Shown: positions 1-64,000 of the stretch, one piece after another
How the letters are laid out: the number at the start of each line of letters is the position of its first letter
Position numbering within the stretch: position 1 is the first letter of the stretch
Notes under the pieces: model-generated
Seen by the model: only the letters and a program-made list of their open reading frames with translations
Told to the model about the DNA's origin: nothing
The model's database searches: none
Position numbers and translations under genes: made by a program
Assembly (NCBI RefSeq): GCF_000724625.1
Contig: NZ_CP007139.1
Coordinates: forward strand, 2,666,001 to 2,730,000
Source of the DNA: Fimbriimonas ginsengisoli Gsoil 348
GTDB lineage: Bacteria > Armatimonadota > Fimbriimonadia > Fimbriimonadales > Fimbriimonadaceae
Direction: 5' to 3'
Length of the DNA: 64,000 nucleotides

Positions 1-25
1 CAGTCTTAGGAGCGGGGGCCACATT

Positions 26-493
26 ATGAACGGCTGGGACGAGCCGGTCGGTATCGACCTATCACAGGGCCGGCATGCGGCGCAGGCCCGCTCAAGGCTA
101 GCCGCAGCCTTTCAAAGTTACGAGGTCCGTGCATTGTTGGCTGCGGGGCAGTTCGCTAAGCTCTGGCTTCATGACGGCCTCTGGTGCGGCCCGGAGCACC
201 GGGAACTCGTCGAGGAGTTGGTAGAGGATGAGTGCAAGAGGATGAACTTGCCTGAGATTCGAGGCGGCGGTGCCTCCGCACTCGTCGCTCTCCCCGAACC
301 TGAGGGTCTAAACAGTGCTCCCGTGCCGGGCCCCCTGTTTAGACCCCCACATTTTGGGGTGAGTGACAAATGTGGGGGTCTAAATAGGTCCGTGGAAAGC
401 GATGAGGGTGCAGCTCCTTCGCAAATCGAACGGTTCGAACACCTTTGGGCTGAGCTCTGGGGGGCGCAACACGGGGAGCCTGTGTGTGCATGA
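26..493 (+). CDS. Hypothetical protein of integrative element
   Basis: A 155-residue protein that I do not recognise. The N-terminal half (residues 1-75) is mostly helical and acidic (EELVEDECKRMN). The middle (about 95-125) is encoded by a strong inverted repeat, so its residues there are dictated by palindromic DNA rather than by a domain. ATG start; AGGAG lies at 8-12, a rather long 13 nt upstream. It sits on the edge of an apparent integrative element with a recombinase 2 kb away, so an accessory or element-maintenance role is possible but not shown. Confidence 0.45.
   Translation: MNGWDEPVGIDLSQGRHAAQARSRLAAAFQSYEVRALLAAGQFAKLWLHDGLWCGPEHRELVEELVEDECKRMNLPEIRGGGASALVALPEPEGLNSAPVPGPLFRPPHFGVSDKCGGLNRSVESDEGAAPSQIERFEHLWAELWGAQHGEPVCA
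304..387. repeat. Three-copy inverted repeat (GTTTAGACCC family)
   Basis: Arms at 335-354 and 368-387 are complementary over 19 of 20 positions around a 13-nt loop (core TTTAGACCCCCACATTT). A third, shorter copy in the opposite orientation at 304-315 (GGGTCTAAACAG) can pair with 335-346 instead. Two mutually exclusive hairpins are therefore possible. It lies inside the reading frame 26-493. It could be a regulator-binding site, an attenuator or a replication/transfer site of the element; none is demonstrated. Confidence 0.7.
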
Positions 494-731
494 ACGCGGG
501 TGCTGATTCTTTCGTTTACGTTATGCCGCCGCCTTGGGGAGGAGCAATACTCAATATTGTCGCTCAGGGGGGGACTGTGCTGATTCGCGGCTTCGGCTCG
601 AAGACTTCGAGAACGAAATTCTCTAGGAGTATCCACAGCTGATGACCATGTGGACAGCCGCCGGGGGTCTCGCAAAGCTAGCTTCTTTCCGCTCCCTATC
701 CGTAGGGGGGTATGTGAGTTTGCCTTGTAAG

Positions 732-2255
732 TCAAGCACGGGGAGGTCGGCCAGTGCTCCTTCCAGAGTTGTGCTCGGGCCCTGCCAAGTTCAGGGTGAT
801 TTCGTTGAGCCGGTTTACTGACTCTTGGCGGGAGAGCGAATCGAATCGGCCTCGCCATGCGGACTCGCCCTCTGCTCGGTAGAGCCACTCACCTTGCGGT
901 CTTAGCTTACGTCGAATCCTCCCGATGCGGCCAAGCGTAGCCTCCCCTTGCATCGCCCAGACTCCAAGCTCTTCGGGATCTTCCTTAGCGATATCGGTGA
1001 CGACTTCCAAGCAGAACCGAACTCCACCAACCTTGACCTCCATCTTCGGGTCGAAGCGCCGGAACGGATAGGGCAGGAATGGGTCCTTCTTCCCCACCTT
1101 TCCTAGGGTTCGTTCGTTGCGACGTGTCGGCTTCTTGGGCTGCAGCCCGACTAGCTCTGCCGTTTTACGAAGACCGCCAAGTGCCGTGACTGCCCTCGCC
1201 AGGTCATGTCGTTCCAGCTCAACGAGCTCGTCTCGGTCCGGGAGAATCTTCGGGTGGCCGTTCAGATACGCGAGCCTCTTCATCTCCCTCTTAAGTGAAG
1301 GATTGTCTACCCAGTATCCGGCTCGGAGCCAACGGTGTGTCGCCTTGGCCGCATGGTAATAGCCTCCGTGGTGATTCTCTATGGCTTTGTGAAGGTCCGG
1401 CCGCTTTGCTTTCCGGAGTTCTCGCTCCGTCGGCATCGCTCCGTAGGGCAGGTCGGGAAGACCGATCCACCCTGCATCGGCATCGGCCTCGTCGGGCTCC
1501 CAATCGAGGACCTTCAGTTCCCACTCCATATTGGTCGGCTCCTTCAGATATGCCACTTGGATAGGGAGCTCGAGGAGGGCTGCTGTAGCCGCATATCCGC
1601 CTCGCGCTAGGAACGCTTCGGCAAGTAACCTATGCTTATCTTGCAGCTGAGCAAAGGTTGGAAGGTACTTAATGCGGAGGCGCTTTGCCCATATCTCGGC
1701 CTCGACGCGCAGATTATCCAGCGAGTCAAAGTAACTTAATTCAACCTTGCGGCCATAGGTTCGCGTTGGGGGGAACACAGAGCAGATCCCTCCAACACGC
1801 AATAGGCCATTGTAGAGTTCTTGGTGCGACGCAAGATCAGCATAAGAAGGAATTGGAGGCTCTTTATCTTCTTCATCTGCCCCATCGTCCGGTGACCCTT
1901 GTTCCTCTGCCTGTGTTTCCTCTTCGGTCGGCTCGGCCCCCTCCGCGCTCATGAAGAGCCGTTCAATCTCATCCTCCAAGTTCTGTGGCTGATCGTAGTA
2001 GTCGGGCTGAGCCGGCAAGCCGGTCTCGGATACGGCCACTAGGTAGCCGCGCTTCCTGAGAGCCCACCTCAGGTTCCAATACTCGTACTGGATCTCCGAC
2101 GGCGGCGGGAGATACGGGAGGCCCTTTGCCTCCATGTACTGCTTCAAGTCTCCGTACAGCTTGTCTGGATTTGCATCGTCGTAACGCCGCCTGGGCTTTG
2201 GAGGCTCCGGTCGGGAGGATCGCCGAGTTTCTATATTCGTGGGCCGCCCTTTCAC
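732..2255 (-). CDS. Large repeat-containing hypothetical protein
   Basis: A 507-residue soluble protein of unknown function. It has at least four diverged modules of about 32 residues, at roughly 49-80, 199-230, 274-312 and 338-371. Their shared pattern is LP...EL....(H/D)DL..A....GG...A..L.L, seen most clearly as HDLARAVTALGGLRKTAEL. An acidic, low-complexity linker lies at about 105-134. The module looks like a small helical, possibly nucleic-acid-binding repeat, but I cannot name the family. GTG start with AAGGAG a few bases upstream. It lies downstream of the recombinase on the same strand, separated by a terminator-like hairpin. Confidence 0.65.
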   Translation of the reverse strand: MKGRPTNIETRRSSRPEPPKPRRRYDDANPDKLYGDLKQYMEAKGLPYLPPPSEIQYEYWNLRWALRKRGYLVAVSETGLPAQPDYYDQPQNLEDEIERLFMSAEGAEPTEEETQAEEQGSPDDGADEEDKEPPIPSYADLASHQELYNGLLRVGGICSVFPPTRTYGRKVELSYFDSLDNLRVEAEIWAKRLRIKYLPTFAQLQDKHRLLAEAFLARGGYAATAALLELPIQVAYLKEPTNMEWELKVLDWEPDEADADAGWIGLPDLPYGAMPTERELRKAKRPDLHKAIENHHGGYYHAAKATHRWLRAGYWVDNPSLKREMKRLAYLNGHPKILPDRDELVELERHDLARAVTALGGLRKTAELVGLQPKKPTRRNERTLGKVGKKDPFLPYPFRRFDPKMEVKVGGVRFCLEVVTDIAKEDPEELGVWAMQGEATLGRIGRIRRKLRPQGEWLYRAEGESAWRGRFDSLSRQESVNRLNEITLNLAGPEHNSGRSTGRPPRA

Positions 2256-2316
2256 CGCTCCTTATTCTAAAGGCCCAAGCGGCACAATGTTCAAGTGCGG
2301 CAATGAGCAGTGAAAC

Positions 2317-2340
2317 TCCACCCGCTGGGGAGCGGGTGGA
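2317..2340 (-). terminator. Hairpin between recombinase and downstream gene
   Basis: A perfect 10-bp stem (TCCACCCGCT / AGCGGGTGGA) closes a GGGG loop in the 120-bp gap after the recombinase stop codon. There is only a short T run on the minus strand, so it may be a weak terminator or a processing site. Confidence 0.5.
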
Positions 2341-2378
2341 ACCTGGCCAGGCGAGAGAACAGAGGGCCGCTGTGTCGA

Positions 2379-3311
2379 TCAGGCCTTCAGAGTTGTCGAC
2401 ATCCGATCCACCACCCCAAAACGGGCGTGAGCGGTTGCCACGTCTGCCTCACTCTGTGCCAAATACTTCCGTAGCGTCTCCAAGTCGCTGTGTCCCATGA
2501 GGCGTTGGATTGAATAGATGTCGGCTCCATTGCGGAGCATTTGGAGAGCACACGTCCTGCGGAGCTTGTGAGGGTGCATGTGGACTCCGGTGACCTTGCC
2601 GATGTAGTTCAGGGCGTCCCGAATCCCCCATTTGGTGAGCCGTCCGCCGGTATCGCTTTTCCAAAGGTATTCGTCGCCTCGAACTCCGGCTGCCCGAAGG
2701 TATCTCCCCAGGGTTCGCAGGGTGGAGCTTCCTACCCAGGTCATTCGCTCCTTTCGGCCCTTGCCCTTTCGGACCCGCAGGGCTCCGGTTTCGAGGTTGA
2801 GATCGCTCACTCGTAGCTCCGCGCACTCCTCTAATCGGACTGCCGAGTCGAGCATGACGAATACGAGAGTACGGTTTCGAAGCGTCACGAAGCCCGGACT
2901 CCTCAGTGCTGCGTCAATGCGTTTGAGCTCACTTTCATCGAGCGCCGGCAGGATTTGGGCATCGAGCCGGGGTGGGGAAAGGCGCTTCATGGGACTGGTT
3001 TCGAGGTGCCCTTCCTCCACGCACCACCGGAAGAACGTTCGCCACTTGACGAACACGGTGTGCACGGTCTGCACCTTAGGGAGCCCGCCTGTACGTACCG
3101 GGGTTTCCTGGACCGTCACCATGGCGGTTCTCAGATGACTTGCCGTGACGCTCGTGAGGTCTACGTCCCCAATCAAGCCTATGAGTCTCTCGACGGTCGT
3201 AGTGAGCAGTCGGATCGTCTTTGGATCGGACCCCTTGGCGCGGTGGTACAAGCGGAAGTCTTCAAGTGCTTCCGAGATGAGAAGTTGGGGGGTGGAAATG
3301 CGATTGGACAT
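2379..3311 (-). CDS. Tyrosine recombinase/integrase
   Basis: A 310-residue site-specific recombinase of the XerC/XerD-like phage-integrase family. Residues about 8-105 form the N-terminal SAM-like core-binding domain and about 120-300 the catalytic domain. The full catalytic set is visible: R159 (AVRLEE), K184 (KGKGRKER), H248-x-x-R251 (HKLR), H274 (LMGHSD) and the nucleophile Y283 (RKYLA). It should therefore be active. It lies about 100 bp from tRNA-Pro and faces away from it, the usual arrangement for an element integrated at a tRNA. It is more likely the integrase of a genomic island than the housekeeping XerC/D. Confidence 0.9.
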   Translation of the reverse strand: MSNRISTPQLLISEALEDFRLYHRAKGSDPKTIRLLTTTVERLIGLIGDVDLTSVTASHLRTAMVTVQETPVRTGGLPKVQTVHTVFVKWRTFFRWCVEEGHLETSPMKRLSPPRLDAQILPALDESELKRIDAALRSPGFVTLRNRTLVFVMLDSAVRLEECAELRVSDLNLETGALRVRKGKGRKERMTWVGSSTLRTLGRYLRAAGVRGDEYLWKSDTGGRLTKWGIRDALNYIGKVTGVHMHPHKLRRTCALQMLRNGADIYSIQRLMGHSDLETLRKYLAQSEADVATAHARFGVVDRMSTTLKA

Positions 3312-3353
3312 TGCTTTGCTCCTCGACCACCCCCTCGGGTATATTCAAAAGCC

Positions 3354-3484
<131 letters not shown>

Positions 3485-3502
3485 AGAATTTGAATTTACG
3501 AG

Positions 3503-3530
3503 AGCCGCCTAAGGCGGCTGTTCTGCCTTT
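3503..3530 (+). terminator. Terminator downstream of tRNA-Pro
   Basis: The stem AGCCGCC / GGCGGCT (3503-3509 with 3513-3519) closes a three-base loop, and a CTTTT tract follows at 3527-3531. It is well placed to end tRNA transcription. Confidence 0.6.
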
Positions 3531-3660
3531 TGAGGGTCGTGCTGACAACCTTAGAAGATGCTTGGCTGGCGGCTGGTCTGGTCGCTTCGGCCCGGCGCGA
3601 TCGCGGACTACCCATGGCAATTCACGGTGCGATCTAGTTCGTTACTGCTATCCTCCGTAG

Positions 3661-4386
3661 GTGAAAAGATTGTTAGGTATTTTTGCTGTTGTGCTCCTGG
3701 CGTTCGCGGCAGGTTGCGGTGGCAGCAATGGCGCGAACGGGGCTCAAGGTAGCGTAGGTGGAGCGTTTGCGGTCTACTCGGCTCAGTTGGCCGGTGGGGC
3801 GGAGATGGAGTTGACCCTCGCGGAGACTGGCGCGAGTGAATGGTCCGGCGCTATTGAAGAGGCGTCTCCAAGCGAGGCAGAAAACATCTCTGGACTATTC
3901 TCCGGCACTCGAACGGGGAACTCGGTGACGGCCCAATGCACGTTTGACACAGGGGCGACCTTCGCGCTAAACGGATCGTACGCGGCCGACAAGTCTCTTC
4001 ACCTCAGGCGGTCCGATATGCCGGACGTGGAGCTGATCTTTACGCCGGTGGCGGTGAACCCCACCGTTGCCCGATCAAGCGTGAAGTTCAAGTACCAGGG
4101 CGCAATTGTCACGGCGAACTCGACACCCAGTTCGGAGGACAGCAACTTTATTACCTACGGTGCGACCGTCGAGGGCAAAACGGTCAATACGATCATCAGC
4201 GTCCGCAAGCGGTACCCGATCGCTAACGTTTACTTCTTTCTCCCGAACTCCACCAGCGTCCAATCGGAGCAGCCGGTGACTACCCTTGCCGAACTGGGAC
4301 AAAAAACCGTGACGTCGACCAGCGGCACGGGCCGGATCCAGGGAATCGGATTTACCACCACCGGGGCTACTTCCGGACCTCCGTAA
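3661..4386 (+). CDS. Secreted lipoprotein, unknown function
   Basis: A 241-residue predicted lipoprotein. Residues 1-18 are a signal peptide ending in a lipobox (AFAAGC), so the mature protein would be lipid-anchored at Cys 19, followed by a Gly/Asn/Ser linker. The rest is beta-rich and polar without a recognised domain. It resembles in design two other lipoproteins in this window (31069-31821 and 32018-32743): short lipobox, Gly-rich linker and a single beta domain. GTG start; TATCCT at 3649-3654 ends 6 nt before it, suggesting a leaderless mRNA. Confidence 0.75.
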   Translation: MKRLLGIFAVVLLAFAAGCGGSNGANGAQGSVGGAFAVYSAQLAGGAEMELTLAETGASEWSGAIEEASPSEAENISGLFSGTRTGNSVTAQCTFDTGATFALNGSYAADKSLHLRRSDMPDVELIFTPVAVNPTVARSSVKFKYQGAIVTANSTPSSEDSNFITYGATVEGKTVNTIISVRKRYPIANVYFFLPNSTSVQSEQPVTTLAELGQKTVTSTSGTGRIQGIGFTTTGATSGPP

Positions 4387-4437
4387 AGTAGATTCCGGAA
4401 GTGATCCACCTCGAGCGCCTAGCGCTTCAAGTGCTCT

Positions 4438-4483
4438 CGACGATCATCATCACCACAGGCACCCCTCGGTGTGATGATCGTCG
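4438..4483. terminator. Bidirectional terminator between convergent genes
   Basis: Perfect 12-bp arms (CGACGATCATCA at 4438-4449, complement at 4472-4483) with a 22-nt loop lie between the converging lipoprotein and xylanase genes. Confidence 0.6.
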
Positions 4484-4508
4484 TTACAGCCCAATCCGGG
4501 GGATATAG

Positions 4509-5657
4509 CTACCTTCCCAGCTCTGTGGCGATCGCGGAATAGGCCGGTTTGGGGTTGTAGTCGCCGTCGAAGGGTAGCGCGGCGCCGTTGCGGCCGCGGC
4601 TGAAGCCGGGAATCCAGGAGTGGCGGTCGGTAAAGCCCCAAAGCTGAACGCCACGGCAGTTCTTGGAACTTAGCGCCATGCGGAACACGGAGGCATACAC
4701 ATGGGCTTGCCGGTCCAGGTCCATGGGGTCGTTGGCGACCAGGCCACGATTCGGATCGCTCGCCGGCAAAGGTTTGGCGGGGACGGCTACGTCGAGCTCG
4801 GTGATCATGTAAGAGAGCCGGAGCTTCCGAATCTCTTCGATCAAGCCGTAGTGGCCATCTCCCGGCTCGATCTTAGTGCGGCAGTCGATGTGGTACTGCA
4901 GCCCGAGGCCGGTGATTGGCGCTCCCTGGTCCTTCAGCCACTTGGCAAGCTCCAAGATGTGCTTGGCCTTCGGGCCGCCCCCTTCGATGCCGTATTCGTT
5001 GTAGTAGAGCTGAGCTTTCGGGTCGGCTTCGTGCGCCCATTTGAAGGCGAGAACGAGGAACTCGGGACCGAGCTTGCGAAACCAGAGGCTGTCTCGCAGG
5101 TTGAACGGGTTATTGTTTGGGCGGTCGTCGATCGCCTCGTTCGCCACGTCCCACATCGCCACCTTGCCACGGTAGCGGCCGGCAAGCGCCAGGATGTAGT
5201 CGTGGAGCAGGCCGGACGCCTGCTCTTTGGTCAGGTCCTTCTCCGAACTCCGTAGCCACTGCGGAAGGGTGTAGCCGTTGTCGCTGGCATAGACCAGCAC
5301 GTGGCCCCGGAGCTTCATCTTGTGTTGCTGCGCCCATCCCTTCTTTCCTGGCTCGCCAAGAACGTAGTCCACGTCGGAAAACCGGTACTCATGCGGGCCG
5401 GTCCAAACCGCGGGTGGCTTGAGCTCGTTCTCGAGCTCTACCATATCGAATTCCCGGGCCAGGGTCGACGTGTACTTCCCGCCGTCGGCCTCGTCGTGTA
5501 GACAGAACACGGGCGCGGCGGCGCCCAAAGGAAGCCGGCGCTTTTTGGCGAGGTCACGGAGCCCGGGTCCCTCTCGCGTTAATTCGATCGGGTCGGAAAT
5601 CGCTGCGACACCCGCAGAAAGAACGAGACTAACGAGAACGAATTGCAACCAGTTCAC
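4509..5657 (-). CDS. GH10 endo-1,4-beta-xylanase, exported
   Basis: A 382-residue glycoside hydrolase family 10 enzyme expected to cleave internal beta-1,4 bonds of xylan with retention of configuration. A hydrophobic signal peptide covers residues 1-20. GH10 landmarks are present: NELK near 77-80, the LRGHVLVYAS strand at 116-125 (GHTLVWH in most members), the acid/base in WDVANEA (Glu174) and the nucleophile in ITELDV (Glu287). Length is normal for a single catalytic domain; no carbohydrate-binding module is fused. GTG start preceded by AAGGAG. It is monocistronic and converges on the lipoprotein gene. Confidence 0.92.
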   Translation of the reverse strand: MNWLQFVLVSLVLSAGVAAISDPIELTREGPGLRDLAKKRRLPLGAAAPVFCLHDEADGGKYTSTLAREFDMVELENELKPPAVWTGPHEYRFSDVDYVLGEPGKKGWAQQHKMKLRGHVLVYASDNGYTLPQWLRSSEKDLTKEQASGLLHDYILALAGRYRGKVAMWDVANEAIDDRPNNNPFNLRDSLWFRKLGPEFLVLAFKWAHEADPKAQLYYNEYGIEGGGPKAKHILELAKWLKDQGAPITGLGLQYHIDCRTKIEPGDGHYGLIEEIRKLRLSYMITELDVAVPAKPLPASDPNRGLVANDPMDLDRQAHVYASVFRMALSSKNCRGVQLWGFTDRHSWIPGFSRGRNGAALPFDGDYNPKPAYSAIATELGR

Positions 5658-5902
5658 CTTCTCCTTTCGGGCTCCGACACCGGCGAAACTTCGCCGATGG
5701 ATCGGCCCTCGCCCTTTATATCACGGTAAATAAAAAATAGTCCGCAGTTGCCGCGTTCCGCAACTTCAACCTTTCCATTTCCTCTCGATCCGATCGAAGG
5801 GAATTGGCCATTTCAGCGAACGGGTCTCGTTTCTGAATCGTCCGACCCTTGACCCGTCGGTGATGGGCGGCGGGATAATCTGCAGGGGGATAATCTTTGG
5901 GT

Positions 5903-6751
5903 ATGAGGATTGGGAGGCGAACGAAGGCGAGCCGAAGCCTTCGACTTTTGGGGGTCTTCGTCTTGGCGGCGGTTCCTTTGGGGATTTGTGGGAGTCCACC
6001 TCAGGACCCGGGGGAGTCGGTCGAGATCGGCATTCTCATCGGCGACAGCATCGCTCACGGCTTTGGCCATTCGCCCGTGATCTACAATGAGCGAGGAGAC
6101 GTTTTCCTGGAAGATCATTACCGCTTCAAGGCGGAAGCGGATGGTCCGGTGGAGTCTCTGGCCGGTTTCTTGGGGACTCGTCTTTGGCTGAACCGGGGAG
6201 TTACCGGCAATCCGTCGTCGTCGGTAAAGGCTCGGTGGAACCGCGACGTGATGGAGAAACTCGATCGCGGCCGTCAAAAGTCGACCTATCGCGTGCGCAG
6301 CCTCCTGATCAGCGTGGGACTGACGGACATCGGAGCCGCGGTGGGTACCGATCGCATGCCGGATGCTGAGTCCAACCTGCGCGAGAATCTCTTGCTGTTC
6401 GTCAGGCAAGCCAAGAAGGAGGGATTCCGCATCGCATTCCTCGAGTTGCCCGATCCCGACCGCGCACCCATGGGACGGACGTTCCGGACTCTCGATGGAC
6501 GCACCGTGGAATCGTTCTGTGAAAGCCACAAATACGACGAAGCGAGCTGCTCCGAGTTCAACGGCGCGGTGAAGCGAACTCGCAGGTTCATGGAAGGCCG
6601 GTTGCGAAGAGAAGGCGCCGAGATCTTCGACTATGCAAGCCTCCTTTCCACCGAGGATTTCCTCGACGCCACTCATCCCACCCCAGAAGGGTACGAGGAG
6701 TTGGGAAAGATTCTGCGCGAGAAGTATCCACGCGCAGCCGCCGGGCATTGA
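5903..6751 (+). CDS. SGNH/GDSL-type hydrolase, exported
   Basis: A 282-residue esterase-fold protein. A basic N-terminus (MRIGRRTK) and a hydrophobic stretch (LLGVFVLAAVPLGICG) form a signal peptide, possibly a lipoprotein signal. Block I is LIGDSIAHG, with the catalytic Ser in GDSI, and block V is DATHPT near the C-terminus, giving the Asp and His of the triad. The substrate (acetyl ester, lipid or glycan) cannot be told. I chose ATG 5903 over an in-frame TTG two codons upstream because AGGGGGA precedes it at 5884-5890. Confidence 0.85.
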   Translation: MRIGRRTKASRSLRLLGVFVLAAVPLGICGSPPQDPGESVEIGILIGDSIAHGFGHSPVIYNERGDVFLEDHYRFKAEADGPVESLAGFLGTRLWLNRGVTGNPSSSVKARWNRDVMEKLDRGRQKSTYRVRSLLISVGLTDIGAAVGTDRMPDAESNLRENLLLFVRQAKKEGFRIAFLELPDPDRAPMGRTFRTLDGRTVESFCESHKYDEASCSEFNGAVKRTRRFMEGRLRREGAEIFDYASLLSTEDFLDATHPTPEGYEELGKILREKYPRAAAGH

Positions 6752-6881
6752 CGCTCTTTGCGTCTGGGGATCCCCTTAGATGCAACGTTTGCCCCATCGG
6801 GGGTCTAAGTGTATTCGGGTAAGGAAGCTGCAGTGGACCGGGGGGCGGGCCAGCGCCTCCCACTATCGTAAGCCAAGCTAG

Positions 6882-6910
6882 GGGCGACCCGGTTTCGGAT
6901 CGCCCTTTTT
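6882..6910 (+). terminator. Rho-independent terminator
   Basis: GGGCGA (6882-6887) pairs with TCGCCC (6900-6905), extended by three more pairs past one mismatch, and is followed by TTTTT. It ends the SGNH hydrolase transcript. Confidence 0.8.
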
Positions 6911-6917
6911 GGCTGAG

Positions 6918-7388
6918 CTACGGCCGGTCGCCGAGAAAGCCTACGTCCAGCGTCGCCACTTGGCGGCCGTCGACCATCGCGAGGGGCCACCGTCCGGGCA
7001 GTGGTCGCGTGCTTTGGGAGAAGGCGTTGAAAATAAGCGCCTGAGGTGGGCCGTTGGCGGGAAAGTCTTCGGCGGCGGTGAAGGTTCCGCCCGTCCCATC
7101 GTGTCCCTCCAGCTCTTCGTGGATCATCCGCGTTTTCGGGTCGGCCACCGATAATCGAACGTGGATCTCGAGGTCGGCTTCGCCTTTCCCGGGGGGCAGG
7201 TCGAGCTTGGCGTTCTTGTTTCCGAGCACCACAACCCTCATCGGTCGATCGATGTGAAACTTCCACGAGAGTTCCGATCGGCTCCGATTGCTCGTGTTGG
7301 TGGTCGAGTTGACCGCCGTAATGCTGCCCGCACCGCCCCGGCATCCAGTCAATAGCAAGAGCCCCACGAAAAGCACCCTCCGAGACAT
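6918..7388 (-). CDS. Small lipoprotein, hypothetical
   Basis: A 156-residue predicted lipoprotein: MSRRVLFVGLLLLTGC gives a signal peptide with lipobox LTGC, followed by a Ser/Thr/Asn-rich linker and a compact domain I do not recognise. I chose ATG 7388 rather than an upstream in-frame start because it places the signal peptide at the N-terminus. On this strand TATCAT ends exactly 6 nt before the ATG, so the mRNA is probably leaderless. It is transcribed divergently from the gene at 7492. Confidence 0.7.
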   Translation of the reverse strand: MSRRVLFVGLLLLTGCRGGAGSITAVNSTTNTSNRSRSELSWKFHIDRPMRVVVLGNKNAKLDLPPGKGEADLEIHVRLSVADPKTRMIHEELEGHDGTGGTFTAAEDFPANGPPQALIFNAFSQSTRPLPGRWPLAMVDGRQVATLDVGFLGDRP

Positions 7389-7491
7389 GGATACATGATA
7401 AGCGGATTGCCCGCGAGAGTACTCCTCGAAACGGCCTACGAGACCGTAAGAACCGATCACTGTCATTGCCGATAGTCGTTACAATTGCCAT
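7389..7491. promoter_or_regulatory. Divergent leaderless promoters
   Basis: On the plus strand TACAAT at 7480-7485 ends 6 nt before GTG 7492. On the minus strand TATCAT (complement of 7395-7400) ends 6 nt before ATG 7388. Neither start has a Shine-Dalgarno sequence. No clear -35 boxes are visible. Confidence 0.55.
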
Positions 7492-9138
7492 GTGAGATAC
7501 GCCGGGTGGATTTTGTGCCTGCTCCTCCTAGCGGTGCCGCGGCACGCGTCGGCGATTTGGTACATCCTCCATGATAGCGACCCCGAACTGGCGGTCTCGC
7601 CGATCGTCGTCGTAGGCTATTGGCCGAAAGCGAAGCGGATCCCGCACGTCCACTGGGTTGGAAAAAACGCTATCGACCACTCCGAAGTCCGGACTCAACT
7701 TCGGGTATTAAAAGTGTTGCACGGCGACATTCGAGCCGGACTCTTGCCGATTCGTTACGACGTCGGTGTTTCTTGGAACGATCAAGGAACATGCCTAAAT
7801 TCGGACTCTTCGACCGAGGAAATTGGCGACGTAGACGACGTCACGAAGCCAAACATCTGGTTCCTGAAGTGGGGCAAGAGCTGGGACAAACGCGATCCGA
7901 GGCGCACTCTCACGGTCTATTCGTATCGCTGCATTCAAAGCCGGCGATTCATTCCCTACTATGAGATCTTGCGCCGGCCGGAACGCGACCGAATGATTGG
8001 CCGACTGCTCGAAAGTCGGGATTCGAAAATCGTCTACCGGTCGTTAGACTATGTTTGCGGCCCAACTCTGCCATGGCCGTTCACTTCATTCAGGACCAAG
8101 CAGGAGCTACGTCCCACTCCACCTCAAAGACCTCAGTTCATCGGTCTCATGCTGAGATTGGGACGGGTGATCGACGGGCGTATGCTCGACTGCCGTCCAC
8201 TTGCCACGGCCCTCTTCTCGAATCTGTCGGGGCAATCGGCGGTGCCTAGGCTTTGTGACCTGCTCAAGGATCCACAGCCGGAGGTCCAACTGATCGCTGC
8301 CGGCTACCTCGTTCAACTGGGCAATCTCAGTTCTCTTGCCGGTATCGAGCAGGTCTGCCACACGGCCGGCACACTCAATCGTTCGGGCGCCACCGCAGGG
8401 GGTGACGACGAGAGACGTTGGAGAGAATCAAGGTTCTCCTGTGAGTTGATCAAGGCGATGGAGCGGTCCCAAGACCTTCGATACGTGCCTGCTTTGATCG
8501 GGTTTCTGGAGGACGATTCCTTCGGAGGGGCAGTTGACGAGGATATTGAGATGCCCACGCTCTACGCACGAGATGCCCTCGATCGACTTACGGGTTATCG
8601 CTTCCCGCCGGACGTGGAATCCTCTCTCAAGGCTTGGCGCCGCGTCGGTAGTTTAGCCGCCGATCAGAGAAACGAGCGCTTGCGGTCCTTACTGGGTGAT
8701 TGGCGGGATCCCCTGCAGGCTGTTGCCGTGGAGCTCGGGCCGGTTCAGCCCAGCCCAGATTTTGGAACGAGGACGCTCGGAGAGATTCGAGTGACCAACA
8801 ACTCGACACAAGCGGTTGCCATTGCAAAGCGGCCCACTTCGTTTTCCCAACGATGGGAACACGGATCAAGTTCGGGAGGCTTCGACAGCCCCGATAGAGT
8901 CGCCGAAGAGCCATTCATAACCCTTCGACCGGGAGAAGCAACTTCGTTCCGTGCCTATCTAATTCCCGAACTCTTCTCGGGTTCGGGGCGTGCCGAGCTT
9001 TACTTGAAGTATCTAAAGGTCGATCCTCGACGGGGGCGAAAGGCGTGGGTCGGTGTTCTTCGGGCAAAGATTAGTTTGGCAAAAGACCGGAAGCCGTCCA
9101 CGGCATCGCCACCTGAAGCGCCGCCGTGCCTACAGTAA
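7492..9138 (+). CDS. Exported protein with HEAT-like repeats
   Basis: A 548-residue protein with a Sec signal peptide (residues 1-21, ending ASA). The N-terminal part (22-190) is Trp/Tyr-rich and unassigned. About 230-380 contains alpha-helical HEAT-like segments (SAVPRLCDLLKDPQPEV and LRYVPALIGFLEDDS) of the kind used as binding scaffolds. The C-terminal 130 residues look like a beta-sandwich (TLGEIRVTNNSTQAVAI). No catalytic motif is visible. GTG start without a ribosome-binding site, next to a TACAAT -10-like box. Confidence 0.7.
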   Translation: MRYAGWILCLLLLAVPRHASAIWYILHDSDPELAVSPIVVVGYWPKAKRIPHVHWVGKNAIDHSEVRTQLRVLKVLHGDIRAGLLPIRYDVGVSWNDQGTCLNSDSSTEEIGDVDDVTKPNIWFLKWGKSWDKRDPRRTLTVYSYRCIQSRRFIPYYEILRRPERDRMIGRLLESRDSKIVYRSLDYVCGPTLPWPFTSFRTKQELRPTPPQRPQFIGLMLRLGRVIDGRMLDCRPLATALFSNLSGQSAVPRLCDLLKDPQPEVQLIAAGYLVQLGNLSSLAGIEQVCHTAGTLNRSGATAGGDDERRWRESRFSCELIKAMERSQDLRYVPALIGFLEDDSFGGAVDEDIEMPTLYARDALDRLTGYRFPPDVESSLKAWRRVGSLAADQRNERLRSLLGDWRDPLQAVAVELGPVQPSPDFGTRTLGEIRVTNNSTQAVAIAKRPTSFSQRWEHGSSSGGFDSPDRVAEEPFITLRPGEATSFRAYLIPELFSGSGRAELYLKYLKVDPRRGRKAWVGVLRAKISLAKDRKPSTASPPEAPPCLQ

Positions 9139-9264
9139 TCGAGGCAATTTCAAATGAAGATGAGAAGCCTCGTTCTAGTCGCGGACTTTGGCGGGCTGGA
9201 GTTGCAGCGTTTCTATCCTACGGCTCCTCATCCCATCTGAACGTAAGAAGCCTAGAATAGGGCC

Positions 9265-10182
9265 GTGACCTTCGCCTGTCTTCTCCTCGCCCGTTTGCTG
9301 TCCGCTCAAGAGCCACTCGCGGCGCCACTACCGGAAGGAAATGTTGGCCTCGCATCCAAATACCCGGGTGACCGTGGGATTGAAAAGGATCCGGCGGTCA
9401 TCTTCCGTGACGACTTCGAGGTCGGATTGCCGCAGGATCGCTGGGACAACGTGTTTCAAAAGGAAACCGTCCAGATCGCCACGGCGAAGGAGAACGTGCA
9501 CGGCGGATCGAGGTCGATCGAAATGACCGTTCCGAAGCAGCGGCAGGAGAAGAGCAACGCCGTCGTCAAGGACCTCAAGGGGTATGACACGGTGTTCTTG
9601 CGCGTGTACTCCAAGTTCGATCCCGACTTCGACCAGATCGGCTCCAGCCACAACGGCCTATACCTGGCCGCGATATCGCCGAATATCTCTTACTCGACGC
9701 CGGGCATCAAGGCGGACGGCAAGAACAAGTTCGTCGCGAGCTTCGAATGCTGGCGCGGAGATCCTTCGACCGGGTCGCCCGGCGGGCTGAACGTCTACTG
9801 CTACCACCCCGAAATGCGGTCGGACTATGGCGACCACTTCTTCCCCTCGGGCCTGGTGCTGCCAAGCACGTATTTGAAGGGGAATTTCGGCCCGAACTTC
9901 CTACCCCGCCTCGACATCGCGCCAAAGCTCGGCGAATGGCAGTGCTATGAACTGATGATGAAGGCCAACACGCCCGGCCGCCGCGACGGCCGGATCGCCT
10001 GCTGGCTCGACGGCAAACTGGTAGCCGACTTTCCGAACCTCCGCCTGCGCGATGTCGACACGCTAAAAATCAACCACGCCTCCCTAGACCTCCACATCGG
10101 CGATAACAGTATCCGCTCCAACCGGAAGTGGTACGACGACGTGGTCATCGCCACCTCCTATATCGGCCCGATGGGCGGATAG
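9265..10182 (+). CDS. Exported jelly-roll (ConA/LamG-like) protein
   Basis: A 305-residue protein with a short signal peptide ending at LLSAQ. From about residue 45 it reads as a concanavalin-type beta-sandwich: FRDDFEVGLPQDRWDN at the start, KWYDDVVIATSYIGP at the end, and AYLVDGK-like strand CWLDGKLVADF between. This pattern occurs in lectins and in polysaccharide lyases. Because of neighbouring carbohydrate-active genes a glycan-binding or lyase role is plausible but unproven. GTG start; TAGAAT at 9253-9258 ends 6 nt upstream, so it is probably leaderless. Confidence 0.65.
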   Translation: MTFACLLLARLLSAQEPLAAPLPEGNVGLASKYPGDRGIEKDPAVIFRDDFEVGLPQDRWDNVFQKETVQIATAKENVHGGSRSIEMTVPKQRQEKSNAVVKDLKGYDTVFLRVYSKFDPDFDQIGSSHNGLYLAAISPNISYSTPGIKADGKNKFVASFECWRGDPSTGSPGGLNVYCYHPEMRSDYGDHFFPSGLVLPSTYLKGNFGPNFLPRLDIAPKLGEWQCYELMMKANTPGRRDGRIACWLDGKLVADFPNLRLRDVDTLKINHASLDLHIGDNSIRSNRKWYDDVVIATSYIGPMGG

Positions 10183-10196
10183 CACGGATGCGGACA

Positions 10197-11471
10197 TTAG
10201 GGAAGGGAGAAATAGAAAGTCGATCCCTTGCCCACAGAGGACTCGGCGGAGACGGAGCCGCCGTGTCGCTCGATGATTCTCTTGACGTTCGCCAGGCCGA
10301 TGCCGGTGCCGGGGAAGTTGGCTTCGTTCACCAGGCGCTGGAAGGGCGTAAAGAGGCGATCGGCGTAGGCAAGCTCGAAACCGATCCCCTCGTCTCGAAC
10401 GAAAAAGGCGCCCCCTTCCTGGCGACCGACGGTTATCTTTCCCCCCTCGGGCGAGAACTTTGCCGCGTTATCCATGAGACTTTGCAGGACGATTTTGATA
10501 AGAGCGGCGTCGGCTTTGGCTACAAGACGTCCGACGACGATGACGTTCAAGGTTCGATCGGGATAGCGCGGACCTACCCACGCTTCCACCTCTCGCGCCA
10601 TCTCGGCCAGGTCGACCGTTTTCTGTTCCAGCGGCTGGGTCGCGAGGCGGACGAACTGCAGCATGTCTTCCACCATCCGCGCCACCCTAAGGGCGTTGTG
10701 GACCTGTCGTTCCAGCATCTCGGCGTATTCTTTGCTCAGTGCGCCGGACGCTTCTTGCTGAAGAATGCGAGACGTTGCGACGATCGCGCGGAGGGGGGAG
10801 CCCAGGTCGTGGGCCATCGAGTAGGTAAGGGTGTGCACTTCCTTATTGGCGGCCTCCAACTCGGCGGTTCGCTCGGCCACTCGGGACTCGAGGGCAAGGG
10901 AAGCGATCCGTAAAGCTTCCTGCGCCTCCTGGCGCTCCACGATCTCCGCTTGTAGTTTTTCGTTCGACGAGTTAAGCCCTTCCCGAAGCTCGTGCTGCTC
11001 GAGCGATGAGATCAGGAGCGCCTCGTTCATCGCGGCCGCTTCGCGTAAAAGCCGCTGCCCCTCCGCGAGGTTTGTCACCTGAATCATGACGCCCACGGCC
11101 AACTCGTCGGCGTCGACGATGGCCCACATGGAACAGGACCATTCGGTGGTCGGCAGCCCAACGACCTTCACCACCGGCTGCCGAAATTCCGGCTTCGCGT
11201 GGGTAGCCGGAGAAAAGACGTGGTCGATTAGGTCGGCGTACTCGGGAGACATTCCCGAAGGGAGTGCGTCGTCGAACGACCGGCCAATCAGCTCTTCCTT
11301 TTGTACGCCGAAGAGACGGCGGAACGCCGGATTCGCGTACCGCACGATGTGAGTGTCCCCCTCCACCGCCAACATCGGCTCCGGAGCTCGCTCGGCCAGC
11401 AGCCGGCAGACCTCTGCTAGGTCCGGAACATACCGTTCCCGATTTCCAAGACCTTGTGGCGGTTCGGCCAT
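10197..11471 (-). CDS. PAS-domain sensor histidine kinase
   Basis: A 424-residue soluble histidine kinase. A PAS domain covers about 20-145 (FRRLFGVQKEELIGRSF is typical), followed by a coiled-coil to about 215 and then the HisKA helix with phospho-His in SMAHDLGSPLRAI. The HATPase domain has its N box (SLMDNAAKFS), G1 (DEGIGFE) and G2 (GTGIGLANV). The H-box resembles that of phytochrome-type kinases. There is no membrane segment, so the signal is cytoplasmic. It is the last gene of a three-gene operon after the KaiC-like ATPase, 22 bp away. The stand-alone receiver at 13682 is the natural phosphoacceptor candidate. Confidence 0.9.
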   Translation of the reverse strand: MAEPPQGLGNRERYVPDLAEVCRLLAERAPEPMLAVEGDTHIVRYANPAFRRLFGVQKEELIGRSFDDALPSGMSPEYADLIDHVFSPATHAKPEFRQPVVKVVGLPTTEWSCSMWAIVDADELAVGVMIQVTNLAEGQRLLREAAAMNEALLISSLEQHELREGLNSSNEKLQAEIVERQEAQEALRIASLALESRVAERTAELEAANKEVHTLTYSMAHDLGSPLRAIVATSRILQQEASGALSKEYAEMLERQVHNALRVARMVEDMLQFVRLATQPLEQKTVDLAEMAREVEAWVGPRYPDRTLNVIVVGRLVAKADAALIKIVLQSLMDNAAKFSPEGGKITVGRQEGGAFFVRDEGIGFELAYADRLFTPFQRLVNEANFPGTGIGLANVKRIIERHGGSVSAESSVGKGSTFYFSLP

Positions 11472-11493
11472 ACCTTTTTAGAGTGACGGAGAT

Positions 11494-13020
11494 CTACGAT
11501 GAAGTGTCCCCACACTGAGAACCCTCTTTAGGAGCGGCCACGCGCTCCCCGGCGTCGGCCCAAGGGCCGGGCACTCCCGTTGTCAGACCCTGGTAACCCC
11601 TCAGGCGTTCGCCAATAACGATGCCTTGAGAGGAGATTTCGTATTCGCACATGTCGATGCTGTGACTTCCGCTACGCATTTTGACCACCATGAGCATCCG
11701 GCGGAGCTGACCGTTGATCGAGACATAGCGGAGGCGAAGGATATCGTCGCTAAGAAACGATATGGCGAAGTTCGAAAACCCCATCGAAGTGAAATTCTCT
11801 TCGACTTCGACAGTGGAGATAATGGTGACCCCCAAGCGGGTGAGCGCGCCGATCATGCGATAGAGCGACTCGCGGAAGTCGGTTCGGAACCCCGGCGCCA
11901 ACGCCATCTCGAATCCGACTAACGAGTCGATGACGAGCCGCTTGGCGCCCGTGCGCTTTACGGCGGCCACTATCTCATGTACGGTTTCGTCAACCGAAAG
12001 GTCGAGGGGCCGGAGGTAGAGGATCTCCAACATCGCTTGCTTGCGCCCTTCGTCGAAATCGAAGCCAAGCTTGGCCGCCCGAGCGGCGTACTCCTCCGGA
12101 AGCTCTTCGAACACGGCGACGATTCCCGGCTCCCCCTCGGCAAGGCCCTGGCTGATGAAGTGGGTGCCGAGAATGGACTTTCCCGATCCGGAAGGCCCGG
12201 CAACCAACATGCTGTGCCCGGAGGGGATGCCGCCGGACATCATCCGGTCAAGCTCCGCGACGCCGGTCGAGAGCCTCCGTGCGCCTTTGGTGGTGCCCGG
12301 ATGCGCGGTGAGGCCAAATGTTCGCGGGAAGACCTGCAAGCCACGGCCGCTGATGCGGAACGTGTGAAGCCCCGGGACGGTTTCCTGGCCCCGGCACTTC
12401 ATAACCTGCAACTTTCGAACGATAGAATTGCGTTCCACCGATTGGTAGAGCCAAAACAGTCCGTCGGAGACCGTAAACACCGGATTGTCCTGAATCTCCG
12501 AGTCGGAATACTCGCCGATGAGGAAGGTTGTCGCCTGCCAACTCGTGAGGTGCATCGCCAGCCGCTGGACGAAGCTTTGCAACTGCAGTTCGTCGCCACC
12601 AACTTGCGCTTTGCGGACAACCGTGCGGAACGAATCGACCACGACGATGCTCGGGTTCAGCTCTTGTACTTGGCGGACAATCTCGGCGAGAACGGCTTCC
12701 AGGTTCTTCTCGATCACGAGATCGCTGAGGTTCACAAATCGAACCGCCCGATTTACCATTTCCAGATCGAAAAAGCTGAACTGCTGTTGGTAGCGCAGCA
12801 TCTTGATTGCCGGCTCTCCCAGGACCGTGAAGTAGAGAGCGGGACACTCGGGCGTGGCGTTCGCAAAGATGATCTGGTGGGCGAGCGTGGTTTTGCCGCA
12901 ACCGGGCGCCCCCGCGATGATGTTAAAGGAATACTCGGCTACTCCGCCGCCCAAGACCTCGTCCAGGCCAGAAATCCCGGTCGGGAGCTTGTTGATAGTG
13001 ATCTTGTCCTGCTGGTTCAT
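11494..13020 (-). CDS. KaiC-like double RecA-fold ATPase
   Basis: A 508-residue protein with two tandem KaiC/RecA domains, each with its own P-loop: GAPGCGKTT (37-45) and GPSGSGKS (about 275-282). Length and layout match cyanobacterial KaiC (about 520 residues). By eye alignment of the C-terminal domain, the residue matching phospho-Ser431 is Ser (in NFAISFLSDD) but that matching Thr432 is Phe. A KaiC-type two-site phosphorylation cycle is therefore unlikely to be intact. No kaiA or kaiB lies nearby. It is co-transcribed with a small upstream protein (ATGA overlap) and the histidine kinase, which suggests a signalling switch rather than a true clock. Confidence 0.88.
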   Translation of the reverse strand: MNQQDKITINKLPTGISGLDEVLGGGVAEYSFNIIAGAPGCGKTTLAHQIIFANATPECPALYFTVLGEPAIKMLRYQQQFSFFDLEMVNRAVRFVNLSDLVIEKNLEAVLAEIVRQVQELNPSIVVVDSFRTVVRKAQVGGDELQLQSFVQRLAMHLTSWQATTFLIGEYSDSEIQDNPVFTVSDGLFWLYQSVERNSIVRKLQVMKCRGQETVPGLHTFRISGRGLQVFPRTFGLTAHPGTTKGARRLSTGVAELDRMMSGGIPSGHSMLVAGPSGSGKSILGTHFISQGLAEGEPGIVAVFEELPEEYAARAAKLGFDFDEGRKQAMLEILYLRPLDLSVDETVHEIVAAVKRTGAKRLVIDSLVGFEMALAPGFRTDFRESLYRMIGALTRLGVTIISTVEVEENFTSMGFSNFAISFLSDDILRLRYVSINGQLRRMLMVVKMRSGSHSIDMCEYEISSQGIVIGERLRGYQGLTTGVPGPWADAGERVAAPKEGSQCGDTSS

Positions 13021-13430
13021 GAGTTATTCCCACCCCCTGCGACTTCGTCTGCGAGATTTGGCCAGATCCCCCGCACCAATTGCAGGGTCAAGGGTTGGCC
13101 AATAAAGGTTGCGAGCAAGGCTAGAAGCTGAGCAATCAGTTGAACTTCGGCCTCGGCCCATCGGCTGTGGCTCGTCTGCGGGTCAAGGGGCTCGAACCGC
13201 TCAAGCGCTCCGTCGGCGCCGACGCGGAGGCCGGCGAGGAGCGGGTCTTGCGTTTTCGCCAGCGAAAGCGCGCGGGAGAGGAGAGCACGGAATCCCTCGG
13301 TTCCGGCTAGCTTGATCAGAGGTTGACGCAGCTCTTGACAGACACCAACCGCGGCGTCGACGCTCGTGCGATCCTCATTGGCGAGGAGCCGCCGAGCGAG
13401 GTCTCTGATCTCTGGCGTGGTGTTGTTCAC
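13017..13430 (-). CDS. Small protein of the KaiC-like operon
   Basis: A 137-residue soluble, helical protein with no recognised domain. GTG start with GGGGAG just upstream. Its stop overlaps the start of the KaiC-like gene (ATGA), indicating translational coupling and a joint function. It is the first gene of the operon and could be an adaptor or sensor subunit for the ATPase; this is inferred from position only. Confidence 0.7.
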   Translation of the reverse strand: MNNTTPEIRDLARRLLANEDRTSVDAAVGVCQELRQPLIKLAGTEGFRALLSRALSLAKTQDPLLAGLRVGADGALERFEPLDPQTSHSRWAEAEVQLIAQLLALLATFIGQPLTLQLVRGIWPNLADEVAGGGNNS

Positions 13431-13681
13431 GTCTCCCCAGTCTTCGGATCCCCGGTGTTCGGATGGATGGGTCTTCGAATAGAAGGTCGCGAAAGCCGTC
13501 GCGCAGCTTACTCCGTCGCGCCCGGCCCCTCAACCATACCATCATTTCTGTGGGAGCGCTTACAAAAGAAGAGGAAAGCTCATTTGCAGCTCGGCGCATC
13601 CGTGGCCAGGGTATTGCGGAGATTTGCTTGCTTTGTAGTATTACCTGGGTCGGATCGCGGTCCCTGGGGGACACTGCATGT

Positions 13682-14134
13682 ATGCCCAATGCCTTCATTC
13701 TTTTGGCCGAGGACAGCGAAGACGATGAAAAGCTTACGCTTCGGGCACTTCGCGACTTACCCTCCTGCTATTCCGTGCGGGTAGCTCGGGACGGCGGCGC
13801 GGCCGCTGAAATGCTGGGGTTGCGAGGAGGGGCGAACTCGAATGCGCCTCTGCCTATTTTGGTGCTGTTGGACATCCAGATGCCAAAGATAAACGGCCTA
13901 GATCTGCTTCAAATGATTCGCGACGAAGGGAGAACGAACCTACTCAATGTGGTCGTGTTCAGCAGCTCTAACCGGAAAGAGGACGTAGACCGGGCCCACG
14001 GCCTTCGGGCGGAGTATCGGCAGAAACCGATGGAGTACTCGGAATACCTGGATACGGTGAAGAGCGTGGTCAGCCAGGCGTTGCCGAGCTTCCATCCTGA
14101 AGCCAGCGCTTTGTCGATGGCGCGGCTGGCGTAG
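13682..14134 (+). CDS. Stand-alone receiver (Rcp1-like response regulator)
   Basis: A 150-residue single-domain response regulator. The acidic pocket is Glu10/Asp11 (LLAEDSEDD), the phospho-acceptor Asp64 (LLDIQMPKING), the switch Ser near 95 (VVFSSSN) and the conserved Lys115 (RQKPMEY). There is no output domain. The AEDxEDD...LLDIQMP style is that of receivers paired with phytochrome-like PAS kinases. It is transcribed divergently from the KaiC/kinase operon across 250 bp. I placed the start at ATG 13682 because the receiver fold begins there; an in-frame extension upstream has no domain. Confidence 0.9.
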   Translation: MPNAFILLAEDSEDDEKLTLRALRDLPSCYSVRVARDGGAAAEMLGLRGGANSNAPLPILVLLDIQMPKINGLDLLQMIRDEGRTNLLNVVVFSSSNRKEDVDRAHGLRAEYRQKPMEYSEYLDTVKSVVSQALPSFHPEASALSMARLA

Positions 14135-14136
14135 GT

Positions 14137-14152
14137 CCCGCCGATTGGCGGG
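14137..14152. terminator. Terminator between convergent genes
   Basis: A CCCGCC/GGCGGG stem closes a GATT loop directly after the receiver gene; a CTTT run follows on the plus strand. Confidence 0.6.
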
Positions 14153-14210
14153 GTCGCTTTCAAAATGCTACCGAGCGGTGTGGCTGCCGCCGACCCTTCC
14201 CGCAAGCAAC

Positions 14211-14894
14211 TTAACCCTCCCTGTTCGTGTGCCGGGTGAAAAAGCTTTTGGCCCGGGCGGCAAATTCTCCGTCGGTCATGTGGCTGATATTGGCCACCTC
14301 GCTTGCGGAGATTCGCTCCGCGAGTGCTTCGTTACGGTTCTCGTGCAACTCGGCCACGAAGCGATCCATCTCGCTGCTAGCGCCTTGGCCGTCCCCCATC
14401 AACAGGATCCGGTCGGCTCCCTCGAGCTTCTTCGCAAGCGCTTCGTAGAACTGCTTTCGGTGAGGTCCTTGCTGGCCGCCGGAATCGCCCTTCGGGTTAT
14501 GGACCTGCTGGTCGTGGCCTTGGGGATCGAGAGGCACGACGTGCTCGGGTATCGCTTCCTCCGCATCGGCGCGAAAGATACGGGCGCCGGAGTGATCGAG
14601 AACTACCAACACATCCCTGGCGAGCGTTTGCTTCGGTTCTTCCGCGGTGTTGGTGCTTTCCAAGAAGCGGCGGATGTGCATGAGCTCCTCGACCTCGACA
14701 TCTTTGCCGCGGCTGTGAAGGATCAGCGACTGCCCGTTCCGGGAAAACTTCATCTTGCCGTTCGCCTCTTCCTCCAACTCACCGATGTGGTTGAACACGG
14801 CGATAAGGCTGCGCCATTCTAGGTTGTGGGCGACTGGATGGCGAAAGATGGATTCGAAAGTGGCCCGATCGGCGCTGGAAAGTGTGGATGGCAT
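14211..14894 (-). CDS. baeRF/host-attachment-like protein
   Basis: A 227-residue soluble protein. Residues about 90-220 (VVLDHSGARIFRA, then HRKQFYEALAKKL, then ILLMGDGQG, then RISASE) resemble the eRF1-like 'baeRF'/host-attachment families. These are conserved in bacteria and thought to act at ribosomes, but their function is not settled. The first 80 residues are unassigned. ATG start with GGGAG 9 nt upstream. It converges on the receiver gene. Confidence 0.6.
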   Translation of the reverse strand: MPSTLSSADRATFESIFRHPVAHNLEWRSLIAVFNHIGELEEEANGKMKFSRNGQSLILHSRGKDVEVEELMHIRRFLESTNTAEEPKQTLARDVLVVLDHSGARIFRADAEEAIPEHVVPLDPQGHDQQVHNPKGDSGGQQGPHRKQFYEALAKKLEGADRILLMGDGQGASSEMDRFVAELHENRNEALAERISASEVANISHMTDGEFAARAKSFFTRHTNREG

Positions 14895-15293
14895 GTGGAT
14901 TCTCCCTTAAGAGGCTCCGCAGCCAAAGCAGCCGATTCCCGCCTATTTGCCGGATCGATTGCTGATGCAAATTATGAGTGCGCCCCTCCTCACATGACTC
15001 CGAACTCTGCTCCCTGTTCCTTGTACTGCGAGATTCGGCTGAATCGGGGTGGCATGGGGGAACTCTCCATCTACTCGAATCCCAGCCGCCGCCCCGGCGT
15101 TGAGGCACCCGAGTAGTCGCCGAAAGGTCTCTTCTTCTTCGGTGTAACGGCCGAAGGTCTAGCAACCCCGGGAAGCCTGTTCGGATTGCTCATCTATATC
15201 CTTAAAGCGTCCCTCTGTAGCGCCGGTACGGGGAGTTAGTGGTGCCACCGCCTTCGGTTTACGATTATCGATTAGACTGAAGGTCTCATCGAA
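14895..15293. other. Divergent intergenic region
   Basis: About 400 bp between the baeRF-like gene and the Nramp-like transporter. No reading frame with coding character is visible. The right part contains GTGCCACCGCCT and a TTTACGATT element; both strings recur near 33296-33330. A TAGACT hexamer lies about 20 nt upstream of the transporter start. Confidence 0.4.
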
Positions 15294-16574
15294 ATGCCTG
15301 AACTTAAAGAGTCCGACTCTACTCCTCGAGGCATTCGGCTCCTCGGGCCCGGCCTGATTACCGGCGCATCCGACGACGATCCTTCAGGCATCGGTACCTA
15401 TTCTCAGGTCGGCGCCCAGTTTGGTTTCGGGATGCTGTGGACCATGTTGTTCGCGTACCCGCTGATGAGCGCGATCCAGGAAATCGCTGCCCGCATTGGC
15501 CGTGCAACCGGACATGGGATAGCCGGGAATCTGCGCCGTCATTATCCAACTTGGTTCAGCGTCCCCATCGTTACGGCATTACTTATTGCCAACATACTGA
15601 ATATTGGCGCCGACATCGGAGCGATGGGTGCATCGCTGAAACTGCTGATCGGCGGACCCGCCCTGCTTTACGATGTGCTCTTCGCCTTAACGTGCGTTCT
15701 AGGCATGATGTACTGCAGCTACAAGCGCTATTCAGGGATCCTCAAGTGGCTTACCGCAGTGATCCTTGCCTATGTGGCAACTGCATTCATCGTAAAGGTG
15801 CCTTGGACCGAGGCGCTGAAGGCGACGGTGATTCCCGGATTTAGCACCAGCTCAAGCTACTTGGCCGCTCTCGTAGGGGTGCTCGGCACTACCATATCCC
15901 CCTATCTGTTTTTCTGGCAGGCTTCGGAGGAGGCGGAGGAGGTGCATGACAGCAAGATCGAAAAGGCTCTTACCCGTGCCCCCGAACAGGCGAAGTCGCA
16001 ATTTCACCGGATTCGGATCGACACTTACGTCGGAATGTTCGCCTCCAATCTGGTGGCATGGTTCATCATTCTCGCGGCTGCGGTCACCCTTCACGCTCAC
16101 GGCGTCGTCGACATCGATTCCGCGCAAACCGCCGCCAAGGCGTTGAAGCCGCTGGGAGGGAACTTGGCATTTCTCCTGTTCGCGGGTGGAATTATTGGCA
16201 CTGGCATGTTGGCGGTACCTGTATTGGCGGGTAGCGCCGCTTATGCGGTGGGAGAAGAAATGCATCGGCGTGTAGGTATTGACTATTCTCCTCGGCGAGC
16301 CCCGTTCTTCTATATCGTGCTGGCAGTAGCGACGGCGATCGGAGTGGGTCTGAACTTTACGCCTATCAACCCGATCAAGGCTCTTGTTTGGTCGGCCATG
16401 ATCAATGGAGTCGTCGCATCCCCGGTGATGGTAGCGATGATGTTGATGATCCGCAACAAGAAGGTCATGGGGGATCTTGCGGGGGAAGGCAAGTATCTTT
16501 ATGTCTTCGGATGGCTCGCTACCACAGTCATGGTGGCGGCGGTCGTGGCAATGTTTGCCACGATTGGCAGGTGA
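15294..16574 (+). CDS. Nramp-family metal transporter, divergent
   Basis: A 426-residue inner-membrane protein with about 11 transmembrane helices and the Nramp layout. Helix 1 carries DDDPSGIGTYSQ in place of the canonical DPGN metal-binding motif. The helix-6 region reads TTISPYLFFWQASEEAEE, lacking the usual MPH motif whose Met helps select Mn/Fe over Mg/Ca. This places it in a divergent Nramp-related clade whose substrate (Mn, Fe, Mg or other) I cannot assign. ATG start. Confidence 0.85.
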   Translation: MPELKESDSTPRGIRLLGPGLITGASDDDPSGIGTYSQVGAQFGFGMLWTMLFAYPLMSAIQEIAARIGRATGHGIAGNLRRHYPTWFSVPIVTALLIANILNIGADIGAMGASLKLLIGGPALLYDVLFALTCVLGMMYCSYKRYSGILKWLTAVILAYVATAFIVKVPWTEALKATVIPGFSTSSSYLAALVGVLGTTISPYLFFWQASEEAEEVHDSKIEKALTRAPEQAKSQFHRIRIDTYVGMFASNLVAWFIILAAAVTLHAHGVVDIDSAQTAAKALKPLGGNLAFLLFAGGIIGTGMLAVPVLAGSAAYAVGEEMHRRVGIDYSPRRAPFFYIVLAVATAIGVGLNFTPINPIKALVWSAMINGVVASPVMVAMMLMIRNKKVMGDLAGEGKYLYVFGWLATTVMVAAVVAMFATIGR

Positions 16575-16683
16575 TCGTAGAGTTCTCATCGAGCGACATT
16601 CGAATCATGACTTTTGAAGCCTGATTAATGAGATAGGTGCGCGGATAGCCGCACAAGTATCTCCTTTCCGTCGTCGTAACTCG

Positions 16684-17169
16684 GTGAAACAGAAAACTCA
16701 GAAGATCAGCGGACTTATCGGACGTCCTGTCGTAAGCATCGCGGGTGGCGTTAAGGTGGGTACGGTCAAGGATGTATTGATCGATGCCGACACCCTTAAG
16801 GCTACCGCCCTCCTAATTTCGGGCGACTCCGGCCGCGGTGGCCTGCCATTTGCCCAGGTCATCGCCATCGGCGACGACGCGGTGACCATCGAGAATGTCG
16901 AATCCGTCTTCTGGGCGTCGGCCACGAGCCCAGGGCCCGGGCGTGAGGCACACGAGATCAACGGATTGCCCGTGGTGGACTCCGCTGGCATCAACGTGGG
17001 CAGCGTCCACGATATCGAGCTCGTTGGCGACTGTGTCAAGTCACTGGATGTTCGATCGGGCGGTCTCTTCGGGATCGGAGTGTCCAAGTCCAAGATCACG
17101 AGCCACGCCATCAGAACCATCGGCCCCAAAATGGTGACCGTAGAGGCCGCCACGCCAAGCCCAGTGTAA
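16684..17169 (+). CDS. PRC-barrel domain protein
   Basis: A 161-residue cytoplasmic protein made of two PRC-barrel repeats, about 5-80 (ISGLIGRPVVS...VGTVKDVLIDADT) and 90-155 (INGLPVVDSAGINVGSVHDIELV). PRC barrels bind proteins or RNA in contexts ranging from RimM to photosystem assembly. Here there is no partner gene to indicate a role. GTG start. Confidence 0.8.
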   Translation: MKQKTQKISGLIGRPVVSIAGGVKVGTVKDVLIDADTLKATALLISGDSGRGGLPFAQVIAIGDDAVTIENVESVFWASATSPGPGREAHEINGLPVVDSAGINVGSVHDIELVGDCVKSLDVRSGGLFGIGVSKSKITSHAIRTIGPKMVTVEAATPSPV

Positions 17170-17292
17170 GGGAAGGTCGCACGAGGTCAATCGCCGCAGG
17201 TTCCTTCCTTATGCCCAGGTTCTCAATAGGCAGCTCGACGGCTGGCTATATAGAATGAAAGGTTATAAAACGGCCGGGAACGAAGGGCGAGC

Positions 17293-17460
17293 GTGAAAGC
17301 GTCTCCATTTTTGATGAAAGAATCTCTCAAACTCAGCCAGAGGGCGCGACAGAGGCTTCTCGTGGTGGTCGTGCTTTCCGTCTTGGCCGCCGCCGCTTTC
17401 GCGGTTGGTTTCCCAGACGCTCTTATTGGTCCAGTGGGCGGCTCTTTGGCCGGCTACTAA
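17293..17460 (+). CDS. Small single-TM membrane protein
   Basis: A 55-residue open frame: a basic N-terminal 25 residues (SQRARQRL) followed by one transmembrane helix (LLVVVVLSVLAAAAFAVGF) and a short Gly-rich tail (GPVGGSLAGY). GTG start with GAAGG 6 nt upstream; an internal ATG at 17314 has no ribosome-binding site. It lies 39 bp before the fatty acid hydroxylase gene and may be co-transcribed with it. No homologue is known to me. Confidence 0.55.
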   Translation: MKASPFLMKESLKLSQRARQRLLVVVVLSVLAAAAFAVGFPDALIGPVGGSLAGY

Positions 17461-17499
17461 CTCCCTGCTGCATAACGACGGCCGCGTCCCCTCGGAAAC

Positions 17500-18240
17500 A
17501 TGACTTCACCGGATCTGCCGAAGTTGGTCCTAGGGGTATTCGCGAGCGGATTGCTTTTCGTGGCCATCAGCGCGCTGATCTTTTGGCCGCTTGAAGAGCT
17601 GCTCGAAGGTGAGAGGGCGGCGCGGCCGAAGTTCAAAGACATCGCCTATCTGTGGTTCTACCAATCGTACGGGCTGTGGATAGGCGCCGGAATCATTTAC
17701 GAGATCGCCTTCCTTTTGAGGGGTCACCTACCCTCCACCTGGAGTCTCTTCGTCAAGCATCAGCCGTTTTGGCTTCAGGCGGTGGTGGCGCTATTGATGG
17801 CGGAAGTTTGGGTGTACTCGGTCCATCGCCTATCTCACCGGTGGCCGTTTCTGTGGAGATTTCACCGGGTGCACCATACGCTGGTCGACATGACCTGGAG
17901 CGCGGCGTCGAGACAGCATCCGGTGGACTTCTTCCTCACGATCGTGGGCGCGAATCTGCCTGCCATGCTCCTGGGGATCGACCTTAGATCCATCGCGCTA
18001 TTCGTCTTCTTGGAGAGGCTTTACACGGTCATGCTTCACTCCAATCTCAACCTGGACTGGGGCTGGTTTTCCAAGGTTGTCGCCAGCCCCAACGTCCATC
18101 GTCTCCACCACTCGCCTACTTGCCGCGGCAAAAACTACGCGGGCATTCTGAGCCTTCTCGATGTTCTGGCGAATACCTACCAGTCTCCTAATGCTAGCGT
18201 CAAAGTCGGGAAGCCCCCGGCTGATTTGACAAACCCATAA
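17500..18240 (+). CDS. Fatty acid hydroxylase/sterol desaturase family protein
   Basis: A 246-residue integral membrane di-iron oxygenase. Four transmembrane segments surround the histidine clusters HRLSH, HRVHH and HRLHH, with a further His in MLHSNLN; these ligate the two irons. The family hydroxylates or desaturates fatty acids, sterols or carotenoids; the substrate here is unknown. ATG start. Confidence 0.88.
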   Translation: MTSPDLPKLVLGVFASGLLFVAISALIFWPLEELLEGERAARPKFKDIAYLWFYQSYGLWIGAGIIYEIAFLLRGHLPSTWSLFVKHQPFWLQAVVALLMAEVWVYSVHRLSHRWPFLWRFHRVHHTLVDMTWSAASRQHPVDFFLTIVGANLPAMLLGIDLRSIALFVFLERLYTVMLHSNLNLDWGWFSKVVASPNVHRLHHSPTCRGKNYAGILSLLDVLANTYQSPNASVKVGKPPADLTNP

Positions 18241-18261
18241 CTGTTCGGTTATGATTTAGCG
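18226..18261 (+). promoter_or_regulatory. Leaderless promoter with embedded ArsR operator
   Basis: TTGACA (18226-18231), an 18-bp spacer, TATGAT (18250-18255), then 6 nt to the GTG start of the ArsR gene. The spacer holds a perfect palindrome, CATAAC (18236-18241) and GTTATG (18248-18253), spaced by 6. A dimeric repressor bound there would block polymerase, which predicts autoregulation. Confidence 0.75.
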
Positions 18262-18588
18262 GTGTCCGAAACGACCAGCCGGGACCGACTCTTCAAAACC
18301 CTTGCGGATCCCTCGCGGAGGGCGATCTATGAGCGGATTGCTCGGGGTGGGGCGCAGACGGTGCATGCCCTCACGGATCGGTCGGGGATCTCGCAGCCGG
18401 CGGTATCCAAACATCTGGGCGTGCTGAAGAAAGCCGGTTTGGTCGCAGACGAACGATCGGGGAGGGAAACCCGATACAGCGCGACGCCCGATGGGCTCGC
18501 ACCGTTGCTCGACTGGATGAAGCACTACGGGACCTTCTGGAACAAGCACCTCGACGAGCTCGAGAATCTACTTAACAGGATCGACTAA
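18262..18588 (+). CDS. ArsR-family transcriptional repressor
   Basis: A 108-residue winged-helix regulator. The recognition helix region is SGISQPAVSKHLGVLKKAGL, followed by the wing (ERSGRETRYSATPDGL). Metal-binding Cys motifs of ArsR/SmtB are absent, as is usual for the subgroup linked to AHSA1 genes, so the inducer is probably not a metal. GTG start, apparently leaderless, with its own palindrome in the promoter. The stop overlaps the next gene start by one base (TAATG). Confidence 0.88.
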   Translation: MSETTSRDRLFKTLADPSRRAIYERIARGGAQTVHALTDRSGISQPAVSKHLGVLKKAGLVADERSGRETRYSATPDGLAPLLDWMKHYGTFWNKHLDELENLLNRID

Positions 18589-18998
18589 TGAACGAAGACC
18601 AAACTCAAACGCAAAGCGTGGTGATCGAGCGGGAACTGCCGCACGTGCCGGAAAAGGTATGGCGCGCGCTTACCCAGCCGCAGCTCATCGAGCAGTGGCT
18701 TATGAAGAACGATTTCAAGCCGGTGGTGAACCAGGGTTTCACCCTGAGCGCCGACTGGGGTTCGGTCGAGTGCCAAGTCGTGACGGTCGAGCCGAACAAA
18801 ACGCTCGCGTACACATGGGCCGCCTACGGCCTCGAGAGCGTCGTCACCTGGACTCTCACCCCCTCGCCCACGGGAACCCATCTTCGGATGGAGCACTCAG
18901 GGTTTGGCCCCGATCAACAGCAGGCATACAAGGGCGCCCAGTACGGGTGGGCGAATTTCCTCGACAACTTGGAGAAGGTTGTCGCGAAGCAAGAGTAG
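18588..18998 (+). CDS. AHSA1/SRPBCC-domain protein
   Basis: A 136-residue START-like (AHSA1 type) protein with a hydrophobic-cavity fold; IERELPHVPEKVWRALTQP and a C-terminal WANFLDNLEKVV helix are typical. The family binds small hydrophobic ligands or acts on stress proteins. Translationally coupled to the ArsR gene (TAATG), the common ArsR-AHSA1 pairing. The ligand is unknown. Confidence 0.85.
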   Translation: MNEDQTQTQSVVIERELPHVPEKVWRALTQPQLIEQWLMKNDFKPVVNQGFTLSADWGSVECQVVTVEPNKTLAYTWAAYGLESVVTWTLTPSPTGTHLRMEHSGFGPDQQQAYKGAQYGWANFLDNLEKVVAKQE

Positions 18999-19010
18999 GA
19001 GGTCAACCGG

Positions 19011-19568
19011 ATGTCAAAAACCATCTCGAAAATCCGTTTCACCGCCACCCTCTTCCGGCCGGCTGGCGTGCCGAAGGATGACGCTTGGACCTTTCTCAAC
19101 CTACCCAAGGAGGCCAGCGACCAACTCCCGTCACGCAGCATGACGTCGGTTGAGGGGACCATCAATGGGTTTGCCTTCCAAGCCACCCTTGAGCCAGACG
19201 GCAAAGGCGGCCACTGGCTCAAAGTGGACCAGAAGCTGCGCGGGGCCGCGGGCGCGGAGGCCGGCGACCTCGTCACGCTGGAGATCGCACCAATGGCCGT
19301 CGAGCCCGAGCCTGAGGTTCCCGCCGATCTGTGGGAGGCTCTCCTAGCGGCCCCTCCGAAAGCGCTCGCCACCTGGTCTGACATTACACCGCTCGCCCGC
19401 CGGGACTGGATCCACTGGATCACCTCCGGAAAGCGAGCGGAGACCCGCGCCAAGCGGATCGGAGTGGCCCTTTCCAAGCTAACCGCCGGCAACCGCCGCC
19501 CCTGCTGCTTCGACCGCTCGGGCATGTACAGCAACAGCATGAGCTGTCCGGTCGCCGACGTGGAATGA
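19011..19568 (+). CDS. DUF1905/YdeI-OmdA family protein
   Basis: A 185-residue protein. Residues about 5-85 fit DUF1905 (FTATLFRPAG...WTFLNLPKEAS). The C-terminal part (about 105-160: LWEALLAAPPKALATW, then ARRDWIHWITSGKRAETRAKRI) matches the YdeI/OmdA bacteriocin-resistance-associated domain. The last 25 residues contain three Cys. It is third in the ArsR operon, 12 bp after the AHSA1 gene. Function is not established. Confidence 0.82.
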   Translation: MSKTISKIRFTATLFRPAGVPKDDAWTFLNLPKEASDQLPSRSMTSVEGTINGFAFQATLEPDGKGGHWLKVDQKLRGAAGAEAGDLVTLEIAPMAVEPEPEVPADLWEALLAAPPKALATWSDITPLARRDWIHWITSGKRAETRAKRIGVALSKLTAGNRRPCCFDRSGMYSNSMSCPVADVE

Positions 19569-19582
19569 GGCTACCACAAGAG

Positions 19583-20227
19583 CTAGGCAGATCTTGGGGC
19601 GGCTCCGGCGAAGAGAATTAGGTTTCCGTCGGGGGCCTTTACCACGAATGTATGGGCACCCCATGGTTCCTCCCGCAGCCGCTGGTGGAACTCGACACCC
19701 GCTTCCTGGTACTCCAGGAAGAGAGCCTTGGCGTCCTTCAGGACGATCGAAGCGGCAAGGAGCGAGTCTCGTTCCATCCGCTCTAAGTCAAAGGGGAGGT
19801 CCTGTACGTAGCGAAGATTGAGCGCCACGCCGTCCCTCGCCACCTGGGCATAGAACGGGGGGTCACCGTAGGCGAAAACAACGGAGAAGCCAAGTTTGCC
19901 GAAGTATTCAAAGGCGATTGCGATATCGGTGACGAAGAGTTGCGGCTCAGCCCGAGTGAGGGTGGCGCAGTTAGTCGAAGATGGAGTGTTTTTGCTCATG
20001 GAGTCAATCCTTTCCGCGAGCGACTGCCAACTGTCGAACCCGTGTTGGCGGGCAACTACCTCCTGGGCATCTTTCAGGCGGAAGTCCGCTTGAAGAATGT
20101 CCCGGTCGGTCCACCCGGCGAACCGAGGCAAGGCTGAGCGGATGGCGGAGGCGACCGAAAAGTCGCCCTCCCGGTGCCGGCGCAGAATGCCCTTTGCCCG
20201 CTTACGCAGGTTTTCTAGGTTTGGCAT
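19583..20227 (-). CDS. VOC/glyoxalase-fold protein with N-terminal helical domain
   Basis: A 214-residue two-domain protein. The N-terminal 65 residues (LENLRKRAKGILRRHREGD, then VARQHGFDSWQSL) form the helical domain often found ahead of ankyrin or VOC domains. Residues about 85-214 are a VOC fold (AEPQLFVTDIAIAFEYFGKLGFSV, ending FVVKAPDGNLILFAG), as in glyoxalases and bleomycin-binding proteins. I start it at ATG 20227 because relatives begin MPNLENL; ten more codons are open upstream within a hairpin repeat. Confidence 0.8.
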   Translation of the reverse strand: MPNLENLRKRAKGILRRHREGDFSVASAIRSALPRFAGWTDRDILQADFRLKDAQEVVARQHGFDSWQSLAERIDSMSKNTPSSTNCATLTRAEPQLFVTDIAIAFEYFGKLGFSVVFAYGDPPFYAQVARDGVALNLRYVQDLPFDLERMERDSLLAASIVLKDAKALFLEYQEAGVEFHQRLREEPWGAHTFVVKAPDGNLILFAGAAPRSA

Positions 20228-20285
20228 GACGAATCGCGGAGATTCGTAGGCGGGCATTGCCCTTCGACATTGTGTCGGCGCACCC
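20228..20285. repeat. Cluster of short hairpins
   Basis: Three adjacent small hairpins: GAATC/GATTC near 20231-20245, GGGC-ATT-GCCC at 20252-20262 and CGACA-TTG-TGTCG at 20265-20277. It resembles the three-base-loop hairpin arrays elsewhere in this window. Confidence 0.5.
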
Positions 20286-20461
20286 TACAGGAGCCCTTCA
20301 ATCATATCATAGGAGCGCCAGCGCAAGGAGGCGTGGGGGTGTGAAGGACGAAGGCGAACAGGGAGGCGTGATGACCCGCTTCTGTAGGCTCTACGACCGC
20401 CGTTCGGGTCGGGGAGGGTGATGGCTTCTCGCGCGTGGGTGGGACGAGAGCTTGGGAATCG

Positions 20462-20474
20462 TATAATTACGTGA
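20462..20474 (+). promoter_or_regulatory. Leaderless promoter of the toxin-antitoxin operon
   Basis: A consensus -10 box TATAAT (20462-20467) ends 7 nt before ATG 20475, with no ribosome-binding site. A weak GTGGGA sits 17 bp upstream as a -35 candidate. Confidence 0.6.
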
Positions 20475-20684
20475 ATGATGAGTAGCGCCTTCAGTAAAGC
20501 CGTCGAACTGGCAAGCAAGCTTCCGGAGAAGGATCAGGACGCACTGGGCGCGTTGTTGCTTGAGGAGATGCAGTCCAACAAGCGCTGGGCAAAGCTCTTC
20601 GGGTCGTCACAAGACCTGCTCTCCAAACTCGCCGACGACGCTTTAGCCGAGCATAAGGCAGGCAAGACCAAGCCCTGGAAATGA
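20475..20684 (+). CDS. Antitoxin of a type II toxin-antitoxin pair
   Basis: A 69-residue helical, charged protein (SKLPEKDQDALGALLLEEM, ending in a basic tail GKTKPWK). Size, composition and position ahead of a RelE/ParE-sized gene with a 4-bp ATGA overlap fit an antitoxin. The N-terminus would be the DNA-binding part and the tail would wrap the toxin; no standard DNA-binding motif is evident. Two adjacent ATG codons are possible starts. Confidence 0.72.
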   Translation: MMSSAFSKAVELASKLPEKDQDALGALLLEEMQSNKRWAKLFGSSQDLLSKLADDALAEHKAGKTKPWK

Positions 20685-20974
20685 GGCGGTCAAAGCCATT
20701 TGCGGGCCGCTCACTTACAACTTCTGCGTTCTGGGAGAATTTTGACCGCCTTCCAAATCCTGACCAGGAACAGGCCCGAGAGGCTCATCGGCAATGGCTT
20801 GCGGACCCAAGGCTACCGGGTCTACGATTCAAGAAAGTCCACGGTCGCCGTCCGATCTACTCGGTTCGCGTGAACATTACGGTTCGAGCACTGGGCGTCC
20901 AAGCCGAGGGAGATATTGTATGGTTTTGGATAGGTCCTCACGACGAGTACGAAGCGATCCTTAAGCGGCTCTGA
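20681..20974 (+). CDS. RelE/ParE-fold toxin
   Basis: A 97-residue basic protein with the RelE/ParE-fold pattern: two N-terminal helices (FWENFDRLPNPDQEQAREAHRQW), then strands LRFKKVHGRRPIYSVRV, ITVRALGVQAEGDIVWFWIG and a final HDEYEAIL. The GPHDEY ending is typical of this toxin group. Members cut mRNA at the ribosome or poison gyrase; which applies here cannot be told. Translationally coupled to the antitoxin (ATGA). Confidence 0.78.
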   Translation: MRRSKPFAGRSLTTSAFWENFDRLPNPDQEQAREAHRQWLADPRLPGLRFKKVHGRRPIYSVRVNITVRALGVQAEGDIVWFWIGPHDEYEAILKRL

Positions 20975-21062
20975 CCGTCCGGATCGTCGCTCGTTCTCGT
21001 GGCAAGCGAGTTACGCCGATACGATCTGCGAATCGAGGCGCGCGTTGAGGCAAAATCACGCG

Positions 21063-23330
21063 ATGGCTCACCCGGATTACGGTTCGATTATCATTCGCGG
21101 CGCGCGGGAGAATAACCTTAAGAGCGTTTCGCTCGATATTCCCAAGCGGCGGATTACCGTGTTCACGGGGGTTTCGGGGTCGGGGAAGTCGTCGCTGGTC
21201 TTCGGCACCATCGCGGCCGAGAGCCAGCGGCTCATCAATGAGACGTACCCGGCTTTTGTCCAGCAGTTTATGCCGCATTACGGGCAGCCCGAAGCTGACC
21301 AACTGGAAAACATTTCCGCCGCGATCATCGTCGACCAGCAGCGGCTGGGGGGCAACTCGCGCTCCACGGTGGCCACGGTCACCGACGCCGCGCAGATGCT
21401 GCGCGTTTTGTTCTCGCGCCTCGCCGAACCGCACCTCGGCTCGCCCGGGTTCTATTCTTACAACGACCCGCGCGGCTTGTGTCCTGAGTGCGAAGGGATC
21501 GGCCAAGTCGCCGCCATGAACATGGCGGCCGTCGTCGACGAGAGCAAATCGCTCGCCGAAGGCGCGTTGCTTTGTCGAGGGTTCGAGGTCGATAGCTGGT
21601 GGTGCGCCGCCTATTTCCGTTCCGGTTTGTTCGACATCGACAAACCGATCCGGGACTACACGCCGGAAGAGCGGGACATGCTCTTCAACCTCGACGACGG
21701 GCGCAAGGTCAAGGTCGACAAGATCAATCTAACTTACGAAGGGGTGATTCCCAAGCTGAAGCGATCTCTGGGAAGCAAGGATCCAGAGACGCTGCAACCC
21801 CATATCCGGGCGGAATACGACCGGGTATTCACCCGTAAGCTCTGTTCGGCTTGCCAAGGTGCCCGGCTCAACGCGGCGGCGCTAAATAGCCGCATCGACG
21901 GGCACAACATCGCCGAACTGTCGGCCATGCAGGTGAGCGACCTTGCCGAATGGGTACGCACCATCGAGGCGCCGCAAGTCGGTCCGATGCTCGGCGCCTT
22001 GGCTACCCGCCTCGAAAACCTTGTCACGATTGGGCTCGGCTACCTTAGCCTCGACCGGGAAAGCTCGTCACTTTCGGGCGGCGAAAGTCAGCGGGTCAAG
22101 ATGGTGCGCCATCTCGGCAGCTCGCTCACCGACATCACCTACGTGTTCGACGAGCCGTCCGTGGGGCTACATCCGCACGATGTGGGACGGATGGCCGGGT
22201 TGATGCAGCAACTGCGCGACAAGGGGAATACCGTGCTCATCGTGGAGCATAAACCGGATATGATCGCCATCGCCGACCACGTGGTGGATATGGGTCCCTT
22301 AGCCGGCACGAAGGGGGGCGAAGTGGTCTACGAGGGGGATTTCGCTGGGCTCCTGACCTCCGGCACGCTGACCGGTAACCACATGGGTCGGCATCAGCCG
22401 ACCAAAGAGAAGGTGCGCAAGCCGACGGGGGAGCCGCTTAAGATCGAGCATGCGAGACTGAACAACCTTAAAGACGTGTCGGTTTCCATTCCGCGCGGAG
22501 TGCTAACGGCGGTATCGGGCGTCGCCGGCTCGGGCAAATCCAGCCTCATTCAAGGGTGTTTGCCCACGGCCTACCCCGAGACGATCATCATCGATCAGAA
22601 TCTGGCGCGCGGCTCGCGTCGGTCCAATACCGCGACCTACACCGGGATTCTCGATAACGTCCGGAAAGCGTTCGCCAAGGCCAACGGGGTCGACGCGTCG
22701 CTGTTCTCGGCCAACTCCAAGGGGGCGTGTGCCGACTGTAACGGGCTCGGCGTTATCTACACCGACCTTGCCCATCTGGATCCGATGGTCACCACCTGCG
22801 AAACCTGCGACGGCAAGCGATTCCTGCCGGAAGTGCTCGAGCACCGGCTGCGCGGGAGATCGATCGCCGATGTCTACGAAATGAGCGTCGAAGACGCCGC
22901 AACGTTCTTCACCGAGCCGGCGATCGCTAAGACCCTTCAAGGCCTCGTCGACGTGGGCCTCGGCTACCTAACTTTGGGCCAGCCGCTCTCCACCCTCTCC
23001 GGAGGCGAGCGCCAACGGCTAAAGCTTGCCGCCGAACTGGGTAAGAAGGGGAACATCTACGTGCTCGACGAGCCCACGACAAGTCTGCATATGAACGATG
23101 TCGACACCCTGATCGGGCTATTCGACCGCCTCGTGGACGCCGGCTCCACCGTCATCGTCATCGAACACAACCTCGACGTCATCGCCCGCTCCGACTGGGT
23201 CATCGACCTCGGCCCCGGCGCCGGCCAGCAGGGCGGCACGGTCCAGTTCGAAGGCGTACCGGCCGGTCTGGCGGCACAGGCGAACACCCTCACCGGGCGA
23301 TATTTGGCTACTCGTAGGGGACCGAGTTGA
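21063..23330 (+). CDS. Short UvrA-like ABC ATPase (UvrA2/DrrC type)
   Basis: A 755-residue UvrA paralogue, about 190 residues shorter than housekeeping UvrA (about 940). Both ABC modules are intact: P-loops GVSGSGKSS (36-44) and GVAGSGKSS, signatures LSGGESQR and LSGGERQR, and Walker B ends VFDEPS and VLDEPTTS. Zinc-type CxxC pairs are present (CPEC, CSAC, CADC/CETC). The missing length lies in the N-terminal insertion, as in UvrA2/DrrC proteins linked to resistance against DNA-intercalating drugs and unable to bind UvrB. ATG 21063 preferred: CAAAAT ends 6 nt upstream. An in-frame TTG lies at 21045. Confidence 0.88.
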
Positions 23331-23345
23331 CGCACCCCCCTTTTT

Positions 23346-23662
23346 CTGGCACCCCTCCGGGGTGCGAAGTTTGGGCCGACCGTAACCCCGGGTCTTCGAC
23401 CCGCGGCTAAGTTCTTGTGAGCCCTCCGGGCTCGTGGCCTTTCGCTCGCAAACTCAGGTGCTCCGGCGACCGTAAGTGCAACGGAAGGACGGTCCGCAAG
23501 TGTACGGCACGTTACTAGCCAGGCCTGCGACCCTTGACTTGCCTCCGTCCCCATGTTCTTTCGGATCGGAACGAGCCCGGGAGGGCTCCCGAGAACTTAG
23601 CCGCGGGTCGAAGACCCGGGGGTTCGGGCCGCAATCAATTTCGCACCCCGAAGGGGTGCCAG
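23346..23662. repeat. Large compound palindromic repeat element
   Basis: Left arm about 23346-23437 and right arm about 23571-23662 are inverted copies of each other with scattered differences. Each arm contains the same three small hairpins in order: GCACCCC/GGGGTGC, CGGGTC/GACCCG (followed by GCGGCTAA) and GAGCCC/GGGCTC, with loops TCC, TTC, TCC on the left and GAA, GAA, GGGA on the right. No reading frame inside looks coding. It appears to be a MITE- or REP-like element and lies against a truncated gene. Confidence 0.7.
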
Positions 23663-23827
23663 AATCTGCGGCCCGGACCTTCTGCCAATGCCCTTCGTCG
23701 AGGGCGAGATCCTCGGCGGTAAGGAGCCCGACGGCTCGGCGCGGAGCAATCGGCGAAGCGTGTCGTTCCGAAAAGCGGCGACGCCCGCCGCGGCGGAATC
23801 CGCGATAAAATGCCGGCGGGAGACCAT
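23663..23827 (-). pseudogene. Remnant of a Tat-exported class V aminotransferase
   Basis: The minus strand from 23827 reads MVSRRHFIADSAAAGVAAF, a twin-arginine signal, and then FRNDTLRRLLRAEP. After a one-base frame change near 23725 the reading continues AEDLALDEGHWQKVRAA and then runs into the palindromic repeat. This order (Tat signal, then LAxDExxWxxVRxA) is the N-terminus of Tat-linked class V aminotransferases (isopenicillin-N epimerase-like). Everything beyond about 55 codons is missing, so this is a dead fragment, probably cut off by the repeat. Confidence 0.55.
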
Positions 23828-23970
23828 GGCCGATTCTACAGGGGTTGAGGGGATGGATAGCTCGCTGGGAGCCGCACGGTGAGATTCTCACAACTGGCGG
23901 GGAGAAGGGCCAAGCGACATTTGGCCGTGAACCGGGACTCTCGTGCACAGCGATGACAGGATTCCTCCTT

Positions 23971-24006
23971 TAGACAGAGGGGGTACTCCTGTGGCATGAT
24001 CGGAGA
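23971..24006 (+). promoter_or_regulatory. Promoter of pentapeptide-repeat gene
   Basis: TAGACA (23971-23976), 18-bp spacer, CATGAT (23995-24000) preceded by TG, then 6 nt to ATG 24007. The geometry is the same as at the ArsR promoter (18258 region), which supports a leaderless mRNA. Confidence 0.55.
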
Positions 24007-24624
24007 ATGGACGGGGTGGTCGTATGGGAAGATCAGGAGTTCACCGATCGTTCATTTACCACCTTAAGCCTCGAGTCTGGGGCGACATTCCGGGCGTGCC
24101 GATTCTGTCGGTGCACGTTCGACAAGGCTCGTCTGAATGAGCTCGTGACGCGGTCGTGCGTCTTCGACGAGTGCTCGTTCGTCGGTGCTCAGCTCAGCAG
24201 CTCCGTCCACCATGCATCGTCATTCTTGAACTGCGGTTTCTCGCGCGCGAGCCTATTCGGGGCGCGGCTGCACGAGTGCCGGTTGATCGGCTCAGATCTG
24301 TCCACCGCCGACTTGGCCGGGCTGATGGTCGAGGGTGGCGACTGGTCGTACTGTCTCTTGAGACAGCAGAATTTGGATGGAACGGACCTAAGCCGGGTTA
24401 AGTTCGTGGAAGCCGATATGTTCGGTTGCTCACTCAAAAACTGCGATCTGCGCCGCGCGGTCCTGCGTCAAGCTAACCTTCAGCAGGCGGACCTTCGTGG
24501 TGCCGACCTCCGAGATGCCGATCTCGCCGAAACCGATCTGCGGACCACTAATCTTCGGAAAGCCCGAATCACGATCGAAGTCGCGATTGCCTTCGCGCTT
24601 TCTCACGGGATGACTTTCGAGTAA
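24007..24624 (+). CDS. Pentapeptide-repeat protein
   Basis: A 205-residue protein folding as a right-handed quadrilateral beta-helix. A(D/N)Lxx-type repeats run through about 25-185, clearest at the C-terminal end (ANLQQADLRGADLRDADLAE). Some family members mimic DNA and protect gyrase (Qnr, MfpA); most are uncharacterised. The cysteine content of the first half is high (FRACRFCRCTF). No signal peptide or membrane segment, so it is cytoplasmic. Confidence 0.85.
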   Translation: MDGVVVWEDQEFTDRSFTTLSLESGATFRACRFCRCTFDKARLNELVTRSCVFDECSFVGAQLSSSVHHASSFLNCGFSRASLFGARLHECRLIGSDLSTADLAGLMVEGGDWSYCLLRQQNLDGTDLSRVKFVEADMFGCSLKNCDLRRAVLRQANLQQADLRGADLRDADLAETDLRTTNLRKARITIEVAIAFALSHGMTFE

Positions 24625-24681
24625 TTCCCTACGAGCTATTTACTTGGCACGCTTAAGAAAGCCGCCGATGGGCGTATCCGG

Positions 24682-25818
24682 CTACCGGAAGGCATGATAG
24701 AGCGGCATCGGCTCCGGGGTCCAGCGGCCTTGGAGCCGCTCCAGAGTTTCGCGAGCCGCCTGGCCCATCGCTAGGAGGTGGCCGAACTCCTCCGTCGTGC
24801 GGGCGAACTGGTCCAGCCGCATCAGCACCCGCTGGTGCCAGGTAGAGGCGCCCCATTGGTAGTCCTTTTCTAGGTTCCGATGCACCATCCAGGTGCCATT
24901 GCTGATCATCCAATAGGCGCAAGCCTCGGTCATTCGCCGGCCGAAGAGCCGGTCGTCGCGCACTTCGGGAATGGCGGGGGCCAGACGCTCCCGATAGCGG
25001 CGCTCCACCATCGGCGCTACGTCGTCGGGCAGCCGTTGGGCGAGCCAGCAGTGCGGCATGCACAGCCGGCAATACGCCGTATCCAGAAGGGCGGAATGGT
25101 AGCCGCCCACCTCGAAGTCGATCAAGCGCACCCGTCCGGCCATGAGCACGGTGTTGTCCGGGCACGAGTCGTTGTGAACAAAGGCACGGAACGGCGCGGG
25201 GTCGTCGATGGCCTCGACCAGTGAGTCGTATTCGTCCCAAAAGGCCGGCCCGACTTCCTGTCCTACCGCCGAGAACGCCGTTTGCAAATCGCCTCGAAGC
25301 CATCGTAGGTCGCCCCAGCCCTGTCCTCGACGCTCGCCGGGAATCGGTCCCACGTCTTTGCGGATCGCCCGGAAGAGCTCCTCTTTCCTGTGCGTACCGG
25401 CGTGGAGGTCGGCCACGGCCTCCGCATGGAGAGCGAGTGCTTCCCTCGCGAGGTGCGGATCCTCTCCCATAAGGGCGGTCGCCACCGAGTCGTTCTTCCC
25501 AAGGTCCTCGGAGATAACGAGCCATTGCGGCCGGTCGCCCCCGTAGAAACGGGGAACCAGCCCAGAGTCGGGAAGTACCTCGCTCAAAAAGGCGAGGCTC
25601 GCCCACTCATCCAAGAGCCCGGCTGGCGGCTCTCCGCCGAGCTCGTCGGCCGCCGCCATCTTCACGATCACGTGAGTAGGGAATCCGGATAGGGCGTGGT
25701 TGAGTTGCCCGCGGTAGCAACGGTCCTCGCGTAGCGTCTCAGTTGGCCCCACCCGCACCTCGCCGCCCCAATTCTCGGTGAGCAATCGCTCCGTGGCAGC
25801 AACGGCTTCGGCACGCAT
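24682..25818 (-). CDS. APH-type phosphotransferase
   Basis: A 378-residue member of the aminoglycoside phosphotransferase/choline-kinase-like fold. The catalytic loop reads VHNDSCPDNTVL, with Asp as catalytic base, and the metal-binding Asp is in RLIDFEVGG. The N-terminal lobe has HVIVKMAA with the ATP-binding Lys. The substrate is unknown; this group includes kinases of sugars, choline and antibiotics. A perfect 12-bp palindrome, CGTTCGCGAACG (25819-25830), lies immediately before the start codon and may be an operator. Confidence 0.82.
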   Translation of the reverse strand: MRAEAVAATERLLTENWGGEVRVGPTETLREDRCYRGQLNHALSGFPTHVIVKMAAADELGGEPPAGLLDEWASLAFLSEVLPDSGLVPRFYGGDRPQWLVISEDLGKNDSVATALMGEDPHLAREALALHAEAVADLHAGTHRKEELFRAIRKDVGPIPGERRGQGWGDLRWLRGDLQTAFSAVGQEVGPAFWDEYDSLVEAIDDPAPFRAFVHNDSCPDNTVLMAGRVRLIDFEVGGYHSALLDTAYCRLCMPHCWLAQRLPDDVAPMVERRYRERLAPAIPEVRDDRLFGRRMTEACAYWMISNGTWMVHRNLEKDYQWGASTWHQRVLMRLDQFARTTEEFGHLLAMGQAARETLERLQGRWTPEPMPLYHAFR

Positions 25819-26044
25819 CGTTCGCGAACGTTACCCTGGCGGTCGCATAAGATCCACCTCTGGCGCCCCGAGGCCTTTGAAAGGGGATAAGGAAGATAGG
25901 ATCTTTAGCGCATTGAACGGCTCTGTTGCTGTTTGCACAGAGCTTGACGCTCGCGGGCCCTGCTCGCTAACGCGGTGGCGGGCTACCGCAGTCTGTAAAA
26001 GCCGATTGCGACATAGAGTGCGGTAGCGAAAAGCCAACGGCGGG

Positions 26045-27682
26045 TTAGCCGCCGCGGACCAACGCGGATTTGAGGACGGGAAGCTTTCCACCGTGGCCGT
26101 GCGCGGGTACCAACCGAATGTTCACTGCTGTCGTCGCATTGGCTCCCAGCGTGTGAAATGCTTCTGGCGTCTTCGGTAATGGAACGGAGAAGGTGGCGTC
26201 GCCGGCCATTCCGGGCATGCTCATCATTTGTCCGAAGAACGCCACGGTGCCGGCATAGTAGGGGCTATCGGCTTCGACGGTTATTACATCGGCCGGGGCT
26301 CCGACGATCACATCGAACTCTCGCGTCAACGATCCTTCGCGGGGACGCGCCAGCGTGACTTCCGCGATGAGGGAGGACGTCGGTCCGGCGGCCAGGTGGC
26401 TCCGGATCGCCTCCGTCGGTACTCCGATCGAAACCGTGCCTTGGTGAACGGACCCTCTGATGGGCGTCATGGCAACTTTCGTTGGACCGCCGTTCGCTGG
26501 TCCAACGATGAGTTCGCCGAAACCCGGTTCGTAATCGTAATCGAACCGTTCCGTGCTGAGATACTCACCGGCCTGGCTATTGCCTACATACTCGCCTCGG
26601 CCGTTGACGTAAAACAGGAAGGGCTCACTGGAAAGCGTCTGCAGGTCTTGCCCGGTCGGCAAATACGGCAAGTGGAGCGCCTTTTGCTTGCGGGTCCACA
26701 CATCCCAGAGCCGATCCATATTGGCGTGGTGCAGGAAGAAAACCGGATCCACCGGCGACAGGAAGTTTGTCATGTTGCCGTACGGACCGGGATCGAGCGG
26801 GCCTACTCCGCCAATGCAATTGTGAACCTTGTTGTGAGGCAGTCCTTCGAGCACGGAAAAGGCATTCGCACCGGATGCCATCGAGTTATGGGAGGGGGTT
26901 TTGGCGCTCGTAAAGCTAAGGTCGTTGACCTTGTTATAGAAATTCGTCGGCGCGAGCCCAGTGTAAATGACGAACGGGGAAACGTCGTACGCAGTCTTCG
27001 GGTCGAGTTTGGGGTTATCCCGCGTGAGGTACCTCGAACCGCAGGGGTTGGCATAGGCGATATTGCCGGAGATTCCCCCATCCTGTTGCGGGCTGTAGCC
27101 CGTGACATCGTTCCAAAGCAATGTGAAATCGGTGTACCCGCGAGCCTTTAGCTGCGCCCGTTGCGCATGGGTAAGGCCGTTCCAGTACTCCAAGAGCGGC
27201 TGCTTGGCGAACGAGGTGAAGACGGCCAGATTACGCGTATACGGAATGAACGCCGCGCTCTCGGGGGTTAGCACGCCATCGAACATGGCGTCCGGGATTT
27301 GCGGCAGGGCTGTCCAGTCCCAGTAAGGCATAGCAAACGAGGCATCGCCGCTCAGGTTGCGGATCGTCTCCTCGAAATAGCCTACGTAACCGCGGTGCCA
27401 CACATAAAACCACCAGTTTCCGTGGGGGCAATCCATGAGATGGATAAAGGCGTTGCGAAACCAGTTTTGGGGGTGGTCCGCCGGGAGCCTCAGCATCGCT
27501 TCTACGCCCTTGGCGTAGCTGGCGAGCGCTTTTTTGCCACCCTCACTGGTGACGTTGTACCGTCGGTATTTAGGCGCGGAAGATCCGGCAGCGAAGCTAA
27601 AGGGGAGGGCTAGCGCCCCCGCGGCGGCCGCCGTCGTCCTGAGAAAGTGGCGGCGCGTCACTCCTGTATTTGTGTCATGCAT
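26045..27682 (-). CDS. Tat-exported tyrosinase
   Basis: A 545-residue type-3 copper enzyme expected to oxidise phenols to quinones. A twin-arginine signal (TRRHFLRTTAAAAGALALP) shows export in folded form. Copper-A site: HLMDCPHGNWWFYVWHR, with three His. Copper-B site: HNKVHNCIGG and later FFLHHANMDRLWDVW. The C-terminal 180 residues form a beta-domain of the kind that closes over the active site. No caddie protein is adjacent. ATG 27682 preferred over an upstream TTG because it puts the Tat motif near the N-terminus and has TAGGAC before it. Confidence 0.9.
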   Translation of the reverse strand: MHDTNTGVTRRHFLRTTAAAAGALALPFSFAAGSSAPKYRRYNVTSEGGKKALASYAKGVEAMLRLPADHPQNWFRNAFIHLMDCPHGNWWFYVWHRGYVGYFEETIRNLSGDASFAMPYWDWTALPQIPDAMFDGVLTPESAAFIPYTRNLAVFTSFAKQPLLEYWNGLTHAQRAQLKARGYTDFTLLWNDVTGYSPQQDGGISGNIAYANPCGSRYLTRDNPKLDPKTAYDVSPFVIYTGLAPTNFYNKVNDLSFTSAKTPSHNSMASGANAFSVLEGLPHNKVHNCIGGVGPLDPGPYGNMTNFLSPVDPVFFLHHANMDRLWDVWTRKQKALHLPYLPTGQDLQTLSSEPFLFYVNGRGEYVGNSQAGEYLSTERFDYDYEPGFGELIVGPANGGPTKVAMTPIRGSVHQGTVSIGVPTEAIRSHLAAGPTSSLIAEVTLARPREGSLTREFDVIVGAPADVITVEADSPYYAGTVAFFGQMMSMPGMAGDATFSVPLPKTPEAFHTLGANATTAVNIRLVPAHGHGGKLPVLKSALVRGG

Positions 27683-27833
27683 GGCTAGTCCTAAAAGATT
27701 AAAGAAACGAAAGAGCGACAAAATCCTTTCGGTTCGTAGTATAGGCCAAGTGTGGACTTTGTGGGTAAGAGCCGGGTCGCTTTAGGCCGAACCTAGCACT
27801 TTACGGAGATATGAACGCGAGCACACGAGCGCT

Positions 27834-28398
27834 CTAGGGCAACATCCGATTGACCTTGGCGACCCAGTTCGTATCCACCCCGTGCTGCAGGAGCAGTTCG
27901 GAGAGCTGCCCGACGTGCCCCTGCAGGTGTCGTAGGTTCATGAGCTGGTGGGAGAGCTTGGAGATGTTCGGGTACCAAGAGAAGCCGCTCTCCTGACTCT
28001 CGAGATCCAGATCGTCGACGGTACCGTCAATGAGGCCGTCCACAAATCGGACGTACTCCAGAACCTCCGCCGGTTGGCACGGCTCGGTTCCAGGGGCCAA
28101 CTCGTACGGCTCGATCTCCCACGGCGCCCGCCACATCTCCTCGAACTCGGGCCTGCGCCGGACGGCGGTCCCGGCCGGTGGTGGTTGGAAGGCGTCCCAG
28201 GTAGAGGTGAGTGAAGTAGGCATCGTGGAAAGCGATTCGCCAGAAAGGGCGGTCAATCCCACCCCAGGGCGGATCTTCCGGGCGGGACGGCGCCACGTTG
28301 GGCAAAGTCCAGAGCTCTTCCGGACATACCTCGACACATTCCGCCAGCATCGCCAAGCCGGCGTGATACTGTTCCTTAAGCGCCATCCGAATTTGCAT
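27834..28398 (-). pseudogene. Frameshifted DinB-family gene
   Basis: Two overlapping minus-strand frames together spell one DinB/YfiT-like four-helix protein of about 187 residues. From ATG 28398 the first reads MQIRMALKEQYHAGLAMLAEC to FWRIAFHDAYFTHLYLG. The other frame continues FQPPPAGTAV, then WEIEPYELAPG, then LMNLRHLQGHVGQLSELLL to 27834. The metal-site His residues are split between the frames (FHDAYF and LRHLQGHVGQL). A single-base shift near 28195-28205 separates them. It is either a recent pseudogene or a sequencing error. TAGCCT ends 6 nt before the ATG. Confidence 0.75.
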
Positions 28399-28425
28399 AA
28401 CGATAGGCTACCGGTGGTTCCGGCT

Positions 28426-28905
28426 CTATCGCTTCCAGCGCTTCAGGAACTGCGTCACCGACGCCGGATCCATCTTTCGCATGGATTCGAACTCGCCCTG
28501 CTTTTGACTGAAAACCGGATGCCCTTTCGCGTCCAAGACGGCGAGAGCCGGCACGCCTTTTGCGAGGGGAACGCCGTACTGCTTGGCGATCTCCTGGTTT
28601 CGGTCGAATTGGCCGATGTTCACGTGCACCAAGACAAAGTGCGCCTTGACTAGGGACGCGTTTGGCTCTTGGTGGAAGAAGCGGTCGAGCACTCGGCAGT
28701 CGCCGCACCAGTCGCCTCCGAAGTCCAGGATCACTCGCTTGTGCTCCCGCCCGGCTTTAGCCAGCGCCGCCTTGATCTCCTTCGGAGCCACCTCGGGCTC
28801 CGGATAGATGCTCTCCTCCCGATTGGCCTGGGCAATCGCGGTCGTCGAGCTCACAATCAAAGCCGCTCCGGCAAGGCCGCCCAAGATTCGCTTGCGCTGT
28901 TTCAT
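28426..28905 (-). CDS. Exported thioredoxin-like protein
   Basis: A 159-residue thioredoxin-fold protein with a Sec signal peptide (residues 1-26, AIAQA). The active site is GGDWCGDCRVLDRFF, a WCxxC with Gly-Asp between the cysteines. The later cis-Pro loop is GVPALAVLDAKG. It likely reduces or isomerises disulfides in the periplasm. CACAAT ends 6 nt before the ATG on this strand, consistent with a leaderless mRNA. Confidence 0.85.
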   Translation of the reverse strand: MKQRKRILGGLAGAALIVSSTTAIAQANREESIYPEPEVAPKEIKAALAKAGREHKRVILDFGGDWCGDCRVLDRFFHQEPNASLVKAHFVLVHVNIGQFDRNQEIAKQYGVPLAKGVPALAVLDAKGHPVFSQKQGEFESMRKMDPASVTQFLKRWKR

Positions 28906-28954
28906 CGTTCCATTGTGGCCCTAGCGTCAGAGAGGGAGTCTCACGAGACGTCGG

Positions 28955-30940
28955 CTACCAAATGTCTGGACGAAGCGACGGGTCGCGCCACATTGGCTGG
29001 CCCGGCTTGACGCCGAACGCTTCGTAGAAATCCGGAAGGTTGGACAGCGGCCCGTTCACCCGCCACTTGGCGGGGGCGTGGACGTCACTCTTGAGACCTC
29101 GGGTTAGCGATTGTTCGGTCTGTTCCCGGAGCCAGCTAAGATCGTAGCCTAGGAAGAAGCGCTGCATCGGAGTGAGGCCGGCGATCTTCTTTCCCTCTTT
29201 GTACGATTTGCTTTCCTTGAAGGCATCGAGACCCAAGAGTAAACCGCCGTAATCGGCGATGTTCTCGCCGAGGGTGGCCTGGCCATTGATGTGCAGGCCG
29301 GGGAGCGGTTCGTAGCCGTCGAATTGCTTCACCATCAGGGCGGCTCGGTTCTCGAACTGGGCCGCGTCTTCCTTGGTCCACCAGTCCGCGAAGTTCCCCC
29401 TAAAGTCGAACTGCCGCCCCTGGTCGTCGAAGCCATGAGTCATCTCATGGCCGATCCAAGAGGCGCCGGCGTTGCCGTACAGCAGCGGCTCGTCGATCTC
29501 CGAATCTTTCAAACCGGGGATTGCGAATGCCGCCGCCGGCATTACGATCTCGTTGTTCGACGGGTTGTAGTAGGCGTTGAAGGTCTGGGGCGTGATATCC
29601 CACTCTTTCCGGTCGACCGGCTTTCCGAATTTCGAGATTTCGTCTCGGAAGCTCCACTGGGACGCGGCGATCATATTCTCGCAGAACGACGAGCGGCCGA
29701 TCTTGAGTGCGGAATAGTCCTTCCACCGGTCGGGATAACCGACCTTTTTCACCATCGTTGCCAGCTTATGGTGGGCTTTGGCTTTGGTGGCGGGGCTCAT
29801 CCAAGCCAAACGGTCGATCCGTTTGGCGTAGGTGCGTCGGAACGCTTCGATTAGATCCGAGTAGCGTTTCTTGGAAGCGGGCGGGAAGTACTCCTTGACG
29901 AAACTCTTGCCCAAGATGAATCCGATCGCCGAGTTCTCGGCTTCCAGCGCCCGCTTCCACCGGGGTTGCGGCTCTTTCTGCCCGGACAAAGTGCGGTTGT
30001 TGAAGTCGAAGCTCAGCGCCTCCGCCCGCTTGTTCAAGTACGGCGCGAATTGGCTGACCAAATGAAATCGGAGATAGGCGCGAAGATCCGCGGGCGGAGT
30101 GGCGGCGAGAAGCGTCTCGAGCCCGGAGAAGAACTCGGGTTGGCCGACCACGACCTCTTTCGGCCGCAGATTCCAAGTCGCGAGCGCCTCCACCCAAGGA
30201 ATGGACGGATCCAGCTTCGCCTGGACCTCTGCCAGCGGCATCATGTGGTAGTTGCGATCGGTGTCGCGCAGCTCCTCGATTTTTCGGCTAACCGTGGCGA
30301 GCGCGGTTTCGAACTTCAGCACGCCTGGTGCATCGCTTCCGGACCCGCCGCTCAGCTCCAAAATCCCGGCAATGTATTTCAGATACTCGCCACGTATCGT
30401 GGCAAACCGCGGCTCCGAGTCCAGGTAATAGTCGCGCCCCGGCATTTCGAGGCCACCTTGGCTTAAGTGGAGCGACATCACGTCGCTACGCTTTTCATCC
30501 TGATAGACGTCGACGTTAAAGAATGGCCGAACGCCCAGCTCTTGGAGGGCAAAGCCGACGGAGATGGCGTCGCGAGTAGTCGCGACGCCGTCGATCTTCG
30601 TAAGCCAGGGGGCAAGCGGCTTGAGGCCGACTTGTTCTGCCTTCGCTTCGTCCATCGCAGCGACCCAGAAGTCGCCGATCTTTTGGTCGTCGGACCCTTC
30701 CGGAAATCTCCCGCTCGCCGCCTTCTTGTTCACTGCCAACTGGCGGGCGTAGAGCTCGTCGCGAACGAGATTCCCGATCCCCCAACCGCTCTCGGCGGGC
30801 GGGATCGGGTTCTTTCGGAACCAACCGCCATTCGCGTACTGAAAGAAATCGACGCCGGGGTCGACGGACGTGTCGATGTGACTTTGCAAAACGTCCGGAG
30901 CGGATCTTAGGAGAGCAACGGCGATAGCGAGAGCGATCAC
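28955..30940 (-). CDS. M13-family zinc metallopeptidase (PepO/neprilysin-like)
   Basis: A 661-residue secreted endopeptidase. The zinc motif is WIGHEMTHGFDDQG, with the third ligand in ENIADYGG (ExxxD). The family substrate-binding NAYYNP and the C-terminal region AKWRVNGPLSNLPDFYEAF are also present. Length is normal for M13. I chose GTG 30940, preceded by GGAGGT, because it gives a clean signal peptide (IALAIAVALL). The in-frame ATG at 31003 would add 21 residues rich in Cys/Pro without signal character. Confidence 0.9.
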   Translation of the reverse strand: MIALAIAVALLRSAPDVLQSHIDTSVDPGVDFFQYANGGWFRKNPIPPAESGWGIGNLVRDELYARQLAVNKKAASGRFPEGSDDQKIGDFWVAAMDEAKAEQVGLKPLAPWLTKIDGVATTRDAISVGFALQELGVRPFFNVDVYQDEKRSDVMSLHLSQGGLEMPGRDYYLDSEPRFATIRGEYLKYIAGILELSGGSGSDAPGVLKFETALATVSRKIEELRDTDRNYHMMPLAEVQAKLDPSIPWVEALATWNLRPKEVVVGQPEFFSGLETLLAATPPADLRAYLRFHLVSQFAPYLNKRAEALSFDFNNRTLSGQKEPQPRWKRALEAENSAIGFILGKSFVKEYFPPASKKRYSDLIEAFRRTYAKRIDRLAWMSPATKAKAHHKLATMVKKVGYPDRWKDYSALKIGRSSFCENMIAASQWSFRDEISKFGKPVDRKEWDITPQTFNAYYNPSNNEIVMPAAAFAIPGLKDSEIDEPLLYGNAGASWIGHEMTHGFDDQGRQFDFRGNFADWWTKEDAAQFENRAALMVKQFDGYEPLPGLHINGQATLGENIADYGGLLLGLDAFKESKSYKEGKKIAGLTPMQRFFLGYDLSWLREQTEQSLTRGLKSDVHAPAKWRVNGPLSNLPDFYEAFGVKPGQPMWRDPSLRPDIW

Positions 30941-31068
30941 GAAGTTATTCTTACCTCCGGTCGGGCAGGACACGCCCGTACATATATTTGGTCTTGGGCG
31001 CAAGCCGTCAAAATAGCAATTTAATTCCGATAGAATATGATGGCGCTAAGGAGCGCAAGGGAGGATCC

Positions 31069-31821
31069 ATGCGATTTCGAAATCTTGTGCCCCTACTCAT
31101 CCTAAGTATCGGCTTCCTCGCCGGCTGCGGGGGCCGCGCGACGACGAAGGCCGTCAACCATTCCGTCGCCGGAGACTGGACCGGGACCTTCACGAAAGCC
31201 CGGCTTGCCGGGGCCACAGAAGGTCAGCTCGACATCAGCTATACCGAGTCGGGCAACTCCGTGTCGGGCTCCGCCCATCTCACCGTGGCGGCCACGCCGA
31301 GCACTACGGCGTCCTACGAAGGAACCCTGACCGGGACCAACACCAACGGAAACCTGGACGCGACCATCACCTTCAGCCCCGAACTGCCGGGCGCGGTTGC
31401 CACCGTTCACATCGCTGGCACCGTGGCCAACGGAAGCTTCACGGGCGACTACACTGCAGGGACCGAGACTGGGGCCGTCTCTATGTCCCACTTCACTCAG
31501 GCGCTCCCGGTTATACCGGTCGGCTCCATCTGGCTGGGCACGATGACTGATGTCGTCAATGGCCAGACCCAGCACCTACGGATATTCGTTGCCGCGGTTG
31601 ACGGCATTCACTTTTCCGGCACGTTCTCTGTCGAAACACAATTCAACGGTGCCTTCGAGGGGACCCAGATTGGGAATAACTCCTCATTCTCTATGACGAC
31701 GATGCTCCATTCCTTTTTTGTCGGCTCGGTGGTCGACGGGAAGCTAAGCGGCACCTGGGTTAACCCGGATCTCGCGAATAGCCATGGCACTTACGAGATC
31801 ACCAACCAATCCGCCGGCTAG
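31069..31821 (+). CDS. Secreted lipoprotein, unknown function
   Basis: A 250-residue predicted lipoprotein: MRFRNLVPLLILSIGFLAGC ends in a lipobox, followed by a Thr/Lys linker. The mature domain is beta-rich with repeating G(S/T)(Y/F)xGxL patterns (GDWTGTFTKA, SYEGTLTGTNTNG, GSFTGDYTAG, FSGTFSVETQ). These suggest a calycin- or beta-barrel-like fold. Function unknown. Start chosen at ATG 31069 because GGGAGGA lies 5 nt upstream. TAGAAT at 31031-31036 is a likely -10. Confidence 0.75.
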   Translation: MRFRNLVPLLILSIGFLAGCGGRATTKAVNHSVAGDWTGTFTKARLAGATEGQLDISYTESGNSVSGSAHLTVAATPSTTASYEGTLTGTNTNGNLDATITFSPELPGAVATVHIAGTVANGSFTGDYTAGTETGAVSMSHFTQALPVIPVGSIWLGTMTDVVNGQTQHLRIFVAAVDGIHFSGTFSVETQFNGAFEGTQIGNNSSFSMTTMLHSFFVGSVVDGKLSGTWVNPDLANSHGTYEITNQSAG

Positions 31822-31836
31822 GCGGGTGGACTCCTC

Positions 31837-31862
31837 GGCGCTCGTTCGGACGAACGAGCGCC
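31837..31862 (+). terminator. Terminator-like hairpin
   Basis: A perfect 12-bp inverted repeat (GGCGCTCGTTCG and its complement) spaced by 2 nt follows the lipoprotein stop codon; no T tract adjoins it directly. Confidence 0.55.
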
Positions 31863-32017
31863 GGTACGGAGGATTGCTTATATTTTAAAATCTCCTAGCT
31901 TTCTCTCCGATCTCGTCGTTTGCTTACCTAGGCCAGAATCCGCTTCCTGCGAATTCAACCTGCTTTCCTTTGCAGTCTGAGGTGTCGTAGAATGGCTTCG
32001 TCACGAAGAGGTGAAAG

Positions 32018-32743
32018 TTGAAGTTCCTTAAGTTAATAGGTGTATTTTTCGTTCTGATCCTGATGCTCGTATCCGCTGGGTGCGGCGGTGGCGGAAGTTC
32101 GTCGAACTCCGGGCCAAACGCGGACGGCGTCTATACGTGCAGCTACAACCGGGGCGCGGGAACCGTCCAAATCCAGATTCACGACCGCAATAAGGTCAAC
32201 ATCCAGGTGCTGGACGGCGCCGAATACTACAACGGCTCCGGAACTTTGAACTCGCAGTTGCACTTCAGCATCTCATGTGTCTCAAACACGGTGCCGGCTA
32301 AGACGATAGTGGTCGTTGGCGACATCACCCAACTGCAGGACCACACGTTCCAAATCGCGATCTCGATCACGGGCGCCTTTACGGCAAGTGGTACCGGCGT
32401 GTTCCAGGTCCCTTCGATTACGGCGGCTTTTGCCGGCGACTACACGGGCTTGAACAACGGCGCGTTCACCGGACATTGGACGATGCACATCGCGACGAAC
32501 GGCGATATCCATATGCAGACCGTGTTGAACAACCAGACCTACAACGTGTACGGGACTCTGGACGGGTTCTATGTACATTTGCACTGGGAGATTCCTCCCG
32601 GACACGGCGACATCTTCGCTCAGTTCCTTCTGGGGCCGAACAACATGAAGCTCGTCTCGGGCGACTGGTTCCTGAACAACTACGACGGCCACAGTAATAA
32701 CGCCCAGGGGCGTTTCTCTGGCGACGCCGGGCACGGCGGCTAA
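32018..32743 (+). CDS. Secreted lipoprotein, unknown function
   Basis: A 241-residue predicted lipoprotein with signal peptide KFLKLIGVFFVLILMLVSAGC and a Gly/Ser linker. The mature part is a beta-rich domain with repeats similar to the preceding lipoprotein (FAGDYTGLNNGAFTGHWTM). The two are probably ancient paralogues of the same export class as 3661-4386. TTG start with AGAGGTG upstream. Confidence 0.72.
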   Translation: MKFLKLIGVFFVLILMLVSAGCGGGGSSSNSGPNADGVYTCSYNRGAGTVQIQIHDRNKVNIQVLDGAEYYNGSGTLNSQLHFSISCVSNTVPAKTIVVVGDITQLQDHTFQIAISITGAFTASGTGVFQVPSITAAFAGDYTGLNNGAFTGHWTMHIATNGDIHMQTVLNNQTYNVYGTLDGFYVHLHWEIPPGHGDIFAQFLLGPNNMKLVSGDWFLNNYDGHSNNAQGRFSGDAGHGG

Positions 32744-32754
32744 GCGTCGATATG

Positions 32755-32778
32755 CCTCTCCCGCTCCGGCGGGAGAGG
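32755..32778 (+). terminator. Terminator-like hairpin
   Basis: A perfect 10-bp stem (CCTCTCCCGC / GCGGGAGAGG) with a TCCG loop follows the lipoprotein gene. Confidence 0.65.
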
Positions 32779-32811
32779 TCGCGGCTTGCGATGCGCCAGT
32801 AAAATAACCAG

Positions 32812-33270
32812 ATGCTTCCTACCGAAGCGCTAAGGAAAGTATCGATATTCGAGGACCTGGAGGAGAGCCTACTGCGGCTTCTCACCGTCCGTTCGCGTGA
32901 GAAAACCTTTGCGGCCGGGGAGCGGCTGATGGTGCAAGGCGAGGCGGGGACGTCGCTCTGCGTCTTGCTGGAAGGGAGGGTAAGCGTCGAGCAGCGGGCG
33001 CCGTCCGGTCAGCTGGTTCAGTTGGCCGAGCGGGGGGCCGGGGAATGCTTCGGTGAAATGAGTCTCATCGACAGCGGGGGCCGTTCCGCGGACGTGATTG
33101 CGCTTGAGGATTGCAGGGTGCTCATCGTGAACCAAGACACGTTCGAGCAACTCGTTCTCGGCCACCCACGGTCAGCCCTCGCCATGATGCGAACCCTCGT
33201 CCGCCGTCTCCGGGACCAGTCGCAAAAGATGGCGGAAGCCGCGAGCCAAAGCTCCGCCGACGAGGGATAA
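32812..33270 (+). CDS. Cyclic-nucleotide-binding domain protein
   Basis: A 152-residue protein consisting of one cNMP-binding domain: VSIFEDLEESLLRLL, the beta-roll GEAGTSLCVLLEGRVSV and the phosphate-binding cassette GECFGEMSLIDSGGRSADV with its Arg. No DNA-binding helix-turn-helix follows; the last 25 residues are a charged helix. It would act as a ligand-responsive regulator or partner rather than a Crp-type factor. TAAAAT (32800-32805) ends 6 nt before the ATG. Confidence 0.85.
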   Translation: MLPTEALRKVSIFEDLEESLLRLLTVRSREKTFAAGERLMVQGEAGTSLCVLLEGRVSVEQRAPSGQLVQLAERGAGECFGEMSLIDSGGRSADVIALEDCRVLIVNQDTFEQLVLGHPRSALAMMRTLVRRLRDQSQKMAEAASQSSADEG

Positions 33271-33373
33271 GCGCGTTACCGAGGATCGGGCTCGTTGTGC
33301 CACCGCCTGCTGGAGATGTTGATTTACGATTGAGCCTTGTAGTGTAGCTAATTAACCCGCATTAGCCATGAGC

Positions 33374-33480
33374 GATCCCTCCAGACGCGCCGTCTGGAAG
33401 GTCCCGCAGGAGCGGGGATCTTTTTTTAGACAAGCCCGACCGATGGTCGGACCCTGCCAGACGGCGCGTCTGGAGGGATC
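33374..33480. repeat. Nested palindromic element with internal terminator
   Basis: Perfect 24-bp inverted repeats at 33374-33397 and 33457-33480 enclose 59 bp. Each arm is itself a hairpin (CCAGACG-CGC-CGTCTGG). Inside lie a CCCGC-rich stem followed by TTTTTTT (33403-33427) and CCGACC-GAT-GGTCGG (33436-33450). It sits between converging genes, so it may terminate both. The structure also fits a small mobile repeat. Confidence 0.75.
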
Positions 33481-33565
33481 AGTAACGAAGGCTTTGCCAT
33501 TACCCGTTTAGCCGCGCGAGGTCCTTCCGGCGACAAATCCCCGGTCCATGGGAAAGCGGGATCGT

Positions 33566-36500
33566 TCAATGGCCCTTCTTCGCCGGCACCGGCGGCAGGT
33601 AGCGCTTGGACGGGGAGGGCGGATCGATGAGCGGGGGAGCGGGCGGGATCGGCGATAGGTTGTGCTTAGCCAGCAAGGAGTTGAACTCCGAAAGCTCTTT
33701 TTGATTGAGCCCACGCCACTTATCCGTAAGCTCCTTCAGGCTGAGCCAGGCCGCGGCAGAGTTGCGTTCCACCGATTCCGTAGGCCCGACGTCCCCGAAA
33801 TCCAGGTCGTTGAGCGCCGAGATCAGGTGCTGGTCCATGCCGACGAAGTCGGTGGTCGATTCCGGAATAAACAAGATCCCGTGCCGAACGGTTGAGCCGC
33901 CGATCGCCGCCAGCTTGTCGTCGAACGCCTTCGCCGCTTTACTCACCTCGTCGCCAGGGTTTCCGGCAACGACCTTTGCAACGGCGGCGCGGAGCGCCGT
34001 GACCTGCTGGTAACCGTCCCACGCCTCCTGAATTCCGGCGTAAAGGCGCATCTGGATCTCATGGAGAGCTTCCATCCCGCGCTGCGTGCCGGGTGAGCGG
34101 GGATCGTTCACTACGGTGATCGGCTGAGTGTAGGTCTTGCCGTCCACGGTTAGGCGGGCCGTGTAGGTTCCCGGGACCGCAAGCGGACCTTCGTTGGCGA
34201 ACGGCGTGTGGTGCTCGTCCGCCCCGGTGGTGTAGCTCGGATCGTGAAAGAAGGCGGGCGGGCTGTCGTACCTCAGGTTCCAGTTGACTCGGTTCAAGCC
34301 GAGGTCGGTCGGCATCGGGTTCCGCGGTTCGAACCAGAAATCCGGCACCGCGGGCTTCGGATCGGTGTAGGGAGGGATCGGCGCGCTCGACATGTGCCGC
34401 ACCACGTGCCCGGCGCTATCCAAAATCTCCAAGGCCACGAGCCCATTCGGCTTCGCCGCCAGCGAATAGTCGATCGACGCACCTACCGGAGGGTTCGCCG
34501 CATGCGGCACTTCCGGTGGGAACGGCGTGTCTTGGCCGGGGTTTCGGCGCACGCGGATCGCGGTCGCCGGCTTGAATAGATGGACCGGCTCCGCCGATGT
34601 CGCGGGAGATATCTCTCGGAGCGGAGAGAAGTCGTCCAGAATCCAGATGCCGCGCCCGAACGTGGCCAAGATCAGGTCGTCGCCGTGCAAGAGCATGTCG
34701 CTGGGAGGCGTGTTGGGCAGATTAAGGGTGAGCGGTTCCCATCGATCTCCATCATTGACCGAATAAAACACGTCGGAGCCGGCGGTAATAAAGAGCAGCC
34801 CGGACCGCTTAGTATCGCTTCTCAGCACGAAAGGCCCGGATTGCTCGGGGTCCACGGGGAGGCCCGACATAATCTCGGTCCACGTGTGGCCGAAATCGTT
34901 CGTGCGGTAGACCCGCGGCTTTCGTTCACTGCCCGTACGCCAGGTGATTACCGCGTATGCCGCCGACTTGTTCGTTCCGGCCGCCTCGATCCAAGAGACG
35001 GACGACCGTTCGCTTCCCGCCATCTTCGGGGGAGTTACCTCTTGCCAGCTCTTGCCGTGGTCTCGAGTGAGTTGAATGAGTCCGCTCCCGGTCCCCACCC
35101 AAATGATCCGCGGGTCTAGCCGAGACGCCGATATTGTTCCGATGGAAAAGGTCGGTTTCGGATCTTTCGGTTTTGGCGTTCCATGCAGAGTCAGATCAGG
35201 GCTCAGGGGATGCCAAGTCGCGCCTCGGTCCTTTGAGGAGAGGAGATACTGGGCGCCCGCCAGCAGCTCGTGCGGGTCGCCGGCCGAGAAGACGATGGCG
35301 TTCGGCCCGCGAAGCTCTTCGCCGGGCGCGACCGGGGGATTGATCGGCGTCCACTGTCCACTCGGAAACATAACGCGAAGAAGGCCGCCGGTTCCGAAGC
35401 AATACGAGATATTCGGATCGAGTGGGTCGATGACCATCGGGCCGAACTCCGAACCCGGATGCGGGGTCCAATCGGTCGGCAAGATTTGGCCGAGATTGCC
35501 TCGGCTGCTGGTGCCGATGGCGCCGCTATCTTGTTGGGTGCCGTAAACCCAATACGGCCACTGGTTATCGACCCCAATGTGATAAAACTGCCCCGTCGGC
35601 TGGTTGTACCAAGAACCCCAAGTCGCCCCGCCATCCAGAGTGACCATCGCCCCTTGGTCTCCGCCCAACAGTTGATGGGTCCCGTCGGTCGGGTCGATCC
35701 AAAGCTGTTGAGGATCGTCCCCTCCGGGCGCTCCCTTGAACGCTTCGAAGGTATTCCCGCCGTCCACCGAGCGGTAATCGCAGGTGGCGAGGGTGTACAC
35801 GATGTCCGGATTCTTCGGGTCCACATAGACGCCCGAGGTGTAGTTCCCCTGCCCGTTCGCAATGCGGGCGTCATCGGCGGCCATCCGTCGCCAAGAGTTT
35901 CCGCCGTCGTCCGATCGGTAAAGGCCAAAGGTTCCGATCAAGTAAACGCGTTGCGAATCGGTTCCCTGGGCGACGGCGATAGTGCACCGGCCGTTGATTT
36001 CCGGGAGTCCGGTCGGGGTGAGCTTTTTCCAGGTTTGTCCCTCATCGGCGGAACGGTAGATCGCCGTTCCGGACGGAACCTTGGCTCCGGGGCGAAAGCT
36101 CGCGGGATCGCGATACCAGCGCTGGCTCAGCGCGAAAACGACGCTGGGCTTGTCGTACGCCCTTGCGAGGTGCTGAATGCCGATCTGGTTGTCGACGAAA
36201 AGCGTCTTCGTCCAGCTCTTGCCGCCGTCGGTGGTGCGGTACACGCCGCGCTCATCTCCGGGCTTTCGACCGCTCCCGGTCGCGGCGAGAAGAACCGTGT
36301 CCGGATCTTTTGGATCGACAAGGATGGTCGGGATCACCTTGGTGCCTTCCAAGCCGAGCAGCTTCCAAGTCGCGCCGGCGTCATCGGAGCGGTAAACTCC
36401 GGCTCCCTCGCTCCCCCCGCTGATCTCGCCGGTACCGGCGTAGACGATGGAAGGATTTGACGGCGCCACTTGAATTGCTCCGATTGCCGACGTTGCCTCG

Positions 36501-36742
36501 ACGGTGTCGAAGACAGGGAACCAAGTCTGCCCGGCGCTCGTGGTCTTCCAGACTCCTCCATTCGGAAGCCCCATGTAGAACACGGCTGGATTTCCCGGAA
36601 TCCCGGCTACCGCCGAAACGCGCCCGGCGCGGAACGGACCGATGTTCCGCCACTTCAGGCCCCCGAGCCCTCCCGGCGATTGGGCCATCGCGCCCCCACC
36701 GGCTAAGCAAGCTACTGCGGCAATTATCCTAACGACTCTCAT
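33566..36742 (-). CDS. Sortilin/BNR-repeat exported protein
   Basis: A 1058-residue secreted protein with a signal peptide ending AMAQ. Many BNR/Asp-box motifs (S-x-D-x-G-x-T-W type, e.g. YRSDDAGATWK, YRTTDGGKSWT, YRSADEGQTWK) build two beta-propellers over about 25-750. The C-terminal 300 residues hold a beta-sandwich (ARLTVDGKTYTQPITVVNDP) and helices. This architecture is common as 'VPS10/sortilin-like' proteins in several phyla and is related to GH74 propellers. An enzymatic activity is not demonstrated; glycan binding is possible. Confidence 0.85.
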   Translation of the reverse strand: MRVVRIIAAVACLAGGGAMAQSPGGLGGLKWRNIGPFRAGRVSAVAGIPGNPAVFYMGLPNGGVWKTTSAGQTWFPVFDTVEATSAIGAIQVAPSNPSIVYAGTGEISGGSEGAGVYRSDDAGATWKLLGLEGTKVIPTILVDPKDPDTVLLAATGSGRKPGDERGVYRTTDGGKSWTKTLFVDNQIGIQHLARAYDKPSVVFALSQRWYRDPASFRPGAKVPSGTAIYRSADEGQTWKKLTPTGLPEINGRCTIAVAQGTDSQRVYLIGTFGLYRSDDGGNSWRRMAADDARIANGQGNYTSGVYVDPKNPDIVYTLATCDYRSVDGGNTFEAFKGAPGGDDPQQLWIDPTDGTHQLLGGDQGAMVTLDGGATWGSWYNQPTGQFYHIGVDNQWPYWVYGTQQDSGAIGTSSRGNLGQILPTDWTPHPGSEFGPMVIDPLDPNISYCFGTGGLLRVMFPSGQWTPINPPVAPGEELRGPNAIVFSAGDPHELLAGAQYLLSSKDRGATWHPLSPDLTLHGTPKPKDPKPTFSIGTISASRLDPRIIWVGTGSGLIQLTRDHGKSWQEVTPPKMAGSERSSVSWIEAAGTNKSAAYAVITWRTGSERKPRVYRTNDFGHTWTEIMSGLPVDPEQSGPFVLRSDTKRSGLLFITAGSDVFYSVNDGDRWEPLTLNLPNTPPSDMLLHGDDLILATFGRGIWILDDFSPLREISPATSAEPVHLFKPATAIRVRRNPGQDTPFPPEVPHAANPPVGASIDYSLAAKPNGLVALEILDSAGHVVRHMSSAPIPPYTDPKPAVPDFWFEPRNPMPTDLGLNRVNWNLRYDSPPAFFHDPSYTTGADEHHTPFANEGPLAVPGTYTARLTVDGKTYTQPITVVNDPRSPGTQRGMEALHEIQMRLYAGIQEAWDGYQQVTALRAAVAKVVAGNPGDEVSKAAKAFDDKLAAIGGSTVRHGILFIPESTTDFVGMDQHLISALNDLDFGDVGPTESVERNSAAAWLSLKELTDKWRGLNQKELSEFNSLLAKHNLSPIPPAPPLIDPPSPSKRYLPPVPAKKGH

Positions 36743-36861
36743 CTTCTATCCAAACCCCTCGACGCGTCGAGAGTAGCGTATTCCATATCGATGTTCCGGC
36801 TTCGTTGGTTCCAAATTCTCCGGTTGCCGGGACAAGCGTCCGTAGCGGTACGCTCTGCGCC

Positions 36862-37779
36862 GTGAATACGTTGAGGATCGGCACGTCAGATTTGGAAGTC
36901 TCCGAGGTTTCGCTCGGGTGCATGCGCATCGGGGGAATGGAGGCGGCCAAGGTCGATGAACTCATCCAGACCTCGCTAGACCTGGGGATCGACTTCTACG
37001 ACCATGCCGACATCTATGGGGGAGGGAAGTGCGAAGAGGTGTTCGCGGCCTCCGTCGCGCGACTCGGGATCGGCCGGGACAAGCTCGTGCTTCAGAGCAA
37101 ATGCGGCATCCGGAAGGGGTACTTCGATTTCAGCAAGGAGCACATCCTCACCTCCGTCGACGGCATCCTCAAGCGGCTCGATACGCACTATATCGACGTT
37201 CTGCTCCTCCATCGCCCAGACACGCTAGTTGAGCCGGAAGAGGTCGCGGAAGCGTTCACCACCCTCTCCCAAAGCGGCAAGGTGCGGAACTTCGGCGTGA
37301 GCAACTTCAATCCCGGCCAAATCGAATTGCTTCAGGCTTCTCTGCCGATGAAGCTGCAGGCGAACCAGCTCCAGCTCAGCATCACCAACACCGGAATGAT
37401 CGACCGGGGCCTCACGGTGAACATGAAGCACAACAACTCGATCGACCGGGACGGCGGAATCCTCGACTACTGCCGGCTCAAAAAGATCACGATCCAGGCG
37501 TGGTCGCCGTTCCAGTACGGCTTCTTCGAGGGGGTCTTCATCGACAACGATAAATTCCCCGAGCTGAACAAGGTGCTCGGCGACCTGAGCGAAGAGTACG
37601 GCGTCACCAAAACCGGCCTCGCCATCGCCTGGATTCAGCGTCACCCGGCCAAGATCCAATCCGTCCTCGGCACCACGAACCCCGACCGAGTCCGCCAAGT
37701 CGCCGACGCCTGCAAGATCCAACTCACCAGACCTCACTGGTACGAGATCTACCGTGCCGCGGGCAACATCCTTCCGTAA
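36862..37779 (+). CDS. Aldo/keto reductase (YdhF-like)
   Basis: A 305-residue NADPH-dependent oxidoreductase. The (beta/alpha)8 fold and the catalytic tetrad are visible: Asp/Tyr in FYDHADIYGGG, Lys in LQSKCGI and His in LLLHRPDTL. The cofactor region includes GVSNFNPGQIE and LGTTNPDRV. Closest in style to E. coli YdhF. Start taken as GTG 36862, where the fold begins; TACGCT ends 7 nt upstream. Confidence 0.9.
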   Translation: MNTLRIGTSDLEVSEVSLGCMRIGGMEAAKVDELIQTSLDLGIDFYDHADIYGGGKCEEVFAASVARLGIGRDKLVLQSKCGIRKGYFDFSKEHILTSVDGILKRLDTHYIDVLLLHRPDTLVEPEEVAEAFTTLSQSGKVRNFGVSNFNPGQIELLQASLPMKLQANQLQLSITNTGMIDRGLTVNMKHNNSIDRDGGILDYCRLKKITIQAWSPFQYGFFEGVFIDNDKFPELNKVLGDLSEEYGVTKTGLAIAWIQRHPAKIQSVLGTTNPDRVRQVADACKIQLTRPHWYEIYRAAGNILP

Positions 37780-37949
37780 CGCTTTCGCCCACCTTCTCTT
37801 TACGATGTTCGTCCACTATTGCTGGAACGAGCAGCTTTATTGGCTCTCTACTACGGAGCAATCGATCAAGAAGCTGGACACTCTAAGCATCGCGGGAGGT
37901 GTAGGAGAGATACAGTACCAAACTGATGTGCAGCGGTTTCCAGTTTCAG

Positions 37950-37973
37950 GAATTCTATAGTACTATAGAATTC
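37950..37973 (+). promoter_or_regulatory. 24-bp perfect palindrome at an operon start
   Basis: GAATTCTATAGT (37950-37961) followed by its exact reverse complement (37962-37973) ends 2 nt before ATG 37976. The AT-rich sequence contains TATAGT and TAGAAT, which could serve as -10 boxes. A dimeric repressor or nuclease-like regulator bound here would cover the promoter and the start codon. Confidence 0.7.
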
Positions 37974-37975
37974 TT

Positions 37976-39463
37976 ATGGTTGGAAAAGGTCTGCGACTAT
38001 CTGTGGCCCTATCCTGCGGGATTTTGGCATTGGCAGCGACGGTTTCGGGGCAGGTGCAAAGACTCGGGATTCCTGTGGGCAATTTCGCGCTGCGCGCCTC
38101 TGGGGCTTCGGCCGTTCCGAGTTTTTGCCTCGATCTATCAAGGCATGCGCCCAGTCCGGAAACACCGTATAACTCCCTTCTAACTCCGTCGAGTGACGTC
38201 GACGTCGTCTATCGAAGCGGAACTCGAAAGTGGTCGGAGAGTTTGGGCACCGCTCTTGCCGAAAAGCACATTAGGATTGAGTCAAACAAAGTCACTGTTT
38301 CAGAGATCCGGTCCATGGCGGCTGATCCCAGAACTGGGTCGAAAGAGCGCATCGGACTCACCAGCCTCTTAAGGGCATATGAATCGAGATCCGCCTTTGA
38401 AAAGCTGATGTTCGAGCAAAGGCTTGCCCGCATCAATGACTTCAGTCATATCTCAGTAGTTAACCTCACCCCGTATCCTGCTGTCTTGGCGGTCCATGAA
38501 CCCGCGGCTTTTGGAACCCAACCGGAAACAACCTATCGAAGCGAAGTGAGCCGGCTTGGCATCGGCGTTTCCAATTTAGTCGTCTGGAAGAAGAATACGG
38601 AGGATCTCCAAGGCAGCCTCCGCGCCCTAGGCTTCTATAAGGGCGGCATCGACGGAAAGGATGGTCCTGCGACCCGCTCCGCAACAAAGAGATATCAAAA
38701 GAGCCGCAAACTCGAGCCTTCCGGAATGGCGGACGCCCAGACGCTGGAAAGTATTAAGTCGGATACTCTCAGTGCCGACGTTAGAGCGGTTCAAGCCCAT
38801 CTGGGCGCCAATCGAGAGCTACTTTTTCTAGAGCGAACCAGCGATCCTAGCCGGGAACGCTTTACCGTGATTTTACCAAGCGGGGAGCGAACCTTGCCTT
38901 CCGAGAGCGTATCTTCGGCCGTCCGGTCGGCAATCCATGCTCGGTCGGGCAAGGGAGTGGACGAGTTTGTGATTGTTGGCGAAGACCTGACCGACCGGCA
39001 GGCTGATGCCGTCGAGGCAGCGGTCGGAGGAGATGGCGGCTTACCACCGAACACGCGGGTAAGGGTTATGTCCGGGGGCATGGACGATCACGGACGTATC
39101 GATGTGAGCTTCTTCCGTGAGCAACATAAAGTGATCGCCGTAAGTGATCCCGTTGCCGTCATGCGAGGCAAGAGACGTGGATGGTTTCAGGCAAATGTCG
39201 AACTGCGCAATCGCTTCAAGCGCGCTAGGGAGATGAAGATCGTGACTCGCACGAGAGACCTAGCCAACGCCTACGTGACGTCATTCCGAAACCTCATAGC
39301 CTTAAACGACTATTCTGACATCCTAAGCTTGATTGCCGGCGTAAAGGCAAACGCGCAGCGGACCGTCAAGCACCGCGCCGGAGAGGCACGAATTGAATTT
39401 AAGGGCCGGAGATGGTTCGTGCGTCTTGAGCGGAAGGGGGCCGCGGCCCGAAATGTTTGTTGA
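37976..39463 (+). CDS. Exported peptidoglycan-binding-domain protein
   Basis: A 495-residue protein with an N-terminal signal peptide (residues 1-25, ATVSGQ). Residues about 205-250 are a PG_binding_1 domain (LQGSLRALGFYKGGIDGKDGPATRSATKRYQ). The remainder (25-200 and 260-495) is unassigned; the C-terminal 100 residues are basic (RGWFQANVELRNRFKRAREM). It is first in an operon whose second gene overlaps its 3' end by 11 bp and encodes a candidate caspase-like protein. No Shine-Dalgarno lies in the palindrome that abuts its start. Confidence 0.75.
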   Translation: MVGKGLRLSVALSCGILALAATVSGQVQRLGIPVGNFALRASGASAVPSFCLDLSRHAPSPETPYNSLLTPSSDVDVVYRSGTRKWSESLGTALAEKHIRIESNKVTVSEIRSMAADPRTGSKERIGLTSLLRAYESRSAFEKLMFEQRLARINDFSHISVVNLTPYPAVLAVHEPAAFGTQPETTYRSEVSRLGIGVSNLVVWKKNTEDLQGSLRALGFYKGGIDGKDGPATRSATKRYQKSRKLEPSGMADAQTLESIKSDTLSADVRAVQAHLGANRELLFLERTSDPSRERFTVILPSGERTLPSESVSSAVRSAIHARSGKGVDEFVIVGEDLTDRQADAVEAAVGGDGGLPPNTRVRVMSGGMDDHGRIDVSFFREQHKVIAVSDPVAVMRGKRRGWFQANVELRNRFKRAREMKIVTRTRDLANAYVTSFRNLIALNDYSDILSLIAGVKANAQRTVKHRAGEARIEFKGRRWFVRLERKGAAARNVC

Positions 39464-40028
39464 TGCGACGGAAAGTTGCCGGTGCTTGATGGCGCTTCCG
39501 GGGAGCACAGCAGAATTTCAGCGACAAAGTGAAGATCGTCAAAATCACGACTATGCCCCCAACCTCGTCAAATTCGAAGCTGTATTTCGTGTAGATCTAT
39601 GGGAACCATTCAAGGCGTTTTGTGAAGAAGTGCGCGGTCTGGGAGTCGACGTAGTTTGCGAGACAAGCCTGAGCACATTTGCTCAGGCGACTTCCGATCA
39701 AGCAAGACCCGTGGTGATCCTCTTTGCGCACTGGACGGGGAGTTTGCTAGAATTCTCCGACGGTCTCAAGACGATCGACCAGGTAATCGATGCTGTTCCC
39801 GGTGCTTTCGACGGCTTGATTGATTTATGCGTTTGTCACCCGGAGCCTTTGACTCGCCTTCTAATTCGACGTCGACCCAGGATGGTAGTCAAAGACCTCT
39901 CGGTGGAGGCAACTCCCAGCTACTGGTTTAAGTTTTACGCGCGCGTGTTCCACTATCTGAAGGAGCAACCGCAAAGTTTCGTAAGAGCTCATGAACGAGC
40001 CAGGGCGGAGCAGCTAAGCCGTGGATGA
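39453..40028 (+). CDS. Candidate caspase-like (CHAT-type) protein
   Basis: A 191-residue soluble protein. The segment VVILFAHWTGSLLEFSDGL (His93) followed about 30 residues later by FDGLIDLCVCHPEPL (Cys126/Cys128) mirrors the His-Cys dyad spacing of CHAT/caspase-like peptidases, in which an 'HxxG' strand precedes a 'DLxxLSAC' strand. A second half (SYWFKFYARVFHYLKEQP then VRAHERA) fits the helices that close that fold. This is by eye only. It overlaps the upstream exported PG-binding gene by 11 bp and the downstream two-TM gene by 8 bp, so the three are translationally coupled. ATG 39453 is the likely start. Confidence 0.45.
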   Translation: MFVDATESCRCLMALPGSTAEFQRQSEDRQNHDYAPNLVKFEAVFRVDLWEPFKAFCEEVRGLGVDVVCETSLSTFAQATSDQARPVVILFAHWTGSLLEFSDGLKTIDQVIDAVPGAFDGLIDLCVCHPEPLTRLLIRRRPRMVVKDLSVEATPSYWFKFYARVFHYLKEQPQSFVRAHERARAEQLSRG

Positions 40029-40533
40029 GAGTTTAGCTATGCTCATCCGATCTGTCCTCGATCGGAATCGTCTGTTTACGACGAAAGCCGGCCCACACCA
40101 TAAGGCGCCGGCCACCGAAGAGGAGTGGAAAGCAGATCTACGCCAAAGCCTTAGAAGGTTTCAGCTAATCAATGACATCGTATTTTTCATAGGCATAGGC
40201 AGTTACGTTGCGATCATCGCTTTGGCGATATCGCTAGTCATTGTGCATATTAAGAACCCTTTAGTGGTTGCCGCGATGGTAGGAGGATCGGTTCTTTCGA
40301 TCGCCACACTTGGACACTCGATCATAAAATTCAGTCTGCGAAAGTATGTGACGGACTTGATACTACGAAGAACGAACGACCTTCCTTCCGACGACGCGAT
40401 TCGATACCTCCTTGCAATGCTTCACGGTGAGGCAGAGCCGGTGTCCGCCGCCAACGCTTTCAAAGGTCAATTGGCAACTGAGACGGCTCCCCTCGCCAAA
40501 TCCGGGAGCGACGACTCAAAGCCCAGAGATTGA
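40021..40533 (+). CDS. Two-transmembrane-helix protein
   Basis: A 170-residue membrane protein with two adjacent helices at about 52-77 (IVFFIGIGSYVAIIALAIS) and 81-104 (LVVAAMVGGSVLSIATLGH), a cytoplasmic helical N-terminus and a charged C-terminal tail. The same two-TM layout is used by membrane effectors in bacterial conflict systems. GTG start overlapping the preceding stop; an ATG at 40039 is an alternative. Third gene of the operon. Confidence 0.65.
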   Translation: MDESLAMLIRSVLDRNRLFTTKAGPHHKAPATEEEWKADLRQSLRRFQLINDIVFFIGIGSYVAIIALAISLVIVHIKNPLVVAAMVGGSVLSIATLGHSIIKFSLRKYVTDLILRRTNDLPSDDAIRYLLAMLHGEAEPVSAANAFKGQLATETAPLAKSGSDDSKPRD

Positions 40534-40741
40534 GTCCCTTATTAGAGTGACAACAATGACGGCTCTCGACGTGAAGGGAGGTCTGGAAAACTTGCCGGAC
40601 CGCCGTCGTCAGGTGCCGCTCAAAGGGGAGCCGAAACGTAAGCACTGATCGATTCCTGACCGGACTGGACAGCTTCTTGAGAGCTACTTGAGGGGCGGCC
40701 TATGTTGCAACTCTCGTCGTTACTCGGCGTACACTGGCGGA

Positions 40742-41665
40742 ATGAGTGGAGAGTGGCCGGAGTTATCGTTTGAGGTGTGGGCCGACACCTACGCCACGCT
40801 CCACATGTGGACCCAGATTGTAGGAAAGGTCTGCCTGGCCCTGACGCCGAGGTCGAACCATTATTGGAACATCGCGTTCCAGGTTGGGGCATCCGGGCTC
40901 ATCACGCCGGTTATGCCGTACGGTGATCGGTCGTTCTCCGTGATCTTTAACTTTCTCGAAGATAACCTCGAGATCCATTGCTCGGACGGCGGGCTCCGCC
41001 GCTTAAAGCTCGAGCCGATGAGCGTGGCGACGTTTTACCGACGATTCAAAGTCGAGCTGCGATCTATGGGAATCGAGGTCAAGATCTGGCCGATGCCGGT
41101 CGAGATTCCGAATCCGATCCGTTTCACGGACGACGAGATGCACGCGTCTTACAACGACGACCAGGTGAGAGCTTGGTGGCGGGCCATGCTCGCGATGAAG
41201 CCGGTGATGGAGGAATTCCGGTGCGAGTTCGTCGGGAAATGTAGTCCGGTCCACTTTTTCTGGGGAAGCTTCGACCTTGCGGTGACCCGCTTCTCCGGTC
41301 ACCGAGCCCCGCCCAAACCGGAGATGGGCGACATGTACGCCGAGGCTTACTCCCACGAAGTGATCAGCCACGGCTTCTGGCCCGGCAGCGGTCCGGTACA
41401 CGAGGCGGCGTTCTACGCTTACGCGGTTCCCGAGCCTGCCGGTTTTGCGACCGCGTCGATCGAACCCTCGGCCGCTTATTACCACTCGGAGCTTCACGAG
41501 TACATCCTCCCGTACGAGGCAGTGCGAACCGCGTCATCGCCGGAGGCGACCCTCCTCGCGTTTCTGCGCACCACCTACAACGCGGGCGCTGATCTCGGCA
41601 ACTGGGATCGAAAGGAGCTGGAGAGATGGCGATGGGCTAGAACAAGCAAATCGGAAGCTTCATGA
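40742..41665 (+). CDS. DUF5996-family protein
   Basis: A 307-residue soluble protein matching the DUF5996 pattern: N-terminal WPELSFEVWADTYATLHMWTQIVGK, middle FWGSFDLAVTRFSGHRAPP and C-terminal AYYHSELHEYILPYE. Function is unknown for the family. Start at ATG 40742, where family members begin; TACACT ends 6 nt upstream and TTGCAA lies 19 bp before that, so it has its own leaderless promoter. Confidence 0.82.
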   Translation: MSGEWPELSFEVWADTYATLHMWTQIVGKVCLALTPRSNHYWNIAFQVGASGLITPVMPYGDRSFSVIFNFLEDNLEIHCSDGGLRRLKLEPMSVATFYRRFKVELRSMGIEVKIWPMPVEIPNPIRFTDDEMHASYNDDQVRAWWRAMLAMKPVMEEFRCEFVGKCSPVHFFWGSFDLAVTRFSGHRAPPKPEMGDMYAEAYSHEVISHGFWPGSGPVHEAAFYAYAVPEPAGFATASIEPSAAYYHSELHEYILPYEAVRTASSPEATLLAFLRTTYNAGADLGNWDRKELERWRWARTSKSEAS

Positions 41666-41684
41666 GACAACGATGCTGTGAGGG

Positions 41685-42755
41685 TCAAAGGACGCCGTAA
41701 GCTTTGGCCAGGCAGAGCATCGACAGAAGAAATACCAACGGAAAGGCGAACCGGCAAATCCGGTCGAGGCGCAGGGCTTTCGCGGTCCTTTCGGAGCTGT
41801 GGTAGTGGTAACTGACCACGTTTTCGATCATGAGGAGCGAGGAGTAGACCAGCGAGAGGATGACGATGCTGTCCAGGAACGTGTCGTAGACGTGAGCCGG
41901 TAGATACGTAGTGATGGTAAAGCCGTACGCCGCCGCCGTGAGCATGCCGGTCAGAGTGGCGCTGATGCGGTCCTTGACGTCGTGGGGAGGAACCCACAGG
42001 ACCCCGCACAGGAGAAGCATGACCACCGCCAAGGGGACGAAGAATTTGGAAACGAAGAAGCCGGGGACGCGCTGGATCGACACGTCCGCCTCGATCTCGC
42101 TGAAGCTCGTTCGGTCTCGGATCCCCTTTCGCTCGTGGACCTTCTCGTCCACGCCCAGCATGCTCCAACCAGACATCCGGAAAGTGGGCGATAGTCCGAC
42201 GATCGTCTTGTCTACGCTGAAAACCAGCTCGTCAGACCCATAGGCGAACGAGGCTAGATGTACCCGAAGACGTTGAGAGTCGAACGGGAATTTCGACATC
42301 TCGAAAACGGAATCCAGCGCTACGGAAATTTTTTCTCGGAAGAGCACGCTTCCGTCGGAGGAGATCATCAGCTCCTCGTTCTCGATCGTTGGCTTGCCGA
42401 TTTGGTTGACGAACTGCACGGTCGGCCACCAAATCTTTTCCAGCATCTCGTTGGCATCCTCCTCGAGGTAGACCTTGACCTTCGCGCCCACCTTGGCGGT
42501 ATCGAATGCGAGCCGAGGGTCCCGCCACTCCAAATCGAGGGCGCCATGGAGCGTGAACCGATTCGTGCCCTCGTCGATGCCGGAAATCTCCTCGACGTAA
42601 AGTCCCGCTCTCACCGGAACCGGCTCTCGCCCGTTGCTTGGAGGGGTCACGGCTACTTGGGCCAGTTGGAGTTTCGCCGGGTGGTTTTGAGCCAGCCCAA
42701 GGCTGGCCATGCCCAAAGTGAGCAACGCAACGAGGGAGACGAGCCGGTATGACAT
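41685..42755 (-). CDS. ELIC-like pentameric ligand-gated ion channel
   Basis: A 356-residue member of the Cys-loop receptor superfamily. Signal peptide 1-22; extracellular beta-sandwich about 45-230 with LEWRDPRL (loop A region), IWWPTVQF and the Cys-loop signature FPFDSQ at 156-161, without the flanking cysteines as in other prokaryotic members. Four helices follow: M1 231-255, M2 262-285, M3 292-315, M4 331-353. M2 (KDRISATLTGMLTAAAYGF) resembles Erwinia ELIC, and the Asp at the -1' position suggests cation selectivity. The ligand is unknown. It converges on DUF5996 with 19 bp between them. Confidence 0.9.
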   Translation of the reverse strand: MSYRLVSLVALLTLGMASLGLAQNHPAKLQLAQVAVTPPSNGREPVPVRAGLYVEEISGIDEGTNRFTLHGALDLEWRDPRLAFDTAKVGAKVKVYLEEDANEMLEKIWWPTVQFVNQIGKPTIENEELMISSDGSVLFREKISVALDSVFEMSKFPFDSQRLRVHLASFAYGSDELVFSVDKTIVGLSPTFRMSGWSMLGVDEKVHERKGIRDRTSFSEIEADVSIQRVPGFFVSKFFVPLAVVMLLLCGVLWVPPHDVKDRISATLTGMLTAAAYGFTITTYLPAHVYDTFLDSIVILSLVYSSLLMIENVVSYHYHSSERTAKALRLDRICRFAFPLVFLLSMLCLAKAYGVL

Positions 42756-42867
42756 CGGGAATATGCGTGCGAATCTCAGCTTCCCATTAAGACACGCTTG
42801 CGCTAACGATATAGTAAGGCGTCTGCTTCGCTCGGATTACCGAATGAGCCGGAGCCCTAACCTAATC

Positions 42868-45033
42868 ATGCAAAGCCGCTGGATCCTATCTCTACTATCC
42901 GTGACCCTGGTGTCGCTCGCCGCATCTCAAACGCCGAAGAGCGTGCCGTACAACTGGAAGAACGTTCAGATGGTCGGGGCCGGATTTGTCGACGGCATCG
43001 TCTTCCACCCGACGGCGAAGGATGTCCGGTACGCCCGCACGGACATGGGCGGGGCTTACCGCTGGGACGCTGGACGTCGCCGATGGGCGCCGATACTGGA
43101 CTGGGTACCGTTCAACGATCTCAACTTCATGGGGGTCGAGAGCATCGCCGTCGATCCGGCCAACCCTCGAAACGTTTATCTGGCGTGTGGGACCTACACC
43201 AATTCGGGAACCCCGAATGGAGCGATCCTCCGCTCTCGAGACGGCGGCCGCACGTTCTCTACGACCCGAGTGCCGTTTAAGTTCGGCGGCAACGAGAACG
43301 GACGCGGCAACGGCGAGCGTATGACCGTCGATCCGAACGATCCTCGGCGGCTGCTCTTGGGTACCCGGCACGATGGCCTTTGGCGTAGTGACGACGGCGC
43401 GGTCACCTGGCATCGCCTGGAGAGCTTCACGCCCCTCGGCGGGCCCCGCGGCGCCGGGGTTGTGGTAACGCTATTCGATCCGAACTCGGGTAGCCGGGGG
43501 AAGGGGAGTCGAACCGCTTATGTCGCCGTCTCGAACGCGACCGGCCCTAACCTTTTTGTCACAACGGATGACGGCGCGACCTGGGCGCCCGTACCCAATG
43601 CGCCTACCGGCCTTTATCCCACCCACATGGTCCGGGGCGGCGATGGCGCGCTTTGGCTTACGTACGGTTCCAACCCCGGTCCGCAAGGGATGACGGACGG
43701 GGCGGTTTGGAAGTACAAGGGTGGGGCTTGGTCCGACGTCACGCCCGAGAAAGGTCGTTTCGGTTACGGCGCCGTCAGCGTTCAAATGGGCCGCCCCGAC
43801 ACGGTCATTGTTTCGACCTTCTTCCATCCCCCGCATGAGCAGATCTTCCGTACCACTGACGGGGGAAAGAGCTGGCGGCCCACGATTGGAGGCAAAGAGA
43901 CTTTCGACTACTCGAAAGCTCCTTACATCTCACGCACCGGAATCCACTGGCTGTTCGATATCGAGATCAACCCCCGCAATCCCGACCACGCCATCTTTAC
44001 CACCGGCTACGGTGGGCACGAGACTTTCAACCTGACCGATGCCGATCGCGGCAAGCCCGTGATCTGGCATGCGATGGCGACCGGAATCGAGGAGTCGGTC
44101 GGTTTGGAGCTCCTCAGTCCCACCCAAGGGGTTCCACTCGTGACGGCGATCGGTGACTACGGCGGCTTCGTTCACCGGGACCTCGATAAACCGGCTCCGG
44201 AGGGTAATTTCACGAACCCGCATTTTGGGAACACGACGGGAGTCGCCGCTGGGGATCTCGCCCCGCTAACGATCGTAAGAGTGGGCAGCGCCTCTGGCGG
44301 CAATCGCGGCAACATCGGCTACTCGATCGATGGCGGCAAGTCTTGGAATCCGACCAAGAGTGCTCCGACCGGCGCCCGCGAGGGTCATATCGCCGTCTCC
44401 GCGGATGGTAAGACCTGGGTCTGGAGTCTGCGTAACGGTGCTTTCCGAACCTCCGACCGTGGTGACACGTGGGCTCCCGTTGCCCTTCCCGCGGGTCTGC
44501 GAGTGATTGCCGACCATGTGGATTCCAGCCGCTTCTATGCCCTCGACCTGTTTGGCGGCAAGCTGTTTACGAGCAGCGACGGTGGCGCGACCTTCGTGGA
44601 AAAGAGCTTCACCCTTGCCGGCGGACTTCCCCGACGCGGAGGCGACCGGATGGACGCCCGCGCCGGTCAAGACCAGCTCTACGCGACGCCGGGCCGAACG
44701 GGAGATCTTTGGATCGCCGCCTTCGACGGCCTCCACCACTCGGTCGACGGAGGGACGACCTTTATGAGAATGGGCCACATTCGTGAGCTGCACGCCTTCG
44801 GCTTCGGTAAGGCCGCCCCCCATTCCAAGCTACCGGCCATGTATGTCGTTGGGTCGGTGGACGGGCGGCGAGGCATCTTCCGTTCCGACGACGGCGCAGC
44901 CTCCTGGGCAAGGATTAACGACGACGATCACCAATGGGGCCTGGTCCTCCAAATCGCCGGCGACCCGAAGCGCTACGGACGCGTCTACGTTGGCACCCAT
45001 GGCCGCGGCGTCTTCTACGGCGACCCACGATAG
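42868..45033 (+). CDS. GH74-family xyloglucanase-like enzyme, exported
   Basis: A 721-residue secreted two-propeller glycoside hydrolase. The signal peptide ends near SLAASQ. GH74 hallmarks: GAGFVDGIVFHP and RTDMGGAYRWD at the N-terminus, which holds the first catalytic Asp; GTRHDGLWRSDDGAVTWH; repeated Asp-box motifs; and the C-terminal VGTHGRGVFYGDP. Family members cut xyloglucan or related beta-1,4-glucans. No dockerin or CBM is present. I place the start at ATG 42868 ahead of the signal peptide; ATG 42844 in the same frame is also possible. Confidence 0.88.
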   Translation: MQSRWILSLLSVTLVSLAASQTPKSVPYNWKNVQMVGAGFVDGIVFHPTAKDVRYARTDMGGAYRWDAGRRRWAPILDWVPFNDLNFMGVESIAVDPANPRNVYLACGTYTNSGTPNGAILRSRDGGRTFSTTRVPFKFGGNENGRGNGERMTVDPNDPRRLLLGTRHDGLWRSDDGAVTWHRLESFTPLGGPRGAGVVVTLFDPNSGSRGKGSRTAYVAVSNATGPNLFVTTDDGATWAPVPNAPTGLYPTHMVRGGDGALWLTYGSNPGPQGMTDGAVWKYKGGAWSDVTPEKGRFGYGAVSVQMGRPDTVIVSTFFHPPHEQIFRTTDGGKSWRPTIGGKETFDYSKAPYISRTGIHWLFDIEINPRNPDHAIFTTGYGGHETFNLTDADRGKPVIWHAMATGIEESVGLELLSPTQGVPLVTAIGDYGGFVHRDLDKPAPEGNFTNPHFGNTTGVAAGDLAPLTIVRVGSASGGNRGNIGYSIDGGKSWNPTKSAPTGAREGHIAVSADGKTWVWSLRNGAFRTSDRGDTWAPVALPAGLRVIADHVDSSRFYALDLFGGKLFTSSDGGATFVEKSFTLAGGLPRRGGDRMDARAGQDQLYATPGRTGDLWIAAFDGLHHSVDGGTTFMRMGHIRELHAFGFGKAAPHSKLPAMYVVGSVDGRRGIFRSDDGAASWARINDDDHQWGLVLQIAGDPKRYGRVYVGTHGRGVFYGDPR

Positions 45034-45154
45034 AGAACACGGGCGGCCAGCGTAAGCAATAATGCGTGGCACAACGTCTTCAAATCTAAAAGTACTAATT
45101 GATATTTCCAGTGTACTATGATAAAGAATCTTATTTTAGGAAAATGGTACTTAA

Positions 45155-46291
45155 ATGTCAATTCTTTGTCGACCGAAGCAGGCGCCCGCGATCGATCTGC
45201 TTAAGCCACGCCGCCGCCACTTATCGCAGGCACGTTCCAAGCCGTATCATCTGGAACCTGTGGAACTGTTGTTCGAACTCGAAAAACTCAGCAGTCCCGA
45301 TTCCAGGGTGGCGGAGGAGGCTCTTTACCGGATTCGCCCGACCATAGAGCGACATCTTGTCGGGTACTTGCGCGGATGGCAAATATCGGGCGACGACCTC
45401 GACGACGTGAAGGCCGGCACGATTACGAACATTTGGAAGGCCAGGGGGGGGCTGACGTTTCGGAGCGAGGGAGAGTGGTGGAGGTACGTCTTTACCACCG
45501 CTAAGAGACTTACGCTCGCCAAGTTGAAAGAGCCAAAACCGGGGCCGCTCGAGACCGACATCTCGGAGGCGGAGGCCGCTGTCGTCGATATTGTAGTGCG
45601 TCATCGGGACCGCTTGTATCAAGCCGCAGACGAACTCTGGCTCGGTCGAGCCCCGGGCGTCGACGAAAGCGAGTGGCGAAAGCGGATACTTGCCGTCCAG
45701 TTTTTTTACTTGCACGGGTTGCCTTGGGATGCCGTCGCCGAGATCGCGGGGCTTAAGCCGTCCGACCGAGCCCAGCTCGATGCATGGCTTTTGCAAGTGT
45801 GCAACCTCTTGGGAACGGCGTTCACCATCCTGTGCCTGCCGAACGCCAAGCTCGTAGAAATGCTGCTTGAATCAAGCGGACAAAATTGGACGGAGGCCGA
45901 GAGACGGATCGTCGCGTTGCGATACGGCAACGGCCTCCGTACCGAGAAGATCCTCCAAATGGAACCATCGCTGTCGGGGGCCCTCGTCGAGGAAACCGTT
46001 CGGCGATGCCGGGAGTTCCTCCCATTTACCGCCTCTGCTTTGGAAATGCGGGATGCCTTTTCTAAGGTGCCGCGTCAAGAGGCGGCGTTTTCGGCTCCCG
46101 ACCTGTGGAAGCGGCTAGTTTTTCAGTATTGCTATCAGTTCGAATTGCCCCAGAAGCAAATCATGGAAAGAACCGAGCCGCCCGCCGGTGTCTTCGGCTA
46201 CCGCCTGACGGAGGGAACGCTCAATATGTGGACCAGCGGTGAGCGCCTCTCCGGTCAGCTTGCGAAATATCTAAAGCGAGGAAATCCTTGA
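45155..46291 (+). CDS. Atypical sigma-70-like factor
   Basis: A 378-residue protein, twice the size of usual ECF sigma factors. Region 2 is recognisable at about 58-125 (RHLVGYLRGWQISGDDLDDVKAGTITNIW, then WWRYVFTTAKRLTLAKLK). Further on, two region-4-like helix-turn-helix segments follow (GLPWDAVAEIAGL near 190-205 and WTEAERRIVALRYGNGLRTEKIL near 245-270). The C-terminal 100 residues are unassigned. It overlaps the next gene by 4 bp (TTGA), suggesting a sigma/partner pair. Upstream DNA (45080-45150) is unusually AT-rich. Confidence 0.65.
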   Translation: MSILCRPKQAPAIDLLKPRRRHLSQARSKPYHLEPVELLFELEKLSSPDSRVAEEALYRIRPTIERHLVGYLRGWQISGDDLDDVKAGTITNIWKARGGLTFRSEGEWWRYVFTTAKRLTLAKLKEPKPGPLETDISEAEAAVVDIVVRHRDRLYQAADELWLGRAPGVDESEWRKRILAVQFFYLHGLPWDAVAEIAGLKPSDRAQLDAWLLQVCNLLGTAFTILCLPNAKLVEMLLESSGQNWTEAERRIVALRYGNGLRTEKILQMEPSLSGALVEETVRRCREFLPFTASALEMRDAFSKVPRQEAAFSAPDLWKRLVFQYCYQFELPQKQIMERTEPPAGVFGYRLTEGTLNMWTSGERLSGQLAKYLKRGNP

Positions 46292-47367
46292 GCCCGAGCG
46301 ATGACATGGACCTCGGACCCGAGGCGATCCGAATGATCGAAGCGATCCTTCGGTCGACCCCGCCCGGTACCGAGCCGGAAATATCTCCCCTCGCCTTGGC
46401 CCGCTTCGCCATGGGTTGGTCCAATCGGGAAGAGTCGAAAGACGTCATCGATTGGCTAACCCGGAATGAGTCGGGACGTAAACGGTTGATCGGATTAAGA
46501 GATGAGATCTCCCGGGGCGAACTCATAGCCCCCGAGTTGAGGGAGATCGTTTACGGGGCTTTGCCATCGGAGTTCGAGCAGGTTCGGCGAGTTACTCAAT
46601 CCGGTGCGCCACTGGATGCGGTACGCCGCATCCTTGCCGGGGAGTCGCACGTCGTGCGGGGGATCTTCGCGGAAATGGGGCAACGCCTTTCGAGACCGGC
46701 CGCTTCGTTCCTCGCGTTTCGCGGTGCAGAGCCAACCGGTAGTCCCGACCGGCTAACCGTCTCGGAAACCGTGATCGAGCCGTCCGGCGACATTGTCGCC
46801 CACGCCCGAGGGCTCGGCCCGCAATGGGAGGGCCACACGCTCGCCTTACTGTTTCTGGATCCGGTTTCCGGTTCGGTCACGTTAGGAGATGCCTCGGTTC
46901 GGAGCGGCGACTGGCAGCTTCGAGTTCCGGATTTTGCCAGCCTCTTCTCGATTGAGGCGACTGCGCTACCAGTTACCCGTTTCCAATTGCAGGAAGGGAC
47001 GGCGGCTCCCCGGGGCGCTTCCGAGATCCATTGGTCGGTGACCGTGGAGTTGGCGAACGGAGAGGAGTTGTGGCTATCGATCCCCTCCACCGGCGATCCG
47101 TTCGTCGAAGCTTCGGATGAGGAAGGGAAGGGGCGATTGGTCCTTCCTTTGTCGATTTCCCCCGAGATCGCCGCTTCGTACGCAGGCTTCGTCCTACACG
47201 CCTACTTGGTGCTCGCTCCTCGCCCGCTGCACCTCGGTAGTCAACCAATCGACCGGGTCGCAGCCGACGGCAGGTTCGTCTGTTCGCTCGACATCCCCCC
47301 CGGGCCAGTCCCCATGGAGGCATTGTCCTTGCGGCTCGTTGAACGCCGGGAATCAGGCCGCCGGTAG
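46288..47367 (+). CDS. Partner protein of the sigma-like factor
   Basis: A 359-residue soluble protein. The N-terminal 120 residues are helical (LARFAMGWSNREESKDVIDWLTRNES), where anti-sigma factors normally hold their sigma-binding domain, but no zinc motif (HxxxCxxC) is present. The rest is a beta-rich domain (DGRFVCSLDIPPGPVPMEALSLRLVE). Translational coupling with the sigma-like gene suggests an anti-sigma or target role; this rests on position only. TTG start. Confidence 0.6.
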   Translation: MSPSDDMDLGPEAIRMIEAILRSTPPGTEPEISPLALARFAMGWSNREESKDVIDWLTRNESGRKRLIGLRDEISRGELIAPELREIVYGALPSEFEQVRRVTQSGAPLDAVRRILAGESHVVRGIFAEMGQRLSRPAASFLAFRGAEPTGSPDRLTVSETVIEPSGDIVAHARGLGPQWEGHTLALLFLDPVSGSVTLGDASVRSGDWQLRVPDFASLFSIEATALPVTRFQLQEGTAAPRGASEIHWSVTVELANGEELWLSIPSTGDPFVEASDEEGKGRLVLPLSISPEIAASYAGFVLHAYLVLAPRPLHLGSQPIDRVAADGRFVCSLDIPPGPVPMEALSLRLVERRESGRR

Positions 47368-47372
47368 GGTGG

Positions 47373-47419
47373 GCTTCCCTGGCGAGAAACTCCGGATAGG
47401 GATTTCTCACCAGGGAAGC
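47373..47419. terminator. Bidirectional terminator
   Basis: 17-nt arms with one mismatch (GCTTCCCTGGCGAGAAA at 47373-47389, complement at 47403-47419) lie between converging genes. Confidence 0.65.
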
Positions 47420-47467
47420 AAAGTTCCGCTGACCGTAATGGCGGCGTTGAGCTGGCCGTCACTGCCA

Positions 47468-48502
47468 CTAAACTTGTGGCGTCGCTTGCGGGTTAATGAC
47501 GGGCGGAGTCGTGCCGCAGGGGTAGTAGCACTTGCAAATGATGTCGTCCATGATGAATTGACCCGGAACCGCCGGATCCTCGTAAACATGAACGTTGCAG
47601 CAAGTGACACACGCGTCGTCGGTGGCGCTGAGACGCTCCACGAAAACGTGAGGTAAATCCTCCTGGCTTCTGCGAGCAAATCCGATCGGTGGTTGGGCCG
47701 CCACTTGGAGCGCGGTCATGGGGGCGGCTCGTACCTGGACTCCTTGCTGAGGAGTGGTCAAAGAAGAATCGCCCTGCTCGACCTCGATCGCGGCCAGGCG
47801 GTCCTTTAACTTGTGGCTCATCTGCAGGCACTCCACGATGAATTCAGCCCGGTTACGGGCCGCCGGCTTGATTCCCAGAGGATCGGCAGGGTCGACCACT
47901 TTCGCCATCCCTTCTACGGTTCGGGCTTTCAGGTCGAAGTGGAGGGTCCCGGTTCGGCTTCCGTTGCCGGGCATAAAGCCCAGGACGCTCTTAGTGAGCT
48001 CCCCGTTGTACAGTTCACCCGCGCCTTTCGGAGGCCAATAGAAGATGGTCACGATGCTCGTGCAAAACGCAAACTCGGCGTAAAATCCGCCGTTTTCGGT
48101 GGCCTTTTCGACGACGTCTGGAGGAGGGCCGGCATTCCCCCCTGCACCCGCGTCCGGGTTGAAATCTAGGAAAGTGAGGCCCGTGTCGTCGATGGGGGCC
48201 GTCATTAAGAAGTTCTCGACGGCAAGGTAGGTGCGGGTGTTCTTGTCCTGCCGGTGCGTCGGGCCGGGGCGGAGGATAGCCGTTACCGGGCCGCGCAGCC
48301 GCCACATCGGCGTGTCCTGGCCCTTGTCCCAATCGAGTTGCTGCGTAAGCATAAAGTCGACCGGATCACAGAGGAAGTCCACGAACTGGCTCCAGTCAGT
48401 GCTGAAATAGATAAGGGAGTGCTCCGTTCGCCCCGGTTCATAGTCTAGAGGTAGGACGGCGGCATAGCGTACGGGCAACGGTGCTGCAACAGGATTTGGC
48501 AT
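47468..48502 (-). CDS. Hypothetical protein with Cys-rich C-terminus
   Basis: A 344-residue protein without signal peptide or membrane helix. The N-terminal 230 residues are mixed alpha/beta with no recognised motif. A coiled segment (about 225-250) precedes a C-terminal tail with clustered cysteines (CVTCCNVHVYED, then CKCYYPCGTTPP) that could bind a metal. ATG start with GGAG 9 nt upstream. It converges on the sigma-like operon and may be its target, but no shared promoter element was found. Confidence 0.6.
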   Translation of the reverse strand: MPNPVAAPLPVRYAAVLPLDYEPGRTEHSLIYFSTDWSQFVDFLCDPVDFMLTQQLDWDKGQDTPMWRLRGPVTAILRPGPTHRQDKNTRTYLAVENFLMTAPIDDTGLTFLDFNPDAGAGGNAGPPPDVVEKATENGGFYAEFAFCTSIVTIFYWPPKGAGELYNGELTKSVLGFMPGNGSRTGTLHFDLKARTVEGMAKVVDPADPLGIKPAARNRAEFIVECLQMSHKLKDRLAAIEVEQGDSSLTTPQQGVQVRAAPMTALQVAAQPPIGFARRSQEDLPHVFVERLSATDDACVTCCNVHVYEDPAVPGQFIMDDIICKCYYPCGTTPPVINPQATPQV

Positions 48503-48656
48503 GGTAAATCTCCGGCGGGCCGAACATGGATTCGATTTCCTAATCAGCCCCCAACCTATTGGTCGATCCCGTTACTTTATTCTAAGAGCATTGCAAAACT
48601 GATCCATTAGTTGCCTAATATGGAGGGAGCCCCCAAAAGCCCGCTTTCTTACTTGG

Positions 48657-49580
48657 ATGGACGCAGACGAGGGATACGCTTCGAAATTGCAAGAATTCTA
48701 TCGATTGGTGACAGTCAGTTGTCACCAATCGGTCGCTAACCTGTTCTTCGTGATCGACATTGAAGAGCTTCGGCGTAGGAGATTTCGGAACTGGCGACAG
48801 GATGGCGAACGAAAGGTAGAGAATCCCGAGCAAGCCTCGGCGTTTATCCAAGAGGTGGGAATCACCACCCTGTACGCGGCGTCTCCCGAGTTTCCCAGCC
48901 TCTACCAAGCGCACATGGGCGACCCGAATCCCCCAAACTTCGCTTCTTGGGACTCCCCTAGCGGCTATGTCTACACGTGGCGTTGGGAACTGGGCCGTCC
49001 GCACGTCGCTTTTTATGGAGTCGTCGTCGCCAAGAAGCCGACGTGGGTCGCGTTCGACCGGCTGCCCACGGTCTTGGGAGCGCTGATGGAGCGCCGAACC
49101 CCCAAGCAGCTTTACGCCGCCGGCGAACTCTCTGCCGACGCTTACCGGCTAGCTCAAGCGTACGAAGGCACGGGCGGGCTCCTCTCTACAAAAGAGCTCC
49201 GAGCCCGAGGCGGGTTTGAGAAAGGGAAGGAAAGCCGCGCAGCTTACTTAAAGGCTGTCGATGAGCTCGATGCCCGGCTCTGGCTTGCCAAGCGGTGCGG
49301 AATGGAGGACGGGGGAGACGAAATGAGCCACGCGCTCGTCACCGCCCACTATTCGGACGCGGCCTCGGCCGCAATGAAGCTCGACCCCGTCGAAGCGCTC
49401 GCGGATCTGCTGGCGGAGGTCATCCGCCACTCCGTCTACCTCGACCCCAAACCTATCTCCCGCCACCTCCGGATTCGAGCTCAGACATTCGACGCCTCGC
49501 TTCTCCACTTAGAAGACAAAGGTGTTGCTCATCGACAGATCATTGGAAATCGAACGCTTTACATCCCTCCCAACTGCTAA
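48657..49580 (+). CDS. Conserved hypothetical (possibly AlkZ/winged-helix related)
   Basis: A 307-residue soluble protein. The region FIQEVGITTLYAASPEFPSLYQAHMGD followed by YTWRWELG and VAFYGVVVAKKPTWV resembles proteins annotated as AlkZ-related or winged-helix DNA-binding. I cannot confirm this, and no glycosylase motif (QxQ) is visible. The C-terminal stop lies inside a heptamer tandem repeat, so the last residues are set by that repeat. ATG start with no ribosome-binding site. Confidence 0.55.
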   Translation: MDADEGYASKLQEFYRLVTVSCHQSVANLFFVIDIEELRRRRFRNWRQDGERKVENPEQASAFIQEVGITTLYAASPEFPSLYQAHMGDPNPPNFASWDSPSGYVYTWRWELGRPHVAFYGVVVAKKPTWVAFDRLPTVLGALMERRTPKQLYAAGELSADAYRLAQAYEGTGGLLSTKELRARGGFEKGKESRAAYLKAVDELDARLWLAKRCGMEDGGDEMSHALVTAHYSDAASAAMKLDPVEALADLLAEVIRHSVYLDPKPISRHLRIRAQTFDASLLHLEDKGVAHRQIIGNRTLYIPPNC

Positions 49581-49606
49581 CTGCTAACTGCTAACCGCTA
49601 ACTGCC
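49572..49606. repeat. Heptamer tandem repeat
   Basis: Five consecutive 7-bp units (AACTGCT three times, then AACCGCT and AACTGCC) span the stop codon of the preceding gene and the gap to the VOC gene. Confidence 0.8.
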
Positions 49607-49621
49607 AACCCAAAAAAAGCC

Positions 49622-50020
49622 ATGAAACCGAGACTAGACATGATCGGACTCACCGTCCACGACATGGCGGAATCGATCCGCTTCTATCGCACCCTTGGAC
49701 TCGACATCCCCGACCCCGACGGCGGCCCGTACCACGACGTTACGCTCGAGGGCGGTATCCGCCTCTCTTGGAATTCGGTCGAGATGATGCGAGAGATCGA
49801 ACCGGATTGGAAGGAGCCGACCGGCCAACGGATGACGCTCGCATTTCTATGCGAATCCTCCGCCCAAGTCGATACCCGGCACCAAGCCTTGGTCGACGCC
49901 GGCTTCACCAGCCACAAAGCCCCCTGGGACGCCTTCTGGGGCCAACACTACGCCCAAGTCCTCGACCCCGACGGCAACATCGTCGACCTCTTCTCCCCTA
50001 TCGAGCCGCAACCCCTATAG
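49622..50020 (+). CDS. VOC/glyoxalase-fold protein
   Basis: A 132-residue single VOC-domain protein (MIGLTVHDMAESIRFYRTLGLDIP at the start, QVLDPDGNIVDLFSP at the end). It belongs to the glyoxalase/bleomycin-resistance/dioxygenase superfamily; the substrate is unknown. An A-rich stretch precedes the ATG. Confidence 0.85.
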   Translation: MKPRLDMIGLTVHDMAESIRFYRTLGLDIPDPDGGPYHDVTLEGGIRLSWNSVEMMREIEPDWKEPTGQRMTLAFLCESSAQVDTRHQALVDAGFTSHKAPWDAFWGQHYAQVLDPDGNIVDLFSPIEPQPL

Positions 50021-50203
50021 ACTGCGGTGGCTTGCCACCGCTTTTTGTAAGCGAGCCTGCGGGCGTGACGACAGACCCCTGCCGATCTCAATACCGCCCT
50101 AAAAACCAACGTCTCTGTGTGAGCCGGCCGTGAGTATCTCGGGCTGCCCTAGGTGAACGAGCCTAACCCCGACCAATAACAAAAACAAAAAACCGTTAAA
50201 CCC

Positions 50204-50251
50204 TTGGAAACTGACGACACTTGTCGTAAACTCTCCGACGACAGGTGTCGT
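50204..50251 (+). promoter_or_regulatory. Promoter with twin BlaI-type operators
   Basis: TTGGAA (50204-50209), 17 bp, TAAACT (50227-50232). Two 14-bp dyads of the form ACGACA-NN-TGTCGT lie at 50214-50227 and 50238-50251, 24 bp apart centre to centre. They overlap the -10 region and the transcription start. The pattern matches the TACANNTGTA-type operators of BlaI/MecI/CopY repressors. Confidence 0.8.
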
Positions 50252-50253
50252 CC

Positions 50254-50643
50254 ATGCGAAAGACAAGCGTTGGTGAGGCGGAGCTTAGGCTCCTTAGTTA
50301 CGTTGCGGAACACGGTCCTGCTACCGTGCGGGCGGTTTGGGACGGATATGGGCGGAGCCAAGGTTACGTCCGCACTACCGTTCAGCAGATGATGGAGCGG
50401 CTCCTCAAGAAAGGGCTGCTTGAGCGAAACGCCTCGTCCGAAGGGCTTCAGTACCACACGGTGAGCCCCAAGGCCGGCCTCCTCAGAGGCGCGGTCGACC
50501 GATTTGTAACCGAGTCGCTTGGCGGTTCCGTCAGCCCGTTCGTGCAGTTTCTCACGGATGCTCGAGAGCTTTCGGACGAAGACTTCGCCGCTCTGAGCGA
50601 CCTGGTGGAACGCCTTCGGCAAGAGCGAGGAGTTCAGCCGTGA
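50254..50643 (+). CDS. BlaI/MecI-family repressor
   Basis: A 129-residue winged-helix repressor: GEAELRLLSYVAEHGPATVRAVWDGY then YVRTTVQQMMERLLKKGLLER is the BlaI DNA-binding pattern. The C-terminal helices would form the dimer and contain the site cleaved on induction. Twin operators precede it. ATG 50254 chosen because relatives begin near here. The stop overlaps the antirepressor start (GTGA). Confidence 0.88.
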   Translation: MRKTSVGEAELRLLSYVAEHGPATVRAVWDGYGRSQGYVRTTVQQMMERLLKKGLLERNASSEGLQYHTVSPKAGLLRGAVDRFVTESLGGSVSPFVQFLTDARELSDEDFAALSDLVERLRQERGVQP

Positions 50644-52328
50644 TCGGCGATCAGCTCATCCAAGCCGCTCTTCAGGGCACTGTCGGGGTTATAGCAGTGG
50701 GGGCGGTCACTCGACTGATCCCCTCTCTTCGGCCCAACGTTCGATGCTGGCTGTGGCGATTGGCGGCGGTTAAGTTCGGCCTCGGATTGATCGGCGCCGT
50801 CGCGATTCCAATCCTGAGCCCGGAACCCTTATCGCTTCCTGCCGATACGGCGCCGATCTCGATGCAAAGTTCGCCGGGACCTCTTACGATCGCCCCGCAC
50901 GTTGCTCACGCGACCTCGACGCCGGATACCGGCGGGGTGCTCTTGTCAATTTGGCTCATCGGAGCGGCCATGGCCCTTGTGCGGCTTGTCTTCCAAGTCG
51001 TGTGGGCAAAACGGCTATTGGCGGCCGTGAACCAGGAAACCCAAGTGATCCGTGGGATCCGGGTTAGTCGTCACCGGTCCGTCTCGACTCCAATGCTGGT
51101 GGGCTGGGTTTCACCAACCATTCTCCTGCCCACAACCATGAATTACGACCACGCCGAGGCCGCTCTCGCGCATGAAATCGCTCACGCGAGGCGATACGAC
51201 GCCGTCTGGGCAGTGATCATGTCTTTCCTTGGCGCCGCCTTCTGGTGGATGCCCACTTTTTGGATTGCCCGCTGGAAGGCCCAAGAAGAAGCAGAGCTCG
51301 CCTGCGACGAGTTCGCCATCCGCGATACCTCTTGTTCGCCAGACACCTACGCAGAAATGCTACTCCGGTACTCCGGCAACCGCCACCGAGCCGTTTCGCA
51401 AGCCCTATCCGGCCCCGCCCGATCCCTCAAAAGGAGGATTCTTGCGATGCAAACCTTAGATCGTCGAACGCCCCGATATGCCCTAGCACTTGTCCTGCCG
51501 GTTGTTCTCGCGTTGGTCCCATGGACCGCTGTCGCCCGCCCTACGAAGCCCCCCGAAGCCGGATCACAACCATCGATTGTCACCCAATGGAGTCAGTATC
51601 TCCTCGGCGAATCTTGGGTCCAATCCGAATTGAAGGTCACGGATGAGGAGCGCGGCAGGCTGGCCACGATAAACGAAGACTTCATGCGCCGGATTCGCGA
51701 TCTTGGGAACAAGCTGGCAGACATGACCAAGCGGCAAGTCAGCAATCGCGACCGATACGCTTACGACGTCCCTGTTCGGACAAAAATCTTTACGGACCTC
51801 CGCGACGGATCCCTCGCCCTATTGACGGACGAGCAACGCGGGCGGCTGCGGCAGCTTGCGACGCAATACATCGGCGAGCACGCTTTGACGTCGCCGCCCG
51901 TCGCTGCGGAAGCAAAGCTTTCGCCAGACACGTCCGCGGAGATCAAGCACTTGAGCGAGAAGTATCAAGCCCAGATCAAGGAGCTTAAAGCCTCGCTATT
52001 CGTTATGGCGTCTTCTCACGACGAGCGAAAGCTCACTCCCACCGAACGCAAGCGATACAATTTGCTCAAGAAGCAGCTTCTCGAGGCATCGGGTTCCCAC
52101 CGGCAACGACTCTTTACAGAGTATTGGCGGCTTGAGATGAAGACCGTTCCACGCGCAAGGCCCCGTACGCAGGAAGACGTGGATCGTGTCCGCCTCCAGG
52201 GATTGCAGGTGAAAGCCGCGTGGAACGAGGCGATCCGAAAGGTTCTCAAACCAGATGAGAGAAGCCGCTGGGAGGCGATGTTGGGAAAGCGAATCCCTAT
52301 GAAACGGCTCCCCTACTCATGGGAGTGA
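50640..52328 (+). CDS. BlaR1/MecR1-like M56 peptidase sensor
   Basis: A 562-residue membrane zinc protease. Transmembrane helices lie at about 10-60, 98-125 and 273-298; the gluzincin motif is HEIAHARR (His178, Glu179, His182). Instead of a penicillin-binding sensor domain, the exported part (about 315-562) is helical and Spy/CpxP-like (VTDEERGRLATINEDFMRRI, LLTDEQRGRLRQL). The signal is therefore probably envelope or protein stress rather than beta-lactam. Coupled to the BlaI gene; no effector gene follows in the operon. GTG start. Confidence 0.88.
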   Translation: MIGDQLIQAALQGTVGVIAVGAVTRLIPSLRPNVRCWLWRLAAVKFGLGLIGAVAIPILSPEPLSLPADTAPISMQSSPGPLTIAPHVAHATSTPDTGGVLLSIWLIGAAMALVRLVFQVVWAKRLLAAVNQETQVIRGIRVSRHRSVSTPMLVGWVSPTILLPTTMNYDHAEAALAHEIAHARRYDAVWAVIMSFLGAAFWWMPTFWIARWKAQEEAELACDEFAIRDTSCSPDTYAEMLLRYSGNRHRAVSQALSGPARSLKRRILAMQTLDRRTPRYALALVLPVVLALVPWTAVARPTKPPEAGSQPSIVTQWSQYLLGESWVQSELKVTDEERGRLATINEDFMRRIRDLGNKLADMTKRQVSNRDRYAYDVPVRTKIFTDLRDGSLALLTDEQRGRLRQLATQYIGEHALTSPPVAAEAKLSPDTSAEIKHLSEKYQAQIKELKASLFVMASSHDERKLTPTERKRYNLLKKQLLEASGSHRQRLFTEYWRLEMKTVPRARPRTQEDVDRVRLQGLQVKAAWNEAIRKVLKPDERSRWEAMLGKRIPMKRLPYSWE

Positions 52329-52339
52329 CGCAAATGGAA

Positions 52340-52371
52340 AAGGTCCCTGAGAGATTTCTCTCAGGGACCTT
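52340..52371 (-). terminator. Rho-independent terminator of rplA
   Basis: A perfect 14-bp stem (AAGGTCCCTGAGAG / CTCTCAGGGACCTT), 4-nt loop and a TTTT run on the minus strand lie just past the rplA stop. It also sits after the M56 gene on the other strand. Confidence 0.85.
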
Positions 52372-52377
52372 CGAGCC

Positions 52378-53097
52378 TTACGCTGCGTACTTGCTGGCGA
52401 GGGCGATGTCGACCGGGATGCCGGGGCCCATGCTGGCGCTGACGGTGATCGAGCGGATGTATCGACCCTTGGCGCCGGCCGGCTTGGCTTTGAGCAGGGC
52501 GTTGAGACCGACGCGGAAGTTCTCGAGAAGCTGCTCGTCGGTGAAATTCACCTTGCCGATGCCGAGGTGGACGACGCCGGCTTTGTCGGCGCGATACTCG
52601 ACGCGGGTAGCGCCCTTGATTTCGCGGACGGCGGCGGCGATGTTGTTCGTTACCGTGCCGTTGCGCTTGTTCGGAGTGCGCGGGCCGAGCAGTCGGCCAA
52701 CCTTACCGATCTGCGGAGCCATCTCTTCGGTGGCGAGCAGGACGTCGAAGTCTCGGAAGCCGCCTTGGATCTGGGCGATCAATTCGTCGCCGCCAACCGT
52801 ATCGGCGCCCGCCTCTTCCGCCGCCGCCGCGAGATCGCCGCGAGCGAGGACGGCTACCTTGCGGATCTTGCCGGTGCCGTGGGGCAGATTGGTGATGCCG
52901 CGAACGTTCTGGTCACCCTTACGAGGGTCGATTCCGAGCTTGACCGCGAGGTCCACGCTCTCGACGAACTTTGCGGTTGCGGTCTCCTTCACCTTGGCGA
53001 GGGCCGGAACGATGTCGAGGGTTACGTCCTTGTCGACGGTCTTGGCGATGGCCTCGAAGCGAGGCGAATGGGGGGCTTTTCGAATGTTCTTACGCAA
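52378..53097 (-). CDS. rplA: 50S ribosomal protein L1
   Basis: A 239-residue ribosomal protein L1, which binds 23S rRNA at the L1 stalk and controls tRNA release from the E site. Recognisable blocks are NVRGITNLPHGTGK, GGDELIAQIQGGF, VGRLLGPRTPNKRNGTVT and IRSITVSASMGPGIPVD. I chose TTG 53097, which has AAGGTG 9 nt upstream and yields the usual N-terminus. L1 normally follows rplK (L11) in an operon; here it stands alone with a divergent peptidase gene upstream. Confidence 0.95.
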   Translation of the reverse strand: MRKNIRKAPHSPRFEAIAKTVDKDVTLDIVPALAKVKETATAKFVESVDLAVKLGIDPRKGDQNVRGITNLPHGTGKIRKVAVLARGDLAAAAEEAGADTVGGDELIAQIQGGFRDFDVLLATEEMAPQIGKVGRLLGPRTPNKRNGTVTNNIAAAVREIKGATRVEYRADKAGVVHLGIGKVNFTDEQLLENFRVGLNALLKAKPAGAKGRYIRSITVSASMGPGIPVDIALASKYAA

Positions 53098-53183
53098 TGG
53101 ATTTTCACCTTGTGGTGCAGGCGGACAGCAAGCCATCCTCCCACGAGTGCCACCGATTGTACCCGTTCGTGCCCACCCGCCCC

Positions 53184-53222
53184 CAAACGCCCAACGCCGT
53201 AACGCCTCAACGCCTAACGACC
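53184..53222. repeat. Degenerate heptamer/octamer repeat (AACGCC)
   Basis: Successive AACGCC-containing units (AAACGCC, CAACGCC, GTAACGCC, TCAACGCC) occupy the gap between rplA and the S41 peptidase gene. The core matches the larger array at 60091-60160. Confidence 0.65.
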
Positions 53223-53235
53223 GTATCTAATACCG

Positions 53236-60661: not shown

Positions 60662-61541
60662 ATTGATTATCGAGGTCCGAAACCTCGTTCGAACCTATGG
60701 CAAGCGAAGGGCTTTGGACAACATCGACCTGACCTTGGAGCAAGGGACCGTCCTTGGCCTCGTCGGCCAGAACGGCGCCGGCAAGACGACGCTGATCAAA
60801 CACCTGCTCGGTCTCTTACGGGCCGAGCAGGGAACGGTCCGCGTTTTCGGCAAGGATCCGGTCAGCGATCCGCCCGGCGTCCTTTCCCGCATCGGCTACC
60901 TCTCAGAAGAAGGCGACTTGCCGCTCTGGATGCGGGTGGACGATCTGATGCGTTATTCCGCCGCGTTCTACCCAACGTGGGACGCCGCGTATGCCGAGAA
61001 GCTACGCCGGGAATTCGATCTCTCGCTCGACGCGAAGCTTGGCCAGATTTCGAAAGGGCAGCGAGCTCGCGCCGGTCTCTTGGTCGCGCTAGCCTTTCGA
61101 CCCGATCTCCTGTTGCTCGACGAGCCTTCGTCCGGTCTTGATCCGGTGGTTCGTCGCGACATTCTATCGGCCATCATCCGTACCATCGCGGATGAAGGGC
61201 GCACCGTCCTCTTCTCCTCCCACCTCCTCAGCGAGGTCGAACAGGTCTCCGACCGCGTGGCGATGGTTCGCGAAGGGAGGCTGATCCTGAACGACGACCT
61301 CGCCCGGATCAAAGAGACGCACCAGCGGATCGACGTCCGCCTCCGCGAGCCGAGACAGGAGCCGCCGACGATCCCCGGGGCGGTCGGCTGGAACGGCGCG
61401 GGCCGGAACTGGTCGGCGCTTTGGCACGGCGATCCCCAGGAGCTCGATCCTGCCGTCGCTCTCGCCGGCGGCGAAGTCGCCGGGCGAGGAGGCGCGAGCC
61501 TTGACGACATCTTTGTGGCGCATGCCGGGAAGGCCGCGTAA
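60654..61541 (+). CDS. ABC transporter ATP-binding protein (YtrB-like)
   Basis: A 295-residue ABC ATPase: P-loop GQNGAGKTTLIK, signature ISKGQRARAGLLVAL (SKGQ variant), Walker B LLLLDEPSSGLDP, then HLLSEVEQVSDRVAMVREGR. The C-terminal 80 residues (after about 215) form an accessory domain. GTG start overlapping the GntR gene; its stop overlaps the permease start by one base (TAATG). YtrA-linked transporters respond to cell-wall antibiotics in Bacillus; that role here is an inference. Confidence 0.88.
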   Translation: MAELIIEVRNLVRTYGKRRALDNIDLTLEQGTVLGLVGQNGAGKTTLIKHLLGLLRAEQGTVRVFGKDPVSDPPGVLSRIGYLSEEGDLPLWMRVDDLMRYSAAFYPTWDAAYAEKLRREFDLSLDAKLGQISKGQRARAGLLVALAFRPDLLLLDEPSSGLDPVVRRDILSAIIRTIADEGRTVLFSSHLLSEVEQVSDRVAMVREGRLILNDDLARIKETHQRIDVRLREPRQEPPTIPGAVGWNGAGRNWSALWHGDPQELDPAVALAGGEVAGRGGASLDDIFVAHAGKAA

Positions 61542-63205
61542 TGACCGGCGTCTCCCTCGTCCAGATGTTCGTTCACCGGTACCGCTGGGTTTATCCGGCG
61601 GTCGCGATCTACCTGACCCTGCTCGCCTGCATCGTGCGCGTCCCAGATTCGGTGATGAACCCGGTCCTGAAAGGGCTCCTCAGCATCCCGTTCTTCTTCG
61701 GGATGATCGCGACCCTCGCCGCGTTTTCCAATCCCGAGAGCGATCTGACGAGCGAAGCTTCGGGTTATCCGCCGTTCCTTTTGCGCATGCCGATGCGGTC
61801 GATTGCGCTCGCGCTATGGCCTATGCTCGCCGGAGTACTTTGGGGGATCGGTTCCTGGCTTGGAATCGCGGTGCTCTTTCTGATTCCGCTCGGAGCGCAG
61901 ATAACGAACGGCGACCTTGTTTGGTCTTCAGCGATGATCGGAGCTCTCGTCGTCACGTTCCAGGCATTGCTTTGGATGCCCGTCAGGTCCGGAAAGCTGC
62001 GGCTCGCCGTGGGTCTCTCGGTTCCGCTTGCACTATTGTGCGGCGGACTCTCGCTTGGGATGCAACATGTCGACGTAGAGACAATCACTCTGCTCTTCGT
62101 CTTGGAAGGGTTCGCCGCGGGAGCGTTGGCCGTGAATGCGGTGGTTCGAGCTCGTACGGTGGGTACCGTGCGAGTGCCGTTGGTCGCCAAACCGCGACTG
62201 AACGTGAACCGCAAAGCGAAAGCGCCGTTCGCTACGCCTTATGCGGCGCAGTATTGGCTGGAATGGCACCGCCAGGGCCGGCTGCTTCCTATCCTGACCG
62301 GAGTCGCCCTCGTACTCATCTCGGTCCCCCTCGTGCGAGAGCACGACCTTTACGAGCAGTACTACCAGGGGCACATGATCATGGTGAACACCTGGAGCTG
62401 GGCCATGCTCCCCAGCCTTCCCTGGATCCCGCTCCTCATTTCGACGATCATCGGCATGGGCGTGAAGAAGTCCGACATGAGATCGGAAGAGGGGGTTTAC
62501 CACCTCTATTACGCGACCCGGCCAATCGACTCGTCGGAAATGCTCAGGGCGAAATACGCCGCCATCGGTCGGGGAGTGTTGATCTCCTGGGGGATGACGA
62601 TCGCCGTCGCCTTTGCGTGGCTCAGCGAGATCGCCTCCGACGGGGTCCTTCGGATGCCCACCTGGATGTTTATCCTGCGCTGGACGCCGGTAAGCCAGCT
62701 CGCGCTGTACGCGGCGATGATCGTCCTCGCGGCCGTATGGACTTGGCGTAACCAAGCAATCGGAGCGTTCGTGGACTTCCTGCCCAGCCGGATCGCCGCC
62801 CGGCTCTATCCGGTCGCCGTCACCCTTCTGGGAGCCATTTACTTCTCGCTGTTTGCACTGTCAAACCAGTTCTTGCAGCGCCCCGAGAGCATTTGGCTGG
62901 TAGGCCCGGCGTTCAGCCTTGCCCTTGGCCTAAAGGTTTGGTCGGCCTTCCTGGTGAAAAACAAGCTCGCAACCCTTCGTCCGAGTGAAGGCGATTTCGC
63001 GGGGCGCGCGTTCGCGTCGTGGCTCAAAGTCGGTGCGGTGACCTCGCTGCTCTTCCTGTGGGTCGCCAACTTCTACTCGAGCGTCGGAGCCAACGTACCG
63101 ATCCTCTCCCCGCCGGTTGCCGTTCTCGCCGCCTTCTTGGTCGCCCCGTTAGTCCGTCCGATGGCGGCGCGCCTCGCTATCGAGCAGGGAAGGCACCAGA
63201 GGTAG
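61541..63205 (+). CDS. ABC transporter membrane protein
   Basis: A 554-residue integral membrane protein with about 12 hydrophobic helices, an ABC-2-type permease by context. A soluble loop lies near 210-240. MTGVSLVQMFVHRYRWVYPAVAIYL starts the first helix. ATG start with a one-base overlap with the ATPase gene. Substrate unknown. Confidence 0.8.
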   Translation: MTGVSLVQMFVHRYRWVYPAVAIYLTLLACIVRVPDSVMNPVLKGLLSIPFFFGMIATLAAFSNPESDLTSEASGYPPFLLRMPMRSIALALWPMLAGVLWGIGSWLGIAVLFLIPLGAQITNGDLVWSSAMIGALVVTFQALLWMPVRSGKLRLAVGLSVPLALLCGGLSLGMQHVDVETITLLFVLEGFAAGALAVNAVVRARTVGTVRVPLVAKPRLNVNRKAKAPFATPYAAQYWLEWHRQGRLLPILTGVALVLISVPLVREHDLYEQYYQGHMIMVNTWSWAMLPSLPWIPLLISTIIGMGVKKSDMRSEEGVYHLYYATRPIDSSEMLRAKYAAIGRGVLISWGMTIAVAFAWLSEIASDGVLRMPTWMFILRWTPVSQLALYAAMIVLAAVWTWRNQAIGAFVDFLPSRIAARLYPVAVTLLGAIYFSLFALSNQFLQRPESIWLVGPAFSLALGLKVWSAFLVKNKLATLRPSEGDFAGRAFASWLKVGAVTSLLFLWVANFYSSVGANVPILSPPVAVLAAFLVAPLVRPMAARLAIEQGRHQR

Positions 63206-63219
63206 GCGGCTCTAACTGG

Positions 63220-63247
63220 GCGCGCGGGACGTATACGTCCCGTGTGC
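63220..63247 (+). terminator. Palindrome after the ABC operon
   Basis: A perfect 18-bp palindrome CGGGACGTATACGTCCCG (63225-63242) is extended by further pairs, some G-T, to 63220-63247. No T tract follows, so it may be a terminator or a regulator site for the next gene. Confidence 0.5.
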
Positions 63248-63293
63248 TCCATAAGAGCCGTCTAACGCCATCCTCACGCAGTATCATCCAGAC

Positions 63294-64000
63294 ATGAGCG
63301 ATATTGGAAGCCGTGGATATGTCGTGGCGGATGCGTTGGTCAGCACGAGTTGGGTTGCGCAGCATTTGGACGATCCGGATGTTCGGATCGTGGAGAGCAA
63401 CGAAGACCCACTGCTTTACGCGAGCGGACATATTCCGGGGGCGGTCGAGGTCGACTGGACCCGAGATCTGAACGATCCCCTGTGCCGCGATTATCTTCAG
63501 CGGGACCGGTTCGAAGCGCTCGCTTCGCGGATTGGGATCACCAGAGACACGACGATCGTTTTCTACGGCGACAAAAGCAACTGGTGGGCGACCTACGCGC
63601 TCTGGGTCTTTCACCTTTTCGGTCACACCAACTGCCGGATCATGGACGGTGGGCGGCTAAAGTGGCAGAAGGAAGGGCGGCCACTCACGAAGGAGGTCCC
63701 GAGCTATCCAGCGACCGAATACCGGTCGCCGGAGCGTGACGATAAGGAATTTCGCGCCTTCCGCGACCAGGTGCTGCAGCACCTGCATAGCCAGGGGAAG
63801 ATGATCGATGTTCGCTCGCCGGAAGAGTACAACGGAACTCGCCTTCACATGGAGGCTTATCCGAACGAGGGAGCCCTCCGCGGTGGGCACATCCCGGGCG
63901 CAAAGAATGTGCCGTGGGCAAAGGCGGTCGATCCGGAGACGGGCGAGTTTCTGCCGGCCGACAAGCTTCGCAGCTTGTACGAAGAGATGTCTGGTTTAAA
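63294..64000 (+). CDS. Rhodanese-family sulfurtransferase (partial)
   Basis: The first 235 residues of a two-domain thiosulfate/mercaptopyruvate sulfurtransferase; the gene runs off the window. The inactive N-terminal rhodanese domain shows [10 protein letters not shown] and [18 protein letters not shown]. The second domain starts with [12 protein letters not shown] and [13 protein letters not shown]. The catalytic Cys loop lies beyond the window. ATG start; TATCAT (63282-63287) ends exactly 6 nt upstream, so it is probably leaderless. Confidence 0.88.

What the first reader, a model, noticed from the sequence alone, without database searches (positions are those of the whole stretch)
41685..42755. 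Prokaryotic pentameric ligand-gated ion channel of the ELIC type
Seen: signal peptide, FPFDSQ signature, four helices, and an M2 helix very similar to ELIC with Asp at the presumed -1' position. Known: such channels are rare and patchy in bacteria, and ELIC-type members respond to amines. It stands alone with no obvious ligand-synthesis gene, flanked by DUF5996 and a GH74 enzyme.
Basis: partly seen in the sequence, partly recalled or inferred. Interest (0 to 1): 0.6.

Follow-up and report, generated by a model that had tools for sequence, protein, structure and literature searches.

The report
Lone bacterial pentameric ligand-gated ion channel
A soil bacterium, Fimbriimonas ginsengisoli, carries one intact gene for a bacterial relative of nerve-cell receptor channels; it is an ordinary family member, but the negatively charged residue that the bacterial channel ELIC uses to grip amine ligands is missing.

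Summary
In detail: window 41685-42755 (-) encodes an intact 356-aa pentameric ligand-gated ion channel (pLGIC) subunit with signal peptide, beta-sandwich ligand-binding domain, FPFDSQ Pro-loop and four helices. All seven superfamily-defining residues are present, and a confident AlphaFold model (pLDDT 90) matches GLIC and GABA-A receptors at Z about 30. The genome is Fimbriimonas ginsengisoli Gsoil 348 (exact size match), where it is the only pLGIC. It is absent from 60 relatives, including 19 of the same genus, and found in 3 of 291 genomes of the phylum. 'ELIC type' holds for the pore (D-1', R0', T6', L9', A13', F16') but not for the whole protein. It groups (98/91 support) with cyanobacterial, Chloroflexota and Bacteroidota channels; placing it in ELIC's clade is rejected (AU p 0.005). 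Of the ELIC amine-site residues, F133 and F188 are kept, but E131 is Ala168 although all nine nearest relatives keep Glu; E77 is Gln, N103 Arg and Y38 Ala. In ELIC, alanine at E131, E77 or N103 abolishes amine responses, so an ELIC-like amine response is unlikely. Best reading: a periplasm-facing, probably cation-selective homopentamer gated by an unidentified small ligand. New member of a known kind; low interest.

The parts
41685..42755 (-). pLGIC subunit gene, 356 aa
42690..42755 (-). signal peptide, residues 1-22 (by eye)
   Evidence: sequence; low pLDDT
42069..42650 (-). extracellular/periplasmic beta-sandwich ligand-binding domain, residues 36-229
   Evidence: PF02931 at 36-230; strands in model
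42273..42290 (-). FPFDSQ Pro-loop motif, residues 156-161
   Evidence: superfamily motif [F/Y]PxD in PMC4795631
42246..42254 (-). loop B, A168-S169-F170 (ELIC E131-P132-F133): acid lost, aromatic kept
42102..42125 (-). loop C, G211-F218 (GIRDRTSF); F218 = ELIC F188; clade acid at 211 is Gly here
41994..42065 (-). M1 helix, residues 231-254 with conserved P241
41904..41978 (-). M2 pore helix, residues 260-284 (D-1' R0' S2' T6' L9' A13' F16')
41796..41879 (-). M3 helix, residues 293-320
41700..41786 (-). M4 helix, residues 324-352; no long M3-M4 cytoplasmic domain

Best explanation
A bacterial pLGIC subunit. Shown by sequence and model: a subunit with a signal peptide, every superfamily-defining residue, a complete four-helix membrane domain, and an intact pore like that of cation-selective members. 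Inferred: five identical subunits assemble in the inner membrane with the ligand-binding domain in the periplasm; a small molecule or ion at the subunit interface moves the beta-sandwich, the Pro-loop and pre-M1 Arg (D159-R229) pass the motion to M2-M3, and the L9'/F16' hydrophobic gate opens to cations (D-1' ring). The agonist is not known. Because the ELIC carboxylates are gone while the aromatic wall is kept, a simple ELIC-type primary-amine response is unlikely; a different ligand, or one contacting the conserved D74 at the complementary face, is more likely.
For: PF02931; GLIC and ELIC sequence matches; AlphaFold model pLDDT 90.2, Foldseek TM (normalised by target length) 0.86-0.91 to the leading sTeLIC and GLIC chains, Z about 29.9 to GLIC and 29.8 to GABA-A chains. 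All seven superfamily residues F156 P157 D159 W197 R229 P241 P286 present. Pore D-1' R0' T6' L9' A13' F16'. Gene intact with host-like GC3 (0.775 against 75.7% genome-wide).
Against: No function measured. Pentamer not modelled (monomer only). The pocket reading rests on alignment at 23-37% identity; loop C is gapped, so the Y175 equivalent is uncertain. Cation selectivity is inferred from D-1' and the general pore pattern; K261 at -2' is unusual. Physiological role unknown.
Confidence: 0.8

Rival explanations
1. An ELIC-type amine-gated channel, with the amine held by other residues.
For: ELIC-like pore; F133 and F188 equivalents kept (F170, F218); an acid, D74, sits at the ELIC V40 pocket position and is D or E in six of the nine nearest relatives.
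Against: E131 is A168, E77 is Q114, N103 is R140; alanine at each of these silences ELIC (PMC3119659). ELIC-clade membership rejected.
Confidence: 0.15
2. A proton- or ion-gated channel like GLIC (acid), sTeLIC (alkaline pH) or DeCLIC (calcium removal), not a small-molecule receptor.
For: Whole-length sequence and fold are closest to GLIC and sTeLIC; D61 and E62 match GLIC D31 and D32.
Against: GLIC E35 and H11' equivalents are N65 and A274; proton and calcium gating cannot be read reliably from sequence.
Confidence: 0.25
3. A decaying gene: pocket acids lost because the channel is no longer used.
For: Two clade-conserved acids lost together (A168, G211); long terminal branch (1.06); only species among 20 sampled in the genus with the gene.
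Against: ORF intact; codon composition host-like; Pro-loop, pore and coupling residues all intact.
Confidence: 0.1

Closest known systems
ELIC (Dickeya/Erwinia chrysanthemi)
   Same: Pore helix pattern R0', T6', L9', A13', F16'; acid at -1'; F133 and F188 of the pocket; long stretch before loop A.
   Different: 23.5% identity; pocket E131, E77, N103 and Y38 replaced; two residues more in the M1-M2 linker; different clade.
GLIC (Gloeobacter violaceus)
   Same: Best whole-length sequence match (26% identity); same fold, Z about 30; acids at D31/D32 and pre-M1 Arg.
   Different: E35 and H11' absent; seven extra residues before loop A; GLIC lacks the pocket Phe pair.
sTeLIC
   Same: Top Foldseek match, TM 0.91 (target-normalised), 24% identity.
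   Different: sTeLIC is gated by alkaline pH (PDB title); gating residues not compared here.
Uncharacterised pLGICs of Anaerolineae (L006), Litorilinea (L007), Xenococcaceae (L005, L008), Cyanothece (L009), Mesoflavibacter (L010)
   Same: Nearest kin, 33-36% identity, one supported clade (98/91), loop C RDR..FSE motif in four of the six, longer M1-M2 linker in all six.
   Different: All keep Glu at the ELIC E131 position and Asp or Glu at 211; the target has Ala and Gly.

Membership tests
pLGIC / Pro-loop receptor superfamily | Seven most conserved residues: [F/Y]PxD (F, P, D), beta9 W, pre-M1 R, M1 P, M2-M3 P (PMC4795631 Table 1) | tested here: met
   F156 P157 D159 W197 R229 P241 P286
pLGIC / Pro-loop receptor superfamily | Ligand-binding beta-sandwich plus four transmembrane helices | tested here: met
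   PF02931; model and PDB matches
pLGIC / Pro-loop receptor superfamily | Pentameric assembly and ligand-gated current | not testable with these tools
   needs protein
ELIC-type (amine-gated) channel | ELIC-like cation pore: acid at -1', L9', F16' | tested here: met
   D262, L272, F279
ELIC-type (amine-gated) channel | Amine-coordinating carboxylates E77 and E131 | tested here: not met
   Q114 and A168
ELIC-type (amine-gated) channel | Aromatic pocket F19, Y38, F133, Y175, F188 | tested here: inconclusive
   Y53, F170 and F218 keep aromatics; Y38 is A72; Y175 region gapped (G211)
ELIC-type (amine-gated) channel | Same clade as ELIC | tested here: not met
   Tree; AU test p 0.005, group named after the tree was seen
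GLIC-type (proton-gated) channel | Proton-sensing E35 and M2 H11' (their role is from my own knowledge) | tested here: not met
   N65 and A274

The most novel reading that the evidence does not exclude
In this lineage the orthosteric site has switched ligand class: from an acid-lined, cation-binding pocket kept by all sampled close relatives to a pocket without the two clade acids (Ala at 168, Gly at 211), so the channel answers a neutral or anionic ligand.
Probability: 0.3. Interest if true: 0.4.

Novelty: new member of a known kind. Interest (0 to 1): 0.22.

Why it matters
It adds a cultured, soil-living Armatimonadota host to the patchy map of bacterial pLGICs, and a natural test of which pocket residues amine sensing needs: the relatives keep ELIC's Glu131, this one has Ala there. 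The native agonists and cell biology of bacterial pLGICs remain open; this case sharpens the question but does not answer it.

Tried and rejected
Phage, plasmid and viral collections: no match in phages, one distant Legionella record in plasmids, none in viral contigs with a narrow pattern scan. Operon or partner gene: none; convergent with DUF5996 (about 20 bp gap), divergent from GH74 (about 110 bp), no window neighbour shared with other loci, promoter and terminator scans at chance level. Conserved site in the genus: the GH74 orthologue is kept in G017, G016, G011 and G005, but neither DUF5996 nor the channel lies in the stretches examined beside it (the L105 stretch is short). Recent foreign DNA by composition: not supported for this gene (GC3 0.775). 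Inheritance within the phylum: grouping with the G196 channels rejected. Non-channel relative: rejected. No paper in the held library names both Fimbriimonas and a ligand-gated ion channel, which does not show that none exists.

Full report
WHAT IS THERE. Window 42755..41685 (minus strand) is one open frame of 356 aa starting at ATG. Pfam finds Neur_chan_LBD (E 2e-25, residues 36-230) and nothing else. Against PDB sequences the whole protein matches GLIC over residues 36-350 at about 1e-35, and the membrane part alone matches ELIC best at 3e-10. With 54 relatives as alignment, AlphaFold gives mean pLDDT 90.2, strands from 46 to 229 and helices 231-254, 260-284, 293-320 and 324-352. The model matches sTeLIC and GLIC (target-normalised TM about 0.9), and GLIC and GABA-A receptors at Z about 29-30. 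All seven residues listed as most conserved across the superfamily (PMC4795631) are present. It is a pLGIC.

HOST AND DISTRIBUTION. It has this one PF02931 gene. None of 60 relatives has one, 19 of them in the same genus; 3 of 291 genomes of the phylum do, and the genes of these three genomes (this one, two in G196, one in G075) lie in three separate places of the tree. Grouping ours with the G196 channels is rejected (p 4e-9). So the gene was gained separately, or the others were lost very often; transfer is the simpler reading but is not shown. Its composition is that of the host (GC3 0.775 against 75.7%), so any arrival was probably not recent. No phage match.

KIN. A scan of bacterial and archaeal genomes gave 185 relatives, of which the best 80 were kept. 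The nearest are 33-36% identical: Anaerolineae, Litorilinea, Xenococcaceae, Cyanothece and Mesoflavibacter. In a tree of 85 rows the target is sister to the Anaerolineae protein (96/91) in a seven-row clade (98/91) and a ten-row clade with Myxococcota (97/87). ELIC lies elsewhere, with Flavobacteriaceae and an Acidobacteriota protein; GLIC lies elsewhere again. Holding the target with ELIC's clade is rejected (p 0.005), with the caution that the group was named after seeing the tree and the sample is cut at 80.

PORE. Lys at -2' is unlike GLIC's Glu there. The M1-M2 linker is two residues longer than in ELIC and GLIC, a trait shared by most of its clade. Cation selectivity is likely, not shown.

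POCKET. In ELIC, E131 and F133 (loop B), Y174 and F187 (that paper's numbering; 175 and 188 here), Y38 and N103 are the conserved pocket residues; the amine lies near E77 and E131, and alanine at E77, E131, F133, I79, Y174, F187 or N103 gave no response to cysteamine (PMC3119659). The target has F170 for F133, F218 for F188, Y53 for F19 and V116 for I79, but A168 for E131, Q114 for E77, R140 for N103 and A72 for Y38. Loop B is ungapped next to FPFDSQ, so A168 is secure. All nine other rows of its ten-row clade have Glu there. At loop C position 211 the six nearest relatives have Asp or Glu and the target Gly, with less certain alignment. Hence the E131 carboxylate, kept by all nine, is gone in this lineage alone among those sampled. 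One acid, D74 at ELIC's V40 position, remains and could serve.

CONTEXT. The gene is a lone unit: convergent with DUF5996, divergent from a GH74-type xyloglucanase. No window gene beside it recurs beside other pLGICs. The xyloglucanase is kept in other genomes of the genus that lack the channel. A link to xyloglucan sensing is not supported.

HOW IT WORKS. Shown by sequence and model: signal peptide, complete fold, coupling residues, cation-type pore. Inferred: homopentamer, periplasmic ligand site at subunit interfaces, gating through the Pro-loop, pre-M1 and M2-M3 chain. Unknown: the agonist. An ELIC-like amine response is put at 0.15.

VERDICT. A new member of a known kind, of modest interest.

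Noticed in passing
window 37976-40530: Three adjacent genes (a protein with a peptidoglycan-binding domain and two unnamed ones) have GC3 0.54-0.59 against about 0.75 for the genome and most neighbours: a possible acquired block just upstream of the DUF5996/channel pair.
   Followed up: partly
window 40688-41665: The DUF5996 gene beside the channel is itself rare: found in only 2 of 40 related genomes, neither in the same genus or family.
   Followed up: partly
L077 2349-9014 (Acetomicrobium hydrogeniformans MAG): Three divergent pLGIC genes within about 7 kb of one contig, perhaps a heteromeric or locally expanded set; L021 also has two side by side.
   Followed up: no
L003 1345-2496 (phylum relative G075): A pLGIC whose Pro-loop reads FPFTVAE: the otherwise near-invariant Asp that salt-bridges the pre-M1 Arg is Thr, and the row has the longest branch of the tree.
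   Followed up: no
L026, L078, L081, L019: pLGIC frames with roughly 200-500 residues open ahead of the ligand-binding domain, perhaps extra N-terminal domains as in DeCLIC (stop-to-stop frames, starts not checked).
   Followed up: no
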